A stretch of 64,000 nt of DNA from Clostridium sp. Marseille-P299 (lineage in GTDB: Bacteria > Bacillota > Clostridia > Lachnospirales > Lachnospiraceae): assembly GCF_900078195.1 (NCBI RefSeq), contig NZ_FJVE01000007.1, forward strand, positions 1,984,001 to 2,048,000, given 5' to 3'. The number at the start of each line of letters is the position of its first letter. Positions within the stretch are counted from its first letter, which is position 1. A model generated the notes under the pieces. It did not search any database and was not told where the DNA came from. It saw nothing but the letters and a program-made list of their open reading frames with translations. Below are positions 1 to 64,000 of this stretch, piece after piece. A program made the position numbers and the translations under genes.

Positions 1-2
1 CC

Positions 3-1313
3 CGCCGCCAGCTGAAGGAAGCCGGAAATGACCTTGTGGAAGCGCTCACCAAAATGAAGAATACCGGCGCACAGACCATTCTGGATAGCACCTCCAAGTC
101 CAAAGCTGAACAGCTGATGAACGACCAGCAGTTGGAAGCCTATCAGGATTTTCTGGCAGCGAAGGCATATCAGGCATTCGCCATTAAGCGCCGTGATTCC
201 AAAAACATCACCTCAACGCTGCGTGAGTCCCATCCTATCTTAGAGATTTCTCCGAGAGATTTGGACGCTGACCCGTTTGCACTGTGTACACCAGAGGCGA
301 CCTTCGACCTGCGTAACGGCATGGCCGGAGCAAGAGAACATTCGCCAGAGGACTTCATTACCAAAATCACCTCTGTATCTCCGAGCCAGAAAGGTCAGCA
401 GATTTGGCTGGACTGTCTGGACCTGATTTTCCAAGGTGACCAGTCCCTGATTGACTATGTGCAGATGATTTGTGGTCTGGCCGCTATCGGTAAGGTTTAT
501 GTGGAAGCGCTGATTATTGCCTACGGCGATGGCCGAAACGGTAAGTCCACCTTCTGGAATGCAGTCTCCCGTGTGCTGGGCCTTTACAGCGGCAACATCT
601 CCGCTGACACCCTGACCGTTGGATGTCGCAGAAATATCAAGCCGGAAATGGCCGAGGTCAAAGGCAAGCGTCTGCTCATTGCAGCGGAAATGCAGGAAGG
701 CTCCCGCTTAAACGACTCCACCGTCAAGCAGCTCTGCTCCACCGACGATGTGTTTGCGGAGAAAAAGTATAAGGACCCTTTCTCCTTCAAGCCTTGTCAC
801 ACGCTGGTTCTGTACACCAACCACCTGCCTCGTGTCAGTGCGTCCGATGATGGTATCTGGCGTCGTCTGATCGTCATTCCGTTCAATGCGAAAATCACCG
901 GCAAGAGCGACATCAAAAATTACGGTGAGTACCTGTTTGATAATGCCGGTGAAAGCATTCTGGCGTGGGTCATCGAAGGTGCCAAAAAGGTCATCGAGCT
1001 GGACTACCAGATTCCGGTTCCCGCTTGCGTCCAGAAGGCCATCGATGAATATCGCAATCAGAATGACTGGTTCGGCCATTTCCTTGCGGACAAGTGCGAG
1101 GTGGATGACTCCTATAAAGAAAGCTCCTCTGCACTGTATCAGGCATACCGCAACTACTCTATGGACTGCAACGAGTATATCCGCAGCACGGCTGACTTCT
1201 ACTTTGCGCTGGAGAAGGCAGGCTTCGAGCGTATCAAGGTCCATAACAAGCGCTACTTTAAGGGCCTGCGCCTGAGAGCTGATGATAGCGCTGATGAAGA
1301 TTTCCTGAACTGA
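3..1313 (+). CDS. Phage/plasmid primase-helicase, D5/P4 family, C-terminal part
   Basis: The reading frame is open to the left window edge, so this is the C-terminal portion of a larger protein; the GTG at 36 is only an internal valine codon. A D5-type region leads into a Walker A motif (GDGRNGKST, about nt 526-552), a Walker B-like strand (LLIAAEM) and a sensor/arginine-finger segment (TNHLPRV followed by DDGIWRR), as in superfamily 3 helicases of P4 alpha and poxvirus D5 type. It would unwind and prime phage DNA at replication. The nuclease and SNF2 helicase genes follow, consistent with the end of a replication module. The primase domain itself is not visible. Confidence 0.9.
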   Translation, partial: RRQLKEAGNDLVEALTKMKNTGAQTILDSTSKSKAEQLMNDQQLEAYQDFLAAKAYQAFAIKRRDSKNITSTLRESHPILEISPRDLDADPFALCTPEATFDLRNGMAGAREHSPEDFITKITSVSPSQKGQQIWLDCLDLIFQGDQSLIDYVQMICGLAAIGKVYVEALIIAYGDGRNGKSTFWNAVSRVLGLYSGNISADTLTVGCRRNIKPEMAEVKGKRLLIAAEMQEGSRLNDSTVKQLCSTDDVFAEKKYKDPFSFKPCHTLVLYTNHLPRVSASDDGIWRRLIVIPFNAKITGKSDIKNYGEYLFDNAGESILAWVIEGAKKVIELDYQIPVPACVQKAIDEYRNQNDWFGHFLADKCEVDDSYKESSSALYQAYRNYSMDCNEYIRSTADFYFALEKAGFERIKVHNKRYFKGLRLRADDSADEDFLN

Positions 1314-1322
1314 CAAAACCAT

Positions 1323-1423
1323 GTGGGTAACCTCCATTAAGGTCATATACAAAAATTCTCTAAGGACTAAAAAAATCTGAATAAGAAGAAGTTATGTAAT
1401 TGACATTCAGGGAGGTTACCCAC
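1323..1423. repeat. 13-bp perfect inverted repeat with 75-bp spacer
   Basis: GTGGGTAACCTCC at 1323-1335 is exactly complementary to GGAGGTTACCCAC at 1411-1423. The pair occupies most of the gap between the primase and VRR-NUC genes, and the spacer is AT-rich. A TTGACA hexamer at 1400-1405 lies just before the right arm, without a convincing -10. It could be an operator pair, an mRNA structure or a remnant insertion site. Confidence 0.6.
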
Positions 1424-1455
1424 TCTACCAAAATTAACGCTGACGGAGGTAAGCG

Positions 1456-1758
1456 ATGTTAGAAAAAACCATAGAACAGAAATTAACCATGATGGTTAAA
1501 AAGGCTGGTGGCATCGCCGTGAAGTTCGTGTCTCCGAGTTTCGCAGGAATGCCCGACCGTCTTGTATTACTACCTGATGGCCTTATCGCCTTCGCGGAAC
1601 TGAAGGCTCCCGGCAAGCGCCCACGCCCACTGCAAGAATCACGACACCGGCTGCTGCGTTCCTTGGGATTCAAGGTCTATGTGATAGATAAGCCAGAACA
1701 GATTGGAGGGATGCTGGATGAACTTCGAGCCACACGACTATCAGACCTACGCCATTGA
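1456..1758 (+). CDS. VRR-NUC domain nuclease
   Basis: A 100-residue single-domain protein of the VRR-NUC (PD-(D/E)XK-like) family found in phage replication modules. Visible motifs are the N-terminal E with QK (EQKL), the GMPDRL segment carrying the catalytic Asp, the AELKAP segment with the E-x-K pair, and a C-terminal Q-x3-RH/L region. It probably nicks or resolves branched DNA together with the adjacent SNF2 helicase. A ribosome site (GGAGG, 1446-1450) precedes ATG 1456. The 3' end overlaps the helicase gene by 41 bp, indicating translational coupling. Confidence 0.87.
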   Translation: MLEKTIEQKLTMMVKKAGGIAVKFVSPSFAGMPDRLVLLPDGLIAFAELKAPGKRPRPLQESRHRLLRSLGFKVYVIDKPEQIGGMLDELRATRLSDLRH

Positions 1759-3061
1759 TTATATTGAAACCCATCCCGTATCCGCAGTTCTCCTCGATAT
1801 GGGTCTTGGTAAAACGGTCATCTCCCTGACCGCCATCGCCGACCTGCTGTTTGACAGTTTTCTGGCTCATCGCATTCTGGTGATCGCTCCGCTGCGAGTG
1901 GCCCGTGATACTTGGCCTGCAGAGCTGAAGAAATGGTCCCACTTAAATCACCTGACCTTCGCTGTTGCGGTGGGAACACCGGCAGAACGAAAAGCTGCGC
2001 TGATGGCCGGAGCCGACATCACCATTATCAACCGTGAAAATGTGCAGTGGCTGATTGAGGACAGCGGTATGCAGTTCATCTACGATACGGTGGTTATCGA
2101 TGAGCTGTCCTCCTTCAAAAATCACCAATCAAAACGCTTCAAGGCATTATCCAAGGTGCGCCCGAAGATCAAACGCATCATCGGCCTGACCGGAACACCA
2201 AGCTCCAATGGCCTGATGGATTTATGGGCTGAGTTCCGACTGCTGGATATGGGCCAGCGCCTTGGCAGGTTCATTACACAGTATCGTAACAACTACTTTA
2301 TGCCGGACAAGCGCAATGGCCAAATCATCTATTCCTACAAGCCACTGCCCTATGCAGAGGAAGCCATCTACAGGCAGATTTCGGATATTACGATTTCTAT
2401 GAAAAGTACCGACTATCTGCAGATGCCGGAGCTGGTGTCTTCCCAATATGAAGTGCAGCTTTCCGAGGAGGAACGTGAGCGCTACGAGCAACTGAAAGCA
2501 GAATTTGTCCTGCACCTCTCTGATGAGGAAATCACTGCTGCCAATGCCGCTTCACTGACCGGAAAACTGGTGCAGCTGGCCAACGGTGCCATTTACACCG
2601 ACACCGGCGATATTTTGGAGTTCCATGACCGAAAGCTGGATGCTTTGGAGGATTTGATTGAAGCAGCAAATGAGAAACCCGTGCTGGTGGCCTACTGGTT
2701 TAAGCACGACCTGCAGCGTATCAAAAAGCGCTTTGCTGTGCGAGAACTGAAATCCAGTAAGGACATTGAGGACTGGAACAACGGCAAAATTCCTGTTGCA
2801 GTCATTCATCCTGCTTCTGCCGGTCATGGTTTGAACCTTCAATCCGGCGGTTCCACTCTCATCTGGTTCGGCCTGACATGGTCCTTGGAATTGTACCAAC
2901 AGACCAATGCCCGCCTATGGCGACAGGGACAGACCGACAGAACCGTGGTGATACAGCACATCATCACAAAAGGCACTATCGACGAGCGCATCTTAAAGGC
3001 TCTCTCCCGCAAGGAGCTAACCCAGAATGCACTTATAGATGCCGTAAAAGCCAATCTATGA
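1718..3061 (+). CDS. SNF2-family DEAD/DEAH helicase
   Basis: A 447-residue SNF2-type ATPase. Walker A is LLDMGLGKT near residues 25-33, a DEXx-type box is VVIDELSSF, and the C-terminal RecA lobe carries the HGLNLQ segment and motif VI (QTNARLWRQGQ). The family remodels or translocates on double-stranded DNA; in phages it sits beside VRR-NUC in replication modules. ATG 1718 is chosen because GGAGGG (1705-1710) lies 7 nt upstream; a TTG at 1703 has no ribosome site. Confidence 0.92.
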   Translation: MNFEPHDYQTYAIDYIETHPVSAVLLDMGLGKTVISLTAIADLLFDSFLAHRILVIAPLRVARDTWPAELKKWSHLNHLTFAVAVGTPAERKAALMAGADITIINRENVQWLIEDSGMQFIYDTVVIDELSSFKNHQSKRFKALSKVRPKIKRIIGLTGTPSSNGLMDLWAEFRLLDMGQRLGRFITQYRNNYFMPDKRNGQIIYSYKPLPYAEEAIYRQISDITISMKSTDYLQMPELVSSQYEVQLSEEERERYEQLKAEFVLHLSDEEITAANAASLTGKLVQLANGAIYTDTGDILEFHDRKLDALEDLIEAANEKPVLVAYWFKHDLQRIKKRFAVRELKSSKDIEDWNNGKIPVAVIHPASAGHGLNLQSGGSTLIWFGLTWSLELYQQTNARLWRQGQTDRTVVIQHIITKGTIDERILKALSRKELTQNALIDAVKANL

Positions 3062-3105
3062 CAATCTACGACAATCCGAGGAATAAAATTTTTCGGAGGT
3101 ACAGT

Positions 3106-3525
3106 ATGACCGCAAAAGAATATTTAATGCAAGCCAAGTTTCTGGATATGCGTATCAATTCCAAAATTCAGCAGGTCGAGGCACTGAATGACCTTGCTAC
3201 CAGCGCCAGTTCGGTGCTAACGGGTATGCCTCGCAATCCCAACAAGGCCACTTCCAAGATGGCCGATGCCGTTGCAAAGATTGTGGACCTGCAGGCAGAA
3301 ATCAACCGTGACATTGATGAGCTGGTGGATCTGAAAAAAGAGATTTCCTCCACCATCAAAGCGGTACCAAGTCCTGAGCTTCAGACCCTACTTGAAAAAC
3401 GCTATCTTTGCTTCCAGTCTTGGGAAATCATCGCCGTGGACATGGGCTACAGCATGCACCACCTGTATAAGCTCCATAATCAGGCGCTGGATATTTGCGA
3501 CGGTATCCTGAAACGTGATACCTAA
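3106..3525 (+). CDS. DUF1492-type phage late regulator (sigma-70 region 4-like)
   Basis: A 139-residue protein with a long helical N-terminus and a C-terminal helix-turn-helix (residues about 100-135, SWEIIAVDMGYSMHHLYKLHNQAL). The layout matches DUF1492/ArpU-like proteins that sit at the end of phage early operons and are thought to activate late transcription. ATG 3106 follows CGGAGG at 3094-3099. It is the last gene before the terminator and the packaging genes, the position expected for a late-gene switch. Direct DNA targets are unknown; the repeated 37-bp elements at 8181, 9265 and 26855 are candidates. Confidence 0.82.
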   Translation: MTAKEYLMQAKFLDMRINSKIQQVEALNDLATSASSVLTGMPRNPNKATSKMADAVAKIVDLQAEINRDIDELVDLKKEISSTIKAVPSPELQTLLEKRYLCFQSWEIIAVDMGYSMHHLYKLHNQALDICDGILKRDT

Positions 3526-3584
3526 AGACATAGAATGATACCCGCTTCCTATGATATTATTATAATAGCGAAAATCAGGAACGA

Positions 3585-3615
3585 GCCTTGTGGGAGCAAT
3601 CCCGCAGGGCTTTTT
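3585..3615 (+). terminator. Hairpin terminator before the HNH gene
   Basis: GCCTTGTGGGA and TCCCGCAGGGC form an 11-bp stem with two or three G-U pairs around a GCAA tetraloop, followed by TTTTT. The T-run continues into CTATGCC, a trailer shared with three other terminators of this element. It separates the early operon from the packaging operon on the same strand, so read-through or antitermination must occur unless a promoter lies downstream. An AT-rich promoter-like stretch (TATGATATTATTATAAT, 3550-3566) lies just upstream. Confidence 0.8.
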
Positions 3616-3639
3616 CTATGCCCTGAAGGAGGTGAACCG

Positions 3640-4005
3640 ATGCCTAAGAAACCGAAGCGACCATGTTCTTATCCCGGCTGTCCCAAGCTAACGGATGGCA
3701 GGTTCTGCGAGGAACATGAAAAGCTGGAGAACAAGCGCTACGAGAAGTACGACAGAGACCCTGCTGTACGCCGTCGTTATGGCCGTGCATGGAAGCGTAT
3801 CCGTGACAGCTATGTGCAGCTGCATCCTTTGTGTGAGCAGTGCCAAGAGAAAGGTCTGATTGTTCCTACCGAAGAGGTCCACCATCGCATCCCGCTTTCG
3901 GAAGGCGGCACACACGCAAGAGAAAATCTGATTGCTCTTTGCAAGCCGTGCCATGCCAGAATCCATGCCGAGCGAGGTGATCGTTGGCACAACCATGACC
4001 GGTAG
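3640..4005 (+). CDS. HNH endonuclease (packaging-associated)
   Basis: A 121-residue HNH nuclease with an N-terminal zinc-binding segment (CSYPGCPKL, with a second Cys-Glu-Glu-His) and the HNH core CEQC, VHHRIPLSEGG, ENLIALCKPCHARIH. In cos phages with HK97-type terminases such a protein sits next to the terminase and is needed for cos cleavage (established for HK97-like phages); the position directly before the small terminase fits. ATG 3640 follows AAGGAGGTG. A longer upstream extension in the same frame has no ribosome site and crosses the terminator, so it is rejected. Confidence 0.92.
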   Translation: MPKKPKRPCSYPGCPKLTDGRFCEEHEKLENKRYEKYDRDPAVRRRYGRAWKRIRDSYVQLHPLCEQCQEKGLIVPTEEVHHRIPLSEGGTHARENLIALCKPCHARIHAERGDRWHNHDR

Positions 4006-4116
4006 GGGCGGTCGAAATCTCTGTGACCTTTATGCCGTGCAACGGGCGTGGGGTCTCACGCACAAATTCGCAATTTCAAACAGGGTATATAGGCCCTGCC
4101 AAAGGAGGTGTTGTAA
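4006..4116 (+). other. Probable cos / packaging-initiation region
   Basis: This is the non-coding segment between the HNH nuclease and the small terminase. It contains two small dyads: GGTC (4010-4013) with GACC (4025-4028), and GCGTG (4046-4050) with CACGC (4057-4061). In HK97-like phages the cohesive-end site lies exactly here, so the assignment rests on gene order rather than on a recognised cos sequence. The ribosome site of the terminase gene (AAAGGAGGTG) ends the segment. Confidence 0.45.
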
Positions 4117-4671
4117 TTGGCTAAGGACGGTACCAACCGTGGCGGCGCTCGAATGGGCGCAGGAGCTAAAAAGAAACCCTTAGCTGACAAAATCGCTGAG
4201 GGCAATCCGGGCAAACGCACATTGACTGTCATTGACTTCGATAACCAATCGGTCGATTTGGAAGGTCAAGCGATGCCCAAGCCATCCAAGCTCCTGTCCG
4301 CCAAACAGAAGGATGGCAAAAAGCTGGTCGCAGCTGATATTTACAAAAAGACATGGGACTGGCTTCACGAGCGTGGCTGCGCAGCACTTGTGTCTCCGCA
4401 GCTTCTGGAGCGTTACTCCATGAGCGTGGCCCGTTGGATTCAGTGTGAGGAGGCCATCACCGAGTTTGGTTTTCTGGCAAAGCATCCGACTACGGGCAAT
4501 GCAATCCAGTCGCCTTATGTGGCCATGAGTCAGAACTTCATGAGTCAGACCAACAGGCTCTGGATGGAAATCTACCAAATCGTAAAAGAAAATTGTGCCA
4601 CAGAATACGGCGGCGCTACTCCACAGGATGATGTGATGGAACGCCTTCTGATGGCAAGGAAAGGAATTTGA
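4117..4671 (+). CDS. terS: Terminase small subunit, P27 family
   Basis: A 184-residue small terminase. The N-terminus (NRGGARMGAGAKKKP, then EGNPGKRTL near residues 28-36) is the hallmark of the P27 family. It binds the packaging site and hands DNA to the large terminase. The TTG start at 4117 is preceded by AAAGGAGGTG at a usable distance. Unusually, the large terminase does not follow: about 5.4 kb carrying metK, a methyltransferase, a radical SAM gene and small accessory genes lies in between. Confidence 0.92.
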   Translation: MAKDGTNRGGARMGAGAKKKPLADKIAEGNPGKRTLTVIDFDNQSVDLEGQAMPKPSKLLSAKQKDGKKLVAADIYKKTWDWLHERGCAALVSPQLLERYSMSVARWIQCEEAITEFGFLAKHPTTGNAIQSPYVAMSQNFMSQTNRLWMEIYQIVKENCATEYGGATPQDDVMERLLMARKGI

Positions 4672-4672
4672 T

Positions 4673-5842
4673 ATGAACATTTCTTATAAAACTGCCGAGA
4701 GTGTCTGCGCTGGACACCCGGATAAATTATGCGACCTCATCGCCGATGCTATTCTGGATGAGTGCCTGAAGAAGGACCGATATTCCCGTGTGGCCTGTGA
4801 GGTTATGGCGACAAAAGGAAAAATCTTTGTGTGTGGTGAGATTACCTGCTCCAAGAAAATCGACATCCGCTTGGTGGTCCGCCAGACCCTTGCCAAGGTC
4901 GGATACAATCCTTTGAAGTTCATCATTTTTGTATATGTGCATCGCCAGAGCGCTGACATCGCCGGTGGTGTAAACAAAGCGCTGGAAACCCGTGAAGTAG
5001 ATACCGACGATATCTTTGCTTCCATCGGTGCCGGTGATCAGGGCACTGTTTATGGCTATGCCACCAACGAGACATGGGCAAAGATGCCTACTTCTGTCCT
5101 TTTCGCCAACGACCTGTGCAAGCGTCTGGACGACGCAATGCATGACGGAACCATCCGTGATATTGGTCCTGACGGGAAAGCGCAGGTAACCATCGAATAC
5201 CACGATGGCAAACCTGTCCGTGCAAAGAACATCATCGTTTCTGTGCAGCATAAGGAAAACAAGGATCTGGATGAGCTTCGCCGTGAAATTATCACTGAAA
5301 TCATCTATCCTCTGCTCAGTCGCTACCACTTCCCGAAGGAAGCGGAAATCCTCATCAATCCTTCCGGTCGTTTTGTGGAAGGTGGTCCTGCTGCCGATAC
5401 AGGTCTCACCGGCAGAAAGCTCATGGTGGATACTTACGGTGGTCTTGCTGCACACGGCGGCGGTGCCTTCTCCGGCAAGGATGCCACTAAGGTTGACCGC
5501 AGCGGCGCATACATGGCCAGAGCTGTCGCCCGTAACATCGTAGGCGCATGGCTTGCAGACCGCTGTCAGGTTTCTATCTCCTATGCTATTGGCAAGGCGG
5601 AACCTACTGCCGTTGAGATTGACACCTTCGGTACAGAAAAGGTCGATGTGGAAATTATCCGCAAGGCCGTGATGGAGGTCTTTGACCTGCGTCCCGCTGC
5701 AATCATCTCTCTGTTGCATCTGCGCAGTCCTTACTTCTCCGAGACCGCTGCCTACGGCCACTTCAACGGTTATAAAGGTTCTTGGGAGAACTTGGATAAG
5801 ACCAAAGAACTGAAAAAGGCGGTGGAAAAGTATGCTGATTGA
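4673..5842 (+). CDS. metK: Phage S-adenosylmethionine synthetase
   Basis: A 389-residue protein close to the usual MetK length. It contains the N-terminal methionine-binding GHPDK motif (residues 14-18), the GAGDQG loop and the glycine-rich GGGAFSGKD phosphate loop (about residues 262-270). It makes S-adenosylmethionine from methionine and ATP. Starting 1 nt after terS and overlapping the methyltransferase gene by 11 bp, it is clearly part of the phage operon and not a host gene. The neighbours (DNA methyltransferase and radical SAM enzyme) both consume SAM, suggesting local cofactor supply during infection. Confidence 0.95.
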   Translation: MNISYKTAESVCAGHPDKLCDLIADAILDECLKKDRYSRVACEVMATKGKIFVCGEITCSKKIDIRLVVRQTLAKVGYNPLKFIIFVYVHRQSADIAGGVNKALETREVDTDDIFASIGAGDQGTVYGYATNETWAKMPTSVLFANDLCKRLDDAMHDGTIRDIGPDGKAQVTIEYHDGKPVRAKNIIVSVQHKENKDLDELRREIITEIIYPLLSRYHFPKEAEILINPSGRFVEGGPAADTGLTGRKLMVDTYGGLAAHGGGAFSGKDATKVDRSGAYMARAVARNIVGAWLADRCQVSISYAIGKAEPTAVEIDTFGTEKVDVEIIRKAVMEVFDLRPAAIISLLHLRSPYFSETAAYGHFNGYKGSWENLDKTKELKKAVEKYAD

Positions 5843-7073
5843 GAAAAAGAACACAGCAGAACTTCTGCCTGCTGACTATAACCCTCGTAAAGATTTGAAA
5901 CCCGGCGACAAGGAATATGAAAAGCTGAAGCGCTCCATTGAGCAGTTCGGCTATGTGGAACCGGTCATCTGGAATAAAACCACTGGCCGTGTTGTCGGTG
6001 GTCACCAGCGCTTAAAGGTTCTAATCGACATGGGCATGACCGAAGTGGACTGCGTTGTGGTGGAGCTTTCCGATGAAAAAGAAAAAGCGCTGAATGTGGC
6101 GCTCAATAAAATCAGCGGCGAATGGGACAATGACAAGTTGGCCCTCCTGATCGCTGACCTGCAGGGCACCGATTTCGATGTATCCCTGACCGGCTTTGAG
6201 CCTGCGGAGCTGGAGTCCCTGTTCCGTGAGGACACCAAGAAAGGTGTCCACGATGACGACTTCGATGTGGATGCCGAGCTGAAGCAGCCGACCTTCTCCA
6301 AGTCCGGTGACCTTTGGCAGCTGGGCGAACACCGTCTGGTTTGCGGTGACTCCACCAAGGCTGAAACCTATGCCATCCTGATGAACGGCAAGGTCGCCAA
6401 TCTGGTGGTAACAGACCCTCCGTACAATGTGAACTACGAAGGCAGCGCCGGTAAAATCAAAAACGACAATATGGAAAACAGCGCCTTCTACCAGTTCCTT
6501 CTGGATGCCTACACGCAGATGCACTCTGCTATGGCTGAGGACGCTTCCATTTATGTTTTCCACGCTGATACTGAAGGACTGAACTTCCGCAGGGCATTTG
6601 CCGATGCGGGATTTTACTTGTCCGGCACCTGCATCTGGAAGAAGCAATCTCTGGTGCTGGGTCGCAGTCCTTACCAGTGGCAGCATGAGCCTGTACTGTT
6701 TGGCTGGAAGAAAGCCGGTAAACACCAATGGTACACAGGCCGTAAGGAAACGACCATTTGGGAATTTGATAAGCCTAAGAAAAACGCCGACCATCCGACC
6801 ATGAAGCCTATCCCGCTTCTGGCGTATCCGATTATGAATTCCAGCATGGCTAATTCGCTGGTATTGGACCCGTTCGGTGGTTCCGGCAGCACACTTATCG
6901 CCTGTGAACAGACCAACCGTATCTGCTACACCATTGAGCTGGACGAAAAATTCTGCGATGTTATCGTGAAGCGCTACATCGAGCAGGTCGGTTCCGCTGC
7001 AAATGTAACTGTTGTCCGTGATGGCCTGACCTATCGCTATGATGAGGTGGCCCATGAAGATAGCAATCATTGA
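5832..7073 (+). CDS. ParB-like domain fused to DNA N-methyltransferase
   Basis: A 413-residue fusion. Residues 1-100 resemble the ParB/sulfiredoxin nuclease-like fold (NPRKDLKPGD, then GGHQRLKVL). Residues about 165-400 form an amino-methyltransferase with DPPY near residue 195 preceding the SAM-binding FGGSGST motif near residue 347, the beta-class order. It probably methylates adenine or cytosine N in phage DNA, protecting it from host restriction. The ATG overlaps the metK stop. The target sequence cannot be read from the gene. Confidence 0.93.
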   Translation: MLIEKKNTAELLPADYNPRKDLKPGDKEYEKLKRSIEQFGYVEPVIWNKTTGRVVGGHQRLKVLIDMGMTEVDCVVVELSDEKEKALNVALNKISGEWDNDKLALLIADLQGTDFDVSLTGFEPAELESLFREDTKKGVHDDDFDVDAELKQPTFSKSGDLWQLGEHRLVCGDSTKAETYAILMNGKVANLVVTDPPYNVNYEGSAGKIKNDNMENSAFYQFLLDAYTQMHSAMAEDASIYVFHADTEGLNFRRAFADAGFYLSGTCIWKKQSLVLGRSPYQWQHEPVLFGWKKAGKHQWYTGRKETTIWEFDKPKKNADHPTMKPIPLLAYPIMNSSMANSLVLDPFGGSGSTLIACEQTNRICYTIELDEKFCDVIVKRYIEQVGSAANVTVVRDGLTYRYDEVAHEDSNH

Positions 7074-8136
7074 CGCAGACCTCATTGGCAGAAAGCGACA
7101 CCGTTTTCCCAATCTGGCCTGTATGAAAATATCTGCGCACCACAAAGCTGCCGGTGACACGGTGATGTTAAAGACTGACTATGATGGCCTCGATTCTTTT
7201 GATGCCGTTTACCTGTCAAAGGTCTTTACTGACACACCTGTCCCGGCAGAAGTTTTGAAACTGGATAATGTGACCTATGGAGGCACGGGCTTTTATTACG
7301 ATAAGGCACCGTGCCTTCCTGCTTCTATCGAACACCAGATGCCTGACTATCATCTGTATGATGCATGGGTGGCCGACAAGCTGCTGCACGACGGGAAGCC
7401 TCGTGACTACTCCTACTACACGGATTATTCCATTGGCTTTCTGACCCGTGGCTGTTTCCGCAAGTGCGACTTCTGCGTCAACAAGAATTACGACCGTGTC
7501 TCTGTTCACAGTCCTCTGGCCGAGTTCCACGATCCGGCAAGGCCAAAAATCTGCCTGTTGGATGATAACTTCTTCGGTACACCCTGCTGGAGGGATTTGC
7601 TTCTGGAGCTGCAATCTACCGGGAAGCCATTTCAGTTCAAGCAGGGATTGGATGAACGCCTGCTGACAGATGATAAATGCGCTGCGCTGTTTTCCAGCAA
7701 GTACGATGGCGATTACATTTTTGCTTTTGATAATGTGGCTGACGCACAGCTGATTGAAAACAAAATTCAGCTGGCCAGAAAATATACCGATGCAGTGATG
7801 AAGTTCTACTGCTTCTGCGGCTTTGACCGTAACGACCGCTGGGATGCGGATTTCTGGAAAAGGGACATCTTCGACCTGCTCTTCCGCATTGAAGTTCTGA
7901 TACGAAACCGCTGCCTGCCGTATGTGATGCGCTTTGCCAGATATACAGAAAGTCCCTACCGTGGTATGTATATCACCATTGCCCGCTGGTGCAATCAGCC
8001 GAGCTTTTTCAAAAAGAAAAGCCTGCGTGAATTTGCCATCTGCAACGGTCTGGATAGCGCCTGCTACCGGTATGTTGCTGACTTTGAGCGCCTGTTTCCG
8101 GAGGTCGCTTTGTATCTCGATATGAAGTACAAATAA
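7054..8136 (+). CDS. Radical SAM protein with N-terminal B12-binding-like domain
   Basis: A 360-residue protein. The [4Fe-4S] motif CFRKCDFC lies near residues 135-142, and an N-terminal Rossmann-like segment (MKIAIIDADLIG) precedes it, resembling cobalamin-binding radical SAM proteins, although a DxHxxG motif is not seen. ATG 7054 is chosen because GAGGTGG (7044-7050) precedes it; upstream in-frame ATGs lack a site. It overlaps the methyltransferase by 20 bp. The substrate is unknown; context suggests a modification linked to phage DNA or to tRNA/protein during infection. Confidence 0.85.
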   Translation: MKIAIIDADLIGRKRHRFPNLACMKISAHHKAAGDTVMLKTDYDGLDSFDAVYLSKVFTDTPVPAEVLKLDNVTYGGTGFYYDKAPCLPASIEHQMPDYHLYDAWVADKLLHDGKPRDYSYYTDYSIGFLTRGCFRKCDFCVNKNYDRVSVHSPLAEFHDPARPKICLLDDNFFGTPCWRDLLLELQSTGKPFQFKQGLDERLLTDDKCAALFSSKYDGDYIFAFDNVADAQLIENKIQLARKYTDAVMKFYCFCGFDRNDRWDADFWKRDIFDLLFRIEVLIRNRCLPYVMRFARYTESPYRGMYITIARWCNQPSFFKKKSLREFAICNGLDSACYRYVADFERLFPEVALYLDMKYK

Positions 8137-8180
8137 CCACAAAAATCCCGGCTCCTATTTGGTACATATATTTCTCAAAT

Positions 8181-8217
8181 ATAACTTGCTATTCTGTGCC
8201 TTTAGAGCGAATATGTG
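8181..8217 (+). promoter_or_regulatory. Repeated 37-bp promoter-like element, copy A
   Basis: TTGCTA and GAATAT hexamers are 17 bp apart, with a conserved spacer core CTTTAGAGC. The same element, nearly identical, recurs at 9265-9301 and 26855-26891. It sits about 30 bp upstream of the gene at 8247. Conservation of the spacer as well as the hexamers suggests a specific activator or operator and not only a sigma-A promoter. Confidence 0.7.
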
Positions 8218-8246
8218 ACTACCAAAATTAAAGGAGGTCATACACC

Positions 8247-8999
8247 ATGACAATTTACTACAACGCAACCGACCGCAAACCGCTGGTCAAAGCCATCAGC
8301 GAGTTCACCGGAGCAAAGCCGGTCTACCTGAAAACTCCGACCTACGCTTACCAAATCGACTACTTTACGGTCAACCGTGAAGGCAACCTTGAGTTTGACG
8401 ATATGGCTGACAGCGAGGAAATCGAAAAGCTCATCGAAGCACTGGCCCAGAAAGGCTTCATCGCTGAGTCCACCGAATACGCCAGCGAACAGCAGGAACC
8501 GGTCATCGACGGCGAGGAACCATTGGAGGATTGCCCTCTGGCATACGCAACACCGGAAGATGAAATCACCGGCATCTGCATTTCCATGCCTCGCAGCATT
8601 TTCACCGATGCTAACCTCGAAAACCTGAAAGGCATCATTGCCGCCAAGCGCAGTCTTATCTGCAAGGCGCTGGGTACAGACGACCTGCCGTTGGAGATTA
8701 CCGACACAAAGGTTTCCTTCCCTTGGTTCCCCGGCCAGCCGGATGCAGACAGCGTGAAGGCTTATGACACCTTTATCTGCAAGCTCTGCGAAATGGCCCG
8801 AAACCAGAAGCGTGTAAACGGTACCGAAAAGCAGGTCGACAATGAGAAGTACGCTTTCCGCTGCTTCCTGCTCCGCCTCGGCTTCATCGGCAACGAATAC
8901 AAAACCGAACGAAAAATTCTCTTGAATAACCTGACCGGATCTTCCGCATTCAAAAGCAGCGCTAAGAAGGAGGTGTCCAGCGATGAGATTTCCGAATAA
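8247..8999 (+). CDS. Virulence-related-type accessory protein
   Basis: A 250-residue acidic protein of a family common in clostridial phages and integrative elements, often labelled 'virulence-related protein' without a demonstrated role. The N-terminus (MTIYYNATDRKPLVKAISE) and the middle region (QPDADSVKAYDTFICKLC) match what I remember of that family. AAAGGAGG lies just upstream of ATG 8247, and repeated promoter element A precedes the gene. It overlaps the DUF4314 gene by 17 bp. No catalytic motif is seen. Confidence 0.75.
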   Translation: MTIYYNATDRKPLVKAISEFTGAKPVYLKTPTYAYQIDYFTVNREGNLEFDDMADSEEIEKLIEALAQKGFIAESTEYASEQQEPVIDGEEPLEDCPLAYATPEDEITGICISMPRSIFTDANLENLKGIIAAKRSLICKALGTDDLPLEITDTKVSFPWFPGQPDADSVKAYDTFICKLCEMARNQKRVNGTEKQVDNEKYAFRCFLLRLGFIGNEYKTERKILLNNLTGSSAFKSSAKKEVSSDEISE

Positions 9000-9207
9000 G
9001 GCAACAGTGGATTTAATCCGCAGCCAGTATCCTGCTGGCACTCGTGTGGAGCTGGTCCAGATGGACGATGCGCAGGCTCCTCCGGTCGGCACACTTGGAA
9101 CCGTCTGGGGCGTGGATGACACTGGCTCCATCATGGTGCATTGGGACAACGGCTCTGGCCTGAATGTGGTCTACGGCGTCGATGTTTGTCGAAAAGTGTC
9201 GAAATAA
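8983..9207 (+). CDS. DUF4314 small protein
   Basis: A 74-residue protein built as one small beta-barrel-like domain (YPAGTRVELVQMDD, GTLGTVWGVDDTGSIMVHWDNG), the usual form of DUF4314 proteins found in clostridial mobile elements. The function is unknown. ATG 8983 follows AAGGAGGTG. It is translationally coupled to the preceding gene. Confidence 0.8.
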   Translation: MRFPNKATVDLIRSQYPAGTRVELVQMDDAQAPPVGTLGTVWGVDDTGSIMVHWDNGSGLNVVYGVDVCRKVSK

Positions 9208-9264
9208 TCTACACAAATATACCGGTAAAACATCGTGCAGTATTCTACGATTTATATCGCAGAA

Positions 9265-9301
9265 ATGACTTGCTATTATGTGCTTTTAGAGCGAATATGT
9301 G
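9265..9301 (+). promoter_or_regulatory. Repeated 37-bp promoter-like element, copy B
   Basis: This copy has TTGCTA, a 17-bp spacer containing CTTTTAGAGC, and GAATAT. It is the closest relative of copy A (few differences over 37 bp) and lies 41 bp upstream of the start at 9343. Confidence 0.7.
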
Positions 9302-9342
9302 TACACCGAAAGGGAAAACACATTTTACGGAGGAACAACACC

Positions 9343-9705
9343 ATGAAGAAAATTGAACTTTTTGAAAGAGCCATTGCAGAGCAGGCCGGAAGCCTGAAGG
9401 AATACGGTATTAACGGCACCATGTTCTGGGCCTACCGCAAGAGCCTCGACGCAGGCAACGACCTGATTGATTTTAATGAGGTCATTTGGGACGAGGACAT
9501 TGAAGCCATCGCCGCCTGCATGAAAGAAAACGGCATCGCTGAATTTACCATCAGCAGCACCTTCTCCAGCCTGATTCCCACCCTTGCAGCTTTTGAAAAG
9601 CACGGCTTCAAGATGGATGGCATCACCGAGGTCAACGCCAACTACACCGACTGGCAAACCAACCAGAGAGCCAGAATCCCGGCCATCCGCATGATGAGCG
9701 TTTAA
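9343..9705 (+). CDS. Conserved accessory protein of clostridial mobile elements
   Basis: A 120-residue acidic protein without a recognised catalytic motif. It resembles a small family (I believe DUF7698) that travels with DUF4314 in clostridial phages and conjugative elements. The segment FTISSTFSSLIPTLAAFEKHGFKMDG suggests an alpha/beta fold. GGAGGAACAACACC precedes ATG 9343, and promoter element B lies immediately upstream. An upstream in-frame extension covers the promoter element and is rejected. Confidence 0.65.
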   Translation: MKKIELFERAIAEQAGSLKEYGINGTMFWAYRKSLDAGNDLIDFNEVIWDEDIEAIAACMKENGIAEFTISSTFSSLIPTLAAFEKHGFKMDGITEVNANYTDWQTNQRARIPAIRMMSV

Positions 9706-9718
9706 GGAGGTGCAGAGT

Positions 9719-9946
9719 ATGTGGCACGAAGGTTCCCTGAAAGTATACGACAGCATCTTCCACTACTGGATGAAGGTATTTGAAGAGCCATCTCAGTACG
9801 GAATCAACGGTGGAAAAATCAGCAAACTGATGCTCAAGAGGAACGGCAAAATCGTATGTAATTACGATAGAGGCTGGGACATCAGACCAAACGACCCGGA
9901 CACCGAACTTGCGCTTGAGCTTCTGATTCACAGCAACAATTACTAA
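9719..9946 (+). CDS. Small conserved protein (DUF7678-like)
   Basis: A 75-residue protein. The motifs YGINGGKISKL and YDRGWD with a following Pro-Asp match my recollection of a small family in clostridial mobile elements (DUF7678). AAGGAGG at 9704-9710, overlapping the previous stop codon, precedes ATG 9719. The function is unknown; it probably forms an operon with the gene at 9343. Confidence 0.65.
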   Translation: MWHEGSLKVYDSIFHYWMKVFEEPSQYGINGGKISKLMLKRNGKIVCNYDRGWDIRPNDPDTELALELLIHSNNY

Positions 9947-9963
9947 ACCTATGCTAATAAAAT

Positions 9964-10026
9964 AGCCCTGAGACTGAGCTGCAAAGCTCTTTCTCTCGTA
10001 GTGCAGCCGACGGGCTGTATTTTTTA
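9964..10026 (+). ncRNA. Structured RNA / terminator upstream of large terminase
   Basis: An outer stem AGCCC (9964-9968) with GGGCT (10012-10016) is followed by TATTTTTT. Inside lies a second hairpin, GAGA-CT-GAGCT-GCAA-AGCTC-TT-TCTC (9970-9995), with a GCAA tetraloop. It is more complex than a simple terminator, lies inside a co-directional packaging operon, and ends in the shared T-run plus TATGCCC trailer. It could be a terminator subject to antitermination, or a leader RNA of the terminase gene. Confidence 0.5.
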
Positions 10027-10053
10027 TGCCCTTTTGAAAGGAGGAAGCGGCAC

Positions 10054-11655
10054 TTGCGAAAACTGGAAAATTACACACCAACGAAATTTATGGCTGCGGA
10101 CTCCACCTACAGTAAAGAACTGGCGGATTACGCAGTCAATTTTATAGAATGCCTTTGCCACACCAAAGGCACATGGGCCGGTAAGCCGTTTGAGCTTATC
10201 GACTGGCAGGAGCAGATTATCCGAGACATCTTCGGCACCATCAAACCCAACGGTTATCGACAATTTACGACAGCCTATGTCGAAATCCCCAAGAAAATGG
10301 GCAAGTCCGAGCTTGCCGCTGCGGTGGCACTTCTGCTGACCTGCGGTGACGGCGAAGAACGTGCCGAGGTCTATGGCTGTGCAGCTGACCGCCAGCAGGC
10401 AACCATCGTTTTTGATGTTGCTGCCGATATGGTGCGTATGTGTCCTGCGCTGAATCGCCGTGTCAAAATTCTGGCATCCCAGAAACGAATCGTGTACCAG
10501 CCGACCAACAGCTTCTATCAGGTGCTGTCGGCAGAGGCTTACAGCAAACACGGTTTCAATATCCACGGCGTTGTATTTGATGAGCTGCACACGCAGCCAA
10601 ATAGAAAACTGTTTGATGTTATGACCAAAGGCTCCGGTGATGCCCGAATGCAGCCTCTGTATTTCCTGATCACCACTGCCGGTACCGACACCAATTCCAT
10701 TTGCTACGAAACCCACCAGAAAGCAAAGGATATTCTGGAAGGAAGGAAAATTGACCCGACCTTCTATCCTGTCATTTATGGCGCTGATGAGAACGACGAC
10801 TGGACGGACCCGGCGGTCTGGAAGAAAGCCAATCCCTCTCTCGGTATTACAGTGGGCATTGACAAAGTGCAGGCCGCTTGTGAATCGGCCCAGCAGAATC
10901 CCGCTGAGGAGAACGCTTTCAGGCAGCTGCGCTTGAACCAATGGGTAAAGCAGGCTGTCCGCTGGATGCCAATGGACAAATGGGATGCCTGTGCATTCAA
11001 AGTAACTGAAGAATCCCTACGAGGCCGTGTATGTTACGGTGGCTTGGACCTTTCGTCCACCACAGACATCACGGCTTTTGTATTGGTGTTCCCGCCACTG
11101 GACGAGGATGACAAATATGTGGTCCTCCCGTATTTCTGGATACCGGAAGATACGCTGGAGCTTCGAGTGCGCCGTGACCATGTTCCATACGATGTCTGGG
11201 AGAAACAAGGCTTCCTGCAGACCACCGAAGGTAATGTGGTCCACTATGGCTACATCGAAAAATTCATCGAGCAACTGGGCGAAAAATTCAATATCCGTGA
11301 AATCGCCTTTGACCGCTGGGGCGCTGTGCAAATGGTGCAGAACCTTGAGGGCATGGGATTTACGGTAGTGCCTTTCGGTCAGGGCTTCAAGGATATGTCG
11401 CCTCCGACCAAAGAACTGATGAAGCTGACCTTAGAGCAAAAAATCGCTCATGGTGGTCACCCGGTACTGCGCTGGATGATGGACAACATTTTCGTCCGCA
11501 CAGACCCTGCCGGTAACATCAAAGCAGACAAGGAAAAATCCACAGAGAAAATCGACGGTGCCGTTGCTACTATCATGGGCCTCGACCGTGCGATCCGCTG
11601 TGGCAACAATAACTCTGCCAGCGTCTATGACGAGCGTGGCATACTTTTCATTTAA
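10054..11655 (+). CDS. terL: Terminase large subunit
   Basis: A 533-residue packaging ATPase/nuclease. The Walker A-like motif is PKKMGKSE near residue 86, Walker B is GVVFDELH near residues 171-178, and the nuclease domain begins with YGGLDLSSTTD near residue 328. It translocates DNA into the prohead and cuts at cos. The TTG start at 10054 follows AAAGGAGG. The portal gene follows after 18 bp. Confidence 0.95.
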   Translation: MRKLENYTPTKFMAADSTYSKELADYAVNFIECLCHTKGTWAGKPFELIDWQEQIIRDIFGTIKPNGYRQFTTAYVEIPKKMGKSELAAAVALLLTCGDGEERAEVYGCAADRQQATIVFDVAADMVRMCPALNRRVKILASQKRIVYQPTNSFYQVLSAEAYSKHGFNIHGVVFDELHTQPNRKLFDVMTKGSGDARMQPLYFLITTAGTDTNSICYETHQKAKDILEGRKIDPTFYPVIYGADENDDWTDPAVWKKANPSLGITVGIDKVQAACESAQQNPAEENAFRQLRLNQWVKQAVRWMPMDKWDACAFKVTEESLRGRVCYGGLDLSSTTDITAFVLVFPPLDEDDKYVVLPYFWIPEDTLELRVRRDHVPYDVWEKQGFLQTTEGNVVHYGYIEKFIEQLGEKFNIREIAFDRWGAVQMVQNLEGMGFTVVPFGQGFKDMSPPTKELMKLTLEQKIAHGGHPVLRWMMDNIFVRTDPAGNIKADKEKSTEKIDGAVATIMGLDRAIRCGNNNSASVYDERGILFI

Positions 11656-11673
11656 GAAGGGAGCGTGATTCCT

Positions 11674-13032
11674 ATGGGAATTTTATCTGGAATATTCAAG
11701 GCGAGAGACAAGCCCAGCAATGCCACTGCCGGTAGTGCCTACCGTTTTCTGTTCGGCGGCACCACCTCCGGCAAAGCGGTGACCGAGCGTTCTGCCATGC
11801 AGATGACCGCAGTGTATTCCTGTGTGCGTATCTTGGCAGAGGCTGTGGCCGGACTTCCTCTCCACCTCTATCGCTACACCGATACCGGCGGCAAGGAAAA
11901 AGCCATCGACCATCCGCTGTATGTACTGCTTCACGATGAGCCAAACCCGGAAATGACCTCTTTTGTGTTTAGGGAAACCCTTATGACGCATCTGCTTCTG
12001 TGGGGAAATGCCTATGCACAGATTATTCGCAACGGCAAAGGTGAAGTTGTGGCTCTGTATCCGCTGATGCCAAATCGTATGGTGGTTGACCGTGACGAAA
12101 ACGGCCACCTCTACTACACCTACTACCGAGGCAACGATGAAGCCATCCGTAACAAGGATACGGCAGTCATTTTGCAGCCATCCGATGTGCTGCATATTCC
12201 GGGCCTCGGCTTTGACGGTCTTGTCGGCTACAGTCCTATCGCTATGGCGAAAAATGCTATCGGCATGGCCATCGCCTGCGAGGAATATGGTGCGAAGTTC
12301 TTCGCCAACGGTGCCACACCGGGCGGCATCTTGGAACATCCCGGCACCATCAAAGACCCGCAGCGTGTCCGTGAAAGCTGGCAGAACACATTCGGCGGCA
12401 GTGGCAACGCCAATAAAGTGGCTGTTCTGGAAGAAGGCATGAAATACACGCCTATCTCCATTTCACCGGAACAGGCACAGTTCCTCGAAACGAGGAAATT
12501 CCAAATCAATGAAATTGCTCGAATTTTCAGAGTCCCGCCTCACATGGTCGGCGACCTTGAGAAGTCGAGCTTTTCTAATATTGAGCAGCAGTCTTTGGAA
12601 TTTGTGAAATACACCTTGGAGCCTTGGCTCGTAAGGTGGGAGCAATCGATGATTCGAGCGCTTATTTCCAATTCCGAGAAGGCTGCTTATTTTATCAAGT
12701 TCAATGTGGACGGTCTGCTCCGTGGCGATTACCAGAGCCGTATGAACGGTTATGCCATCGGCAGGCAGAACGGCTGGATGAGCGCAAACGACATCCGTGA
12801 ACTTGAAAATCTGGACCGTATCCCGGCTGAGGAAGGCGGCGATTTATATCTCATCAACGGCAACATGACCAAGCTCAAGGATGCGGGCATTTTCGCAGGA
12901 AAGGAGGAAACGCAGGATGAAGAAATTCTGGAACTGGAAGACCCAGACAGTGACCAATCAGGAGACGCAGGAGGCGGTGACGGAGAGGACTCTGTTTCTA
13001 AACGGCACCATCGCCGAGGAAAGCTGGTTTGA
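11674..13032 (+). CDS. Portal protein, HK97 family
   Basis: A 452-residue portal protein. The N-terminal segment (TERSAMQMTAVYSCVRILAEAVAGLPLHLY) and FRVPPHMVGDLEKSSFSNIEQQ are typical of HK97-type portals, which form the dodecameric DNA channel. ATG 11674 is preferred over GTG 11665 because AAGGGAG ends 10 nt before it. The acidic C-terminal tail overlaps the protease gene by 116 bp in another frame. Confidence 0.95.
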   Translation: MGILSGIFKARDKPSNATAGSAYRFLFGGTTSGKAVTERSAMQMTAVYSCVRILAEAVAGLPLHLYRYTDTGGKEKAIDHPLYVLLHDEPNPEMTSFVFRETLMTHLLLWGNAYAQIIRNGKGEVVALYPLMPNRMVVDRDENGHLYYTYYRGNDEAIRNKDTAVILQPSDVLHIPGLGFDGLVGYSPIAMAKNAIGMAIACEEYGAKFFANGATPGGILEHPGTIKDPQRVRESWQNTFGGSGNANKVAVLEEGMKYTPISISPEQAQFLETRKFQINEIARIFRVPPHMVGDLEKSSFSNIEQQSLEFVKYTLEPWLVRWEQSMIRALISNSEKAAYFIKFNVDGLLRGDYQSRMNGYAIGRQNGWMSANDIRELENLDRIPAEEGGDLYLINGNMTKLKDAGIFAGKEETQDEEILELEDPDSDQSGDAGGGDGEDSVSKRHHRRGKLV

Positions 13033-13669
13033 CGATGATGTCACTCCGCAGCTGTTCAAAGACGAGCTGAACTCCGGCACCGGTGACATTACCGTCTGGA
13101 TCAACTCTCCCGGCGGCGACTGCGTGGCGGCAGCGCAGATTTACAACATGCTGATGGATTACAAAGGCAGCGTGACCGTAAAAATCGACGGTATCGCAGC
13201 TTCCGCAGCATCCGTTATTGCGATGGCCGGTACCAAGGTGCTGGTATCTCCGGTTTCTATGCTGATGATTCACAATCCTATGACCGTGGCCTTCGGCAAC
13301 TCTGCAGAAATGCAGAAAGCCATTGATATGTTGGCCAGCGTGAAGGATTCCATCTTAAACGCATACGAAATCAAAACCGGCCTCTCCCGTACCAAGCTCT
13401 CCCACCTGATGGATGCGGAAACTTGGATGGATGCAAACAAGGCCATTGAACTTGGCTTTGCCGACGAAATCATGCAGCGCTCTGCAATTACAGACGAAGT
13501 CCCTGTGCCGCAGGTCAGCATGATGTTTTCCCGCACCGAAGTGGTGAACTCCCTGATGGAGCGCATTGCTTCCAAGTGCAAAATCGACGCAAAACCCACA
13601 ACCACAGAAACCAAAATCAAAGCCGATTCCCTGATGGATAGGCTCAATCTTATCAAAAATTGGAGGTAA
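12917..13669 (+). CDS. Head maturation protease, ClpP-like
   Basis: A 250-residue ClpP-fold prohead protease. It contains the oxyanion strand SPGGD, the catalytic Ser segment IDGIAASAASVIAMAG and the catalytic His in LMIHNP. It cleaves the scaffold/delta domain of the capsid protein. ATG 12917 follows AAAGGAGG (12899-12906) inside the end of the portal gene. The extended form starting upstream lacks a ribosome site. Confidence 0.93.
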   Translation: MKKFWNWKTQTVTNQETQEAVTERTLFLNGTIAEESWFDDDVTPQLFKDELNSGTGDITVWINSPGGDCVAAAQIYNMLMDYKGSVTVKIDGIAASAASVIAMAGTKVLVSPVSMLMIHNPMTVAFGNSAEMQKAIDMLASVKDSILNAYEIKTGLSRTKLSHLMDAETWMDANKAIELGFADEIMQRSAITDEVPVPQVSMMFSRTEVVNSLMERIASKCKIDAKPTTTETKIKADSLMDRLNLIKNWR

Positions 13670-13675
13670 TTCATT

Positions 13676-14878
13676 ATGACTATTTTGGAACTGAGAGAAA
13701 AGCGTAACAAGGCATGGGAAGCTGCTAAGGCTTTCGTGGAGACCAAGCGTGATAAGGACGGCCTGCTCTCCGAGGAGGATGCTAAGACCTATGCCGAAAT
13801 GGAACAGAAGGTGCAAAACTACACCTCTGAAATCGAGCGTATGCAGTCTATGGAGGCTATGGAAGCCGAACTCAACAAGCCTGTGAACACTCCTATCACT
13901 CACAAGCCTATGAACGGCGGCAAGGATACCGGCGATGGTAAGCCTAAGTCCGGTCGTGCATCCGATGCCTACAGAGCCGGTATGCTCAAGGCGCTCCGCA
14001 GCAACTTCCGCACTATCACGGATGTCCTTTCCGAGGGTATCGATGAGAACGGTGGCTACCTTGTGCCTGAAGAGTACGATTCCCGCCTCATCGACGTGTT
14101 GACTGAGGAGAACATCTTCCGTGGTCTTGCCAATGTTATCACTACCAGCGGCCAGCACAAAATCAACATCGCCGGTGCCAAGCCTGCTGCAGCGTGGATT
14201 GAGGAAGGCGGCGAACTCACCTTCGGTGACGCTACCTTTAGCCAGATCAATCTGGATGCCCACAAGCTCCATGTTGCTGTGAAGGTTACCGAGGAACTCC
14301 TGTACGACAATGCCTTCGGTCTGGAAAACTACATCATCAAGCAGTTCGGTAAGGCTCTGGCCAATGCCGAAGAGGACGCCTTCCTCAACGGCGATGGTGT
14401 TGGCAAGCCTCTGGGCATCTTCGCTACTACCGGCGGCGCTGAAATCGGAGTTACTGCTGCCAGCGCTACCGAAATCACTGCGGATGAAATCATCAATCTG
14501 GTTTACGCTCTGAAGCGTCCTTACCGTAAGAGCGCCAAGTTCATCATGAACGACCAGACCATTGCTGCAATCCGCAAGCTCAAGGACGAAAACGGCCAGT
14601 ATCTGTGGCAGCCTTCCAATCAGGCCGGTGAGCCGGGTAAGCTGTTCGGTTACGATGTGCTGACTTCTCCTTTCGTGCCTACCATCGAGGCTGGTAAGCC
14701 TGTCATCGCCTTTGGTGATTTCAGCTACTACAACATCGGTGACCGCGGCACTCGTTCCTTTGCCGAGCTTCGTGAACTCTATGCCGGTAACGGTATGGTC
14801 GGTTTCGTGGCCAAGGAACGTGTGGACGGCAAGCTGGTCCTTCCTGAAGCCGTACAGGTTCTCAAGATGGGTGCCTAA
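13676..14878 (+). CDS. Major capsid protein, HK97 fold
   Basis: A 400-residue HK97-type capsid protein. The N-terminal about 100 residues are charged and helical (the delta/scaffold domain removed by the protease). The mature part begins near SEGIDENGGYLVPEEYDSRLIDVL, a standard HK97-family signature. Strong codon bias toward GGT, AAG and GCT suggests high expression. GGAGG at 13662-13666 precedes ATG 13676. Confidence 0.95.
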   Translation: MTILELREKRNKAWEAAKAFVETKRDKDGLLSEEDAKTYAEMEQKVQNYTSEIERMQSMEAMEAELNKPVNTPITHKPMNGGKDTGDGKPKSGRASDAYRAGMLKALRSNFRTITDVLSEGIDENGGYLVPEEYDSRLIDVLTEENIFRGLANVITTSGQHKINIAGAKPAAAWIEEGGELTFGDATFSQINLDAHKLHVAVKVTEELLYDNAFGLENYIIKQFGKALANAEEDAFLNGDGVGKPLGIFATTGGAEIGVTAASATEITADEIINLVYALKRPYRKSAKFIMNDQTIAAIRKLKDENGQYLWQPSNQAGEPGKLFGYDVLTSPFVPTIEAGKPVIAFGDFSYYNIGDRGTRSFAELRELYAGNGMVGFVAKERVDGKLVLPEAVQVLKMGA

Positions 14879-14895
14879 GATAGGAGGTGGCAGTG

Positions 14896-15207
14896 ATGAG
14901 CGAACTTTTGACTAAGGTCAAAGAAAATCTGATTCTGGAGCATTCGGCTGACGATGCGCTGATCGAGCGCTTCATCACTGCCGCTGTCTCCTATGCGGAA
15001 AGCTATCAGCACATTACAGCAGGATATTATACGGAAAATGCGATGCCAGCCACTACCGAACAGGCAGTGATTATGCTGGCATCGCACTTCTATGAATCCA
15101 GAGACGGTTCCACAGGCGGCTTCTTTGCGGATAATGTTCAGGCCGGACAGCAGGTCTGGAACACCGTAAATTTACTGCTCTGCCTCGACCGAGATTGGAA
15201 GGTGTGA
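14896..15207 (+). CDS. Head-tail connector, gp6-like
   Basis: A 103-residue helical protein of the phage gp6/YqbG connector type (LLTKVKENLILEHSADDALIERFITAAVSYAE). It would form the adaptor ring under the portal. ATG 14896 follows AGGAGG with 8-nt spacing; GTG 14887 is too close to that site. It lies in the canonical order after the capsid. Confidence 0.85.
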   Translation: MSELLTKVKENLILEHSADDALIERFITAAVSYAESYQHITAGYYTENAMPATTEQAVIMLASHFYESRDGSTGGFFADNVQAGQQVWNTVNLLLCLDRDWKV

Positions 15208-15208
15208 T

Positions 15209-15547
15209 ATGAGCTTTGGCAAAATGAACACCTTTATCGAAATCATGGAAAAGCAGAAAGTTCTGGATGATGAGGGATTTTCTACAGTAACGGATGTGGT
15301 CCTCGCTTCGGTCAGGGCCTACAGGGAAGGTCGGCACGGCAACGAGAAATGGGCCAACCGCAGCACATTTACTGATGCCGCCGACCTTTTCCGTTTCCGT
15401 GTCATTCCCGGACTGACCGTTACTACGGCGATGGTGATTATCTGCGCTGACAGCCGATTTGAAATCACCTCTGTTGAGGATGTGAAAGGCCGTGGAATGT
15501 ATATTGAGGTTCTGGCAAAGGAGGTCGTTTCCAGTGGCACGAGTTGA
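15209..15547 (+). CDS. Head-tail adaptor (SPP1 gp16-like)
   Basis: A 112-residue small beta-rich protein (FGKMNTFIEIMEKQKVLDDEGF; RAYREGRHGNEKWANRSTF; FRFRVIPGLTV), the usual form of head-closure/stopper proteins. It starts 1 nt after the previous stop and overlaps the next gene by 14 bp. Confidence 0.82.
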   Translation: MSFGKMNTFIEIMEKQKVLDDEGFSTVTDVVLASVRAYREGRHGNEKWANRSTFTDAADLFRFRVIPGLTVTTAMVIICADSRFEITSVEDVKGRGMYIEVLAKEVVSSGTS

Positions 15548-15965
15548 TGTAAAAATGCCTGATGAATTTCTGGAGCGCATGTCCCGCCTTGGCAGTAACT
15601 TCGATTCCATTGCAGAAACTGTGCTGCAGGCAGGTGGCGAGGTGGTGCTGGCAAAAACGCAAAGCAACCTCTCCTCAGTCATCGGAAGCGGCACCAAGTA
15701 TGATTCCAGAGCCACCGGTGAACTGGAGTCCTCGCTGGGCCTGACTTCTGTAAAGATGGACCGAAACGGCAACTTCAATATCAAGGTCGGCTTTTCCGAA
15801 CCGAGATCTGACGGTGGCAGCAATGCCCAGCTTGCCAATATCATCGAATACGGCAAAAGCGGTCAGCCTGCAAAACCGTTTCTGAAACCTGCCAAATCTG
15901 CATCGAAAAAACAGTGTGTTGAGGCTATGAAAACAGCCTTTGAATCGGAGGTGGAGAAACTTTGA
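15534..15965 (+). CDS. HK97 gp10-like tail-completion protein
   Basis: A 143-residue protein of the HK97 gp10 family, with the characteristic C-terminal part (NIIEYGKSGQPAKPFLKPA). GTG 15534 is selected because AAGGAGG at 15518-15524 lies 9 nt upstream. It probably joins the tail tube to the connector. Confidence 0.85.
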   Translation: MARVDVKMPDEFLERMSRLGSNFDSIAETVLQAGGEVVLAKTQSNLSSVIGSGTKYDSRATGELESSLGLTSVKMDRNGNFNIKVGFSEPRSDGGSNAQLANIIEYGKSGQPAKPFLKPAKSASKKQCVEAMKTAFESEVEKL

Positions 15966-16303
15966 ATGTGTTATCAGAAACCAAAACACTGCTTGAGGGC
16001 CTCTCCATTCCTGTGGAAACAGGTGTCTTTGAAGGCACAGCGCCAGAGATGTATGTGGTCATCGTACCACTGACGGACACCTTCGACCTCCATGCGGATA
16101 ATGCTCCCGGCTGTGATGTTCAGGAGGCAAGGCTCTCGCTCTTTTCAAAGGGCAACTACACAAAAACTAAAAACAGTATCGTCCGTAGCCTGTTGGCTTC
16201 GGATTTTACCATTACAGACCGAAGGTACATCGAGCGTGAAAACGACACCGGGTACCACCACTACGCCATTGATGTGGCGAAAATCTATGAATTGGAGGAT
16301 TGA
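15962..16303 (+). CDS. Tail terminator-like protein
   Basis: A 113-residue protein (MNVLSETKTLLEGLSIPVETG), overlapping the previous gene by 4 bp at a TTG start. Position and size match tail-completion/terminator proteins in HK97-type phages; motifs are weak, so the name rests mainly on synteny. Confidence 0.72.
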   Translation: MNVLSETKTLLEGLSIPVETGVFEGTAPEMYVVIVPLTDTFDLHADNAPGCDVQEARLSLFSKGNYTKTKNSIVRSLLASDFTITDRRYIERENDTGYHHYAIDVAKIYELED

Positions 16304-16305
16304 TT

Positions 16306-16902
16306 ATGGCTACGATTGGTCTTGATAAATTGTACTACGCATCCATTGTCGAGGATGAAGCTGGCGAAGAAACCTATGACACTCCTGTCCAGCTGGCAAA
16401 AGCAATCTCGGCAGAACTCTCTGTGGAGCTGGCAGAGGCAACTCTTTATGCCGATGATGGCGCTGCGGAAATCGTGAAGGAGTTTAAGTCCGGCACACTT
16501 TCCCTTGGCATCGACGATATCGGCTCGACTGCGGCTTCCGTTCTTACGGGCGCTACCATCGACGATAACAAGGTGCTGATTTCCGGCGGCGAGGACGGCG
16601 GCACTCCTGTTGCTATCGGCTTCAGAGCAAAGAAGTCCAACGGCAAATACAAGTATTACTGGCTGTACCGTGTGAAGTTCGGTATCCCTGCTACAAACCT
16701 TGCTACCAAGGGTGACAGCATTACCTTCTCCACTCCTACCATCGAAGGCACAGTCCTTACCAGAAACAAGGCAGATGCCAGCGGCAAGCATCCTTGGAAA
16801 GCAGAAGTCACTGAGGGTGACACCGGCGTTTCTGCGGATACCATTAAAAACTGGTACTCTTCCGTTTATGAACCTGTTATCACGACTACAGAGGAGGGCT
16901 AA
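16306..16902 (+). CDS. Major tail tube protein, phi13 family
   Basis: A 198-residue tail-tube protein. The N-terminal MATIGLDKLYYASI and the DDGAAEIVKEFKSGTLSLGIDDI segment are typical of the phi13-type family. TTGGAGG precedes ATG 16306. It polymerises into the tail tube around the tape measure. Confidence 0.92.
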   Translation: MATIGLDKLYYASIVEDEAGEETYDTPVQLAKAISAELSVELAEATLYADDGAAEIVKEFKSGTLSLGIDDIGSTAASVLTGATIDDNKVLISGGEDGGTPVAIGFRAKKSNGKYKYYWLYRVKFGIPATNLATKGDSITFSTPTIEGTVLTRNKADASGKHPWKAEVTEGDTGVSADTIKNWYSSVYEPVITTTEEG

Positions 16903-16905
16903 TCG

Positions 16906-17289
16906 ATGGATAAGGAACGCAGCGCAATGATTACTGTCGGCGGTGAGGAATATGAGCTTATCCTCACTACCAAAGCTACCAAGGAAATCGCTGGCCGCTA
17001 CGGTGGCCTTGAGAACTTAGGTGAAAAGCTCATGAAGAGTGAGAACTTTGAAATGGCCATCGGCGAAATCGTCTGGCTCATTACTTTGATGGCAAACCAG
17101 TCCATCCTCATTCACAATCTGAAGAACAAGGAAAATCAGCGTGATTTGCTGACAGAGGATATTGTCGAGCTTCTGACTTCTCCTCTGGATCTGGCTGGCT
17201 ATAAGGTGGCTATCACCGAGGCCCTGTATAAGGGAACCAAGCGCAATGTGGTCAGCGAGGACAATTCAAAAAACGCAGTGGTCGAGTAA
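16906..17289 (+). CDS. Tail assembly chaperone (gpG-like)
   Basis: A 127-residue chaperone located between tail tube and tape measure, the invariant place for gpG-type proteins. Near its 3' end lies an in-frame A AAA AAC slippery heptamer (17268-17274), and a -1 frame stays open to 17477. The product would therefore be made both as G and as a longer G-T fusion. Confidence 0.88.
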   Translation: MDKERSAMITVGGEEYELILTTKATKEIAGRYGGLENLGEKLMKSENFEMAIGEIVWLITLMANQSILIHNLKNKENQRDLLTEDIVELLTSPLDLAGYKVAITEALYKGTKRNVVSEDNSKNAVVE

Positions 17290-17477
17290 GTGACGAAGAG
17301 TTATTTACTCGACTTTTATATTACGGCATCGCCCACCTGCATCTGTCACAGGATGAGGTGTGGTTGATGCCGTTTGGCTTATTACTGGACCTTTGGGAAT
17401 GCCATAAGCAGTATCACGGCATGGCAAAACCGAAGCGTGAAATGTATATCGACGACATTATCCCGGACGGAATCTAA
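17271..17477 (+). CDS. -1 frameshift extension of tail chaperone (gpT part)
   Basis: This segment has no start codon or ribosome site. Read in the -1 frame from the slippery heptamer it gives about 68 residues containing SDEELFTRLLYYGIAHLHL, DEVWLMPFGLLLDLWECH and KPKREMYIDDIIPDGI, ending at TAA 17475-17477, just before the tape measure ribosome site. Tail chaperones of long-tailed phages conserve such a fusion (established for lambda G/GT). The extension accounts for the otherwise empty gap between the two genes. Confidence 0.8.
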   Translation, partial: KRSGRVSDEELFTRLLYYGIAHLHLSQDEVWLMPFGLLLDLWECHKQYHGMAKPKREMYIDDIIPDGI

Positions 17478-17489
17478 GGAGGTGGTTTG

Positions 17490-19781
17490 ATGGCGGATAA
17501 TTTTGGTCTCAAGATTGGACTGGAAGGCGAAAAGGAATTCAAGAAAGCGCTGTCCGAAATCAACCAGTCCTTTAAAGTCCTCGGTTCGGAAATGAAAGTG
17601 GTGTCCTCGCAGTTTGATAAAAACGACAATTCCGTACAGGCACTGACTGCAAGGAATCAAGTGCTGAATAAGGAAATCGAGGCACAAAAACAGAAAATTG
17701 AAACGCTCCGTGCAGCCCTTGCCAATGCCGCTGAGTCCTTCGGTGAAAATGACCGCCGTACTCAGAATTGGCAGATTCAGCTGAACAATGCAACTGCGGC
17801 CCTCAATGACATGGAGCGTGAATTGGACCGCAACAATACGGCTTTGGATGAAGCCGAACGTGAAATGGACGATGCCGCCGACAGCGCTGATGATCTGGAA
17901 GAAGAAATCGACGAGGCCGGTGATGCCGCAGATAAATCCTCCGGCAAATTTGAAAAGTTCGGCAGCGTCTTAAAAGGCATCGGTGCCGCAATGGGTGCCG
18001 TTGCTGTGGCGGCTGGTGCGGCGGCAGTGTCCCTCGGCAAAGAGGTCATTGCCGCTTACGCCGATTACGAACAGCTGGTGGGCGGCGTTGACACCCTCTT
18101 TAAGGAATCCTCGCAAGAACTCCAGACCTACGCTGCCAATGCATATAAGACGGCAGGTATGTCTGCCAATGAGTACATGGAAACGGTCACATCGTTCTCT
18201 GCTTCACTTATCCAGTCTCTGGGTGGTGATACTGAGGCAGCGGTAAAATATGCAGACATGGCCATTACGGATATGTCTGATAACGCCAATAAGATGGGTT
18301 CGGATATGGCAACCATCCAGACGGCATACCAGGGATTTGCCAAGCAGAACTATACTATGCTGGACAATTTGAAACTCGGTTACGGAGGCACCAAGACAGA
18401 AATGGAACGTCTGCTTGCCGATGCACAGGCAATTTCCGGTATTGAATACGACATCAGTTCCTATGCTGATGTTGTATCTGCCATCCATGTTATTCAGGAA
18501 AGTATGGGTGTTGCGGGTGCAACAGCAGCAGAGGCGGAAGGTACGATTTCCGGTTCTATCAATGCGTTGCAGGCGGCATTACAGAATATGCTTGTCGGCT
18601 TCGGTGATGCCAATGCGGATATGGATATGCTTTGCCAAAACATGGTGGATGCACTCCAAAATGTGATTACCAACATTACTCCGGTCATTGAAAACATGGT
18701 CAAGGTTCTGCCTACGGTAACGGGAGCATTGCTTGATGCCCTTGCAGACCTTTTACCTACACTGCTTGAAACGGTGACAGAGTTGTTTTCGCAATTACTG
18801 AATACGATTCTAACCTTGCTGCCACAGCTGATTCCCGCGGCGGTCAGTGCTATTATGACCATTGTCCAGGCACTGATTGATAACCTTCCTCTTTTGGTGG
18901 ATGCTGCCGTGCAGTTGGTGGTGTCTTTGGTAGAAGGTATTGGTATGGCTCTTCCGGAACTTATCCCTGCAGCAGTACAGGCTGTGATTACGATTGTTCA
19001 GAGCCTTATCGAAAACTTACCGATGATTTTAGATGCGGCGCTACAACTTATCATGGGACTTGCAGAAGGCTTGCTTGCAACACTCCCGATACTGATTGAA
19101 CAGCTGCCTGCGATTATTTTGGGTCTTGTGGATTTCTTCATTGGCGCAATTCCGCAGATAATCGAAGTAGGTGTAAAACTTCTCATTGCATTGGTGCAAA
19201 ATCTGCCTACTATTATCGTGGAAATTGTGAAAGCCGTTCCACAGATTATAGCGGGTCTTGTATCTGCATTCGGTCAAGGTGTCGGTCAGCTTGCAGAGGT
19301 CGGTGGTAACCTTGTTCGTGGTTTATGGCAAGGTATCCAGTCCCTCGCCTCATGGTTATGGGATAAGGTGTCCGGCTGGATCTCTTCCATCTGGGACGGC
19401 ATCTGTGATTTCTTTGGTATCCATTCTCCGTCCGATGAAATGGCGTGGGTCGGTGAAATGCTTGTAAAGGGATTGTCCGGTGCCATTGATTCAAGCGGTA
19501 AAGATGCAGTAAAATCTGCACAGCACATGGCAGAAGACATCAACGGCGTTATGCATGGCTTGGCAGCAGAGATGAATACTGCACTGCCTACCGACTTTGA
19601 CTTTTCTGCCGATGTCGGATACACGGCGGATAAACATACGCCAATGGAATTCACAAATAACCCAGCAAGTTTTACCTTAAATCAGCCGTTGATGATTGAT
19701 GGAAAAATCATCACAACTATCGTTTCCCAAATTCAGTATAGCCAGGGCCGAGCATCCATTCGTAACCTTGGTACAGTTTAA
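17490..19781 (+). CDS. Tail tape measure protein
   Basis: A 763-residue tape measure protein. Residues about 1-160 are coiled coil, a small hydrophobic segment follows near residue 170, and a central conserved domain (EQLVGGVDTLFKESSQEL; KMGSDMATIQTAYQGFAKQNY) leads to many hydrophobic repeats of the LLPTLLETV / LIPAAVQAVITIVQSLIENLP type (about residues 400-610). It sets tail length. ATG 17490 follows AAGGAGGT. Codon usage becomes AT-richer from roughly 18.2 kb onward, suggesting a recombination joint inside the gene. Confidence 0.95.
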   Translation: MADNFGLKIGLEGEKEFKKALSEINQSFKVLGSEMKVVSSQFDKNDNSVQALTARNQVLNKEIEAQKQKIETLRAALANAAESFGENDRRTQNWQIQLNNATAALNDMERELDRNNTALDEAEREMDDAADSADDLEEEIDEAGDAADKSSGKFEKFGSVLKGIGAAMGAVAVAAGAAAVSLGKEVIAAYADYEQLVGGVDTLFKESSQELQTYAANAYKTAGMSANEYMETVTSFSASLIQSLGGDTEAAVKYADMAITDMSDNANKMGSDMATIQTAYQGFAKQNYTMLDNLKLGYGGTKTEMERLLADAQAISGIEYDISSYADVVSAIHVIQESMGVAGATAAEAEGTISGSINALQAALQNMLVGFGDANADMDMLCQNMVDALQNVITNITPVIENMVKVLPTVTGALLDALADLLPTLLETVTELFSQLLNTILTLLPQLIPAAVSAIMTIVQALIDNLPLLVDAAVQLVVSLVEGIGMALPELIPAAVQAVITIVQSLIENLPMILDAALQLIMGLAEGLLATLPILIEQLPAIILGLVDFFIGAIPQIIEVGVKLLIALVQNLPTIIVEIVKAVPQIIAGLVSAFGQGVGQLAEVGGNLVRGLWQGIQSLASWLWDKVSGWISSIWDGICDFFGIHSPSDEMAWVGEMLVKGLSGAIDSSGKDAVKSAQHMAEDINGVMHGLAAEMNTALPTDFDFSADVGYTADKHTPMEFTNNPASFTLNQPLMIDGKIITTIVSQIQYSQGRASIRNLGTV

Positions 19782-19792
19782 AGGAGGTCCCT

Positions 19793-21451
19793 ATGTCTTA
19801 TGTTCTTGATGGTGTGACATATTACACCGTTCGATTTTTGAATTATGATGGTGATGACCTCCTCGGCACTGTCGATGTGCCGGAGGGCGGCGATGCTACA
19901 CCGTATGCACCGGAACCGGAAGTGTTTGAAACTATGGTGTTTATCGGGTGGAATCGAGATATTACCAATATTGTGAATGACAAGACGGTCAGACCCCTCT
20001 ACCATAATCTGTACACGGTAATATTCATGAATCACGATGGCACTGCAGCTATGTCTACACAAACAGTCGAGCAGACATATGATGCAGTGCCTCCTGAACC
20101 GGAAGTTGTCAGTGGTAAGACGTTTGTTGAGTGGGATACTGATTACACCAATGTGCAATCTGATTTGACTATCAATCCTGTGTATGAGGTTACGGGATTC
20201 ACAGTGCGATTCTTAAATTATGCCGAGGATGACCTTTTGTCTGTCCAGTATGTGGATAAAGGCGGAGATGCCATTCCTCCGACACCGGAAAAAATAAAAG
20301 GAATGATATTCCTTGGGTGGAGTTCATCCTATAGAAATATTGACTCTGATCGTACTTTGAAACCGTTGTATCGTGAAATACCACCAAGTCCGGTGCTGAA
20401 GTTCTATGCACCGGCAGATGACAACTCTTCCGGTGATTTGATTAAAAGCTACCGAGCAGTAAATTCCTGTAGCATCGTGCAGAAGTTAAGTGGCGAATGT
20501 ACGATTGATGTGAGCCTTCTTACCAGAACCACGGAAGGGTATGTTGATGTGAACAGTAGATTGGAATTGGATGGACTTGTGTTCTATATTACAGGACTTA
20601 AGAAAAACATTTCCGGCGGCATATGTTATACGCAGTTTACGGGAGAACACATCACATATATTCTCAATAACGATGAGTACAAGGTTACGGCGTTTGAACA
20701 ATCCGGTACGGTAAAGAGCATCTTAGAAACTCTTTTGATGGGAACACCATTCAATGTGGGTATCGTTGATATTGAGGAAGAGGTCACTCTTCGAATTAAC
20801 AAGGAATGCACCCGCCGTGCTGCCATTATGCAGCTTTTAGCACTTGCCAAGGGAGAAATCGAGTATTACGGATACACCATTGGTATTCGCGGCCATGTGG
20901 GAAACGAAACGCCAATTGATATTGTAAAGAAGGCCTCCGTTCAGGATATCAGCTTCTCATACAGTGTTTCTGATAAGACTACGAACTATGAGATTTCGCT
21001 ATATAAAAAGGGTTCTCTCGAACTCGGCGATGAACTGATTGTGACGTTCAAACCTATGGCAATCCAGACGGAGAGCAGAATTGTTGGTATGGATTGGAAT
21101 CCATTTAACCATAAGGAAGTAAGAATCACAATCGGTGCGTACATCCCCACCTTGAACAATTCGCTTTATGAATATATCAATGCCGTGCAGAACATCCGCG
21201 ATACTACGGCAAAATACACCGTAGAATTTGGTGAGATGATCGGGAATGGCACTTTTTATTTTACCCGTGCCTATCATGACAGACCCTACTTTCATATTCA
21301 TACGAGTGATGGAAGTGAAGGTGTCATCACGCTTAATCGTAGCGGTGGTAGTGAATTTGGTTCGTATGTGGGAGCAACGCTTTCGGGAGTTGATACTACT
21401 ACATCAACGCTGCTTGTTTTCTACTGTACCGTCCCAACAGATGAAGAATAA
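19793..21451 (+). CDS. Tail-tip protein with three N-terminal B-repeats
   Basis: A 552-residue protein directly behind the tape measure, where a distal tail (Dit) protein would be expected. Residues 11-70, 74-131 and 136-193 are three copies of a beta-grasp repeat of the Listeria-Bacteroides/InlB B type (pattern VRFLNYDGDDLL, P-E-P-E, F.GW, N...D.T..PLY). The remaining part (from about residue 200) resembles a siphophage tail/endopeptidase-like hub protein (SCSIVQKLSGECTIDVSLL). The repeats could bind carbohydrate or extend the tip. GGAGG precedes ATG 19793. Confidence 0.72.
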   Translation: MSYVLDGVTYYTVRFLNYDGDDLLGTVDVPEGGDATPYAPEPEVFETMVFIGWNRDITNIVNDKTVRPLYHNLYTVIFMNHDGTAAMSTQTVEQTYDAVPPEPEVVSGKTFVEWDTDYTNVQSDLTINPVYEVTGFTVRFLNYAEDDLLSVQYVDKGGDAIPPTPEKIKGMIFLGWSSSYRNIDSDRTLKPLYREIPPSPVLKFYAPADDNSSGDLIKSYRAVNSCSIVQKLSGECTIDVSLLTRTTEGYVDVNSRLELDGLVFYITGLKKNISGGICYTQFTGEHITYILNNDEYKVTAFEQSGTVKSILETLLMGTPFNVGIVDIEEEVTLRINKECTRRAAIMQLLALAKGEIEYYGYTIGIRGHVGNETPIDIVKKASVQDISFSYSVSDKTTNYEISLYKKGSLELGDELIVTFKPMAIQTESRIVGMDWNPFNHKEVRITIGAYIPTLNNSLYEYINAVQNIRDTTAKYTVEFGEMIGNGTFYFTRAYHDRPYFHIHTSDGSEGVITLNRSGGSEFGSYVGATLSGVDTTTSTLLVFYCTVPTDEE

Positions 21452-21467
21452 CCGGAAAGGAGTATTT

Positions 21468-23309
21468 ATGGCAGGTATTTTTAATGATGAGAAATACAAG
21501 ATTTCATCTGATAAGGCTATTGAGTTTATCAAAAGGCAGATGAATGTAAATAACTATACCCTTCATCCGGTGCTGAAAGAAGATTATACGGATGCGCATA
21601 CAGGCCGTGTGCTTGCTGCTGTTGATATTCCGGAGGATGCTATAGTCAATTATCCGAATTATATCTGCTGCGACCAGTTCTACGATGAAACCTATGTAGG
21701 TATTTGCAGTGGAAAGCATCAAAACCTCGGTACGGCAGCAAAAAAGATGGGTGTAGAGATAACAACCTACACGGATATGCAGTATCGTTCCAATATCTGC
21801 GCCCTTCACGATGATGGGACGTGGCACAGTGAACTCTATTTTAAGGAAACGGATTATTATGGAGTAAACGGAACGGTAACAAAGAAACAGACCTATTGGT
21901 ACAGACAGGATGTCATTATCAATGAGGTCGGTTCAAATGGTATCAAAGGATTTACCTTAAAATATTATGATTGGCTTGACGAGGATGGCACGGTAATAGA
22001 TGTGGACAATCTCCCCGGTATGGTCGAGGAACTGTTTAATCAGGAAATCTTTGATGTACCGGAGGGAGAAACAGCACCCAAAGAGGGATTTTTATACGCC
22101 GAAACATATACCCTGCGTCCTCAGTTGGTTGACGATACTATATTAGATAATGCCGTACCGAGGTATGCAGATTACACGGCAACGCTCTATATTTTTGCAG
22201 ACGTTGAGTATGATGCGTTTACTACGGACATTTATTATGATGGCGTTGTCACGCTTGCTGACTTGCCGGAGAATCCGATTATTCTGCCAGATGAACCTGT
22301 GCCGTTTATAAGGGATGCCATCGTTCAGCCATATACCTCTGAGGGAAAGTTTATCATCACTTGGATTACTAATTTTACAGATGCTTGTACGATAACTGTA
22401 AACGGCACTTCGCAGCAGGTTTCCTGCGAGGATATCGTTGACGGATATTACACCTTTCATGCTGTGGTAGAAGCACCTCTTGGCGGTGAGTATTCCTACA
22501 CCATTGAAGGGAAAAACGGTGTAACACTTACCAAGAGTTTTGTAGTGCCGGATAATATGAGATTTCTCATTGCAGGTGACCCTCAGATTATTGCGGAAGA
22601 TTCTGCTGAGAACTGGTATCGTGTACAGACGATTCTTGACCCGTTACCGACGCTTATCATCAGTATGGGTGATCAGGTGGACGCTATCACAGATGGTCTA
22701 ACAAGGACATCACAGTATCATATGTTTACGGAGCGACATTCCGTTCCGATTGCCACAGTACGAGGAAATCACGATAAAAACGAGCATTTCTTCGGTCATT
22801 ATGGACTTCCAAATGCAGATGGAGGAAATTTCGCCTTTCTGCATAAGGGAGTCCTTTTTGTTGCTATTGATACAAATAATACAAACTGCCAGTTTCACAT
22901 GGACTATATTACAAAGACTTTGGCAGAGCATGAATACACATGGTCGATACTCCTTATGCACCATAGTTTGTATTCTGCAAGCAAGTCCGGTGTTTCAGAT
23001 AATGTGAATACGCTGCGAGAGGGATTGACCGATTTTATTGTGAATCAGACGGATATCTGTATGGTTCTGGCAGGACACGAACATCATCTCAGCCGAACCA
23101 CTTATCCTGGTAAACTGTTCTTTACAGCACCTACCTGCACAGGTTCAAAATACCATGTGCCGGATAATCCTTCTGCCGAATGGAATGAGGTTGTCATAGA
23201 GCAGAAAGAACCAATGTATACGGTCATGGATGTTACCGCAAATCAGATTACGCTGACTACCTATGATTATGAAGGAACAACGCTTGATTCGTGTTCCATC
23301 GGGAGGTGA
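21468..23309 (+). CDS. Tail protein with purple-acid-phosphatase-like metallophosphoesterase domain
   Basis: A 613-residue protein. The first about 280 residues have no recognised fold and lie among tail genes. An FnIII-like segment (about 285-360) precedes a metallophosphoesterase domain (about 364-600) with the full motif series: GDPQ, MGDQVD, RGNHDK, MHHS and AGHEHH. All usual metal ligands seem present, so it may be active on phosphate esters, for example of teichoic acid or other surface polymers. ATG 21468 follows AAAGGAG; the longer frame upstream overlaps the previous gene and is rejected. Confidence 0.82.
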   Translation: MAGIFNDEKYKISSDKAIEFIKRQMNVNNYTLHPVLKEDYTDAHTGRVLAAVDIPEDAIVNYPNYICCDQFYDETYVGICSGKHQNLGTAAKKMGVEITTYTDMQYRSNICALHDDGTWHSELYFKETDYYGVNGTVTKKQTYWYRQDVIINEVGSNGIKGFTLKYYDWLDEDGTVIDVDNLPGMVEELFNQEIFDVPEGETAPKEGFLYAETYTLRPQLVDDTILDNAVPRYADYTATLYIFADVEYDAFTTDIYYDGVVTLADLPENPIILPDEPVPFIRDAIVQPYTSEGKFIITWITNFTDACTITVNGTSQQVSCEDIVDGYYTFHAVVEAPLGGEYSYTIEGKNGVTLTKSFVVPDNMRFLIAGDPQIIAEDSAENWYRVQTILDPLPTLIISMGDQVDAITDGLTRTSQYHMFTERHSVPIATVRGNHDKNEHFFGHYGLPNADGGNFAFLHKGVLFVAIDTNNTNCQFHMDYITKTLAEHEYTWSILLMHHSLYSASKSGVSDNVNTLREGLTDFIVNQTDICMVLAGHEHHLSRTTYPGKLFFTAPTCTGSKYHVPDNPSAEWNEVVIEQKEPMYTVMDVTANQITLTTYDYEGTTLDSCSIGR

Positions 23310-23314
23310 TGCTT

Positions 23315-24637
23315 ATGGGATATATTGCGTTTCCGCAGTCTTTTACAGGGAAGAAAATTGTTCGCATTCATGATGTAAATACTGAAATCACAGTGGGAGC
23401 AACGGGCAGTGGTTATGATGCGTGGTATCGATACCCGGCCTCGTTTCTGATACCGGATGGTGACCCTCAGTTCAGTAAAGAAGGTAACACTGCTCTCGGC
23501 GCATACGGATATATGCTGAACTCCCGTACATGGGCATATGATGTAGGTCTTGCACTATTGGTGTTTGCCACTTCAGGTGACTGGGATATCGTGGATGAAA
23601 TGCTACACCGACTGATGTTAGACCAGAATACAGACGGAAGTTGGAATTTCTCCTATGACATTTATATCGGGAAGTTGTTTCACGATTATGTTCGTACCGG
23701 AGCAATGGGATGGGTTGTCTGGGGGATTTGTTATGCTTTACTCACAAGAACTGACGGAAAAGACAAAACCTCTGAATGGTTTGAAATGTTAGAAAAAGGC
23801 GGCAGTTGGCTGTTATCACGCCAAGTAACCAACAAGGATGACCCGCGTTACGGTCTGCTCCGAGGCGGCTATGGTGTGTATGACAACGATTACAATTATA
23901 CCGATGCTGAGATTGAGTGGTGTTCGGTAGAGCATCAATGCTCCTCTCTGCAGGCATTGGAAGGTTGCGCCCTTGTGTTGAAAAAGAAGAAATACAAAGA
24001 GTCAGCGGAACTGGTTCGTGACCAGTTGTTCTTAAAATGCTATGACGCTGAGAACGGCAGATTTTATCAAGGCATCAACAGCGGCAAACCGGATGAGGCA
24101 TGGGCATTGGACTGCACAACTTGGGCAGGAATGCTCATTTTTTCTGTAGTGCATTCGGATTGTGCCAAAACCTGCCTTGATACAGCCTGCGAGGTTTATC
24201 TTACCACGGATAAGAAAATCGTCATGAGTTCCGAAACGGACTATTACAACATGACCTATTCATCCGATGGCACTTTTTCAGGTTTCAAGCCTTACAGTGA
24301 CAGAACAGCTGATTATGCAGGTGCACCGGACATTGTGTGGACAGAGGGCACTTTGGGATATGCTGCACTTGCTCTTATGTTAGGACGCGCGGATGAGGCA
24401 AAGTTCTATGTGGATGAGTGTATTCGCCTGCAGGAATGCAACGGCAGTTCCGGAGGAGTGATATATACCACTGCCACCTACGGTACACTTCCGTGGGAGT
24501 TTCATGTTTGGGAGAGTGTTGTATCTTCTGCGTGGCTCTATCTTATTATCAACAATCCTGATGTGCTGTTTCCAAGAACGCTCAGACAGGTTTATTACAT
24601 GGCCAAAATCACAAATATTGAGGATGAACGGCCTTAA
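23315..24637 (+). CDS. Alpha/alpha-barrel (six-hairpin glycosidase-like) tail protein
   Basis: A 440-residue protein. A repeated pattern of hydrophobic helices (YDVGLALLVFATSGDWDIV; TGAMGWVVWGICYALL; EHQCSSLQALEGCALVL; DCTTWAGMLIF; GTLGYAALALMLG) with conserved Trp/Tyr/Asp is typical of (alpha/alpha)6 glycoside hydrolase-like folds. It starts just after the phosphoesterase tail gene with GGGAGGTG upstream. A role as receptor-binding or capsule-degrading protein is inferred; the exact glycoside hydrolase family is not recognised. Confidence 0.65.
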   Translation: MGYIAFPQSFTGKKIVRIHDVNTEITVGATGSGYDAWYRYPASFLIPDGDPQFSKEGNTALGAYGYMLNSRTWAYDVGLALLVFATSGDWDIVDEMLHRLMLDQNTDGSWNFSYDIYIGKLFHDYVRTGAMGWVVWGICYALLTRTDGKDKTSEWFEMLEKGGSWLLSRQVTNKDDPRYGLLRGGYGVYDNDYNYTDAEIEWCSVEHQCSSLQALEGCALVLKKKKYKESAELVRDQLFLKCYDAENGRFYQGINSGKPDEAWALDCTTWAGMLIFSVVHSDCAKTCLDTACEVYLTTDKKIVMSSETDYYNMTYSSDGTFSGFKPYSDRTADYAGAPDIVWTEGTLGYAALALMLGRADEAKFYVDECIRLQECNGSSGGVIYTTATYGTLPWEFHVWESVVSSAWLYLIINNPDVLFPRTLRQVYYMAKITNIEDERP

Positions 24638-24715
24638 ATACTTTATCAACAGATGGTTGTCCGATTGGGCAGCCATTTTGTTTTTCAAAAATTTATGAAA
24701 GCGAGGATTTTCACT

Positions 24716-25138
24716 ATGAAAGAATTCTGGACAACTATTCAGTTCATCTTTGCTGGCATTGGCGGTTGGCTCGGCTATTTCTTAGGAGGCTGTGATGGAC
24801 TTCTGTACGCACTGCTTGCCTTTGTAGTGGTGGACTATCTCACCGGCGTTATGTGCGCCATTGTGGACAAGAACCTATCCAGCTCCGTCGGCTTCAAAGG
24901 CATCTGTCGCAAGGTTCTGATTTTCACCCTTGTGGGCATTGCCAACATCATCGATGTGGAAGTGGTCGGCACAGGTTCCGTTTTGAGAACCGCAGTCATT
25001 TTCTTTTACCTTTCCAATGAAGGTGTATCCCTTCTGGAGAATGCGGCACACCTTGGCCTGCCTATCCCGGAAAAATTGAAGGACATCTTGAAGCAGCTCC
25101 ACGACCGAGCAGAAAATATAGAAAGCGAGGACAAATAA
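24716..25138 (+). CDS. Phage holin, TcdE / phage_holin_4 type
   Basis: A 140-residue membrane protein with three to four hydrophobic segments (IQFIFAGIGGWLGYFLGG; LLYALLAFVVVDYLTGVMCAI; VLIFTLVGIANIIDV; LRTAVIFFYLSNEGVSLLENA) and a charged tail. The DYLTG and EGVSLLENA motifs are hallmarks of this holin family. It forms the membrane lesion that releases the endolysin encoded 1 nt downstream. GC-rich codon use resumes here after the AT-rich tail-tip block. Confidence 0.93.
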   Translation: MKEFWTTIQFIFAGIGGWLGYFLGGCDGLLYALLAFVVVDYLTGVMCAIVDKNLSSSVGFKGICRKVLIFTLVGIANIIDVEVVGTGSVLRTAVIFFYLSNEGVSLLENAAHLGLPIPEKLKDILKQLHDRAENIESEDK

Positions 25139-25139
25139 T

Positions 25140-26147
25140 ATGAAGTTGGTTGAATCGATTTTGACAAAGAACCCATGCTACAAAGCCGGGAAGAAAATCA
25201 CCGTAAAGGGTCTGATGCTCCACTCCGTTGGCTGTCCTCAGCCCAACGCTACTGTTTTCATTAAGAACTGGAACAGCGAAAGCTACGATCGTGCCTGCGT
25301 CCACGGCTTCATTGATGGCAATGACGGCACTGTCTACCAGACCTTGCCTTGGAACCATCGTGGCTGGCATGGTGGCGGCAGCTCCAACAACACCCACATC
25401 GGCGTGGAGATGTGTGAGCCTGCCTGCATCAAGTACACCGGCGGCGCTACATTTACCTGCTCCGATACGGCAACTGCAAAGGCTGTGGCCAAGCGCACCT
25501 ATGAGGCGGCTGTGGATTTGTTTGCATTTCTCTGCAAGGAATACAACCTCGACCCGACCGCTGATGGCGTGATCATCAGCCATGCGGAGGGTTACAAGCG
25601 TGGTATCGCCAGCAATCATGGTGACCCGGAACATCTTTGGAAGCAGCTGAACACCGGCTACACAATGGACGGTTTCCGACAGGCAGTCAAAGTTGCTATG
25701 GGAATCGAGACTGCACAGCCGGAAAGCGACACTGTCAGCTATCCTGAAAAGCTGACCTCTGGTTATTACCGTGTGCGTAAAACATGGAAGGACAGCAAAT
25801 CCCAGCTGGGTGCTTACCGTGTTCTGGCCAATGCCAAAGCAAAGGCCGATGAAAACACGGGCTATTCCGTTTTCGACAATGACGGGAATGTGGTCTACGC
25901 TCCTTCTGCTGCCAAGGCGGAAACCAAAACCGAGACTGCTTCTTTTGAACCTTACCGTGTCCGCATCGGCATCGCCAATCTGAACATCCGTAAGGGTCCC
26001 GGCACCAACTACAACAAAACCGGCCAGTTCACCGGTGTTGGTGTGTTCACCATCATTGCAGAATCTGATGGCGAAGGCGCTACCAAATGGGGCAAGCTGA
26101 AATCCGGCGCTGGCTGGATCTCCCTTGACTACGCAAAAATCATATAA
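25140..26147 (+). CDS. Endolysin: N-acetylmuramoyl-L-alanine amidase with SH3 domain
   Basis: A 335-residue lysin. An amidase_2/PGRP-type catalytic domain (residues about 20-185) shows the zinc-ligand region LMLHSVG, NTHIGVEMCE, and the late His in SNHGDPEHLW. A linker domain with SGYYRVRKTWKDSKSQLGAY follows, and a C-terminal bacterial SH3 domain (about 270-335, LNIRKGPGTNY) binds the wall. No signal peptide is seen, so export depends on the holin. Confidence 0.95.
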   Translation: MKLVESILTKNPCYKAGKKITVKGLMLHSVGCPQPNATVFIKNWNSESYDRACVHGFIDGNDGTVYQTLPWNHRGWHGGGSSNNTHIGVEMCEPACIKYTGGATFTCSDTATAKAVAKRTYEAAVDLFAFLCKEYNLDPTADGVIISHAEGYKRGIASNHGDPEHLWKQLNTGYTMDGFRQAVKVAMGIETAQPESDTVSYPEKLTSGYYRVRKTWKDSKSQLGAYRVLANAKAKADENTGYSVFDNDGNVVYAPSAAKAETKTETASFEPYRVRIGIANLNIRKGPGTNYNKTGQFTGVGVFTIIAESDGEGATKWGKLKSGAGWISLDYAKII

Positions 26148-26154
26148 GCTCGTG

Positions 26155-26194
26155 CAGGGTCTGTTGGATTTCTTCCGGCAGGCCCTGTTTTTTT
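26155..26194 (+). terminator. Late operon terminator after the endolysin
   Basis: CAGGGTCTGTTGGA (26155-26168) pairs with TCCGGCAGGCCCTG (26174-26187) over 14 positions with G-U pairs, followed by seven T. The T-run is followed by ATGCCT, the same trailer seen at the other element terminators. Confidence 0.88.
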
Positions 26195-26277
26195 ATGCCT
26201 AAGTTCGTCAAAACGGCTCTCCCATCTCCAAAAGAGAGTGAGGATAACCCTTTGGGACCTCAGAAATGGAGGTCGCT

Positions 26278-26700
26278 ATGACAAACGAACAGAAACAGCA
26301 AATCATAAAATTGCGACAGGACGGATACGGGTATGCTACCATCGCTTCCTCTCTGGGCCTGACGAAAAACCAAGTATCCGCCTTCTGCCGCAGAAGCAAT
26401 CTGACCGGCACCAAAGCGGCTGTGCATATAGAAGAAAAGCCGGAGCCGAACTGCTGCCGTAACTGCGGCAAGCCTCTGACACAGACATCGGGACGCAAGC
26501 CTGTGAAGTTCTGCTGCGATGACTGCCGTACTCACTGGTGGAACGCCCATCTGGACAAAGTCAACCGCAAAGCCTTTTATTCCTTTACCTGCACCTGCTG
26601 CGGGAAACCTTTCACGGCCTACGGGAACAGCCACAGAAAATACTGCTCCCACAACTGTTACATCGTGGACCGCTTCAAAGGTGGTGATTGCCATGACTGA
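26278..26700 (+). CDS. HTH / zinc-finger regulator near recombinases
   Basis: A 140-residue protein. A helix-turn-helix at residues about 6-38 (QQIIKLRQDGYGYATIASSLGL) precedes a Cys-rich region with paired knuckles (CCRNCGKPL; FCCDDC; CTCCGKPF; YCSHNC). Such RNA-polymerase/sigma-like HTH proteins lie before the serine recombinases in many clostridial elements; control of excision is plausible but unproven. GGAGGT precedes ATG 26278, and the 3' end overlaps the next gene by 8 bp. Confidence 0.75.
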   Translation: MTNEQKQQIIKLRQDGYGYATIASSLGLTKNQVSAFCRRSNLTGTKAAVHIEEKPEPNCCRNCGKPLTQTSGRKPVKFCCDDCRTHWWNAHLDKVNRKAFYSFTCTCCGKPFTAYGNSHRKYCSHNCYIVDRFKGGDCHD

Positions 26701-26863
26701 GGAGCAATTCGAGCGTGAAAAATTGTATCAGGCCAGCATGAATCTCTTCAAAAGTATGCTGGAAAAGGACCTCATCACCGAGGAGCAATACGCCATAATT
26801 GATACAAAAATGCTGGAAAATTACAGGCCATTATTGGGTACATTATTCGCAGAAATAACTTGA
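26693..26863 (+). CDS. SHOCT-like small protein
   Basis: A 56-residue protein with the SHOCT-type pattern (FKSMLEKDLITEEQYAIIDTKMLENY). It lies immediately before the recombinases, a common pairing in Firmicutes elements. ATG 26693 overlaps the previous gene, and AAAGGTGG provides the ribosome site. The stop codon lies within repeated promoter element C. The function is unknown; it may bind the recombinase. Confidence 0.72.
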   Translation: MTEEQFEREKLYQASMNLFKSMLEKDLITEEQYAIIDTKMLENYRPLLGTLFAEIT

Positions 26864-26891
26864 TAATAGTCGCTTTTAGAGTGATATATAG
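26855..26891 (+). promoter_or_regulatory. Repeated 37-bp promoter-like element, copy C
   Basis: ATAACTTGATAATAGTCGC, CTTTTAGAG and GATATA reproduce the layout of copies A and B (TTGATA, 17 bp, GATATA). It lies 22 bp before the first serine recombinase, so the recombinase genes probably share regulation with the accessory genes at 8247 and 9343. Confidence 0.65.
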
Positions 26892-26912
26892 TAGCGGAAA
26901 GGAGCTGATTTT

Positions 26913-28709
26913 ATGCGAAAAATCAACAAAATAGAGCCATTGATGCCTGCGCTACCGACCCGCAAAAAGGTCGCAGCCTATGCCAGAGTTTCAATGGAAA
27001 GTGAACGCCTCCAGCACTCTTTATCAGCTCAGGTCAGCTACTACAGCGAACTGATACAGAGCAACCCGGAATGGGAATATGCTGGTGTGTATGCTGACGA
27101 CGGCATCACAGGCACTAAGACAAACCGAGAAGAATTTCAGAGACTGCTTGCTGACTGCGAGGCCGGGAAAATCGACATTATTCTTACCAAGTCCATCTCC
27201 CGCTTTGCCAGAAATACAGTAGACCTTTTGGAAACCGTCCGCCACTTAAAGGAGCTGGGCATTGAGGTCCGCTTTGAAAAGGAGCGCATCAATTCCTTGT
27301 CCGGCGATGGCGAGGTCATGCTGACGCTGCTGGCTTCCTTTGCACAGGAAGAAATCATCAGCCTGAGCAACAATGTAAAATGGGGAACCAGAAAGCGCAT
27401 GGAGCAAGGCATCCCTAACGGCCACTTTAGAGTGTACGGCTACCGCTGGGAAGGCGACCAGCTGGTTATTGTCCCGGAGGAAGCAGCCATTGTTCGACGC
27501 ATCTTCCAGAACTTCCTTGATGGCAAGTCCCGCCTTGAAACCGAGCGAGAATTTGCCGCCGAGGGCATCACCACCAGAGACGGATGCCGCTGGGTGGACT
27601 CCAACATCAAAGTGGTTCTCAGCAATATAACCTACACCGGAAACCTGCTCCTGCAGAAAGAATATGTGGAAGACCCGCTTACCAAAAAGCGAAAAAAGAA
27701 CCGTGGCGAGCTGCCGCAGTTCTATGTGGAGGACACCCATGAAGCCATCATCGACAAAGAGACCTTCGACTATGTGCAAGCTGAAATGGCAAGACGCAAA
27801 GAGCTGGGCGCTTTCGCAAACAAATCCCTGAATATTACCTGCTTTACCAGCAAGCTCAAATGCAGTCGCTGCGGATGCAGTTATGTGCGTAATCAGAGAG
27901 CCAACCGAACCAAGCACACTTCCACCTACGACGATACGATTGTGGTTTGGGGATGCGGCACTCAGAAGAAAAAAGGTGGCCGCTGCTCCAACAAGGACAT
28001 TCCGGAGCGTGTGCTGCGAGAAGCCTGCGCTGCTGCACTGGACCTTGAGGACTTCGACGAGGATATTTTCCTTGAGCGTGTTGACACCATTCAGGTGCTG
28101 GACGGTCAGGTTCTGGAGTTTCATTTCTACGACGGCACTGTTTCCCAGATTGAATGGGTATCCACAGCCAAGAAAGATTGCTGGACGGATGAACACAAAG
28201 ACCGCCAGCGTGAGTGGATGCGCAACTACATGGCGAACGCTACAGATGGCCGCTATTCGGAATTCACCACCAGAATCCGCTGTGATAACTGCGGTAGCAC
28301 TTTCCGCAGGAATACGCAACCCAGCAAGTCAGCCGACGGCGGCAAGATGCATTATTGGCGCTGCCCGACTTCCGGCGACTGCGTTACTACCGGCATTCGT
28401 GAGGACAGGCTCAAGGAACTGACCGCTTCGGTGATGGGCCTTGCCGAACACGATGCGGAAGCCTTCAAAGCGCAGATCGAGTACATTTCGGTCGCTGCCG
28501 GTATGGTTCTGACCTTCCACTTCTTTGATGGCCGGGAAGAAAGCATCCAGTACAACACCAAGCGCCAAGGCACAGCATGGACACCGGAGCGCCGTGAGAA
28601 ATTCAAATCTTCTATGCAAGGCAAATATACCGAGGAGCGCCGACAGGCCATGAGCGAAAATATGAAACGGATAAGGAGTGAGAAACATTGGTCGTCCAAA
28701 AGAAAGTAA
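26913..28709 (+). CDS. Large serine recombinase 1
   Basis: A 598-residue large serine recombinase. The catalytic domain (1-155) has the nucleophile Ser27 in AYARVSMES, the GITGT loop and SISRFARNTVDLLE with the active-site arginine. A recombinase domain (about 170-290) follows, then two separate zinc-ribbon segments (CSRCGCSY with a later C, and CDNCGSTF). It catalyses integration or excision at attachment sites. GGAGC precedes ATG 26913, and the 3' end overlaps recombinase 2 by 22 bp. Confidence 0.93.
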   Translation: MRKINKIEPLMPALPTRKKVAAYARVSMESERLQHSLSAQVSYYSELIQSNPEWEYAGVYADDGITGTKTNREEFQRLLADCEAGKIDIILTKSISRFARNTVDLLETVRHLKELGIEVRFEKERINSLSGDGEVMLTLLASFAQEEIISLSNNVKWGTRKRMEQGIPNGHFRVYGYRWEGDQLVIVPEEAAIVRRIFQNFLDGKSRLETEREFAAEGITTRDGCRWVDSNIKVVLSNITYTGNLLLQKEYVEDPLTKKRKKNRGELPQFYVEDTHEAIIDKETFDYVQAEMARRKELGAFANKSLNITCFTSKLKCSRCGCSYVRNQRANRTKHTSTYDDTIVVWGCGTQKKKGGRCSNKDIPERVLREACAAALDLEDFDEDIFLERVDTIQVLDGQVLEFHFYDGTVSQIEWVSTAKKDCWTDEHKDRQREWMRNYMANATDGRYSEFTTRIRCDNCGSTFRRNTQPSKSADGGKMHYWRCPTSGDCVTTGIREDRLKELTASVMGLAEHDAEAFKAQIEYISVAAGMVLTFHFFDGREESIQYNTKRQGTAWTPERREKFKSSMQGKYTEERRQAMSENMKRIRSEKHWSSKRK

Positions 28710-30271
28710 CCACAATACCGGCGACGCTGACCAGATTTACAGCAACGCCAATCAACCAGCAGAAAAAACGCCGTGTGGCCGGATACGCCCGTGTTTCCAC
28801 CGACCACGATGACCAGTTCACCAGCTACGCTGCGCAGGTTGATTATTACACCAACTACATCAAAGGCCGTGACGATTGGGAGTTTGTCGATGTTTATACC
28901 GACGAAGGTATAACCGGAACCAGCACCAAGCGTCGTGAAGGCTTCAAGCGCATGGTCGCCGACGCTCTGGACGGAAAGATTGACCTGATTGTCACCAAGT
29001 CGGTCAGCCGATTTGCCCGTAACACCGTCGACAGCCTGACTACCATTCGACAGCTCAAGGAAAAAGGCATCGAGGTCTATTTTGAAAAAGAAAACATCTG
29101 GACCTTTGATGGCAAGGGCGAACTGCTCTTGACCATCATGTCCTCACTGGCGCAGGAAGAAAGTCGCAGCATTTCCGAGAACTGCACTTGGGGTCAAAGA
29201 AAGCGCTTTGCAGACGGTAAAGTCACCGTTCCATTCAACCGCTTCCTCGGTTACGACCGTGGCCCGGACGGAAATCTGGTAGTCAACCCGGAGCAGGCAG
29301 TTATCGTGCAGCGCATTTACGCCATGTTCCTGCAGGGAATAAGCTACCACGGCATCGCCAAGCAACTGACCGTCGACGGAATTCCTACACCCGGCGGCAA
29401 GGATAAATGGAGCATTTCCACTATCCGCAGCATTCTCAGCAACGAGAAGTACAAAGGCGACGCACTTCTGCAGAAGTCCTACACCGTGGATTTCCTGACC
29501 AAAAAGACCAAAGTCAACGAGGGCGAAATCCCACAATACTATGTAGAGGAAAACCACGAAGCCATTATTTCACCGGATGTTTTCGCAATGGTCCAGCGTG
29601 AAATGGCCAAGCGTGGTCGTGGCAAGAATTATCATAGCAGCGTACACGCATTCTCCTCGCAGATCCGTTGCGGTCAGTGCGGATGCTGGTATGGCTCAAA
29701 GGTCTGGCACTCCAACAGCAAATACCGCAAGACCGTCTGGCAGTGCAATCACAAATTCGACAACGATGAACATTGCACCACGCCGCATCTGACGGATGAG
29801 GACATCCAGAACGCTTTCCTGTCGGCGGCAAACAAGCTGCTGGCCACCAAAGACGAGGTCATCGCCAACGGTCACGAGATGGTGGAACTGCTTTTTGACA
29901 CTTCCGAGCTGGAAACGGAACAGACCACCTTGCTGGAAGAAACGCAGCTGATTTCGGATATGGTACAGCAGAGCATTTACGAGAATGCCCATGTTGCCCT
30001 CGACCAAGCGGAATACCAGAAGCGCTATGACAGCCTGACGCATCGATTCGATACTGCAAAGGAGCGCTTGGAGACGGTCATGGCCCAGCTCCAGCAGATG
30101 CAGCTGCAACGAGCCGACATTGAAACTTTCCTCCAGTCCTTTAAGGAGCTGCCGGACACACTCACCGAGTTTAGCGCTGAAAACTGGCATGCGCTGGTGG
30201 ATTACGCCACCGTCTACAGTGCAGACGATATTCGCATCACCTTCAAGCACGGACAGGAAATAAAGGCATAA
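28688..30271 (+). CDS. Large serine recombinase 2
   Basis: A 527-residue large serine recombinase. The nucleophile is Ser37 in GYARVSTDHDD, followed by EGITGTSTKRREGF and SVSRFARNTVDSLTTI, a recombinase domain, a zinc ribbon (CGQCGCWYGS, CNH, C) and a C-terminal coiled coil (about 400-490). The TTG start overlaps the end of recombinase 1 with AAGGAG upstream. It is clearly a divergent paralogue and not a copy, so the two proteins may act as a pair or in different directions. Confidence 0.93.
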   Translation: MVVQKKVTTIPATLTRFTATPINQQKKRRVAGYARVSTDHDDQFTSYAAQVDYYTNYIKGRDDWEFVDVYTDEGITGTSTKRREGFKRMVADALDGKIDLIVTKSVSRFARNTVDSLTTIRQLKEKGIEVYFEKENIWTFDGKGELLLTIMSSLAQEESRSISENCTWGQRKRFADGKVTVPFNRFLGYDRGPDGNLVVNPEQAVIVQRIYAMFLQGISYHGIAKQLTVDGIPTPGGKDKWSISTIRSILSNEKYKGDALLQKSYTVDFLTKKTKVNEGEIPQYYVEENHEAIISPDVFAMVQREMAKRGRGKNYHSSVHAFSSQIRCGQCGCWYGSKVWHSNSKYRKTVWQCNHKFDNDEHCTTPHLTDEDIQNAFLSAANKLLATKDEVIANGHEMVELLFDTSELETEQTTLLEETQLISDMVQQSIYENAHVALDQAEYQKRYDSLTHRFDTAKERLETVMAQLQQMQLQRADIETFLQSFKELPDTLTEFSAENWHALVDYATVYSADDIRITFKHGQEIKA

Positions 30272-30288
30272 CCCCATAGACGCAGAAA

Positions 30289-30332
30289 CGCCTCACCACT
30301 GGATTTGATTCCGGTAGTGAGGCGCTTTTTTT
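30289..30332 (+). terminator. Terminator between convergent recombinase and cargo operons
   Basis: CGCCTCACCACTGG pairs with CCGGTAGTGAGGCG (one mismatch) around an ATTTGATT loop, followed by seven T on the + strand. The cargo gene stop at 30331 lies at its edge. Confidence 0.88.
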
Positions 30333-30600
30333 ATTCATCGCTTGATTTTATTTTCTTTTCGAGAGGAGCAATGAATGCTTCTTTCCATACAACAAATTGC
30401 TTTGATGGTTTCTTGGCACGTTGCCTCCACTGTTCAAGATGCAAGATGTAAGCATCTTTATTCATCTCGTTTGCGTCATCTCTAACTTTGTACGCAAGAT
30501 CATTGCAGTCAACACAGAAGTTGAGCTGACCGTCCTTTGTCTTTACTGCAGCAAAGGACTCAAACAGTTTTTTCTTTCTTCCACAGCAATCACATACCAT
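30331..30600 (-). CDS. Cargo operon gene 3: zinc-ribbon protein
   Basis: An 89-residue charged protein with two Cys pairs (CDCC at residues 3-6; CVDC at 29-32), which should form a zinc ribbon, and a basic C-terminal helix region (WRQRAKKPSKQ). It starts 11 bp inside the end of the 647-residue gene with AAGGAGG upstream, so it is co-translated. No family is recognised. It may bind nucleic acid or another operon product. Confidence 0.7.
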   Translation of the reverse strand: MVCDCCGRKKKLFESFAAVKTKDGQLNFCVDCNDLAYKVRDDANEMNKDAYILHLEQWRQRAKKPSKQFVVWKEAFIAPLEKKIKSSDE

Positions 30601-32533
30601 ATGCTAATCCTCCTTCCAAGACTATACTGCTTATAGAACTACCCATTTCTGCTTCTTCATCCGCACCAATTACATGGCGTTTCTTAATGATTTTACGAAT
30701 TTTCGGCTCAAGATAATCTACAACATCCTTTTCTTGGTGGTCTGACTTCAGAAGACCCTGTTGCAAATCTCGCAGATTATCTTCGTCGTCATCTAACATA
30801 GAAATAATCATATCCTGCTCATCAGGAGTCAACATATAATCGATAAACTGATTGAGTAGTACCGCATTAAAAAGGCGAGCTGTTATAATGGCATCATCCT
30901 CATGCAGAAGGTTTCCGATAGCTTTTACTGCCGTACCACCGAGTGCGCCTCCTACAACACCCGCAACAAGACCGATTGCAGAGCCAACCTTTTTATTTAC
31001 TTTTTCTCCGATTGTCTTTCCAAGTGCTGCACCTGCGGCAGTAGTCGCTGCTATGCTACACATAAACGAAGCCGCAAGTGATGTCATGTTCTTCCAGTAT
31101 TGAGAACCGGAGATTTTTCCACTAATCGCCTTATATGTGTCAGGCACCGTAAAAACAAAAAACATGATACCTTGCGTTATAGCAGTAGAACCTAAAAATT
31201 TTGCAAAGCTTTTTTGTGCTGCTGCCCCGTAAATTGCCTTTTTTCCAGCCAACGCTCTGAATGCATTCACAATTTCCTGAACTAATTGCGGACTCAAACT
31301 CTTACTAATTTCCGTGGCCAAAGGATTCAGTGAAGCAGCTAAACTGGTACGAGAAATCTGGGATGCGATGATACCTCCGGCAAAAGCAAGACCATAAACC
31401 TGTATTCCTGTGTACAATGCACTTTTTGCAGCTTTCTTATAGTCCTTGGTTACCCAAAAAACTTGAGCAAAAGCTACAACTGCAGATATACCAAATGCCG
31501 ACAAACAGGTCACTGCGCCGGTAGCCACATCAAATGTAATTGATTCAATAGTTCCGGCCTTTGCAAGGTTGAGTGCTTGATTATAGGTAAGTTTTCCTTT
31601 TCGAATGATGTCATAGGCCATATTCGGATCAGAAACTCCCGGCACCTGTCCGTTGCTAATTCTTGTTTTCATATATTCAATGGCCTGTGAATACTGGTCC
31701 GCAGGAACTTCAATTTTCATTGCGTTACCAGACAAATCGTAGTAGCGGAATGTTTTCGTTCCTGTCGTTGGATCATTTTTGAAACAAGAATTAACAGACG
31801 AATATGCTGTTTTACAATACTTGCACTGGATGGGTGAAGCATCAACAATTTTATCGGGACCGTTCTTTGCGTTATCACGTCCTACAACAGTTGCTTGTTC
31901 ACCCGCTAAACGGTCCAGAATCGTTCCGGCTTCTTCTGCATAAATGCCGTGGCCAGTCTTTGTCTGATCAGCTCCATACGCTGCATTGAACATGACACCT
32001 TCAACATTTACAGTATTTATAGCACTGAATGTTGAATTTTCGACGGTAGCTTCGGCAAGCTCTCTCCGCTCAATAGCCAGCTTTTTGTATTTTCGGAAAA
32101 ACTGAAATAACGCTGCGCTTTCAAATTGTGCCAGTTCCGTCTTTCCAGCTTTCAATGTATACCGTGTTTTTCCTTTACCAGCATCGAAAGCAACAACCTC
32201 ATAATCCTCTGGAGAATAATACTCCCACGGAATAATTTGATATATTACCTTCACCGTGTTAGCCTTTTCTTTTGAACCGCTCTGCTTCTTTTGTTCTTTG
32301 GCAAGGTCATTATTATGCTTAACTTCATCACGTGTAGCCTTTACAATCAAACCACGGTCTGTAATCACGATACCTGCCGGATATCCTCCAAAACTCGAAA
32401 TATCTGCCCATCTGATTTTATGATCTGTTGGGACAGGAATATATTCATGGATTTTCTTTGTATTGGCTTTATCCAGCAAGGTAGGCGATTCAGGTAATTG
32501 TGCAATCAGCTGTTCTAAAATATCGTCAATCAT
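30590..32533 (-). CDS. Cargo operon gene 2: PH-like, glycine-zipper membrane protein
   Basis: A 647-residue protein. Residues about 35-150 have the strand pattern of a bacterial PH-like domain (IVITDRGLIVK, IPWEYY, RYTLKAGK, then a FESAALFQFFRKY helix). Residues 180-330 form a conserved-looking core with GHG (194-196), DNAKNG (220-225), KYC (238-240), EVP (275-277) and GQVPGV (295-300). Hydrophobic stretches follow at 335-395, 445-465 and 485-545, the last a Gly/Ala zipper (GLVAGVVGGALGGTA). An acidic tail ends it. ATG 32533 has AAGGAGG 6 nt upstream and overlaps gene 1. Function unknown; a pore-forming or effector role is speculation. Confidence 0.75.
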   Translation of the reverse strand: MIDDILEQLIAQLPESPTLLDKANTKKIHEYIPVPTDHKIRWADISSFGGYPAGIVITDRGLIVKATRDEVKHNNDLAKEQKKQSGSKEKANTVKVIYQIIPWEYYSPEDYEVVAFDAGKGKTRYTLKAGKTELAQFESAALFQFFRKYKKLAIERRELAEATVENSTFSAINTVNVEGVMFNAAYGADQTKTGHGIYAEEAGTILDRLAGEQATVVGRDNAKNGPDKIVDASPIQCKYCKTAYSSVNSCFKNDPTTGTKTFRYYDLSGNAMKIEVPADQYSQAIEYMKTRISNGQVPGVSDPNMAYDIIRKGKLTYNQALNLAKAGTIESITFDVATGAVTCLSAFGISAVVAFAQVFWVTKDYKKAAKSALYTGIQVYGLAFAGGIIASQISRTSLAASLNPLATEISKSLSPQLVQEIVNAFRALAGKKAIYGAAAQKSFAKFLGSTAITQGIMFFVFTVPDTYKAISGKISGSQYWKNMTSLAASFMCSIAATTAAGAALGKTIGEKVNKKVGSAIGLVAGVVGGALGGTAVKAIGNLLHEDDAIITARLFNAVLLNQFIDYMLTPDEQDMIISMLDDDEDNLRDLQQGLLKSDHQEKDVVDYLEPKIRKIIKKRHVIGADEEAEMGSSISSIVLEGGLAYGM

Positions 32534-33005
32534 GAGCGTCCTCCTTCTCTCCAGATAGGCTATCAATCAGTTTTTGAAATTCTGTGATTTGCGACCGGTC
32601 GGCTTCAATTTGCTTTTGAAGCTGATGAATAGTATCTTCCTTCGCTTTGATGGCCTCAGTATATCTTTGGATTTCACCACGGAGGAAGTTGATAACATCT
32701 TTGTTAGAAATGCGGGCCTTCTTCAGCTGTTCTGCATCAATTAGCTTCTGCGCAACCAGACCTCCCACCATAACGGTCGGCAGTACGGCAGCTCCAACCA
32801 CTGCACCTGCTAATGAGGCTTTTGCCGCAGCTGCATATTTCGGTGAAGATTTGAGAAACTCATGAAGCGCCGCTTCGTAGACAATGTGTCCACCTTTTTT
32901 CGATTCTATTGTCGCATCGAGCTTTTTGTCACGAATCCATCGACGCACGGTTTCAGGATTTGTATTCAGCATTTCAGCGATTTCTTTTACGCTATAGGTT
33001 TTCAC
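32526..33005 (-). CDS. Cargo operon gene 1: membrane-tethered HTH regulator
   Basis: A 159-residue protein. Residues 1-52 are a MerR/excisionase-type helix-turn-helix (VKEIAEMLNTNPETVRRWI). Residues about 58-88 are an uninterrupted small-residue hydrophobic segment (AGAVVGAAVLPTVMVGGLVA), and 95-150 form a coiled coil. A DNA-binding head tied to membrane and coil is unusual. The GTG start has AAGGAGG 7 nt upstream. Its likely target is the iterated sites in the promoter directly upstream. It could also be an excisionase-like factor, but the membrane segment argues against that. Confidence 0.75.
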   Translation of the reverse strand: MKTYSVKEIAEMLNTNPETVRRWIRDKKLDATIESKKGGHIVYEAALHEFLKSSPKYAAAAKASLAGAVVGAAVLPTVMVGGLVAQKLIDAEQLKKARISNKDVINFLRGEIQRYTEAIKAKEDTIHQLQKQIEADRSQITEFQKLIDSLSGEKEDAHD

Positions 33006-33032
33006 GCCATCGCCTCCTTCCTAACTGAACAT

Positions 33033-33107
33033 AGTATATCACAAAAATGTAGCATTAACAAGTGTTTTGTAGTATTAAAATGTAGTGTTAATAAAAATGT
33101 TACATTT
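33033..33107 (-). promoter_or_regulatory. Cargo operon promoter with iterated operators
   Basis: On the minus strand TTGTTA (33061-33056) and TATACT (33038-33033) are separated by 17 bp. Plus-strand repeats TGTAGCATTAA (33048), TGTAGTATTAA (33068) and TGTAGTGTTAA (33081), with a weaker TGTTACATTT at 33098, cover the spacer and the upstream region. The first repeat overlaps the -35, the arrangement expected for autorepression by the HTH protein of gene 1. Confidence 0.72.
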
Positions 33108-33115
33108 GCAGGCAT

Positions 33116-33140
33116 AAAAAAAGAGCCGGTTCTAAAACCG
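33116..33140 (-). terminator. Minus-strand terminator between att junction and cargo promoter
   Basis: On the minus strand CGGTT-TTAG-AACCG is followed by GCTC and seven T, then ATGCCT. It would stop transcription coming from truncated hsdM before the cargo promoter. Confidence 0.6.
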
Positions 33141-33166
33141 ACACCCTAAACGACACCCCGACACCC
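33139..33166. repeat. Three CGACACCC direct repeats beside the prophage end
   Basis: CGACACCC occurs at 33139-33146, 33151-33158 and 33159-33166, within 60 bp of the hsdM junction. They may be part of the recombinase binding site or an att arm. Confidence 0.6.
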
Positions 33167-33172
33167 TTGTGC

Positions 33173-33805
33173 CTATGCCGCATTTCTTTGTATTAAATAG
33201 CGAGTCTTAATTTCAAATACTCTACCCTTATAAGGCTCTATGATTTCTACTAATGTACGTACAATACAAGAAGGAGTATAGAATTCTCCTCCTAATTTTC
33301 CTTCTGCACTGGCAAATTTGCTAAGAAAATATTCATAAACTCTTCCTAATACATCTCGTTCTTTTGCAATATCCGTACCTACTTCAATATTGGCAAACAG
33401 TGTGACTAGTTCACCTAATCTAGTTTTATCAAGTTCAGGTCTAGAATAGTTTTTATTTAATACACCCTTTAGAGTGTTATTTTCTTTTTCAATTAATTCC
33501 ATTGCACGATCAATTACCTTACCAATATCAGGTGAAGTAGCATATGCTTCAATTGTACTCCATCTAGCCTCTAGTGGTACGTAAAAGATACTTTCAGCAG
33601 TATATTCATCTTTATCCTCTTCAAAACCAGAGCCTTCTTTTACTAGCTCCAAATGTTTTTCATTAAAAGAATCAGATACATATTTTAAAAAGATAAGTCC
33701 AAGTACTACATGCTTGTACTCAGCAGCATCCATGCTTCCACGTAACTTATCTGCAGCTAACCATAGTTTATCTTCAAAACCCACATTTGTCGTTCCTGTT
33801 GCCAT
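33173..33805 (-). pseudogene. hsdM: hsdM N-terminal fragment, cut by prophage insertion
   Basis: A 210-residue reading frame matching the N-terminal part of type I restriction-modification methyltransferase HsdM: the helical N-domain ([32 protein letters not shown]) and the start of the SAM domain ([36 protein letters not shown]). Family members continue with a DPCCGSGGM motif, but here the homology stops after GRV and a short unrelated tail (about 12 codons) ends in a stop. The SAM-binding and NPPF-type catalytic motifs are missing, so this piece cannot methylate. The rest should lie beyond the left prophage end. Confidence 0.88.
33200..33222. other. Right prophage-chromosome junction (att site)
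   Basis: HsdM homology ends at the codons for Gly-Arg-Val near 33218-33226. Bases further left belong to the element. Large serine recombinases use a 2-bp core inside about 40-50 bp sites, so the exact crossover cannot be fixed without the left end. Confidence 0.6.
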
Positions 33806-34088
33806 TTTAGTTCTCCTATCTATTATCTAACAAGTTTTTCTTAATATAATAATTGTTGATGTAATTGTAACATTTATCATAAATTTTTACAATTAATAAG
33901 TAAATTCTACATAAGTCATCTAGAAACTTAATGATCTACGTTACGCTAATTTTAGCCTTTAAGTCATAACATTTAAAGACGCTTAAATTTATCAACATAC
34001 CACATCTCCTCAATTATTATACGTAAAAAAAGTCCAGGCTTTTGGCATGAACTATTATACTTTAAATAATGATCTAACTGAATGAGAT
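33806..34088. other. Intergenic region upstream of hsdM
   Basis: AT-rich spacer holding the hsdM ribosome site (AGGAGA) and a possible minus-strand promoter with TATATT near 33845. No gene is seen. Confidence 0.5.
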
Positions 34089-34850
34089 TCATTCATCAAT
34101 CAAGATACAATGATCAACCTTAACTCTAGCATCATCCTTAATTCGTAACATTATATTATTTCCACTTGACTGACATTGATTATAGTAACCATACATTGTT
34201 AATATCGCATGTTTTAAAAAGCATCGAACCTTATTTGCTTTACATCCTATACCATCTTTATTATCAAAGATAGCTTTTTCAATAGGAACTCGAAAAACAA
34301 CGCCGTAATATTTTGAGTTATCCTTAAATTTTCTCCACAAATCCTTTCCAATGAATCTTCCTATATTTTCAATCACCTCTGGTCCTCGCTGAAGGTCATC
34401 ATAATAGCCGTCTGAAGTTTCTTTAATATCAGGCCAGAATGCAAAACCATTAACACAAAAATCGTTTTCATCTAAATAACCTAATCGTCTTGATAACAAA
34501 TGAAAATGCCTTTTCGATAGTATTTCCTGAGGTGTAATAATTTTTGTATTATAGTAAAACTCAAGATTTCCTTCTTTCTCTTTGAACTCAATACCATTTT
34601 CTTTAAGAAAACAAGAAAGAGGATTTTCACATAATAATAGATCTCTTAATGGGAATAACTCTGTTGGCTCTGAAAAGTGACGTGCTAAATGATACACATA
34701 AATTTCTTCTATTGCATCCAAATCTGCATATTCGGTTATTAATCTATCAATAAGATTAATAAATTTATCCCAATTTAAGTTTTTACCATTAATACACTCA
34801 CGTTCATATTTACATAATTTTTTATAAATAAACACCTCATCAACATTCAT
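34089..34850 (-). CDS. Unknown protein in restriction/nuclease cluster
   Basis: A 253-residue protein not matched to any family I know. It is predicted soluble and mixed alpha/beta, with a conserved-looking central part (RLGYLDENDFCVNGFAFWPDI; ENIGRFIGKDLWRKF) and a late Cys-rich stretch (IGCKANKVRCFLKHAIL). It stands between hsdM and a PD-(D/E)XK protein on the same strand, about 40 bp from the latter, so the two may be co-transcribed. A defence role is suggested only by neighbourhood. Confidence 0.6.
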   Translation of the reverse strand: MNVDEVFIYKKLCKYERECINGKNLNWDKFINLIDRLITEYADLDAIEEIYVYHLARHFSEPTELFPLRDLLLCENPLSCFLKENGIEFKEKEGNLEFYYNTKIITPQEILSKRHFHLLSRRLGYLDENDFCVNGFAFWPDIKETSDGYYDDLQRGPEVIENIGRFIGKDLWRKFKDNSKYYGVVFRVPIEKAIFDNKDGIGCKANKVRCFLKHAILTMYGYYNQCQSSGNNIMLRIKDDARVKVDHCILIDE

Positions 34851-34891
34851 AATGGTACTTCCATTCTAAAAATGGTTTATCTTTTAAGTTA

Positions 34892-36193
34892 TCAACTAAT
34901 ACTCCGTCTTCTTTTAATATTTATTAACTCAGTAGACAATTTTTCTTCAAATTTTTTAATATCCTTTAATGCTAATATGGTCTTTTCTGTAATATCCTCT
35001 TCGTTGTTATCTAAATCATCAAATTTGAACCATTTTGTACTAAATAAGCGTTTATATTTAAAATTGTTTTTATTCTTGTCGTTAGGTTTTAAGATACTAA
35101 TTATTTTTTGCATATTTTCCATTTGATTATTTGGAACATTTAAACCGCCCACTTCAAAAACCACTCGAAATCTATCCTCTTTTATATCGAACCAATAGAA
35201 ATAAATTTGCTGTGTATTCCATGAACTATTTTTCTCACAAATAGGAGTAAGGTATTGATCCATAAAATATGTATTAAATCTAAGAAAACTGTTAGAACAA
35301 ATAGATGAATCAAATATCAGTTCATTACGCTCTGCCTGTTCTTTCAACACTTTCATAATACACTCTGAAACTTGGCTTCTTCCATCAACACGGTATTCAT
35401 ATATTAAATCCAAAGCCTTCTTGTGTTTTTGATATATTTTATTACAAATTTCAATTAGCCTTTCGTCTTGCACAATATCTCTCCTCAAAGTATCTAAATA
35501 ATTTTTAATAATTAATTCTACATCAGGTAATAAGTTTATCTTCCTTTTTGTAGCTTCCAATACTTCAACTATATCAGTATAAGTTAATATACTCCAATTT
35601 TCAACATCACTTGGTTCTTCTCCATCTGGTGTTAAATATATATATATCCGTTGATATTCAGGATATTCTTTTTCTAAAATATTTCTGTATCGATTCAACT
35701 GATTGCTATGCTCACGAGAACCAATTTTATTTTCTATTGCAATCAAGATACGATCGTCCTCTGATACAAGAAGTAAATCTATATTTTTCCACTCTCTATA
35801 GATAATAAAACTATAAAAATCCATTAACAACAATTGAAAAATATTATACTTACCTTCCACATCATTCTCTACAATTCGTTGCACAACACCTTTAATAAAC
35901 AGATCTCCTAAACCATGATTTTCATTTGGATTCAAAAGCCATGAAAGCATATTGCTATGACGAATTTCTGTTTTTGAGACTTTAAGTACGTCAAATATAT
36001 TAAGCTTGCTTGTCCAAGGACTTAATTCATCCAAACATTCAATATCTAGTAGAAAGTTCTGTAATGCTTCTTCGTCTGTTTTATTCAATTCATTATAGTC
36101 ATTACATTGAATGGGCTTGTAATTATTTGAAACATTGCTAGCTGTCGCTGCCCCTATTTCTACTTCTTGTAATTCCTCTTTTGAAACGCTCAT
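34892..36193 (-). CDS. PD-(D/E)XK nuclease family protein
   Basis: A 433-residue protein with the PDDEXK_4-type N-terminus: ETRHSNMLSWLLNPNENHGLG-like segment near residues 74-95, then the catalytic core NIDLLLVSEDD with IAIENKI supplying D and E-x-K (about residues 138-155), and QLNRYR. The C-terminal half resembles family accessory regions without motifs. Family members are widespread in defence islands and are thought to be restriction-like nucleases. AAGAGGTGAGCC precedes the ATG. Confidence 0.82.
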   Translation of the reverse strand: MSVSKEELQEVEIGAATASNVSNNYKPIQCNDYNELNKTDEEALQNFLLDIECLDELSPWTSKLNIFDVLKVSKTEIRHSNMLSWLLNPNENHGLGDLFIKGVVQRIVENDVEGKYNIFQLLLMDFYSFIIYREWKNIDLLLVSEDDRILIAIENKIGSREHSNQLNRYRNILEKEYPEYQRIYIYLTPDGEEPSDVENWSILTYTDIVEVLEATKRKINLLPDVELIIKNYLDTLRRDIVQDERLIEICNKIYQKHKKALDLIYEYRVDGRSQVSECIMKVLKEQAERNELIFDSSICSNSFLRFNTYFMDQYLTPICEKNSSWNTQQIYFYWFDIKEDRFRVVFEVGGLNVPNNQMENMQKIISILKPNDKNKNNFKYKRLFSTKWFKFDDLDNNEEDITEKTILALKDIKKFEEKLSTELINIKRRRSIS

Positions 36194-36494
36194 TGGCTCA
36201 CCTCTTTTGTATATAAAACTTGCTTTTTTTCTTATTGATGGCTACAAAATCCTCTATAAACTACCATTATACTTATTGGTAATATTATACCATTATTAAT
36301 GTTTTAATTAAATGTTTTTTCTCTGTAATGTCTAACTTAACTATCGTTTAAACTCTTAAATTAATTTTTTGAAGTTACTTTAACATCTTAATGAAGGATG
36401 TTCTTTCCAAGATATGAATTCATCTATTAAAACTAAATTTTTAAATTTATATATTCTTGGTACATCCCATAAAACTTTGGTATTATAGATTATT
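36194..36494. other. Intergenic region with near-palindromic promoter
   Basis: AT-rich. GGTAATATTATACC at 36278-36291 gives a TATAAT on the minus strand about 85 bp before the nuclease gene, so it is probably that gene's promoter. Nothing else is recognised. Confidence 0.5.
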
Positions 36495-37367
36495 TTAACG
36501 AATAAACCTACACTTAGGATAATTCGAACATCCATAAAATTGTTGTCCTGCATTCATTCCCTTTTTAGCTGTTCGTAATACTAACTGCGCGCCACATTTA
36601 GGACATATCGGGGTTGCTGATATATTTTCATCCGTTGCGTTATTAATGCTTACGTCATCATTCTCTAAATTAGGAGTTTTATAATTCTTTTTTATGTTTT
36701 GAACATGTTGAAGTTTCTGTTCTTCAGTCACCTGTGTGAATGGATATAATTTATTATATAATTCATTAATTTCTTCCATACTCAATTTCCTACTCTGTGT
36801 GTTTTCTACCTTATTAACAGCACTTAATATCATATGTCTATTTATCACCTGTACGTCTTGACTAGTTACATTAATCTTTTTTAATGTACATCTTTCGGAA
36901 AATGCAATGATAGAATAAACTGGAATCTCCTCTCCCACTATGTTACGCAACCATTTAATATGTACCTTGTTCTGTATGATAGGATTAAAGAAACGTTCTT
37001 TATGGGACCGGCCTCTCCCCTTTGGTAATACCTGTGTCCAATTTTTTGCTTTTTCATCTCCAAAAATCCAACCACTATAATTTTTACTTTCAAAAACATA
37101 AATTCCGTTGGAATTAATAAGAAGTACATCAATCTCTGTTGTTTCTCCATTTTCCTTTGGTAGATAACAGTTAAACAGAAATTTCCCTCCCATATTTTCA
37201 TGATTACGAAGTCGATTATAAATCTGGTATTCCCCATTCCGACCCGCATCAAATATTGTAAACAAAAATGGATTATGAGTTATCTTATAGTAGCTTCCTT
37301 TTTTGAATCGGTTATTCTTAGAAAAATATATTCCAAAAATTATTAGTATACTTAAAAATAATAGCAT
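36495..37367 (-). CDS. NERD-domain nuclease-like protein with C-terminal zinc finger
   Basis: A 290-residue protein. An N-terminal membrane anchor (LLFLSILIIFGIYF) is followed by a NERD domain (about 35-165) with TTEIDVLLIN, VFESKNYSGWIFGD (D and E-x-K) and NPIIQNKVHIKWL, and a C-terminal topoisomerase-type zinc ribbon (CPKCGAQLV, CSNYPKC). NERD proteins resemble PD-(D/E)XK nucleases and are linked to DNA processing. The start at 37367 is chosen because AGAGGAG lies 10 nt upstream; an ATG nine codons earlier lacks a site. Confidence 0.85.
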   Translation of the reverse strand: MLLFLSILIIFGIYFSKNNRFKKGSYYKITHNPFLFTIFDAGRNGEYQIYNRLRNHENMGGKFLFNCYLPKENGETTEIDVLLINSNGIYVFESKNYSGWIFGDEKAKNWTQVLPKGRGRSHKERFFNPIIQNKVHIKWLRNIVGEEIPVYSIIAFSERCTLKKINVTSQDVQVINRHMILSAVNKVENTQSRKLSMEEINELYNKLYPFTQVTEEQKLQHVQNIKKNYKTPNLENDDVSINNATDENISATPICPKCGAQLVLRTAKKGMNAGQQFYGCSNYPKCRFIR

Positions 37368-37433
37368 ACAATTTACTTCTCCTCTAAAATACATATAATT
37401 CTGATTAACTTGTATTCACTTAGCAACTTAACG

Positions 37434-37946
37434 TTAAAATAATTCATTCACTACATCCTGAAAAATCATATCCACAGTCTTATTCAAACTAAATTCTGTA
37501 GTTATTATCTTTTCTGGGATAATATCAATGTAATCTTTTTCATTCCACCAACGTTTCATTTCTTCTTCTCCAAATTCATTGCAATTTGGCTTAGTTTGAT
37601 GGCGTTTTAGCGTCTCCTCAAAAGGTACTTCGTAGTAGTATGCATAAATCTCTTGACCAAATTCCATTTTGATTTGTTCAAATAGTTCTCTATACCAGTC
37701 CGCTTTTAAAATTCCTTCCAGAATAACAATATCACAATTTTCCTTACCATACTTTACAAGTTCTATGAGTAATGGAAGTGCCTTTGTTTCTATCCCATCT
37801 TTTACATATAGAATTTCCCTTCGTATCACATCTTGTGATATTAGTAATGTACCGTGACCAAATTTTTTCTGCAACAATCTTGCTACTGTAGTTTTACCAC
37901 TTCCCGAGTTACCTCTAAGAATTATTATTTTAGCCTTCTTATCCAT
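37434..37946 (-). CDS. Small P-loop kinase
   Basis: A 170-residue P-loop protein with Walker A GNSGSGKT (residues 12-19), a DVIRRE segment, the strand DIVILEGIL and a lid-like region (EETLKRHQTK). It resembles AAA_33-type/shikimate-kinase-like proteins that phosphorylate small molecules; the substrate is unknown. It stands alone on the minus strand. Confidence 0.8.
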   Translation of the reverse strand: MDKKAKIIILRGNSGSGKTTVARLLQKKFGHGTLLISQDVIRREILYVKDGIETKALPLLIELVKYGKENCDIVILEGILKADWYRELFEQIKMEFGQEIYAYYYEVPFEETLKRHQTKPNCNEFGEEEMKRWWNEKDYIDIIPEKIITTEFSLNKTVDMIFQDVVNELF

Positions 37947-38093
37947 ATTTTTTTCCCTTTATATTATATTTAGTTAATTTATTGCACTTAACTTCTCGCT
38001 ATTAAGATTATTAATGTAAAAGAGATTTAAGCTCTCTATTATATAAAAATATCTTTAAACACTTCTCATAATAATTTTTGTTATTCATTCTAT

Positions 38094-38687
38094 TTATTGT
38101 ATTGATTCTCTAATTTCCGGAAGTATGTCATATAAAGAACAATTCATTTTAGCTTCAAAATAGCTTTTGAATTCGTAAGTAGCTATCCATCGTAAAACAG
38201 TAAACGGAAATACACCATATCTTATTGTGGTATCAACAAAACGCTGTTCTAGAATACATAATCTATCTGGTAATGCCAAAGAGTCACATAAAATAATCAG
38301 CTTATCATAATCAGTATAGTTATGTTTACTAATAAATCTCTCCATCTCTTTTTGATCTTCTTGATCAATATCCATGTTTCCAATATCCTGATATATATTT
38401 TTTGTTGGATAAGAATGCGTCAAACAAATACCTGCGACTTCATTCCAATTTTTCGATAACATATAACGATATCCATCTATAGTATGTTTTACGGCAGAAG
38501 GACCATTTCTTCTTCCTATATCATGAAGTAATCCTAAAATATACGCTTTATCTGCGTCTAGATTACATAATTGCGCTATCGTTTCTGCTGCTTTTGCTAC
38601 ATTTTTAGAATGATTAATCCACGGACCAGGATTTAATTCATTCGCTAATTGCAATTCTAATTCCGCTTCCTTTCTTGTTGGCAACAA
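38094..38687 (-). CDS. HD-domain hydrolase
   Basis: A 197-residue HD-superfamily phosphohydrolase. Metal ligands are seen in NHSKNVAKAAE, LGLLHDIGRR (His-Asp) and CLTHSYP, with a late CDSLALPDRL Asp. These proteins act on nucleotides or phosphate esters; the specific substrate is unknown. It is divergent from the cysteine hydrolase gene at 38866. Confidence 0.85.
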   Translation of the reverse strand: MLPTRKEAELELQLANELNPGPWINHSKNVAKAAETIAQLCNLDADKAYILGLLHDIGRRNGPSAVKHTIDGYRYMLSKNWNEVAGICLTHSYPTKNIYQDIGNMDIDQEDQKEMERFISKHNYTDYDKLIILCDSLALPDRLCILEQRFVDTTIRYGVFPFTVLRWIATYEFKSYFEAKMNCSLYDILPEIRESIQ

Positions 38688-38865
38688 TAATAGTTCACCT
38701 CTTCCACTTAAAATGTACTTAATAATACTTCTGACTTTATATTTGAAATAATACCATATTATCCCACTTTATTCATCCTTAAAATCATAATTATTTAACT
38801 TTCCATTTCATCAAAGTAGTGATATAATCATTCATTAAAAAATATTATTTGAAAGTGAGATTAAA

Positions 38866-39405
38866 ATGGTTCTATTAGTCGTTGATACACAAAAGTTAAT
38901 CACAAATGAAAACTTATATAAGTTCAATACGTTTGTTTCTAATGTAAAGGATCTGATACATGAAGCACGGGAACACAGTATTGAAGTAATCTATGTTCGC
39001 CACGATGATGGTATTGGAAATGAACTAACAAAAGGAATGGTTGGCTTTGAAATCTATGAAGAATTCCAACCAATGAACGATGAAAAGATATTTGATAAAA
39101 CGGTTAACAGTGCTTTTAAAGAAAGCGGCTTATTAGAATACTTAAGAGAAAAAGGAGAAAACGATATAATTATCGTTGGGCTACAAACGGATTTTTGTAT
39201 TGATGCAACAATTAAATGCGGGTTTGAACATGGTTTTCATATTATCGTTCCTGCATATGCAAATACAACAGTAAATAATCAATTTATGTCAGCTGAACAA
39301 AGCTATCAATATTACAATGACTTCATGTGGAAAGGTAGATACGCAGAATGTATCACTATTGACGAGACAGTAAAAAAAATGCGTTTGTTTAATTTCCATG
39401 CTTAA
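38866..39405 (+). CDS. Isochorismatase-like cysteine hydrolase
   Basis: A 179-residue isochorismatase-family protein. The catalytic Asp lies in LLVVDTQK (residue 7), a Lys in FDKTVNSAF, and the nucleophilic Cys in LQTDFCIDATIKCGFEHG (about residue 110). It would hydrolyse an amide or vinyl ether such as nicotinamide-type substrates. The weak GAAAGTGAG sequence upstream serves as ribosome site. Confidence 0.88.
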   Translation: MVLLVVDTQKLITNENLYKFNTFVSNVKDLIHEAREHSIEVIYVRHDDGIGNELTKGMVGFEIYEEFQPMNDEKIFDKTVNSAFKESGLLEYLREKGENDIIIVGLQTDFCIDATIKCGFEHGFHIIVPAYANTTVNNQFMSAEQSYQYYNDFMWKGRYAECITIDETVKKMRLFNFHA

Positions 39406-39540
39406 CTGATTAGAAACATTTTTAAGCTAAAATATTAATTATAATAAAAATATGTGTAAAATTGATTGAAAGGATGTGTCACATAAAATTTACATATGAT
39501 ATATCCCTTCTTTCTATAGACTTCCTTTTCATCATATAAA

Positions 39541-39584
39541 AAAAGACCACCTCATAATGTATACACACTATAAGATAGTCTTTT
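39541..39584. terminator. Terminator between convergent genes
   Basis: AAAAGAC (39541-39547) pairs with GTCTTTT (39578-39584), and the stem contains the inner palindrome ACTATAAGATAGT. It can serve both the cysteine hydrolase and the nitroreductase that converge here. Confidence 0.6.
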
Positions 39585-39671
39585 AAACGAGAACAACAAG
39601 ATTTATTAATAAGTCTTAGAACAAACGGTAACATTCATTACAAATGTCCCCGAGATGTGGTAACCCAATAT

Positions 39672-40337
39672 CTATTCCCATATAAAATTCTCTTTTTGGG
39701 CACCAATTTCAAAATGGTACTTCGCTATTCCAAGATCTATTTTACTATAAAAACCTATTCCTGCCTTTGCCTTCACTTTATTTTCATTTAAAATAAATTT
39801 AAACTTTTGCTGGTTCATTGCAGTTGGAGCAAGTAATGCGGCATCAATTCCTTTTCTAAACCAATCTGGTGCAGCACCATTTACTTTACACACATCCTCG
39901 TAAGACTTTGACTTACGTTCCACTCCTTGAGTCTTTCCATAACCAATGGCAATCACAACGCATAGTTTTTCACCTTTTTCAACGATAAATGCATCTTTAA
40001 TTTTACTAAAAGTAAGAGCAACCCAGCAAGTATTAAGTCCAAGTTGTTGTGCATATAAGACAATCTTTTCGCCATAATATCCACATTTTTCTTCCAATTC
40101 AGAATTGTTTGTTCCAACCAGTGCTATATAGTTTTTTACACCAGAGAATTTACCATAGTGAGCCATAAACCCATCAAATGCTTTCTCTTCATTTAAAACT
40201 AATTGCATATGAAGGCCACTTTCTTTATTGCAAGTTGCTATCATTTGCTGTAATTTCTCTTTTGTTTCTCCAGTAATTTTTCTGTCATCATATGAACGTA
40301 CAGAATGTCTCTTTCTCATTGCTTCTAAAATTTCCAT
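39672..40337 (-). CDS. Nitroreductase-family protein
   Basis: A 221-residue flavin-fold protein. The N-terminal RKRHSVRSYDDRKI FMN-binding Arg/Ser pattern and the C-terminal APTAMNQQKFKF match nitroreductases of the TM1586-like group, in which two half-domains are arranged in one chain. It probably reduces quinones or nitro compounds with NAD(P)H. It starts about 10 bp after the metallo-hydrolase stop on the same strand, so it forms an operon with the ArsR and MBL genes. Confidence 0.87.
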   Translation of the reverse strand: MEILEAMRKRHSVRSYDDRKITGETKEKLQQMIATCNKESGLHMQLVLNEEKAFDGFMAHYGKFSGVKNYIALVGTNNSELEEKCGYYGEKIVLYAQQLGLNTCWVALTFSKIKDAFIVEKGEKLCVVIAIGYGKTQGVERKSKSYEDVCKVNGAAPDWFRKGIDAALLAPTAMNQQKFKFILNENKVKAKAGIGFYSKIDLGIAKYHFEIGAQKENFIWE

Positions 40338-40348
40338 ACATAATCCCC

Positions 40349-41158
40349 CTATATTTCTATTGTGTGCGGCTTAATACTCGGATCATGAGTTGCTAAAATT
40401 GCTTCACAAGTCTGCTTCCTACTAATATTTTGAACCCACTTAAGAGAACGTATTGCTGCATCCTTATCGACAGTAAGTCCTGGTATCCATATTTCTTCCC
40501 ATGACTTTTTCATATAACCTGTATCACCAATAATAGCAATAAATTTTTCTTTTCCTTGGATTAGTGTAGTAAATAGTCCATGAGAATGCCCTGGAGTACT
40601 TACTAATTGTATGCTTCCATCCCCAAATACATCAAAACTTTTACCAAAAGGGCCGATACCCTTGTTTGTAAATTCAAATGTACCAACTTCTACACCATTC
40701 CATAATTCGGGATGATATCGAAAACTATATCTTTTCATCTGACTATCTTGCCATTCCTCACGGGATACCATAATATTTTTTGCATCTTTTACAAGCCTTA
40801 ATCCATCGATATGATCACCATCCATGTGACTAATGAATACATAATCAAGGTCAGACGTTTTATATCCTAACCTATCTAGCTGCTCATTGATTGCCATGCC
40901 TTTTGGTAAGTCTGCATAGCTAATAGGTAGCAAACCAAATTTACGTTTCACTGTAATATTTCGTTTGCTTGTATGCCATCCAGTATCAATTAATACCAGC
41001 CCATCGGGATGCTCTATCAGGTAAGTTGTTACAGGTAACCAAACTCGATGTTTGGCACTTCTAAAAAATCCTGTTACAGCGAATGGATTCTTCTGTTTTA
41101 AGGGCACTCCAATATCTACAGATACCCGCCCTGTTTGTAATATATGAATTTTAATCAT
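40349..41158 (-). CDS. Metallo-beta-lactamase-fold hydrolase, lactonase-like
   Basis: A 269-residue MBL-fold protein similar to N-acyl-homoserine-lactonase-type enzymes. The metal motif is SHMDGDH, i.e. HxDxDH instead of HxHxDH, with further ligands in STPGHSHG, IGDTGY and a late ATHDP. The start 41158 (AGGAGTGG upstream) overlaps the ArsR gene by 8 bp. The substrate is unknown; the neighbouring ArsR-type regulator presumably controls it. Confidence 0.87.
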   Translation of the reverse strand: MIKIHILQTGRVSVDIGVPLKQKNPFAVTGFFRSAKHRVWLPVTTYLIEHPDGLVLIDTGWHTSKRNITVKRKFGLLPISYADLPKGMAINEQLDRLGYKTSDLDYVFISHMDGDHIDGLRLVKDAKNIMVSREEWQDSQMKRYSFRYHPELWNGVEVGTFEFTNKGIGPFGKSFDVFGDGSIQLVSTPGHSHGLFTTLIQGKEKFIAIIGDTGYMKKSWEEIWIPGLTVDKDAAIRSLKWVQNISRKQTCEAILATHDPSIKPHTIEI

Positions 41159-41513
41159 CACCACTCCTGTCTGGAACATTCTTCATAATTCTTTTTATAT
41201 CATTAAAAAGACGTATCATCTTATCAATTTCAATGTCTTCTGGGTCTAAATAGTAATAAATTAATGTTCCTTCTTTACGTGATTTTACAATCCCAGCATC
41301 TTTTAATATCTGCATATGATGAGATACTGCTGGTCTTGAAAGATTAGTTTTTTTAGCTAAGTCCACTACTCGAATACCACTACATTCGCTACTAAGCATA
41401 ATTAAAAGTAAATGTTGCCTCGTCTCATCTCCCATAGCTAGTAGAGTTTTCTGACAAGCTTGAAGTTCTTCCCTTAATCGTTCGATATCTTCAATTGTAT
41501 TCAAATCTTTCAT
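41151..41513 (-). CDS. ArsR-family transcriptional regulator
   Basis: A 120-residue winged-helix regulator (DETRQHLLLIMLSSECSGIRVVDLAKKTNLSRPAVSHHMQILKDAGIV). It heads the ArsR-MBL-nitroreductase operon. A metal-binding Cys motif is not obvious (single Cys residues at about 17 and 43), so it may respond to something other than metal. Tandem 8-bp repeats in its promoter are the likely operator. Confidence 0.9.
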   Translation of the reverse strand: MKDLNTIEDIERLREELQACQKTLLAMGDETRQHLLLIMLSSECSGIRVVDLAKKTNLSRPAVSHHMQILKDAGIVKSRKEGTLIYYYLDPEDIEIDKMIRLFNDIKRIMKNVPDRSGDD

Positions 41514-41527
41514 TCACCTCTATCTGT

Positions 41528-41553
41528 TTAAACACTTAAACACTTGCATTATA
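41528..41553 (-). promoter_or_regulatory. ArsR operon promoter with tandem repeats
   Basis: TTAAACAC occurs twice head to tail (41528-41535, 41536-41543), followed by a minus-strand TATAAT at 41553-41548. The repeats lie between -10 and start codon, where repressor binding would block transcription. Confidence 0.55.
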
Positions 41554-41723
41554 ACACAATTATTTTATCCCAAAACATCCGTAAAGAAAATCGAGATGGA
41601 TAATTTTACGCTATAGAAACAAATGGGGAATTTCAATCTGCTTATGGATTTTATGTCATATGCATCTTTAATGGAGCGTTTAAAATATAAATCATTGATA
41701 CTTTTATTATTCAAAATAAAATA

Positions 41724-41774
41724 CTCCGTGAATCTTTCAATGTACTATTAAATCCATTCAAAGATTTCGCGGAG
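41724..41774 (-). terminator. Long imperfect hairpin downstream of DUF402 gene
   Basis: CTCCGTGAATCTTTCAATG pairs with CATTCAAAGATTTCGCGGAG (few mismatches), with a TATTTTATTTT run on the minus strand. It terminates the DUF402 transcript. The remaining part of the 348-bp gap (41514-41861) shows only the ArsR promoter. Confidence 0.7.
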
Positions 41775-41861
41775 ATATGTTATAGTTTATTATCCTGATA
41801 TCAAATCTATTCTAAATTCTTTTTGTAATGTTAAGCTAAAAAAACAAATTGTCCTAAAAAT

Positions 41862-42398
41862 CTACCTATCGCTATTTATAATTTCATAACAAGCATATGT
41901 AAATTCTTTAAAGCTGTTTACATTAGATATTAAACCACTCTTTAATTTATCACTCGTATCAATTGCCAATTGATATTGTTTACTATTAATATCATTCTCT
42001 TTCAAAGCTTGTATTAGCTCATCCATATCATCTTCGATAATATCTCCATTTGGATAAACCACTAAATCCAAATATAAATCATCAAAATATGGGATACCAT
42101 CTTCCATTCCTTGACTTGCTATCATATCGATATACCATAATAATATTTCTGAATTTTCATCCATCATTGCGGTAATACAGTAATGATCATTCTTAGGCAA
42201 AATAGTTAACCATTTTAATCCTTTATCGCAAACAATAATTTCTTCTCCGTTAAACTTCCATATCTGTGGCTCATCCACTTCTTCAATATCAATTAAACCT
42301 ATGTAGCCATTCAATAACTTATTATTCACCGTAATACCCGTTATTTTTTTTGATTGAATGCATGTCCATTCCTCATAAGATAAACTACTTCTCTTCAT
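41862..42398 (-). CDS. DUF402-domain protein
   Basis: A 178-residue protein of the DUF402 type (GLKWLTILPKNDHYCITAMMDENSEILLWYIDM, then DDLYLDLVVYPNGDIIEDD with acidic residues that bind metal/nucleotide in the family). Relatives hydrolyse nucleoside di- or triphosphates or act as RNA-linked proteins. AAGGAG upstream of the ATG. No operon partner. Confidence 0.8.
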   Translation of the reverse strand: MKRSSLSYEEWTCIQSKKITGITVNNKLLNGYIGLIDIEEVDEPQIWKFNGEEIIVCDKGLKWLTILPKNDHYCITAMMDENSEILLWYIDMIASQGMEDGIPYFDDLYLDLVVYPNGDIIEDDMDELIQALKENDINSKQYQLAIDTSDKLKSGLISNVNSFKEFTYACYEIINSDR

Positions 42399-42467
42399 AT
42401 AAACTCCTTAAATTTACATTTATAGCTGAGGTAATTATATCCCAATGAATACCATCTTTCAATTGTA

Positions 42468-42758
42468 TTATCCCATTTTCACATCGGGCTGTATTTCCTC
42501 CACCCAATATGCAGATCCATCTCTCATCCGATTCATAAAACCATATACAATTAACTCTCTACGAATTAATTCATGGTCACTAAAGGATAACCAATTCATA
42601 ATGATTTCATTTACTTCTTTTTCTTTATACTTTTTATTCCTTTCAAAGTGCTCTGTTATATAAGCCAGAGCCACCATTCTTAATGATTTTTTAGAAGGAT
42701 ACTGTTTTAATTTACCATTCTCTGTCAAGTACCTTTGTAATAACTCTCTATAATCCAT
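42468..42758 (-). CDS. DUF2087 small protein
   Basis: A 96-residue protein made of one DUF2087 domain (YLTENGKLKQYPSKKSLRMVALAYITEHFERNKKYKEKEVNEII, then RRELIVYGFMNR), thought to bind DNA or assist regulators. It is a paralogue of the C-terminal domain of the LuxR-type regulator at 43415. Upstream lie TAGTAGAC-type motifs resembling those near that regulator. Confidence 0.85.
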   Translation of the reverse strand: MDYRELLQRYLTENGKLKQYPSKKSLRMVALAYITEHFERNKKYKEKEVNEIIMNWLSFSDHELIRRELIVYGFMNRMRDGSAYWVEEIQPDVKMG

Positions 42759-42880
42759 ATCTTATTTTTAGTAGTAGACTGTATAATATGTAGCAAAGTA
42801 TTATAAAATAAACATTCTTAACTTCTTTGAAACTTTTTACTGTCTACTACGTTCTCCTTTTTTATCCTACAAATTGAAAT

Positions 42881-43363
42881 TTATATTATCAATTCCATAA
42901 GAATATACTCATCTTCATTAATGGTGTTAAATTTATTCTTTGACCAAAAAGCATAACTTTGCGGATTGCCTTTATCAACTCCAAGACGTACTTTTTTAAA
43001 ACCTAATGATTTTAAATACGCTACGATTTCTCTAATAATTTTTGAACCAATACCTTTATTTTGATACTGTACATTTGTCATAAACAATCCAATAAAAGCT
43101 GTTTCTTTTGTAGGGTAATCGAGAATTAAATCCATAATTGCAACAAAAGAATCACTTTTAAAAAAACCAATATAAAATTTATCATCATAACTTTTTCCTG
43201 GCGGTAATGCTTCCATGTCTTCTAATATACTTTCCTTTGTAACAAAAGGAGGATGATACTGATAAAAAATATGATTTTTGCAACTCATATCATATATCAT
43301 TTCTACATCATTTCTATCTAATTTACGTACATAAAACCTTTTAGATAAAGAATCAATTTCCAC
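42881..43363 (-). CDS. GNAT acetyltransferase
   Basis: About 160 residues with the GNAT acetyl-CoA loop QYQNKGIGSKIIREIVAYLKSLGFKKVRLGV and the late NPQSYAFWSKNKF. The GTG at 43363 is preferred because GAGGTGA precedes it; an ATG eight codons upstream has no ribosome site. The substrate is unknown. Confidence 0.85.
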   Translation of the reverse strand: MEIDSLSKRFYVRKLDRNDVEMIYDMSCKNHIFYQYHPPFVTKESILEDMEALPPGKSYDDKFYIGFFKSDSFVAIMDLILDYPTKETAFIGLFMTNVQYQNKGIGSKIIREIVAYLKSLGFKKVRLGVDKGNPQSYAFWSKNKFNTINEDEYILMELII

Positions 43364-43414
43364 ACTAATCACCTCATAAAATTGCATTAATCACTAAAGA
43401 TAACATACTTATCA

Positions 43415-44167
43415 CTACTCCTTCACACGATAAACTTCACAGTCCGCAGATCTATCCATAAAACCATATTCAATCAAAGCTCTGCGAATGGTTGGATAAT
43501 CTTCTTCATATATTCGTTTTAAAACCCTGTTTACTTCTGCCTCTGAATACTCAACATTTCTTTTAAAATTCTTCATAATTTCACCAATTAAAATAATCTT
43601 TTTCTTTGCTTTCGCTGGAAATTGTTTTAATGCACCGTTCTCGTCCATATATGTAGCAATTGTCTTTTCACGGTCTTTATCTGTTATGTTATAACGTTCA
43701 TCTACCATAGTAGCCGTCATATGAATATCTTCAATAACACCAGTATCGCTCTTTTCAATTGTATTACTAGTTTCTTTCTCCAACGAACTCATGAGTGCTA
43801 AGAATAATTTTGCTTGTTTTTCCTTTTCTCGAAGTTTAAAACGATGATTTCTCACTGTTGATGGTGCAATTCCAAGCTCATTTGATATATCTTTGTCGGA
43901 ATTTCCCTCCATGATTCGTTTTAATATTTGCCTTTGAATTTCTGAAATTCCCGTTATATTTAATTCCTGATTTAATAAATAGCTAGCTATACTGCCATGG
44001 CCATTTTTGATGTGTTGCCTAATAGCACCATACGAGTCGTATAAAGAATTATCAATTTCGTATATTCGTCCTTTTTCATATTGTCTACCACACATAACGC
44101 AGACTAAATTATTATCTTTTTCAGCATATCCATCTAATATTTCAGACATTGTGTAATTCCAAATCAT
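43415..44167 (-). CDS. LuxR-type HTH regulator with DUF2087 domain
   Basis: A 250-residue regulator. The N-terminus carries a CVMCGRQYE zinc-like knuckle and a His-x4-His stretch, followed by a LuxR/GerE-type helix-turn-helix (QRQILKRIMEGNSDKDISNELGIAPSTVRNHRFKL, about 78-112) and a C-terminal DUF2087 domain (175-250). Probably an autoregulator: three TCTAC-N4-GTAGA-like dyads lie in the long gap upstream. It shares a domain with the small protein at 42468. Confidence 0.87.
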   Translation of the reverse strand: MIWNYTMSEILDGYAEKDNNLVCVMCGRQYEKGRIYEIDNSLYDSYGAIRQHIKNGHGSIASYLLNQELNITGISEIQRQILKRIMEGNSDKDISNELGIAPSTVRNHRFKLREKEKQAKLFLALMSSLEKETSNTIEKSDTGVIEDIHMTATMVDERYNITDKDREKTIATYMDENGALKQFPAKAKKKIILIGEIMKNFKRNVEYSEAEVNRVLKRIYEEDYPTIRRALIEYGFMDRSADCEVYRVKE

Positions 44168-44413
44168 AGTATCACTTCCATTCTTTTTTATTTAATATAA
44201 CAAATAATATATGTTTTGTCTACTATATAGTAAACATATAATAATATTGTTTGTATTATTCTGATATATCATGCGTATCCGTAGTGGAGTTTTTTACTTT
44301 ACAAAATGCTCTGATATTTAAAAACATGATCAAATGGCTTATTGGTAAATATATTCATATCTTGCATCTAGCATATTTTTTTACATTGTAAATATGACTA
44401 TATTTTACTGTTT

Positions 44414-44523
44414 TCTACTTTTGTAGACTTGTGGTTATTTGTTCATTCTACAAATATAGACTTAATATGCTTGGTATATTCTATTTCATTGAATTTAACA
44501 TATATATTTTCTACTACTGTAGA
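44414..44523. repeat. Three TCTAC-N4-GTAGA(CTT) dyads
   Basis: TCTACTTTTGTAGA (44414-44427), TCTACAAATATAGA (44447-44460) and TCTACTACTGTAGA (44510-44523), each followed by CTT, lie in the 435-bp AT-rich gap upstream of the LuxR/DUF2087 gene. Related half sites occur at 44219 (TCTACTATATAGTA) and around the gene at 42468 (TAGTAGACTGTA, 42768; ACTGTCTACTA, 42838). Probable operator family. Confidence 0.65.
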
Positions 44524-44555
44524 CTTTTTTATAATCTTATAATTCTACATGAAAA

Positions 44556-44587
44556 AACCCCTTTACCAAGCTAGAGGCAAAGGGGTT
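44556..44587 (-). terminator. Terminator of the NAD(P)-binding gene
   Basis: On the minus strand AACCCCTTT pairs with AAAGGGGTT around a 14-base loop, followed by TTTT. It lies 15 bp after the stop codon at 44603. Confidence 0.85.
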
Positions 44588-44602
44588 ATATTATTGTTTA
44601 TA

Positions 44603-45232
44603 TTATTCAGATACAACAGAAATTCGCTGCTGAACATGATTTCCTTCTACAGCTTCATCAATCATAGCAATCGCATAATCAGCATAGCTGATTACACTTT
44701 CTCCTTTAGAATTCAATATCAATTCTTCGCCACCTAGAATATATTTTCCAGATCTTACACCATCTGCTTGAAAATCTCCAGCAGGGCTAATATAAGTCCA
44801 TTTAACATCATTTCTAGTACGTAGTTTATCAAGTGCAACTCCCATGTTTGAAGCTAATGGTTTGAATACATCAGGAAAATCTGGTGCATCCATAATCTGC
44901 ACAGTATGCTCTGGATTCACATAAAGGCTACCAGCGCCTCCAACGACTAAAAGTCTTGTTTCCTTGCCACTAAGAAGATCACAAAGGTGTTTCAAAGAAG
45001 TACTGTGTTGTGGCAATTTCTCAGGTTCCCATGCACCAAAAGCATCAATTACTACATCAAATCCTTCCAAGTCGGCTGCAGTTAAATCAAATAAATCTTT
45101 CTGAATTACCTGCTTTGCTTCACTCTTATTCTCTCCTCTTACTACTGCAGTTACATCAAGACCTCTTTCTACTGCTTCCTTTACAATCAATCTTCCTTCT
45201 TTTCCATTTGCACATACAACTGCTATTTTCAT
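44603..45232 (-). CDS. NAD(P)-binding oxidoreductase (atypical SDR, YwnB-like)
   Basis: A 209-residue Rossmann protein (IAVVCANGKEGRLIVKEA; GFDVVIDAFGAWEP; WTYISPAGDFQADG) of the NmrA/YwnB-like atypical short-chain dehydrogenase group. It is divergently arranged with the HxlR regulator at 45496, a frequent pairing in Firmicutes in which the regulator controls the reductase in response to electrophiles. Confidence 0.87.
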   Translation of the reverse strand: MKIAVVCANGKEGRLIVKEAVERGLDVTAVVRGENKSEAKQVIQKDLFDLTAADLEGFDVVIDAFGAWEPEKLPQHSTSLKHLCDLLSGKETRLLVVGGAGSLYVNPEHTVQIMDAPDFPDVFKPLASNMGVALDKLRTRNDVKWTYISPAGDFQADGVRSGKYILGGEELILNSKGESVISYADYAIAMIDEAVEGNHVQQRISVVSE

Positions 45233-45437
45233 ATAATTTTCCTCCTTTAAATTTCTTAAACTTCGTTTGGCTATAAAATATTACCAAGCCATAGATACAA
45301 TTTGCTAAATACGCTTAAATGTCTTTAAGTTATTATTTCAGCTGTTTTTTTAACTTGTTATTTAAGCTCATATTTAAAACTTGTTTTTTATTGCTTCTGA
45401 GATTATAATAAATCCATACAGCTATATTGTAAAGTAA

Positions 45438-45451
45438 GCACCTTTTTGTGC
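45438..45451. promoter_or_regulatory. Dyad in divergent promoter region (HxlR operator candidate)
   Basis: GCAC-CTTTTT-GTGC (45438-45451) lies inside a longer GTAAGCAC...TATAGTTAC stretch between the divergent genes, 45 bp before the HxlR start. HxlR proteins bind GTAnC-type dyads in such places. Confidence 0.5.
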
Positions 45452-45495
45452 TATAGTTACCAAATAGATACTATTGTGAAAAATGGAGGTTTATT

Positions 45496-45822
45496 ATGGA
45501 TAAAGAATTACCAAATTGTCCAGTTGAAACAACTCTTATGTTAATTAGTGATCGATGGAAAGTTTTAATTATCCGCGATTTATTAGAGGGAACTAAACGC
45601 TTTGGAGAACTAAAGAAATCGCTTGGAAATGTATCGCAAAAGGTTTTAACCTCTAACCTACGTTCTATGGAGGAAAGTGGACTTTTAACTCGCAAAGTAT
45701 ATGCAGAAGTCCCACCACGGGTGGAATACACCTTAACTGAAACTGGATATAGCCTAAAGCCAGTTCTTGATGCAATGTTAGAATGGGGTAACCAGTACAA
45801 AGAAAAGAGAAAAAATGCATAA
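45496..45822 (+). CDS. HxlR-family regulator
   Basis: A 108-residue winged-helix protein with CPVETTLMLISDRWKVLIIRDLL (conserved Cys near residue 8), LKKSLGNVSQKVLTSNLRSME and a wing (PPRVEYTLTETG). The Cys is the redox/electrophile sensor in family members such as HypR and YodB. GGAGG precedes ATG 45496. Confidence 0.93.
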   Translation: MDKELPNCPVETTLMLISDRWKVLIIRDLLEGTKRFGELKKSLGNVSQKVLTSNLRSMEESGLLTRKVYAEVPPRVEYTLTETGYSLKPVLDAMLEWGNQYKEKRKNA

Positions 45823-45826
45823 GAAA

Positions 45827-45873
45827 AATCCTGCATACAGCGTATCTCATCATGCTGTATACAGGATTTTTTT
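45827..45873 (+). terminator. HxlR gene terminator
   Basis: AATCCTGCATACAGC pairs with GCTGTATACAGGATT (one mismatch), followed by seven T. Confidence 0.88.
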
Positions 45874-45936
45874 ATATCTATTTCATCTCTTTGAATATAC
45901 AGAATTTAAATAACGTACTGCATACATAATGTTTTA

Positions 45937-46311
45937 CTAAATAAATAAACACCAATACACCCCATATTTGTCAATAAGTGCTGCATTGTAAGAACTAAAA
46001 AAACTTGAACCTAGCGGATATAAGACGTTACCGCCTTCTTTCATTGTTTCGTATGCCTGCTTAATGATATGTTCCTCTCCTGGTTCAAACTGCAAGCAAA
46101 ACTGCATCGTATTACCTACGATCATTTCACTTTGATTTTCGTCCAATTCCCCTACTGCTATACTCTGTCCACAAAAATTAAGCTCGGAATGAATAATGGT
46201 TCCATCCTCAGCTCTATCACAATAACCAAGTTCTGCGTTAAATGCCTTTTTATAAAATTCAAAAGCTTCCTCCCTATTTTTTGTGTAAATTTGAAGCAAT
46301 ATTCTTCTCAT
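45937..46311 (-). CDS. VOC-family (PhnB-like) protein
   Basis: A 124-residue glyoxalase/VOC-fold protein (NREEAFEFYKKAFNAEL; IIHSELNFCGQSIAVGE; PLGSSFFSSYNAALIDKYGVYW), close to PhnB-type proteins. Its exact role is unknown. The GGGAGTTATG start region is usable. Confidence 0.85.
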   Translation of the reverse strand: MRRILLQIYTKNREEAFEFYKKAFNAELGYCDRAEDGTIIHSELNFCGQSIAVGELDENQSEMIVGNTMQFCLQFEPGEEHIIKQAYETMKEGGNVLYPLGSSFFSSYNAALIDKYGVYWCLFI

Positions 46312-46357
46312 AACTCCCCTCCCATCCTATATTCAAGTTTTATTTTAATTCATTTCA

Positions 46358-47668
46358 TTACATACATTTCGCTTCAGGAATTTCTTCCGGATCTTCTTCA
46401 TTCATAATGGTAATATCTGCTCCTAAATCAAGCAACTTTTGAAAGAAATTATCATAACCTCTTAAAATATGCTCTAATCCATAGATTTTAGATTCCCCAT
46501 CTGCAATCAATGCCGCCATAACCAGTGCTGCACTCATGCGAATGTCTGTACCCTCCATTGTTGTACCATTTAACTTTTGTATCCCATGAATAGCAACCTG
46601 AGAAGGCATACTTGTATATAACATCCCCATTCTGCTCATTTCAAATAAATGATTAAATCTTACAGGGAAGATTACATCTTTAACAAATGACTTTCCCTTA
46701 CAATTTATAGCGTAAACGGTGGCAAACGGTTGTAGATCCGTAGGGAATCCAGGATATGGCAATGCATCAACATTGATTGATTTTAGTTCACAATTTGTAG
46801 CATCAACGATAATATCTTTCTCTTTTATTTCTATTTTCGCACCTGAATCCGATAAAATCGTTATTACAGACATTACATGATCTGGATTTGTATTTCTAAT
46901 GATACCTGAGCCTTTTGATGCCGCTATCATAAATAAAAAGGTTCCTACTTCCAAACGATCAGGTATAACCTCATGAATGGTTCGATTTAATTTTTTTCCC
47001 GATGGCATAATATGAATCACAGGTGTCCCTGCACCAGTAATTTTGACACCCATAGAATTTAATAATGTAGCCATATCCACTATTTCAGGTTCCATAGCAG
47101 CATTATAGATAATAGTTTCACTAGTGGCTGAACTAGCTACTAACATAGCATTTTCAGTTGCGCCAACACTAGGAAATCTTAAAAATATTTTTTGTCCTTT
47201 ATAAGGAAATTGCGTTGCCTTGCATTTCACACAACCTTCGATAATTTCTGTCTCAATCCCGAACTTATTAAATACATCTAAATGAATATCAATCGGCCGG
47301 TTGCCTATCTTATCTCCGCCTGGAAGTGGTACGGATGCCATACCAAATTTAGCAAGTAAAACTCCAAGAAATAGATTCGATGCTCTAATTTTTGAAACAT
47401 ATTGTTTGCTTAATTCCGAATAAACCATTTCACCTTTGATTTCTACGTTATTATTTTCACAAATCATCTGAATGCCAATTTCACTTAATATTTCCTTCAT
47501 TGCATCTATATCAGATATCCCAGATACATGTGTTAATTTACCAACACCCTCGCCTAAACACATTGCTGGTATTAACGCTAATACTGAATTCTTAGAACCA
47601 CTAACTTCAACCTCGCCCATCAGTGGATTTCCACCGTTAACTTGCAAATAAGTTTTACTGTTTATCAT
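46358..47668 (-). CDS. murA: UDP-GlcNAc 1-carboxyvinyltransferase (MurA) with Asp at catalytic Cys site
   Basis: A 436-residue EPSP-synthase-fold enzyme adding enolpyruvate to UDP-GlcNAc, the first step of peptidoglycan precursor synthesis. The N-terminal SGSKNSVLALIPA (Lys22-equivalent), LPGG loop and RPIDIH are intact. The residue that is Cys115 in E. coli is Asp here (LPGGDKIGNRPID, Asp119 from this start); known C115D-type enzymes are active and fosfomycin-insensitive. ATG 47668 follows AGGAGAGG; a TTG three codons upstream is too close. Probably a second copy, since it stands alone. Confidence 0.9.
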   Translation of the reverse strand: MINSKTYLQVNGGNPLMGEVEVSGSKNSVLALIPAMCLGEGVGKLTHVSGISDIDAMKEILSEIGIQMICENNNVEIKGEMVYSELSKQYVSKIRASNLFLGVLLAKFGMASVPLPGGDKIGNRPIDIHLDVFNKFGIETEIIEGCVKCKATQFPYKGQKIFLRFPSVGATENAMLVASSATSETIIYNAAMEPEIVDMATLLNSMGVKITGAGTPVIHIMPSGKKLNRTIHEVIPDRLEVGTFLFMIAASKGSGIIRNTNPDHVMSVITILSDSGAKIEIKEKDIIVDATNCELKSINVDALPYPGFPTDLQPFATVYAINCKGKSFVKDVIFPVRFNHLFEMSRMGMLYTSMPSQVAIHGIQKLNGTTMEGTDIRMSAALVMAALIADGESKIYGLEHILRGYDNFFQKLLDLGADITIMNEEDPEEIPEAKCM

Positions 47669-47899
47669 AATACACAACCTCTCCTATTACTTTTTTCTCT
47701 TTATCACTTCTAAAATATAAATATTCAAAAATAACATATATGTTATTTATTTAAAATAAATGAAAGCGATATAGTGTTATCCCAATTTAATTATTTTACT
47801 ATTATTTTACATGGAAATCAATGTAATTTTAATTCTTATAAATTTGTGAAATACTAAACTCTAACTACACTTTTATGATATCGAAGTTTTGGAGGCATA

Positions 47900-48487
47900 A
47901 TGTATCAGAAATTCAGCAAAAAGCATTGGGATATCTTTAGTTTGTATATAATTCCTATCTCTACGATTTTATTTGCAGGTCTGGATGGATGGACTTCATC
48001 CAATTTTTCTAGTATTGCTTATGCGAAAAATAAACAGATTGCTTTTTTAGTATGGGGCTTTTTAACCGCTTGGTATTATAATGCTTATTCCAGATACTTG
48101 TTTCGTATTGTTAACTTTAATGGAAAATTAGCTATTACGTTTCTTTGGGCTGCTACAATAAGCTTGATTTTTGCTATTACAACCCCCTACATGCCGGATG
48201 CGTTACCACAACAAGCGAAGTTACATTTTATATTTGCTTTTTGCTCACCTTTACTACTGCTATGTAGTATCATTTGTTTTCAAATTTATCTGGAAAGAAT
48301 TAATAAAGCTAGGTTTAAACGTGCCAGATTGGAACTTACAATCATTGTCGTGGTATCCGTAATAACTCTAACTTTAGTAGGGTTTGTGAGTAGCTTACTT
48401 GAAATATTTGTATGTATCAGTGTTTGTTATTATTTAAGAGTGACTCATAAACGTATTGAGAGCGAAAAAATACAAACGGTGAGTTAA
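47900..48487 (+). CDS. Multi-spanning membrane protein, unknown
   Basis: A 195-residue protein with about six hydrophobic segments (IFSLYIIPISTILFAGL; AFLVWGFLTAWYY; ITFLWAATISLIFAIT; FIFAFCSPLLLLCSIICF; TIIVVVSVITLTLVGF; LEIFVCISVCYYL) and a Lys-rich tail. It resembles DUF998-type/integral membrane proteins in general layout only. GGAGGC precedes ATG 47900. Confidence 0.75.
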   Translation: MYQKFSKKHWDIFSLYIIPISTILFAGLDGWTSSNFSSIAYAKNKQIAFLVWGFLTAWYYNAYSRYLFRIVNFNGKLAITFLWAATISLIFAITTPYMPDALPQQAKLHFIFAFCSPLLLLCSIICFQIYLERINKARFKRARLELTIIVVVSVITLTLVGFVSSLLEIFVCISVCYYLRVTHKRIESEKIQTVS

Positions 48488-48828
48488 TTTTGTAAAAATA
48501 GCAAGGATTTTGTTTTTTAAATTAAATTATTAATTTTATTTAAAAATAGGTAACAAGGCTTGGTATTAACAGGCCTTTTTATTATGTCATTAGAAGCTGT
48601 TATGAATGTAAAAATACCACCAACCGTTATGATAGATGGTCCCTTTATACATGGATTTTTGATTTCAACACTTGAAAATCGCTTTTGTTAAATCAAACCA
48701 TAACAAAACGGTGTTTATACATACTCAATACAGCTATATTATTTACTATTAATTCCAATAATTAACTTGATAGTTGTACCAAATTGACGATATAATTAAT
48801 TAAAAGTTTTCGGTTAAATATATAAATA
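48488..48828. other. Intergenic region without a gene
   Basis: AT-rich. A weak hairpin (AAGGC...GCCTTTTTATT, about 48557-48580) may terminate the membrane protein gene. The sequence about 48760-48800 contains TTGATA and TATAAT-like stretches that could be the promoter of the hydrolase gene. Confidence 0.45.
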
Positions 48829-48843
48829 ATGAGGGGGTTATGT

Positions 48844-49665
48844 ATGATTGCTACTATTTGTAACGTTAAAATTCATTATCATGTAATCGGTGAGGGAAAA
48901 CCTATTTTTATATTACATGGTTTACGTTGCGACCACAAATTAATGTTAGGATGCATGGAACCATTATTTACGAATAAGTTAGAGTATAAAAGGATTTATG
49001 TTGATTTACCTGGAATGGGACAGTCTGATGCTCCGATTGAATTTTGTAGCTCTGACAAAATTTTAGAACTATTAATTTCTTTTATTAACACTTTAACAAA
49101 TGAAAATTTTCTATTAGTGGGTGAGTCATATGGTGGTTATTTAGCACGTGGAATTTTATCACAAATGCCAAATCGTACCAATGGATTACTGCTATTATGC
49201 CCTGTAGTAAAGCCAGAACATAGAGAAAGAAATATCCCAGTAAAAAATGTATTTATCTCGGATGAAGATTTTCTTTCAACCCTTTCTGAAAATGAAAAAA
49301 TAGATTTTTGTGAATTCGCAGTTATCGCTAATCAATATACATATAAACGATTTCAAGATGAAGTTGTGGCAGGGTTAGAAATTTCAAATAAAGATTATAT
49401 AGAGAATTTATTACAAAACTATGCATTTACTTTTGATGTAGATGAAAAACTACATCATTTAAAATATAATAAGCTAGTTCTATTTATTACTGGACGTCAA
49501 GACACCAGTGTTGGATATCATGATTTATGGAATTTAATCGAAGATTATCCACGAGCTACTTTTTCAGTTTTAGATATCGCTGGCCATAATTTACAATATG
49601 AACAACCACTGTTATTTGAATGTTTGGTTAAAGAGTGGCTGAACCGAATTGAAATACAGGCATAA
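48844..49665 (+). CDS. Alpha/beta hydrolase
   Basis: A 273-residue alpha/beta-hydrolase: oxyanion HG in ILHGLRCDHK, nucleophile elbow GESYGG (about residue 100), an Asp in TGRQDTSVG and the late His in DIAGHNLQ. ATG 48844 is chosen for GAGGGGG 6 nt upstream. The group II intron follows on the opposite strand just after its stop. The substrate is unknown. Confidence 0.88.
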   Translation: MIATICNVKIHYHVIGEGKPIFILHGLRCDHKLMLGCMEPLFTNKLEYKRIYVDLPGMGQSDAPIEFCSSDKILELLISFINTLTNENFLLVGESYGGYLARGILSQMPNRTNGLLLLCPVVKPEHRERNIPVKNVFISDEDFLSTLSENEKIDFCEFAVIANQYTYKRFQDEVVAGLEISNKDYIENLLQNYAFTFDVDEKLHHLKYNKLVLFITGRQDTSVGYHDLWNLIEDYPRATFSVLDIAGHNLQYEQPLLFECLVKEWLNRIEIQA

Positions 49666-49680
49666 AAGATAGTAAGATCA

Positions 49681-51598
49681 ATCGAGTAGGAGGAAATTCA
49701 TTAATTGAATTTCCGTCCTCTCACACCACCGTACGTACCGTTCGGTATACGGCGGTTCAATAAGATTACCTTATTTGCGAATATCTTTCACTAAGTGTTA
49801 TAAAACCTTGTTCTCTAAGATATTTATTGGTAAGAGTTGAATTTAAGATTGGGCTATTGGAGATTCTCCAGTAGCCTTTCCTTGTATTCGCATGTTCCCA
49901 TGCTTTCCAATTCTCTACCCCTAGTTTAACTAAGTTATCATGTTTCGTTTTAATCTTTTTCCACTGTTTCCAGTAACAAAGACGTAAACGTCTTCTTAGC
50001 CACTCATCAAGTTCTCGTAAAGTACCTTTCATATCTGCTAGTTTGAAGTAACTTATCCAGCCAACAATTAATTGTTTTAGTTTAATAGCTCTGAGTTCCA
50101 TACTCATTGCATTACTTCTTCCAGTGATACTCTTAAGTTTTCCTTTTAACTTCTTAACAGAAACTTGATGTACTCTTATTCCCATTTCACCTTTCTTATT
50201 GTAAAAGGTATATCCTAAATATTTTAGTTTCCATGGTCGGTCTACCTTACTTTTCTCTTTGTTAACTTTAAGCTTCAAGTCCTTTTCTATAAACTCCGTG
50301 ATACTTTTCATAACTCGCTCTGCTGATTTCTTTGATTTCACGTATACATTGCAATCATCTGCATAACGGCAGAACTTAAGTCCTCTTCGTTCTAATTCCA
50401 TATCTAGTTCATGCAACATGATATTACTTAATAGTGGAGATAAGTTCCCACCTTGAGGCACTCCTTCTACAGTAGCACTTACTAATCCCTTTTCCATCAC
50501 TCCTGCATTTAGATACTTCCTTATCAGTCCGATTACTCGTATATCCTTGACTTCTTTATAAATCAGCCCAATTAACCTATCGTGGTTGACAGTATCAAAG
50601 TACTTTTCTAAATCTATATCTACCGCCCATTTATAGCCTTCATCCATGTATTCTTTACATTTTAGAATTGCTTGATGCGCGTTTCGATTTGGTCTAAATC
50701 CATAACTATTCTCTGAAAATTTCTTCTCAAAGATTGGCGTTAGTACTTGTGATACTGCCTGTTGTATCACTCGGTCTACTACAGTTGGTATCCCTAATGG
50801 TCTTGTTTTCCCGTTATCCTTTGGTATCTCTACCCTTCTTACGGGATTCGGTTTATAACTTCCATCTGCTATGGATTGCTTAAGCTCTTCGCCATGACTT
50901 CTTAGATATGGTAGAAGTTCATCTACTCCCATCTTGTCGATTCCATGACTTCCTTTATTCTTCTTTACACGTTTAAAGGCTTCATTTAGATTTTCATTAC
51001 TAATGATTTTCTCTAGCAATCCATAGTGATATTCTCTTCGGGCGTTCTGTCTGTTATCCGACGTCATAGAAATGCTCGGCGCCTTTGCATAGCTTTCGAG
51101 TTCCACTCTATCCTTTTGCAAATGACCTGATTCTGTATTCAGTTGTCTGCTGTCATCACATTTCTTTGTTTCTTTCAAACTTTCAAAACCTCCTATTGTT
51201 CAGTCCTTCCCATAGGTCGTCGACTACCTCCGGTACTATGACCTCTGCTGACTTCTTAGTGTTCAGCCATACATCACTGCATGGGTTGTCATTTCAGAGT
51301 TCACTTCCATGACGTATCACTAAGACCTCCCCAGGTAAGAACGCAATCTTCCTCTCCATCTATCTGCCACATTTACATTAATTAATTTCGAGTAGTTATT
51401 GGACTTCGATTTGTATAGCAATCTTATCCTTAATTAATGCCTTGTATGTGATTTCTGTTCGTCAGACCAGAGATTTGCCCACGGACTTCCTTCAGATTCG
51501 CCCTCACGAACGACACCCTTGTCTTAGGCTATACACTTGCCACTACTAGGCTGTGTTAGGGACTTTAACCCATTAGATTGCGCCCATGCTGGGCACAC
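49681..51598 (-). mobile_element. Group II intron, bacterial class C
   Basis: Minus strand. The 5' end reads GTGTGCCCAGCATGGGCGC from 51598, a class C-type start. The reverse transcriptase gene lies in domain IV. Near the 3' end a domain V-like hairpin (GAACCGCCGTATACCGAACG to CGGTGG, about 49758-49720) is followed by a domain VI stem (GGAAATTCAATTAATGAATTTCC, 49711-49689) and the probable end at about 49681. Immediately 5' of the intron is a terminator hairpin (51607-51644), the known insertion preference of class C introns. Confidence 0.85.
49766..51178 (-). CDS. ltrA: Group II intron reverse transcriptase/maturase
   Basis: A 470-residue RT/maturase with RT motifs (NKGSHGIDKMG, RPLGIPTVVDRVIQQA, FSENSYGFRPNRNAHQA, VDIDLEKYFDTVNHD, GVPQGGNLSPLLSNIML, FCRYADDCNVYV) and the GIIM/maturase domain (WISYFKLADMKGTLRELDEWLRRR-like). 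No HNH endonuclease domain follows, as in class C proteins. The YADD active site is intact, so it may be mobile. TTG start with AGGAGG upstream. It aids splicing and retrohoming. Confidence 0.95.
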   Translation of the reverse strand: MKETKKCDDSRQLNTESGHLQKDRVELESYAKAPSISMTSDNRQNARREYHYGLLEKIISNENLNEAFKRVKKNKGSHGIDKMGVDELLPYLRSHGEELKQSIADGSYKPNPVRRVEIPKDNGKTRPLGIPTVVDRVIQQAVSQVLTPIFEKKFSENSYGFRPNRNAHQAILKCKEYMDEGYKWAVDIDLEKYFDTVNHDRLIGLIYKEVKDIRVIGLIRKYLNAGVMEKGLVSATVEGVPQGGNLSPLLSNIMLHELDMELERRGLKFCRYADDCNVYVKSKKSAERVMKSITEFIEKDLKLKVNKEKSKVDRPWKLKYLGYTFYNKKGEMGIRVHQVSVKKLKGKLKSITGRSNAMSMELRAIKLKQLIVGWISYFKLADMKGTLRELDEWLRRRLRLCYWKQWKKIKTKHDNLVKLGVENWKAWEHANTRKGYWRISNSPILNSTLTNKYLREQGFITLSERYSQIR

Positions 51599-51606
51599 TA
51601 TAAAAA

Positions 51607-51644
51607 TGTCTGCAATGAGCTAATTAATTTGCACATTGCAGACA
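51607..51644 (-). terminator. Thioesterase gene terminator, intron insertion target
   Basis: TGTCTGCAATG pairs perfectly with CATTGCAGACA; on the minus strand the stem is followed by TTTTTATA and then directly by the intron 5' end. It lies 43 bp after the thioesterase stop. Confidence 0.9.
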
Positions 51645-51686
51645 TAATATTTTCAAGATAAGTAACCTTAAAAGCACAATTTTATA

Positions 51687-52133
51687 TTACCTTGATTCTA
51701 ATTCATTATTTCCTGCTTCATATACATCCATAAACATATCATATAACTCTGGTAGTGCTTTCTTTAAAGAGGTTGGACGTTTTCTAACACCATCATAATA
51801 ACAATGCTTACTTTCTCCAACAGCACGCACTACATGGGTAACAGCATCGGTAACTTGATACTGAATTGTCATTTTAAAAGGTGTCAACTCCGTTATCTTG
51901 ACTGAAATCTCTACTGTTTCATTAAATTTAGTCATAGAACGATATTCACAACTAATACCTAATAAAGCAAAATCAATCCCTACTTCTACAGATTTTTCAT
52001 AGCCAAATCCCATTTGCTCCATATAATCAACTCTAGCTTCCTCAAACCAATGAATATAATTTGCGTGATGAATGATACCCATTTGATCTGTTTCGTAATA
52101 TTGTGCTTTTCTAACATATGGCTTAATTTCCAT
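51687..52133 (-). CDS. Acyl-CoA thioesterase, 4HBT/YbgC family
   Basis: A 148-residue hot-dog-fold thioesterase with the signature YYETDQMGIIHHANYIHWFEEARVDYM (Asp catalytic). It hydrolyses acyl-CoA thioesters; the chain preference is unknown. AAGGAGG precedes the ATG. Its terminator hosts the group II intron. Confidence 0.92.
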   Translation of the reverse strand: MEIKPYVRKAQYYETDQMGIIHHANYIHWFEEARVDYMEQMGFGYEKSVEVGIDFALLGISCEYRSMTKFNETVEISVKITELTPFKMTIQYQVTDAVTHVVRAVGESKHCYYDGVRKRPTSLKKALPELYDMFMDVYEAGNNELESR

Positions 52134-52249
52134 TATATCCTCCTTACAAGCGCTATGTAGCTATATTCTAGGTGAAATATTTTCCAAAGTTTCCTTTATT
52201 TCATCTTTGCCTAAAACATATATTCTTTGTTGCATATGTATATATGATA

Positions 52250-53017
52250 TTATTGCCCATTAATTTTTAAGTCAAAACCTTGTTTTCTGATTATATTAAG
52301 AATTTCTTCACGTTTTGGTATATGGCTCGTTAACCTAGTAACAACTTGATTGCTAAAAGAATCTACTCTCCTGTTCGCATCTCTAAGGTCATAATAAGTT
52401 TGCATAGCTTCGTCATACTCACTTATTTCCTCTAAATAATTTTCATATGTTTTATAGTTATTCTCAAAAACACGAAATTTCATATCCATTCTAGGTTTTA
52501 ATTGTGGTGCCTGATTTGGATATCCAATTCCTAATCCAACCACTGGAAATGTTAGTTTTGGAAGTTTAAGTATGTTACATATTTTTTCACTATCATTTAA
52601 AATACTTCCTAAATATACAGTTCCAAGGTCCATTGCTTCAGCGGCATTCACCATATTTTGAGCCATAATACAAGCATCGGTAAAAGCAGAAAAGAAACGA
52701 TCCATATCTTTTGAGCCATCCTCGTTGCAATTCTTTTCTTTTGCAATGAGACTATTTCGATACTGATCTACAATAAAGATTAATAGTTCAGGTGCTCTAG
52801 CTACATATTCTTGATTACATACTTTTGCGATTTCTTCCTTTATCTTTTTATCAGTAATTCGGATGATGGAAGCAGCTTGCATTCCTGTAGAGCTTGCTGT
52901 TCTTCTACCTACCTCCATTATTTGTTCAAACATATCTACTGGTATTGGCTCATCCTTAAATTCACGTATTGTTCTATGGTCTAACTGTTTTTCTATCATT
53001 TTATTGTCAATTTTCAT
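52250..53017 (-). CDS. Nitroreductase (NfsA-type)
   Basis: A 255-residue FMN reductase: HRTIREFKDEPIP N-terminal signature, ASSTGMQAASIIRI, and the central VYLGSILNDSE and VVGLGIGYPNQAPQLKPRM, typical of NfsA-like flavin/nitro reductases. Start 53017 follows AGAGGGA; the upstream ATG lacks a site. Single-gene unit. Confidence 0.9.
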   Translation of the reverse strand: MKIDNKMIEKQLDHRTIREFKDEPIPVDMFEQIMEVGRRTASSTGMQAASIIRITDKKIKEEIAKVCNQEYVARAPELLIFIVDQYRNSLIAKEKNCNEDGSKDMDRFFSAFTDACIMAQNMVNAAEAMDLGTVYLGSILNDSEKICNILKLPKLTFPVVGLGIGYPNQAPQLKPRMDMKFRVFENNYKTYENYLEEISEYDEAMQTYYDLRDANRRVDSFSNQVVTRLTSHIPKREEILNIIRKQGFDLKINGQ

Positions 53018-53133
53018 ATTGTCCCTCTTTTCGTAAGTATTCCTTTTATATTGTAACAATTTTTTAGTAAAAAATCAAAAAGAATACTGACTTATAATTT
53101 GTTAACAGCAATTGTCCTAATCCATAGGAAACA

Positions 53134-53159
53134 CAAAAGGGCGCTACTCCGCCCTTTTG
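53134..53159 (-). terminator. Alcohol dehydrogenase terminator
   Basis: CAAAAGGGCG and CGCCCTTTTG form a perfect 10-bp stem, 17 bp after the dehydrogenase stop codon; the stem itself ends in T-rich sequence on both strands. Confidence 0.8.
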
Positions 53160-53176
53160 CTTCATTGGAACCATCC

Positions 53177-54322
53177 TTACAGACATTCCATCAAAATATC
53201 ATAAATTTCATCCCGGCTTAATTCACGGGGATTACACCTAATAATATTAGTGGTATCAGCCACCTGACGTAATAGCTCTGGCGTAATCTCTACTTTGGAC
53301 TTCAATTCTCCCATTCTAGTGGGCAAACCACACTCCTTGATAAAGTCAGCCAAAGCTTCAATACCGACTTCAGCGGTATCCACTCCGAATACAACCTTTG
53401 CAAACCTGGTAAATTTATCAGGCGCATCCTTCACAATATGGCGATAATATGCGGGATGAATCACCGCCAGACCCTGCCCATGATTGCAGTCGGTGTAAGC
53501 TGCCAACTGGTGTTCAATCTGATGAGCCTGAAAATCAGTCAAGCGACCACATTTGAGAATACCATTTTCCGCCATAGCAGAATCCCACATCAGATTGCTT
53601 CGAGCCTGCATATCATTGATATTCGTAAGCAAATGACGCATATTGACTACTGTATTCCTCATAATTGCTAGAGCCACATCATCAGACACATTATCCTGAT
53701 CAGAGCTGCCTAAATAAGTTTCCATTCCATGACTCAGTGTATCAAAAGCACCAGAGAGCACCTGCATAGGCGGTACGGACATGGTATACGCCGGATCTAG
53801 GACAGCAAAGGCTGGACTGGATCCAAAAATCGGCCCCTTCCACATTTTTTCTTCGTGAGTTATCACTGCGCCTGCATTCATTTCTGCGCCGGTACCGGAA
53901 GCGGTAACAACTGCACCCAATGGAATCCCTGCTACCGGAAGTTTACCTTTACTATACTCCATGTCCCAAATATCCTCGTCCAACATAGCCTGAGCAGAAA
54001 CCACTTTACAGCAGTCAATCACACTTCCCCCTCCAACCGCTAAAATGAAATCTACATGTTCTTCACGAACAAGCCCAGCGCCTTCCTGTACTTTGGCATA
54101 GGTAGGATTCGGCATGATGCCAGAGAAATCCACAATTTTTTTACCTGCCTGCTCAAGCAGTGCCTTTATTTCATCATAAACACCATTCTTTTTGACTGAA
54201 CCGCTACCATAGGCTAGCAGAACAGTTTCACCAATCTTGCCAAGCTCCGCATGTAATGCTTCTGTTACTATCCCTTCACCAAAATATACCTTTGTAGGAT
54301 AAGAATATGTAAATTTGTTCAT
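53177..54322 (-). CDS. Iron-containing alcohol dehydrogenase
   Basis: A 381-residue Fe-ADH (butanol/YqhD type). GGGSVID binds NAD(P); metal ligands are in FDTLSHGMETYLG (Asp, His) and in HQIEHQL and DCNHGQGLA (His, His). It reduces aldehydes to alcohols, for example in fermentation or detoxification. It is divergent from the MerR gene at 54531 and has a MerR-type promoter. Confidence 0.93.
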   Translation of the reverse strand: MNKFTYSYPTKVYFGEGIVTEALHAELGKIGETVLLAYGSGSVKKNGVYDEIKALLEQAGKKIVDFSGIMPNPTYAKVQEGAGLVREEHVDFILAVGGGSVIDCCKVVSAQAMLDEDIWDMEYSKGKLPVAGIPLGAVVTASGTGAEMNAGAVITHEEKMWKGPIFGSSPAFAVLDPAYTMSVPPMQVLSGAFDTLSHGMETYLGSSDQDNVSDDVALAIMRNTVVNMRHLLTNINDMQARSNLMWDSAMAENGILKCGRLTDFQAHQIEHQLAAYTDCNHGQGLAVIHPAYYRHIVKDAPDKFTRFAKVVFGVDTAEVGIEALADFIKECGLPTRMGELKSKVEITPELLRQVADTTNIIRCNPRELSRDEIYDILMECL

Positions 54323-54437
54323 AGTAAATACCTCCTTCTATTCATTTTTAAGCTTTTGAAATACTACATCTACAAAGTCCTCGCCACTTCATTCAGCAGT
54401 ACTCTTGATTTCTTTCCTAATTCTGTTGTACAATGCA

Positions 54438-54468
54438 ATTGTATCAACCGATAGTAACAACCGGTCAA
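54438..54468 (-). promoter_or_regulatory. MerR-type promoter of alcohol dehydrogenase
   Basis: Minus strand TTGACC (54468-54463), 19-bp spacer, TACAAT (54443-54438). The over-long 19-bp spacer is diagnostic of promoters activated by MerR-family proteins, and the spacer carries repeated CAACC/GGTTG half sites. Confidence 0.72.
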
Positions 54469-54530
54469 GAGAATTTTTGAAAAATTTTTTAATATTTCTG
54501 AATTTTATGATCTCAAGGAGGTAATTGGTA

Positions 54531-54929
54531 ATGTATACCATGAAGCAGGTCTGCGAGGAAACAAATATGACCTATCAGGCTCTGAAATACTATTGTAACG
54601 AGGGCCTGATTCCAAATGTCAAACGTGATGATAATAATCGCCGTATTTTTGATGAGCGGGATGTAAAATGGATTAAAGACCTTGTCTGCTTGAAAAAATG
54701 CGGTATGAGTATTCAGGAAATGAAAATCTATCTTAACTTATGCCTGCAAGGTGAATCTACCATTCCCCAACGTAAAGAAATGCTTGCCAAGAAGCGCGAA
54801 GCTCTATTAGTTTCTATTGCAGAATTAAATGATTGCGTTGCCTATGTAGATTGGAAACAGGGATTCTATGATGATGTACTTTCCGGTAAGTGTCCTTACA
54901 TCAGTAACCTAATTCGAGTAGATGACTAA
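54531..54929 (+). CDS. MerR-family regulator 1
   Basis: A 132-residue MerR regulator: MKQVCEETNMTYQALKYYCNEGLIPNVKRDDNNRRIF winged helix, CGMSIQEMKIYLNLCLQGESTIPQR linker and a coiled coil. The DNA-binding helix has QALKYYC where many have HTLRYY. Cys residues at about 6, 21, 52 and 125 might sense electrophiles. AAGGAGG upstream of ATG 54531. It presumably activates the divergent dehydrogenase. Confidence 0.92.
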   Translation: MYTMKQVCEETNMTYQALKYYCNEGLIPNVKRDDNNRRIFDERDVKWIKDLVCLKKCGMSIQEMKIYLNLCLQGESTIPQRKEMLAKKREALLVSIAELNDCVAYVDWKQGFYDDVLSGKCPYISNLIRVDD

Positions 54930-55070
54930 TTCAGAAAAGAAAAATCATATATCTGCTTAGCTTTACACGTGTTATCAGACCAACAGAGACAGTAAATAAT
55001 AGAAAAAAGCGCCAACCTCAAGAATAAAACGGTTGGCACTAAATTGTATCTTATGGGCTATATTCAAATA

Positions 55071-55109
55071 AAGGCTTTTGCCTAATATTTTATATTTAGC
55101 AAAAGCCTT
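55071..55109. terminator. Bidirectional hairpin between MerR 1 and aldo/keto reductase
   Basis: AAGGCTTTTGC and GCAAAAGCCTT form a perfect 11-bp stem with a T/A-rich loop. It can serve both converging genes. Confidence 0.75.
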
Positions 55110-55214
55110 CGTATAACTACTTGCAATTCATCTGTCCTTTTAGCAACTTACATATAAAAGCTCAATTTGCAATCTAGTCTCATACGTTATATTCTTTTCT
55201 ACTTTCTTTTCACT

Positions 55215-56207
<993 letters not shown>

Positions 56208-56222
56208 TCATGTGTTATAGTT

Positions 56223-56253
56223 ACTCTAGCACCTTCGTGTTACTCGAAGTCAA
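56223..56253 (-). promoter_or_regulatory. MerR-type promoter of aldo/keto reductase
   Basis: Minus strand TTGACT (56253-56248), 19-bp spacer, TAGAGT (56228-56223). The spacer contains the dyad CTTCG-agtaaca-CGAAG, the expected MerR operator position. Confidence 0.72.
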
Positions 56254-56278
56254 GACTTTTTTAAAAGGAGTGTAAAAT

Positions 56279-56683
56279 TTGTATACTGTAAAAGAAGTAT
56301 CTGAGCTTTTAGATCTAACAGAACATACGATTCGGTACTATACAGATAAAGGACTAGTCCCTAGTGTTATTCGTGATAAAAACAATATTCGTCTTTTTGA
56401 TGAAATATCAATCAATTGGTTAACAGGTATAAAGTATCTAAAAGGAACTGGTATGTCCATAGAATCGATTAAAGAATATGTTGATTTATGCTTAAAAGGT
56501 GAATCCACCATTCAAGAACGATATCAAATAATTTTAGAACAAAAAGAAATTGCAGAAAAGCAACTAAAAGAAGCACAGGAACGTGTTGAATATTTACATA
56601 ATAAAGCTGCTCACTATCTAGAAATCGTAAATAATACAATTCCTGATGATACGAATCCTAGTAAATGGTCTTCTCATTTATAA
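56279..56683 (+). CDS. MerR-family regulator 2
   Basis: A 134-residue MerR regulator (VKEVSELLDLTEHTIRYYTDKGLVPSVIRDKNNIRLF; GTGMSIESIKEYVDLCLKGESTIQER), a paralogue of the protein at 54531 and paired with a different reductase. TTG start at 56279 with AAAGGAG upstream. A C-terminal coiled coil (KQLKEAQERVEYLHNKAAHY) mediates dimerisation. Confidence 0.92.
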   Translation: MYTVKEVSELLDLTEHTIRYYTDKGLVPSVIRDKNNIRLFDEISINWLTGIKYLKGTGMSIESIKEYVDLCLKGESTIQERYQIILEQKEIAEKQLKEAQERVEYLHNKAAHYLEIVNNTIPDDTNPSKWSSHL

Positions 56684-56843
56684 TGATGCATGAAACGAGT
56701 TTCTCTCGAACATCGTTATGATCTGTTGATCACCTCACCGCCGCTCCCAGTATAAGAAATTGGGGCGGCCCCACAGTGTCGCCCCAGTAAAATAACCTTC
56801 ATCTTTTTCTAAACTTGATTCTATATTTATCTCCTTCACAATC

Positions 56844-56885
56844 CACTCTGAATTAGAAATGTCCAGACCAGAACGGATTCAGAGT
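56844..56885 (-). terminator. Hairpin directly after the RsgA-like gene
   Basis: ACTCTGAAT and ATTCAGAGT form a 9-bp stem 5 bp beyond the stop. A second GC-rich hairpin (GGGGCGGCCCC / GGGGCGAC region, 56761-56788) lies further downstream. The 206-bp gap contains nothing else. Confidence 0.55.
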
Positions 56886-56889
56886 AAAC

Positions 56890-58179
56890 CTATTTTGCTG
56901 CACTTTCTAATTGCGACAATGGGAAAGGCGGGCTTGATAATGGCTTTACTGCAATAGACATTAAAAGCATAGGACTGTCATCAGCAGCAATCCGATTAGA
57001 GCTTAAAGTCCCACAGGTACGGCACCGATGGATAATCGCCCATTCTCCGTCCTTTCGTACCCACACTCCAATTGGATCCATTATACCGTGACATAGGGAA
57101 GCCCTGTCACCTGGTTCGTTGTCTACATGGATGCTTGACAGGCAGTGCGGGCAGTGATTGCGATGCTGGGTCCCGGCGCTGTCTGGCGTCACAAGATTGC
57201 CACATACCTTACAGACGAAACTTTCTTCACAAGCATTGTACCGGTAGTCGATTTTAGGAGTAGAAACCGTCACGACACCGGAGAGTTTTTGATAGACACT
57301 AAAACGCTCTCTGCCTATTTTCCGTTCCTGTAATCCCTTGGCAACTGCACAATTTTCCTCATGGGTATGGGAGCAGTTATTGAACCCACAGTTTTCCGCC
57401 GCTTCCACGATTTCTGGGAACGCTGTCCCTAGTTCTTCTTCTGTGATTTTCTGTAAGGCAAAATCACGGAAACCAGGAGTGTCAATGAAAACTGTTTCAT
57501 TGCTGCCAACAAAAATATTACTAGTATGGGTGCTAGAAAGACTGCCATGGGAGATTTCTCCACTGCCTAACCGATTCATAAATTTCCGAATCAACGTTGT
57601 CTTTCCACTTGCCCTATCGCCAATCACAACTGTGCTTTTTTCGGTGACTGCTTCAATCAGACGGTCATCCAGAAATTCCGGTGTCCCCACAAAAACACTG
57701 TCTGCTGTTTTCTGGTAAAGGGCAATTTTCTCCGATAGCAATTCCTGAGCCTGTTCACTGACGGCATCCCACTTGCTAATATAAAGAATAATCTCTAAAT
57801 CTGCCCGTCTTGCAGCAATTACCGCATTTTCAAAATATCCAGCCTGATGGAGCAGATAGTCTGCAGTTACAACGGTAAGCACCTGATCCACATTTGCGGC
57901 AATTAGAATTTCTTCGCCGGGAGATCGCCTGTTGCCTCGGTAAACTTCTGTTCTCCGCGGCATAACCTGCACTAACTTATATTGTCGTGATCCAGATAAG
58001 CCAAGCTGCACAATATCACCAACAACAATGGAATTTTTCTTTGCCAGTAAAGCCCCTGGTAAAATACAGGTAATCGTGTCTTCCTCCACCAAAACCTCAA
58101 TTTGTTTATTAAAAACCTTACTCACCTTTCCGGTAAGCAAAACCATATCATAATCCGTTTTCTTTTTCTGTTTCTTCAT
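56890..58179 (-). CDS. RsgA-like GTPase fused to RNHCP domain
   Basis: A 429-residue protein. An OB-like N-domain (GKVSKVFNKQIEVLVEED) is followed by a circularly permuted GTPase: SKWD (G4), GDRASGKTTL (G1, about residue 186), DTPGF (G3), then a zinc-binding CGFNNCSHTHEENC. This equals RsgA, which matures the 30S subunit. Residues about 320-405 add an RNHCP domain (CKVCGN, RNHCPHC, CRTCG). The extra domain is unusual. It overlaps the MarR gene by 32 bp. It may be a second, specialised RsgA. Confidence 0.88.
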   Translation of the reverse strand: MKKQKKKTDYDMVLLTGKVSKVFNKQIEVLVEEDTITCILPGALLAKKNSIVVGDIVQLGLSGSRQYKLVQVMPRRTEVYRGNRRSPGEEILIAANVDQVLTVVTADYLLHQAGYFENAVIAARRADLEIILYISKWDAVSEQAQELLSEKIALYQKTADSVFVGTPEFLDDRLIEAVTEKSTVVIGDRASGKTTLIRKFMNRLGSGEISHGSLSSTHTSNIFVGSNETVFIDTPGFRDFALQKITEEELGTAFPEIVEAAENCGFNNCSHTHEENCAVAKGLQERKIGRERFSVYQKLSGVVTVSTPKIDYRYNACEESFVCKVCGNLVTPDSAGTQHRNHCPHCLSSIHVDNEPGDRASLCHGIMDPIGVWVRKDGEWAIIHRCRTCGTLSSNRIAADDSPMLLMSIAVKPLSSPPFPLSQLESAAK

Positions 58180-58675
58180 GTAATCTTAATCCTCCAACAG
58201 AGGTACAATCTTTGTTCATATTGTACCGTTGCAATAAATTTTTAGCTTCATTACGAAAATAGCTCACCTGTTTTTGGGTTAAGGCCAACAGCGTTTCGCG
58301 TTCTTCGGTGGTAAGACACCCGAAAGCAGCTTCTTCCGCTTCAATGAGAGGCATCGCCGTTTGATTCATAATATCTTTTCCTGCCTCTGTCAGTACAATC
58401 TGCTTGATATGGGGATTGTCTGGTAACGGTTCCAGAAGCACATAACCTTTGCGAAGAAGGGTATGCACTGCAGAACGGACAGTCTGCTTCTTAATCGACC
58501 ATACTTCACATAATTCACTCTGCGTACAGGGATGGTCCGCATGACATAAGCCATACAATATGATAAGAGCACTATCCGAAAGTCCCATACTAGCGGAAAT
58601 ATCGTGATAGATTTCATCACTTTCTTTATATAAACGGTTAAGCTGCATAAGCTGCTGGCGGATTGATACCGACAT
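58148..58675 (-). CDS. MarR-family regulator
   Basis: A 175-residue MarR protein (LSDSALIILYGLCHADHPCTQSELCEVWSIKKQTVRSAVHTLLRKGYVLLEPLPDNPHIKQIVLTEAG winged helix). It heads an operon with the RsgA-RNHCP gene, overlapping it by 32 bp. A 24-bp perfect palindrome just upstream of its start is the likely operator. Longer than typical MarR at the C-terminus. Confidence 0.9.
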   Translation of the reverse strand: MSVSIRQQLMQLNRLYKESDEIYHDISASMGLSDSALIILYGLCHADHPCTQSELCEVWSIKKQTVRSAVHTLLRKGYVLLEPLPDNPHIKQIVLTEAGKDIMNQTAMPLIEAEEAAFGCLTTEERETLLALTQKQVSYFRNEAKNLLQRYNMNKDCTSVGGLRLHEETEKENGL

Positions 58676-58696
58676 ACATCACCTCTCCTTTCAATA

Positions 58697-58720
58697 CAGA
58701 AGTACGAATTCGTACTTCTG
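58697..58720. promoter_or_regulatory. 24-bp perfect palindrome, MarR operator
   Basis: CAGAAGTACGAA followed by its exact reverse complement TTCGTACTTCTG, 22 bp upstream of the MarR start codon. Perfect symmetry and position suggest autoregulation. Confidence 0.82.
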
Positions 58721-58756
58721 CAAAGTTTAATATATTATTCCTGTTTTGTCAAGTAG

Positions 58757-58810
58757 TTAATACTGATTAATTATCGTAGTAAATACTGGTTAATGATCGT
58801 AGTAAATACT
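58757..58810. repeat. 23-bp tandem repeat
   Basis: Units TTAATACTGATTAATTATCGTAG and TAAATACTGGTTAATGATCGTAG are followed by a partial TAAATACT. It lies between the MarR promoter and the acetyltransferase gene end; no coding or known function. Confidence 0.75.
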
Positions 58811-58856
58811 CGCTTCAGGCTCTCGCAGAAATGATTTCTCTTTAATGTTCAGATTT

Positions 58857-59786
58857 CTATATATATCTTAAAAAACGTTTTTCCTCACAATCAATTTCAA
58901 ACCCCAATGATTGATATACTCTAAACGCAGCATCATTATGCGTAAGCACACATAAGGTTACTCTTTCGTATCCCTTATGATTCAGAATGCTCATTACGTT
59001 TTCCAATAAAATTCGTGCGTAATGCCTTCCACGGTATTCTTCTAGAACAAACACATCTTCAATTTCTGGCAAGGAATTACCATCTTCCACAACCATCACT
59101 GCTCCAATTAGCTTATCTGATTCAAAAACACCATACATTAGGAAAAATTCTGAATCCATATATTCTTCTAGATGTTTTAGGCTCATAATGTCATCCGTAA
59201 AGCATTTTCCTTCAAGTTCAAGAAAATCAATTTTCGCTTCCAATGTATTAAGATTAAATTCATGAAAATCTATATTTTCCTCTAAAGTATACTGCTCTTG
59301 AAAATATGTACGATTGCTTATTGAAGTACTCATAAAGTATATGTCCCCATGGGATAGAAATCCTTTTTTTATGAAGTAACGATTATATACCTCTTCTTCC
59401 TCTTTATTACCTACACATAATTGGCATTTACGTTCACACAAACCAGCCTTGATGTCATTGGCCTTTTGACATACTGCATTATATAGTAAATCCAACGCAT
59501 CCTCGTCCTGCTCAAATTCTGGCAATACTCTGATATTAATAAAAATACGGTGTTCAGCAAATGAAGGGGAATTCGCATCCTGTTTCTCATTAAGCATTAC
59601 CTGCCCTTTACCAATCACTGTGTCATTGTGTATACAGACAAATACGTTATCCCACTCTTCTTTCGTATTGCCAGGATGCCAGTAAACACAATTTTTATAC
59701 TTAGCGGCAATTGCTTGATACAATTTATATACGCCTTTGCCATGCTTTTCTTTCACAAAAGTTTCTATTTCATATTTCCCAATCAT
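58857..59786 (-). CDS. GNAT acetyltransferase (two-domain)
   Basis: A 309-residue protein. The C-terminal half has the GNAT core: LPEIEDVFVLEEYRGRHYARILLENVMSILNHKGYERVTLCVL and AAFRVYQSLGFEI. The N-terminal half looks like a second, degenerate GNAT domain. The substrate is unknown. Confidence 0.85.
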   Translation of the reverse strand: MIGKYEIETFVKEKHGKGVYKLYQAIAAKYKNCVYWHPGNTKEEWDNVFVCIHNDTVIGKGQVMLNEKQDANSPSFAEHRIFINIRVLPEFEQDEDALDLLYNAVCQKANDIKAGLCERKCQLCVGNKEEEEVYNRYFIKKGFLSHGDIYFMSTSISNRTYFQEQYTLEENIDFHEFNLNTLEAKIDFLELEGKCFTDDIMSLKHLEEYMDSEFFLMYGVFESDKLIGAVMVVEDGNSLPEIEDVFVLEEYRGRHYARILLENVMSILNHKGYERVTLCVLTHNDAAFRVYQSLGFEIDCEEKRFLRYI

Positions 59787-59810
59787 TTGCTACACCCTTT
59801 TCATCATTTA

Positions 59811-60137
59811 TTAAAAATGCTGCCCCTCTTCATAATAACTTTCTTTCTTAAGGTCGTTAAATATAATCACAACTTCTTTCGCACCAGTTCCTATTACTCC
59901 TTCATGTATAATGGAAGCAACCTTATCCTGCACTTCCTGAGTTCGTGGAAACCATTGAATATTTACAAATACGATTTCGTCATTCTCAATACCCTGAACG
60001 AATGTCTGACTCTCTATGTGATTAAAGGTAATCCAATCCTCTGGACATTCAATTTCTTTTGCTAATTGAGGAGTTAGGTCATTACAAAGTTGCTTTACTT
60101 TATTTCTTTCTATATTTTTAAAATTTAAATGTGGCAT
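59811..60137 (-). CDS. DUF1904 protein
   Basis: A 108-residue protein of the DUF1904 (tautomerase-like fold) type: VKQLCNDLTPQLAKEIECPEDWITF and VQDKVASIIHEG. Start 60137 follows GGAGAG; the upstream in-frame ATG is less likely. It is 24 bp from the acetyltransferase gene on the same strand, so they may be co-transcribed. Confidence 0.8.
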   Translation of the reverse strand: MPHLNFKNIERNKVKQLCNDLTPQLAKEIECPEDWITFNHIESQTFVQGIENDEIVFVNIQWFPRTQEVQDKVASIIHEGVIGTGAKEVVIIFNDLKKESYYEEGQHF

Positions 60138-60291
60138 AAATTCTCTCCATTTCTTTTTTCTACTTCTGAGTTTGCTAAATTCAATATTCATTAGCTACTA
60201 AGTCCTTGTTATTATACCAAACCACTAACATGATGACTAGTCTAGTTTTCTATAAAGAAACTCTCGATTATGCAGATTAGATATCCGTATA

Positions 60292-60900
60292 TTACCTAAT
60301 GTTATACTTTTCCATCAATTTCACCACTGAATTTGCTATTTGAGCCGTCATACCCCAAATTCTAAAATCCTCATATTGGTAAAAAAGTATATCAAAAGTA
60401 CCTTTATCCCACGGATATTTTATTCCTCCTGGAATCCATTCATATGGAAAATCTTCAGGTGGTTCATTAATCAATTTACTTTCAAATTTCTCTGGTTGAT
60501 GATTACGAAAAAAATCTAATGGTATTTTTATGATTTGATCTACTTCATCCGTACTAAACGTATCCTGATAATTGTGTATTACACCGATAAAAGGATGAAT
60601 TACTAAGTTAAAAGGCGATATATAAATATCACCAGGTCCAATCACCTCAATTTGTTGTTGCTGAATTAACAGCTCCTCAACCGTTTCACGCACGGCACAA
60701 TCCTGAAATGATTCACCTTCTTCTCGTTTTCCACCTGGAAAACAGATTTCTCCAGGCTGACGTCTTAATTTATTCGATCTCTTTTCAAATAGTAAATAAG
60801 TAACTCCTGAGATATCTATCATTGGGACAAATACAGAGTATTGTCTGAATTTTTCTTCGCCTATAATGTCTGGCTGTCTCGTTGAAAATTGCTCTTTCAT
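60292..60900 (-). CDS. NUDIX hydrolase, CoA pyrophosphatase-like
   Basis: A 202-residue NUDIX protein. The Nudix box is GGKREEGESFQDCAVRETVEEL with the E-x-x-E-E core, preceded by the LLFEKRSNKLRRQPGEICFPGG segment typical of CoA diphosphatases (NudL/YeaB type). It would cleave CoA or its oxidised forms. Confidence 0.9.
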   Translation of the reverse strand: MKEQFSTRQPDIIGEEKFRQYSVFVPMIDISGVTYLLFEKRSNKLRRQPGEICFPGGKREEGESFQDCAVRETVEELLIQQQQIEVIGPGDIYISPFNLVIHPFIGVIHNYQDTFSTDEVDQIIKIPLDFFRNHQPEKFESKLINEPPEDFPYEWIPGGIKYPWDKGTFDILFYQYEDFRIWGMTAQIANSVVKLMEKYNIR

Positions 60901-61300
60901 TTGTTCATAATCTCCTTTATTCTTATGTTTAAATTAGTAATAAACTATATAATTACTTCATAATTTTTCTTTTTTTCATAACTATAATCGCTGATGTAAC
61001 TATGATTTACGAATTGTCTTCTAAATATTAGTTTTCTTATCTTATTTGCTATATTAGAATAATGTACAAAAATATAGCACTGAATAATCCCCCACTATTT
61101 TGTTTTATAATAAGTTCTATAATTAACGTCAAGGTATGTGAATAAAACAGTTTGCTATCCTAATTATTAATTGATATTAAAAAAACACCCCGTGCCAGTC
61201 TACCAAACAATCACAGGGTGCTTATGCAACAATATAATTATTATAAACTACTTGAATTAAAAAGTAAAAGAAAAAGTCGTTTCTGCTAATTTATATTAAA
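60901..61300. other. Intergenic region between NUDIX and cysteine-peptidase-like genes
   Basis: AT-rich, no gene. It contains the NUDIX gene promoter area and a minus-strand terminator (CACCCTGTG / CACGGGGTG, 61220-61186, followed by seven T) for the gene at 61301. Confidence 0.65.
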
Positions 61301-61939
61301 TCAACGAACCACAACAAATCCGCCACCCTTGCTAGAGGTGTTCATCCATAGTTTTAAATCAATCTCCACTAATCTACTTTGGTCTAAAATAGATACACTG
61401 CCCTTTTGTCTATCTATCTCATATATTGTTACCCAATGCCAACTTTCTAAGTTTAACAATTGTCCATTGTGAAGATTTAAAAAGGCAACTGGTATATCTT
61501 CTTTTAGTGCATTTTCAATAAAATCAAAGGCTTTTTCAATTTCAAGCTCATTGATATGGTTTTTCCCTGGTATTTTAAGAGATTCGCAGGATAGTAAGTA
61601 TCCTTTCTCCTTGCCATAACGAATCGCTCCATTTTCAAACATCTCAAGCTTATTTACTCCCATAAATCCAGGTGTTACATATTGCCATACATCTTCCATA
61701 AGTTCTAGAAAACCTTGCAAAGTTGTACCATCATATGGACAAAGCCCTTTATATTTCTCTTGTGTCTGAGATAGGTACCATATAATATTAGAACAAGAGG
61801 TAGGTCCACAGCCTGCTAACTTTTGAAATCGTTTTGGATACCAAACTTGATTTGGTCCATAATAAATTTTAGTACCATCTTTGATATTAAAAACCTCAGT
61901 CTTACTTAATTTAATTTTCTTTATGTCCATAATTTTCAT
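61301..61939 (-). CDS. Cysteine-peptidase-like (C39/papain-fold) protein
   Basis: A 212-residue protein. AGCGPTSCSNIIWYL near residue 43 supplies the Cys of a papain/C39-like site, and SWHWVTIYEIDRQKG near residue 167 the His, followed by ILDQSRL with Asp. Such proteins process peptides or act as acyltransferases; no signal peptide or partner is seen. Isolated gene. Confidence 0.72.
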   Translation of the reverse strand: MKIMDIKKIKLSKTEVFNIKDGTKIYYGPNQVWYPKRFQKLAGCGPTSCSNIIWYLSQTQEKYKGLCPYDGTTLQGFLELMEDVWQYVTPGFMGVNKLEMFENGAIRYGKEKGYLLSCESLKIPGKNHINELEIEKAFDFIENALKEDIPVAFLNLHNGQLLNLESWHWVTIYEIDRQKGSVSILDQSRLVEIDLKLWMNTSSKGGGFVVVR

Positions 61940-62243
61940 CTCAATTCTCTTGAATCAAATGCACGAGTTTTAGGGTAATAAATTTCATTTTATGAAATTA
62001 AATTAATACCATTATATGAAATTTTGATACGAATATGTTTACATGTCTAATACCTAAATACAAGTCTTAGTTAACATTGTTATCTCTTCTTTATTATATG
62101 CTTAACTCCCTGAAACGTAAAGAAAAAGTAATGAAAGCAAAAATAAAGTAATTTTTGTGAAAACAATAGAAAAAGGGGCCATCCCATCAGTAATTTTTCA
62201 ATCACTAATGCGACAACCCCATCTGCTGTTTTTAACAGAACAC
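61940..62243. other. Intergenic region with D-aminoacylase terminator
   Basis: On the minus strand GGGGTTGTCGCATTAGT pairs imperfectly with ACTGATGGGATGGCCCC (62220-62175), followed by TTTTT. The rest is AT-rich without a gene. Confidence 0.7.
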
Positions 62244-63851
62244 CTACATTACATCAGTTCCCTTCTTACGAAGTACTACACCAGCACGATTACCGGTATG
62301 CTCGCCTTTTGATACAGTAAGTGTACCGTTAACTAATACATATTCAATTCCTTCTGGATATTGTGCAGGTTCAGTGAATGTTCCCTTGTCGATAACAGTC
62401 TCTGGATTAAAGATTGTGATATCAGCAAAATATCCTTCACGAAGTTCACCACGGTTAACAATATTAAATGTTGTGGCAGGTTTTTTAGTCATTTTATAAA
62501 TAGCTTCTTCCAAAGAGAATGCCTTATCTTCTCGAACATATTTTCCTAAAATACGTGGAAATGCGCCATATACACGTGGATGTGGCTTTCCACCAAGAAG
62601 ACCATCGGTGCAGGCATTCATTTCTGGACGTTTCATGAATAGCTTAACATGCTCTTCTGTACCATAGAAATCTACCATACCAACTGCATTTTCTTCTTCT
62701 AGAAGTAAATCAAAGGTAGCTTCATATGGATCTTTGCCACGTAACTCACCAAGCTGAACCAAACTCAAACCAATCGCATCTTCATTCTTCTTGGTTTTTA
62801 CGCTGGTAACGAAGATTTGATCAAGTCCAGCGAATTCAACGAAATTGTCCCAACCAGGGATACCATGTTCGATATCATATACCATTTTCTTACGAAGTTC
62901 AGGATCTGCAAGGCGTTCGAGAACTTTATCCGTACCTCCATCATGCACCCAAGGTGGTAAAATAACACCAAGCATAGTACTACCAGCTACATATGGATAC
63001 TGATCAAAGCTTACTTTGATTCCTTCTTCTTCCGCTTTCTCAAGGAGTTCTATAACTTTATCAATCTTATCCCAGTTTTTCTTACCACATACCTTAAAAT
63101 GAGAATAATGAATCTTAACGCCAGATTCACGACCAATCTTGATAACCTCTTCCATAGAATCAAGAATGGTATCTGCTTCACTACGTTGATGAATTACAAA
63201 AATACCATCATATTCAGCAACAACTTTACACATTTCAATAATTTCTTTGGATTCGGAATAAGCACATGGCATGTAGATAAGACCAGTAGAAAGTCCGACA
63301 GCACCGGCTTCCATTTCTCTACGGGTGATATCACACATCTTTTTAAGTTCTTCATCATTTGGAAGGCGATTTTCTAGGCCCATAGCTTCCATACGGATAT
63401 TACCGTGAGGTACTAGATAACATTCATTAAGTCCTGGCTTTACCTCTTCGATCATTTTTAAGTAGCCTTCTGTATTTTTGAATTTCCAATTGATTTCGTC
63501 ACTGTCACCATCTAAACCAGCTAGATTTTTACGCCATGGGCTAATATATTCTACAGGAAGTGGAGCCATTGAAATTCCGTCTTGGCCTAATACTTCAGTG
63601 GTAATACCCTGACGTACCTTTGGAGCCACTTCTGGTTCAAGAAGAATTCTTAAATCACTATGACTGTGAGTATCGATGAAACCAGGAGCTACAACAAGTC
63701 CCGTTGCATCAATTACTTCCGCGTCACCTTCGTCTGCTATAGTTCCAATTTTAACAATTTTTTTATCCTCTACTAAGATGTCTGCTGTAAACCTTGGATT
63801 ACCGGTACCATCGATAATCATACCATTTTTAATTAATACTTTAGCACTCAT
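62244..63851 (-). CDS. N-acyl-D-amino-acid deacylase (D-aminoacylase)
   Basis: A 535-residue amidohydrolase. The metal site starts with FIDTHSHSD, and the family blocks VRQGITTEVLGQDGISMAP, GLSTGLIYMPCAY, VIHQRSEAD and YSHFKVCGKKNW are visible. It frees D-amino acids from N-acyl or peptide forms. ATG 63851 follows AAGGAG. The adjacent upstream membrane protein is probably its transporter partner. Confidence 0.92.
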   Translation of the reverse strand: MSAKVLIKNGMIIDGTGNPRFTADILVEDKKIVKIGTIADEGDAEVIDATGLVVAPGFIDTHSHSDLRILLEPEVAPKVRQGITTEVLGQDGISMAPLPVEYISPWRKNLAGLDGDSDEINWKFKNTEGYLKMIEEVKPGLNECYLVPHGNIRMEAMGLENRLPNDEELKKMCDITRREMEAGAVGLSTGLIYMPCAYSESKEIIEMCKVVAEYDGIFVIHQRSEADTILDSMEEVIKIGRESGVKIHYSHFKVCGKKNWDKIDKVIELLEKAEEEGIKVSFDQYPYVAGSTMLGVILPPWVHDGGTDKVLERLADPELRKKMVYDIEHGIPGWDNFVEFAGLDQIFVTSVKTKKNEDAIGLSLVQLGELRGKDPYEATFDLLLEEENAVGMVDFYGTEEHVKLFMKRPEMNACTDGLLGGKPHPRVYGAFPRILGKYVREDKAFSLEEAIYKMTKKPATTFNIVNRGELREGYFADITIFNPETVIDKGTFTEPAQYPEGIEYVLVNGTLTVSKGEHTGNRAGVVLRKKGTDVM

Positions 63852-63880
63852 AAATTCTTCTCCTTCCATTTCTTAAAATA

Positions 63881-64000
63881 TTAGTCATTTGTAAACTCAA
63901 TCGGCGCAGCAGGTTTTATACCAAGCTTTCGATCGATTGCAGATACTACAAAAATTACAATAAATGCAACAACACCACCTGGAACTATAGCACTTAATCC
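63881..64000 (-). CDS. C-terminus of a membrane transporter (partial)
   Basis: The last 39 codons of a gene that continues beyond the window. It shows a final transmembrane helix (VPGGVVAFIVIFVVSAIDRK) and a short tail ending in a stop 30 bp before the D-aminoacylase start. The partner position and hydrophobicity suggest a permease for D-amino acids or peptides; the family cannot be named from this piece. Confidence 0.6.
   Translation of the reverse strand, partial: GLSAIVPGGVVAFIVIFVVSAIDRKLGIKPAAPIEFTND

Follow-up and report, generated by a model that had tools for sequence, protein, structure and literature searches.

Three known systems or families bear on the locus analysed here. SNIPE is presented in passages of PMC13190303 as a membrane-bound GIY-YIG nuclease, some homologues of which lack TM segments and carry PH or DUF4428 domains at the N-terminus. 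The yeeR gene of E. coli is described in passages of PMC9431211 and PMC8614746 as co-transcribed with flu and responsive to OxyR, and in a passage of PMC6480617 as truncated in K-12; its product is named ‘inner membrane protein YeeR’ in PMC13218381, PMC7696260 and PMC8144685. The passages on yeeR in PMC9431211, PMC6480617 and PMC8614746 give it no function, and the main texts of PMC13190303 and PMC9519451 do not mention YeeR. Finally, Bunzi (BnzB) and GmrSD type IV restriction are cargo of related phages in the very integrase/att slot considered below; BLAST of the 647-aa protein described here against that Bunzi and GmrSD cargo gave no similarity.

The locus and its place in the prophage

The window, a stretch of 64,000 nucleotides, holds three overlapping minus-strand ORFs (overlaps of 11 and 8 bp) flanked by two serine recombinase genes on the opposite strand and by an hsdM gene cut by the prophage (Table 1). 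The three genes are real; the 647-aa ORF counts as a gene because it has 395 homologues (E <= 0.001, among 7998 candidates scored). An alternative TTG start 33 bp upstream would lengthen its product to 658 aa. The operon has 41.6% GC against 49.7% for window positions 1-30271, where the lowest value for a stretch of 2777 bp, sampled every 200 bp, is 42.7%. The ORF coordinates and composition thus agree with the preliminary description, which had noted a tightly overlapping, opposite-strand operon between the recombinases and the att junction, AT-richer than the phage.

Table 1. Features of the cassette and its flanks (window coordinates)
Feature	Coordinates	Strand	Basis
Serine recombinase 1	26913..28709	+	Resolvase E 1.7e-30
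Serine recombinase 2, likely integrase	28688..30271	+	Resolvase E 1.1e-33
89-aa zinc-ribbon partner protein	30331..30600	-	ORF; clade synteny
647-aa YeeR/PF27347-family protein: PH, PD-(D/E)XK-like core, membrane domain	30590..32533	-	homologues, models
Helical Gly/Ala-rich, probably membrane, domain, residues about 329-545	30899..31549	-	hydropathy; helices in model
PD-(D/E)XK-like core, residues about 191-312; E200, D227, Q236, K238	31598..31963	-	core model, structural matches, invariance
N-terminal PH-like domain, residues about 36-145	32099..32428	-	structure model
159-aa protein, operon gene 1	32526..33005	-	GTG start; HTH_17, hydrophobic stretch, coiled-coil-like
Candidate promoter TTGTTA-17-TATACT	33033..33061	-	sequence scan
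Imperfect direct repeat 33091-33077 / 33058-33044, possible operator	33044..33091	-	read by eye; function inferred
Terminator-like hairpin and T run, gap between hsdM fragment and operon	33125..33142	-	scan; number not above chance
Truncated hsdM	33173..33805	-	HsdM_N E 5.4e-26; N6_Mtase match

A closely related phage, PV036449, places the cassette within the element. It matches 72% of window positions 1-25000 at 94% identity, its integrase is 97% identical to the one here, and window positions 33117-33216 are 98% identical to PV036449 at that phage's own hsdM junction; the slot held here by the three-gene cassette contains other genes in that phage. The host part of the hsdM fragment begins at about 33215, and its last codons are phage sequence. 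That the cassette is swappable prophage cargo beside the att site, as the preliminary description proposed, is therefore well supported. The promoter claimed in that description is less secure: a promoter-like site lies upstream of the first gene, but the number of such sites in the region (7, against 6.7 with sd 2.2 in shuffled sequence) is not above chance, and the promoter is unproved.

A member of the YeeR/PF27347 family

The operon had been called uncharacterised. This holds for function, as far as the YeeR literature passages go, but not for name: homology extends over the core and C-terminal region, and membership of the 647-aa protein in the YeeR/PF27347 family is well supported by sequence comparison. 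PF27347.1 is carried by all 120 matches listed in each of three homologue searches, some RefSeq records label homologues ‘YeeR family protein’, and tblastn against E. coli YeeR gives E 2e-42. The E. coli protein shares the core and the region after it (query residues 194-483, 37% identity) and the same invariant residues. It differs elsewhere: the 838-aa YeeR of CP4-44 has N-terminal hydrophobic helices where the 647-aa protein has its PH domain and, in place of the separate zinc-ribbon gene of the present locus, contains a stretch that by eye is Cys-rich and ribbon-like.

The family is large (at least 1721 homologues in one search) and patchily spread: a sample of 398 genomes across the phylum has it in 3, and a sample of 392 across the order in 14, the seed genome being counted. 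Two scans for the family in viral contigs both gave L001 as the only locus, and one in genome contigs gave two loci. A yeeR match is present in 2560 of 5426 complete E. coli genomes (47%), and covers at least 80% of the gene in 33%. Homologues lie on phages and plasmids, in E. coli islands and next to restriction genes; they are thus neither structural phage proteins nor confined to housekeeping operons, either of which would have spoken against the preliminary description. In a Klebsiella record, a YeeR-family gene lies between cah and irmA.

A nuclease-like core

Searches by sequence gave little. Pfam, PHROGs, NCBIfam and PADLOC had nothing at threshold for the 647-aa or the 89-aa protein; a PDB sequence search with the 647-aa protein alone returned nothing, and one with the family profile (A3) returned rows that we take to be unrelated or of low complexity only, the best being a sodium channel (E 0.0029). 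A tape-measure or other structural role was rejected, since the two tape-measure matches, one in PHROGs (E 0.032) and one of the family profile in PDB (E 0.023), extend over the Gly-rich helices only.

Structure was more informative. The model of the full-length protein (pLDDT 69, pTM 0.41) is weak in the core, and in a VIA structural comparison the PH domain and membrane helices dominated the matches of the whole model; the core, of some 120 residues, was therefore modelled alone with 66 diverse sequences (m0891ff182988). The resulting model has a pLDDT of 83 overall, mostly above 90 in the core, and its topology starts alpha-beta-beta-beta-alpha-beta, the order of the PD-(D/E)XK fold. The first six Foldseek rows are chains of archaeal Hjc and I-Ssp6803I; VRR_NUC, PspGI, SPARDA, EcoT38I and CdiA-CT come further down, mixed with unrelated rows. 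With VIA-align, the first 35 rows consist almost entirely of what we take to be PD-(D/E)XK proteins. Every single match is weak; the structural neighbours as a set are mostly PD-(D/E)XK nucleases.

The residues agree with the fold. E200 lies in the first helix, D227 before beta2 and Q236-x-K238 at beta3; these four, with D207 and E275, are invariant in all 66 diverse sequences. K238 is one residue beyond the assigned strand in the core model. Of 360 homologues, 350 match the GHG/GQG..AE pattern, and D...Q-x-K is present in every one of these. Taken alone, the D-x(n)-Q-x-K string was rejected as evidence of a nuclease. Within the window's clade, conservation is 79% in the core, 81% in residues 313-345, 70% in the membrane part and 62% in the PH domain. 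Core topology and the placement of E, D and Q-x-K are the same as in Hjc, I-Ssp6803I, MspJI, EcoT38I, CdiA-CT and NucS; the 647-aa protein differs from these nucleases in its fused PH and membrane domains and has no sequence similarity to them detectable in Pfam or PDB searches.

A core with a PD-(D/E)XK-type fold and invariant catalytic-type residues is thus well supported. The motifs GHG, DNAKNG and GQVPGV picked out in the preliminary description are real conserved stretches in the alignment; for the core, the generic ‘sensor-effector’ that it had proposed gives way to a PD-(D/E)XK-type nuclease domain, which it had missed.

Predicted membrane parts and partner proteins

Further elements of the preliminary description concern the membrane and the partner genes. 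The PH-like N-domain of the 647-aa protein is borne out by the structure model. The glycine zipper has only a weak Pfam match (E 0.62), although residues 488-545 are indeed rich in G, A and S (45%). Hydropathy peaks at 341-359, 486-504 and 518-536, and the protein is predicted to associate with the membrane. Taken together with the core, this suggests a membrane-fixed DNA-cutting enzyme.

The 159-aa protein has the HTH (HTH_17, E 2e-11 in Pfam) and the hydrophobic stretch (residues 57-84 by hydropathy) expected of a membrane-tethered HTH/coiled-coil protein; the coiled coil was judged by eye. A similar membrane-anchored HTH/coiled-coil gene lies upstream of a homologue on a Selenomonas plasmid, but no such gene is directly upstream of the homologue at L001, L008 or L009: the HTH protein is a non-obligate partner of the nuclease gene. 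Its match to mad1 (E 4.1e-9) is limited to the HTH part, and the 647-aa and 89-aa proteins have no mad match in PADLOC, so the cassette does not qualify as MADS. The 89-aa protein is a zinc-ribbon protein, as had been claimed: each of the seven aligned relatives retains C3, C6, C29 and C32, and its gene follows the nuclease gene in all seven loci of the window's clade. A profile search with the zinc ribbon returned nothing useful, and a likeness to DUF4428 is weak (E 0.016, below threshold).

Defence context

Known or candidate defence genes occupy the same slot in three of six related phage records: PV036416 has BnzB (E 3.7e-99) and PDC-M09A (E 3.9e-70), PV036426 has BnzB (E 4.7e-64), and PV036460 has GmrSD (GmrSD_N E 2.1e-36; PADLOC Orf5 E 3e-192). 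The PADLOC sample behind this count comprised 10 of the 33 annotated genes of the six records (PV036412 contributing a methylase piece only and PV036438 one gene) and leaves out the cargo of PV036449, PV036423 and PV036458. A wider slot survey by PADLOC and Pfam (86 proteins, 43 loci) mixes host flank with cargo and has no matched control, so that no enrichment can be derived from it.

Neighbours of homologues include HsdR, a type IV REase and PDC-S15 (L030), IetS nearby (L029) and a HerA/mad8-like gene (L034), among 10 proteins chosen by eye at four loci. At nine other loci, a scan of 104 of 109 picked proteins, without matched control, gave PDC-S05 (2.8e-118), DpdF (3.5e-115), PDC-S01 (1.2e-63), MkoA (4.5e-57) and Cas12f-like (9.1e-54) among 70 families, which are not assigned to individual proteins. 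Against the PADLOC system models (2023 library), the 647-aa protein itself has no matches beyond PDC-S29 (E 0.0096) and PDC-S64 (E 0.041), and is placed in neither. The slot sample makes the anti-phage role first suggested for the operon plausible; judged by this context, the cassette probably defends its host cell against other phages.

Mechanism and alternatives

Our preferred reading, held with moderate confidence, is that the cassette is prophage cargo for phage defence, comprising a membrane-tethered PD-(D/E)XK-type nuclease, a zinc-ribbon partner and an HTH/coiled-coil regulator or sensor. That is, the PH and helical Gly-rich domains would anchor the nuclease to the cytoplasmic membrane on its inner side; there the nuclease would cut foreign DNA, most likely entering phage DNA; the lysogen, and therefore the prophage, would be protected. 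The HTH protein presumably regulates: it would most likely control the operon via the upstream repeats, and perhaps it senses a signal from the membrane or from DNA entry.

Cutting at DNA injection is suggested by analogy with SNIPE. In both, a conserved nuclease domain is joined to membrane-targeting parts, predicted ones in the present case, and the N-terminal regions vary (for SNIPE, passages of PMC13190303); as signs of SNIPE-type membrane localisation, a PH domain and hydrophobic helices are both predicted in the 647-aa protein. The differences are a PD-(D/E)XK-like core, several hydrophobic helices and a multi-gene operon. Neither GIY-YIG nor DUF4041 appears among Pfam matches to E 1 for the 647-aa and 89-aa proteins, or among the best 25 of 39 for the 159-aa protein.

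An abortive-infection or toxin module, in which the infected cell would be killed or stalled by the nuclease, the Gly-rich domain or both (host DNA being cut or the membrane perforated) and the HTH protein would be the brake, is unlikely: the upstream regulator is not conserved (it is missing directly upstream at L001, L008 and L009), which argues against an obligate antitoxin, and the core is conserved better than the membrane part. The membrane-potential effect earlier envisaged finds no support in this analysis. Less probable again is superinfection or entry exclusion directed not at phages but at plasmids and conjugative elements. Homologues do occur on plasmids typed conjugative (Lactococcus, Klebsiella), and one (L027) lies in an apparent conjugation-gene region (by eye); but others are found in phages and in chromosomal stretches with no conjugation genes recognised by eye. 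We think it improbable, too, that the protein is a DNA-processing helper of mobile elements, a nuclease for integration, transfer or maintenance: several homologues do ride on such elements and the core resembles Holliday-junction resolvases, but membrane and PH domains are odd for that role, and PV036449 lacks the cassette. Reuse of the fold for another purpose, for example in a membrane protein of an Ag43/IrmA envelope programme as the flu co-transcription and OxyR response in E. coli might suggest, is very improbable, since the invariance of E200, D227, Q236 and K238 across distant homologues argues for catalysis and inspection by eye showed no Ag43-like neighbour beyond enterobacterial loci.

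Wider implications

Defence by a membrane-tethered nuclease would offer a testable function for a family of this size and frequency in E. coli. Tentatively, and with some doubt, it can be taken further: YeeR-family proteins may be a second class, evolved independently, of anti-phage nucleases (PD-(D/E)XK fold) that are stationed at the membrane and cut DNA crossing it. On this reading the carrier phages would integrate in a host restriction methyltransferase gene, at its motif I region, and lysogeny would silence one restriction system of the host and bring another kind of defence. If so, the posting of nucleases at the membrane as a way of distinguishing a cell's own DNA from incoming DNA would have at least two origins, in which nuclease folds that are unrelated go with similar membrane-targeting modules (PH, and possibly the zinc ribbon). 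The family itself ranges from phages of gut Clostridia to E. coli, where close to half of the genomes have a match.

The operon and its surroundings

The three overlapping genes of the preliminary description are present where it placed them; all are on the minus strand (see table). The operon faces two serine recombinases; its other border is a truncated hsdM. GC content is 41.6% in the operon, versus 49.7% in the phage part and 33.6% in the host part. The 159-aa gene has, on its upstream side, a promoter-like site and an imperfect direct repeat of 15 bp, and between the operon and what is left of hsdM there is a terminator-like hairpin. Promoter-like and terminator-like sites are as numerous in the region as in shuffled sequence, so these assignments are guesses. 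The host flank holds, close to the interrupted hsdM, a gene for a PDDEXK_4 family protein (E 3.8e-38).

Features of the window discussed here
Feature	Position	Strand	Remark
small HTH and Cys-rich protein	26266-26700		just upstream of the recombinase pair
89-aa zinc-ribbon gene	30331-30600	-	last gene of operon
647-aa gene	30590-32533	-	middle gene, overlaps neighbours
Gly-rich helices	30899-31549		weak tape-measure likeness
159-aa HTH/hydrophobic/coiled-coil gene	32526-33005	-	first gene of operon
phage-host junction	33173-33220		within hsdM
PDDEXK_4 family protein	34892-36193		host flank

The YeeR family

The 647-aa protein belongs to a family already known, YeeR (PF27347), for which the literature searched gives no function. 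One search, in which 7998 candidates were scored, gave 395 homologues at E <= 0.001; PF27347.1 was found on all 120 among the matches listed. Diverse members used as queries gave at least 1721 and 1191 homologues. Some of the matches listed carry the UniRef name YeeR (e.g. Pseudomonas fluorescens, Cupriavidus pauculus, Acetatifactor muris); others are ‘hypothetical’ (Serratia, Shewanella, Aliarcobacter, Ligilactobacillus). E. coli YeeR is 37% identical over query residues 194-483 (tblastn), and E. coli yeeR finds a match in 2560 of 5426 complete genomes, with at least 80% of gene length in 1780. The gene is described as a member of the flu-yeeR-irmA cluster, truncated in K-12; the available portions of that literature assign it no function.

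Few sampled genomes have the family: 3 of 398 in the phylum sample and 14 of 392 in the order sample, seed genome counted; four of the 14 match the membrane part only and one is a distant relative. Stand-alone proteins at four order-sample loci (L022-L025; open frames of 230-257 aa) are akin to the Gly-rich membrane domain only (E about 5e-8 to 1e-9), in what by eye is seemingly ordinary chromosome. Another order-sample locus (L037, 9130-11448) encodes a 772-aa distant relative with a diverged core (E 1.3e-21, local profile search).

Partner genes and neighbours

In each of the seven loci examined from the window's clade (the window, L001, L008, L009, L027, L028 and L029), the next gene after that for the nuclease encodes the zinc-ribbon protein, with C3, C6, C29 and C32 invariant. 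Its weak Pfam matches include DUF4428, below threshold in both the window (E 0.016) and L027 (E 0.0078). It was not seen beside the more distant phage homologue L005, nor recognised next to short family forms.

The upstream gene differs between loci: HTH, hydrophobic stretch and coiled coil in the window; a DUF1232 protein in L027 and L029 (E 2.6e-13 and 4.2e-13) and, by eye, in L028; no HTH gene immediately upstream in L001, L008 or L009. On a Selenomonas plasmid, the gene upstream of a distant homologue encodes a 187-aa protein that combines HTH_17 (E 1.2e-9), a hydrophobic stretch starting at residue 87 and a coiled-coil-like tail; as this architecture resembles the window's, membrane-bound HTH proteins recur as an optional partner. 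A different small HTH and Cys-rich protein recurs, by eye, just upstream of the recombinase pair (the window; L001, 5905-6396; L005, 7181-7570), possibly a recombination directionality or DNA-binding factor.

Defence genes accompany some family members. Ten proteins picked by eye at four loci were searched. In L030 a type I restriction subunit (E 1.5e-297) precedes the YeeR-family gene and a type IV restriction enzyme (E 4.5e-244) follows, with a small gene intervening between it and the restriction genes, and PDC-S15 lies three genes upstream. IetS is encoded about 3 kb from the L029 homologue, and L034 has a HerA/mad8-like gene nearby; no defence gene was found among the neighbour proteins examined in L028. 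Across 104 neighbours at nine other loci, a broader, uncontrolled scan turned up scattered hits.

Likely role

SNIPE cleaves phage DNA during injection, and some TM-less homologues bear PH or DUF4428 domains (PMC13190303). The window system would, as predicted, have the same layout of a nuclease fixed at the membrane; it lacks the GIY-YIG and DUF4041 domains, and is therefore no SNIPE; by analogy, it may work like one. The 647-aa protein very probably has a nuclease fold and is, by prediction, likely to be located at the membrane. An anti-phage role is somewhat favoured; cutting of DNA at entry is a more tentative proposal, made by analogy with SNIPE. The leading alternative reading is that of a suicide nuclease or a pore. 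What is new here is the fold, the operon logic and the cargo swap; the link from YeeR to a membrane nuclease is of specialist interest and easily tested.

The Gly-rich helices show a weak tape-measure likeness (PHROG 794, E 0.032; family profile against PDB 9ki1_g, E 0.023), probably low complexity; this is curious given that SNIPE is reported to associate with tape-measure proteins.

Cargo exchange and the insertion site

At 94% identity, 72% of window positions 1-25000 align with phage PV036449 (‘Ca. Heliusvirales’, human faeces). The phage's second recombinase is 97% identical to the window's, and the phage DNA beside hsdM shares 98% identity with window 33117-33216. Between recombinase and junction, MerR-type, TM and Cys-rich proteins replace the operon. 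This replacement cargo (L041, 8313-9887) again combines an HTH (MerR) protein, a TM/coiled-coil-like protein and a small Cys-rich protein, without the nuclease.

PADLOC, applied to 10 of 33 annotated genes beyond the integrase in six related phage records, found BnzB and PDC-M09A in PV036416, BnzB in PV036426 and GmrSD in PV036460; in PV036420 and PV036412, and in PV036416 beside its cargo, it found methyltransferase pieces resembling the host flank. The single protein examined from PV036438 gave no match. None of 80 IMG/VR loci whose integrase is related (62 extend at least 400 bases past it) has the 647-aa gene; L057 carries a BnzB relative, and GmrSD relatives occur in L110, L117 and L123.

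In L008, the YeeR gene lies at the same kind of hsdM junction as in the window. Related phages lie within host restriction methyltransferase genes, type I hsdM and MmeI-like type IIG, in the window, L041, L043, L045, L008, L054, L066, L087 and L098. All nine of these junctions, chosen for matching hsdM or MmeI, end at the apparent start of what we take to be N6-methylase motif I; the left side, visible in PV036449 only, continues LLDAACGSGAF. One motif I target common to two R-M types looks noteworthy. In Streptococcus ICEs, hsdM is a known serine-integrase target (PMC4701971).
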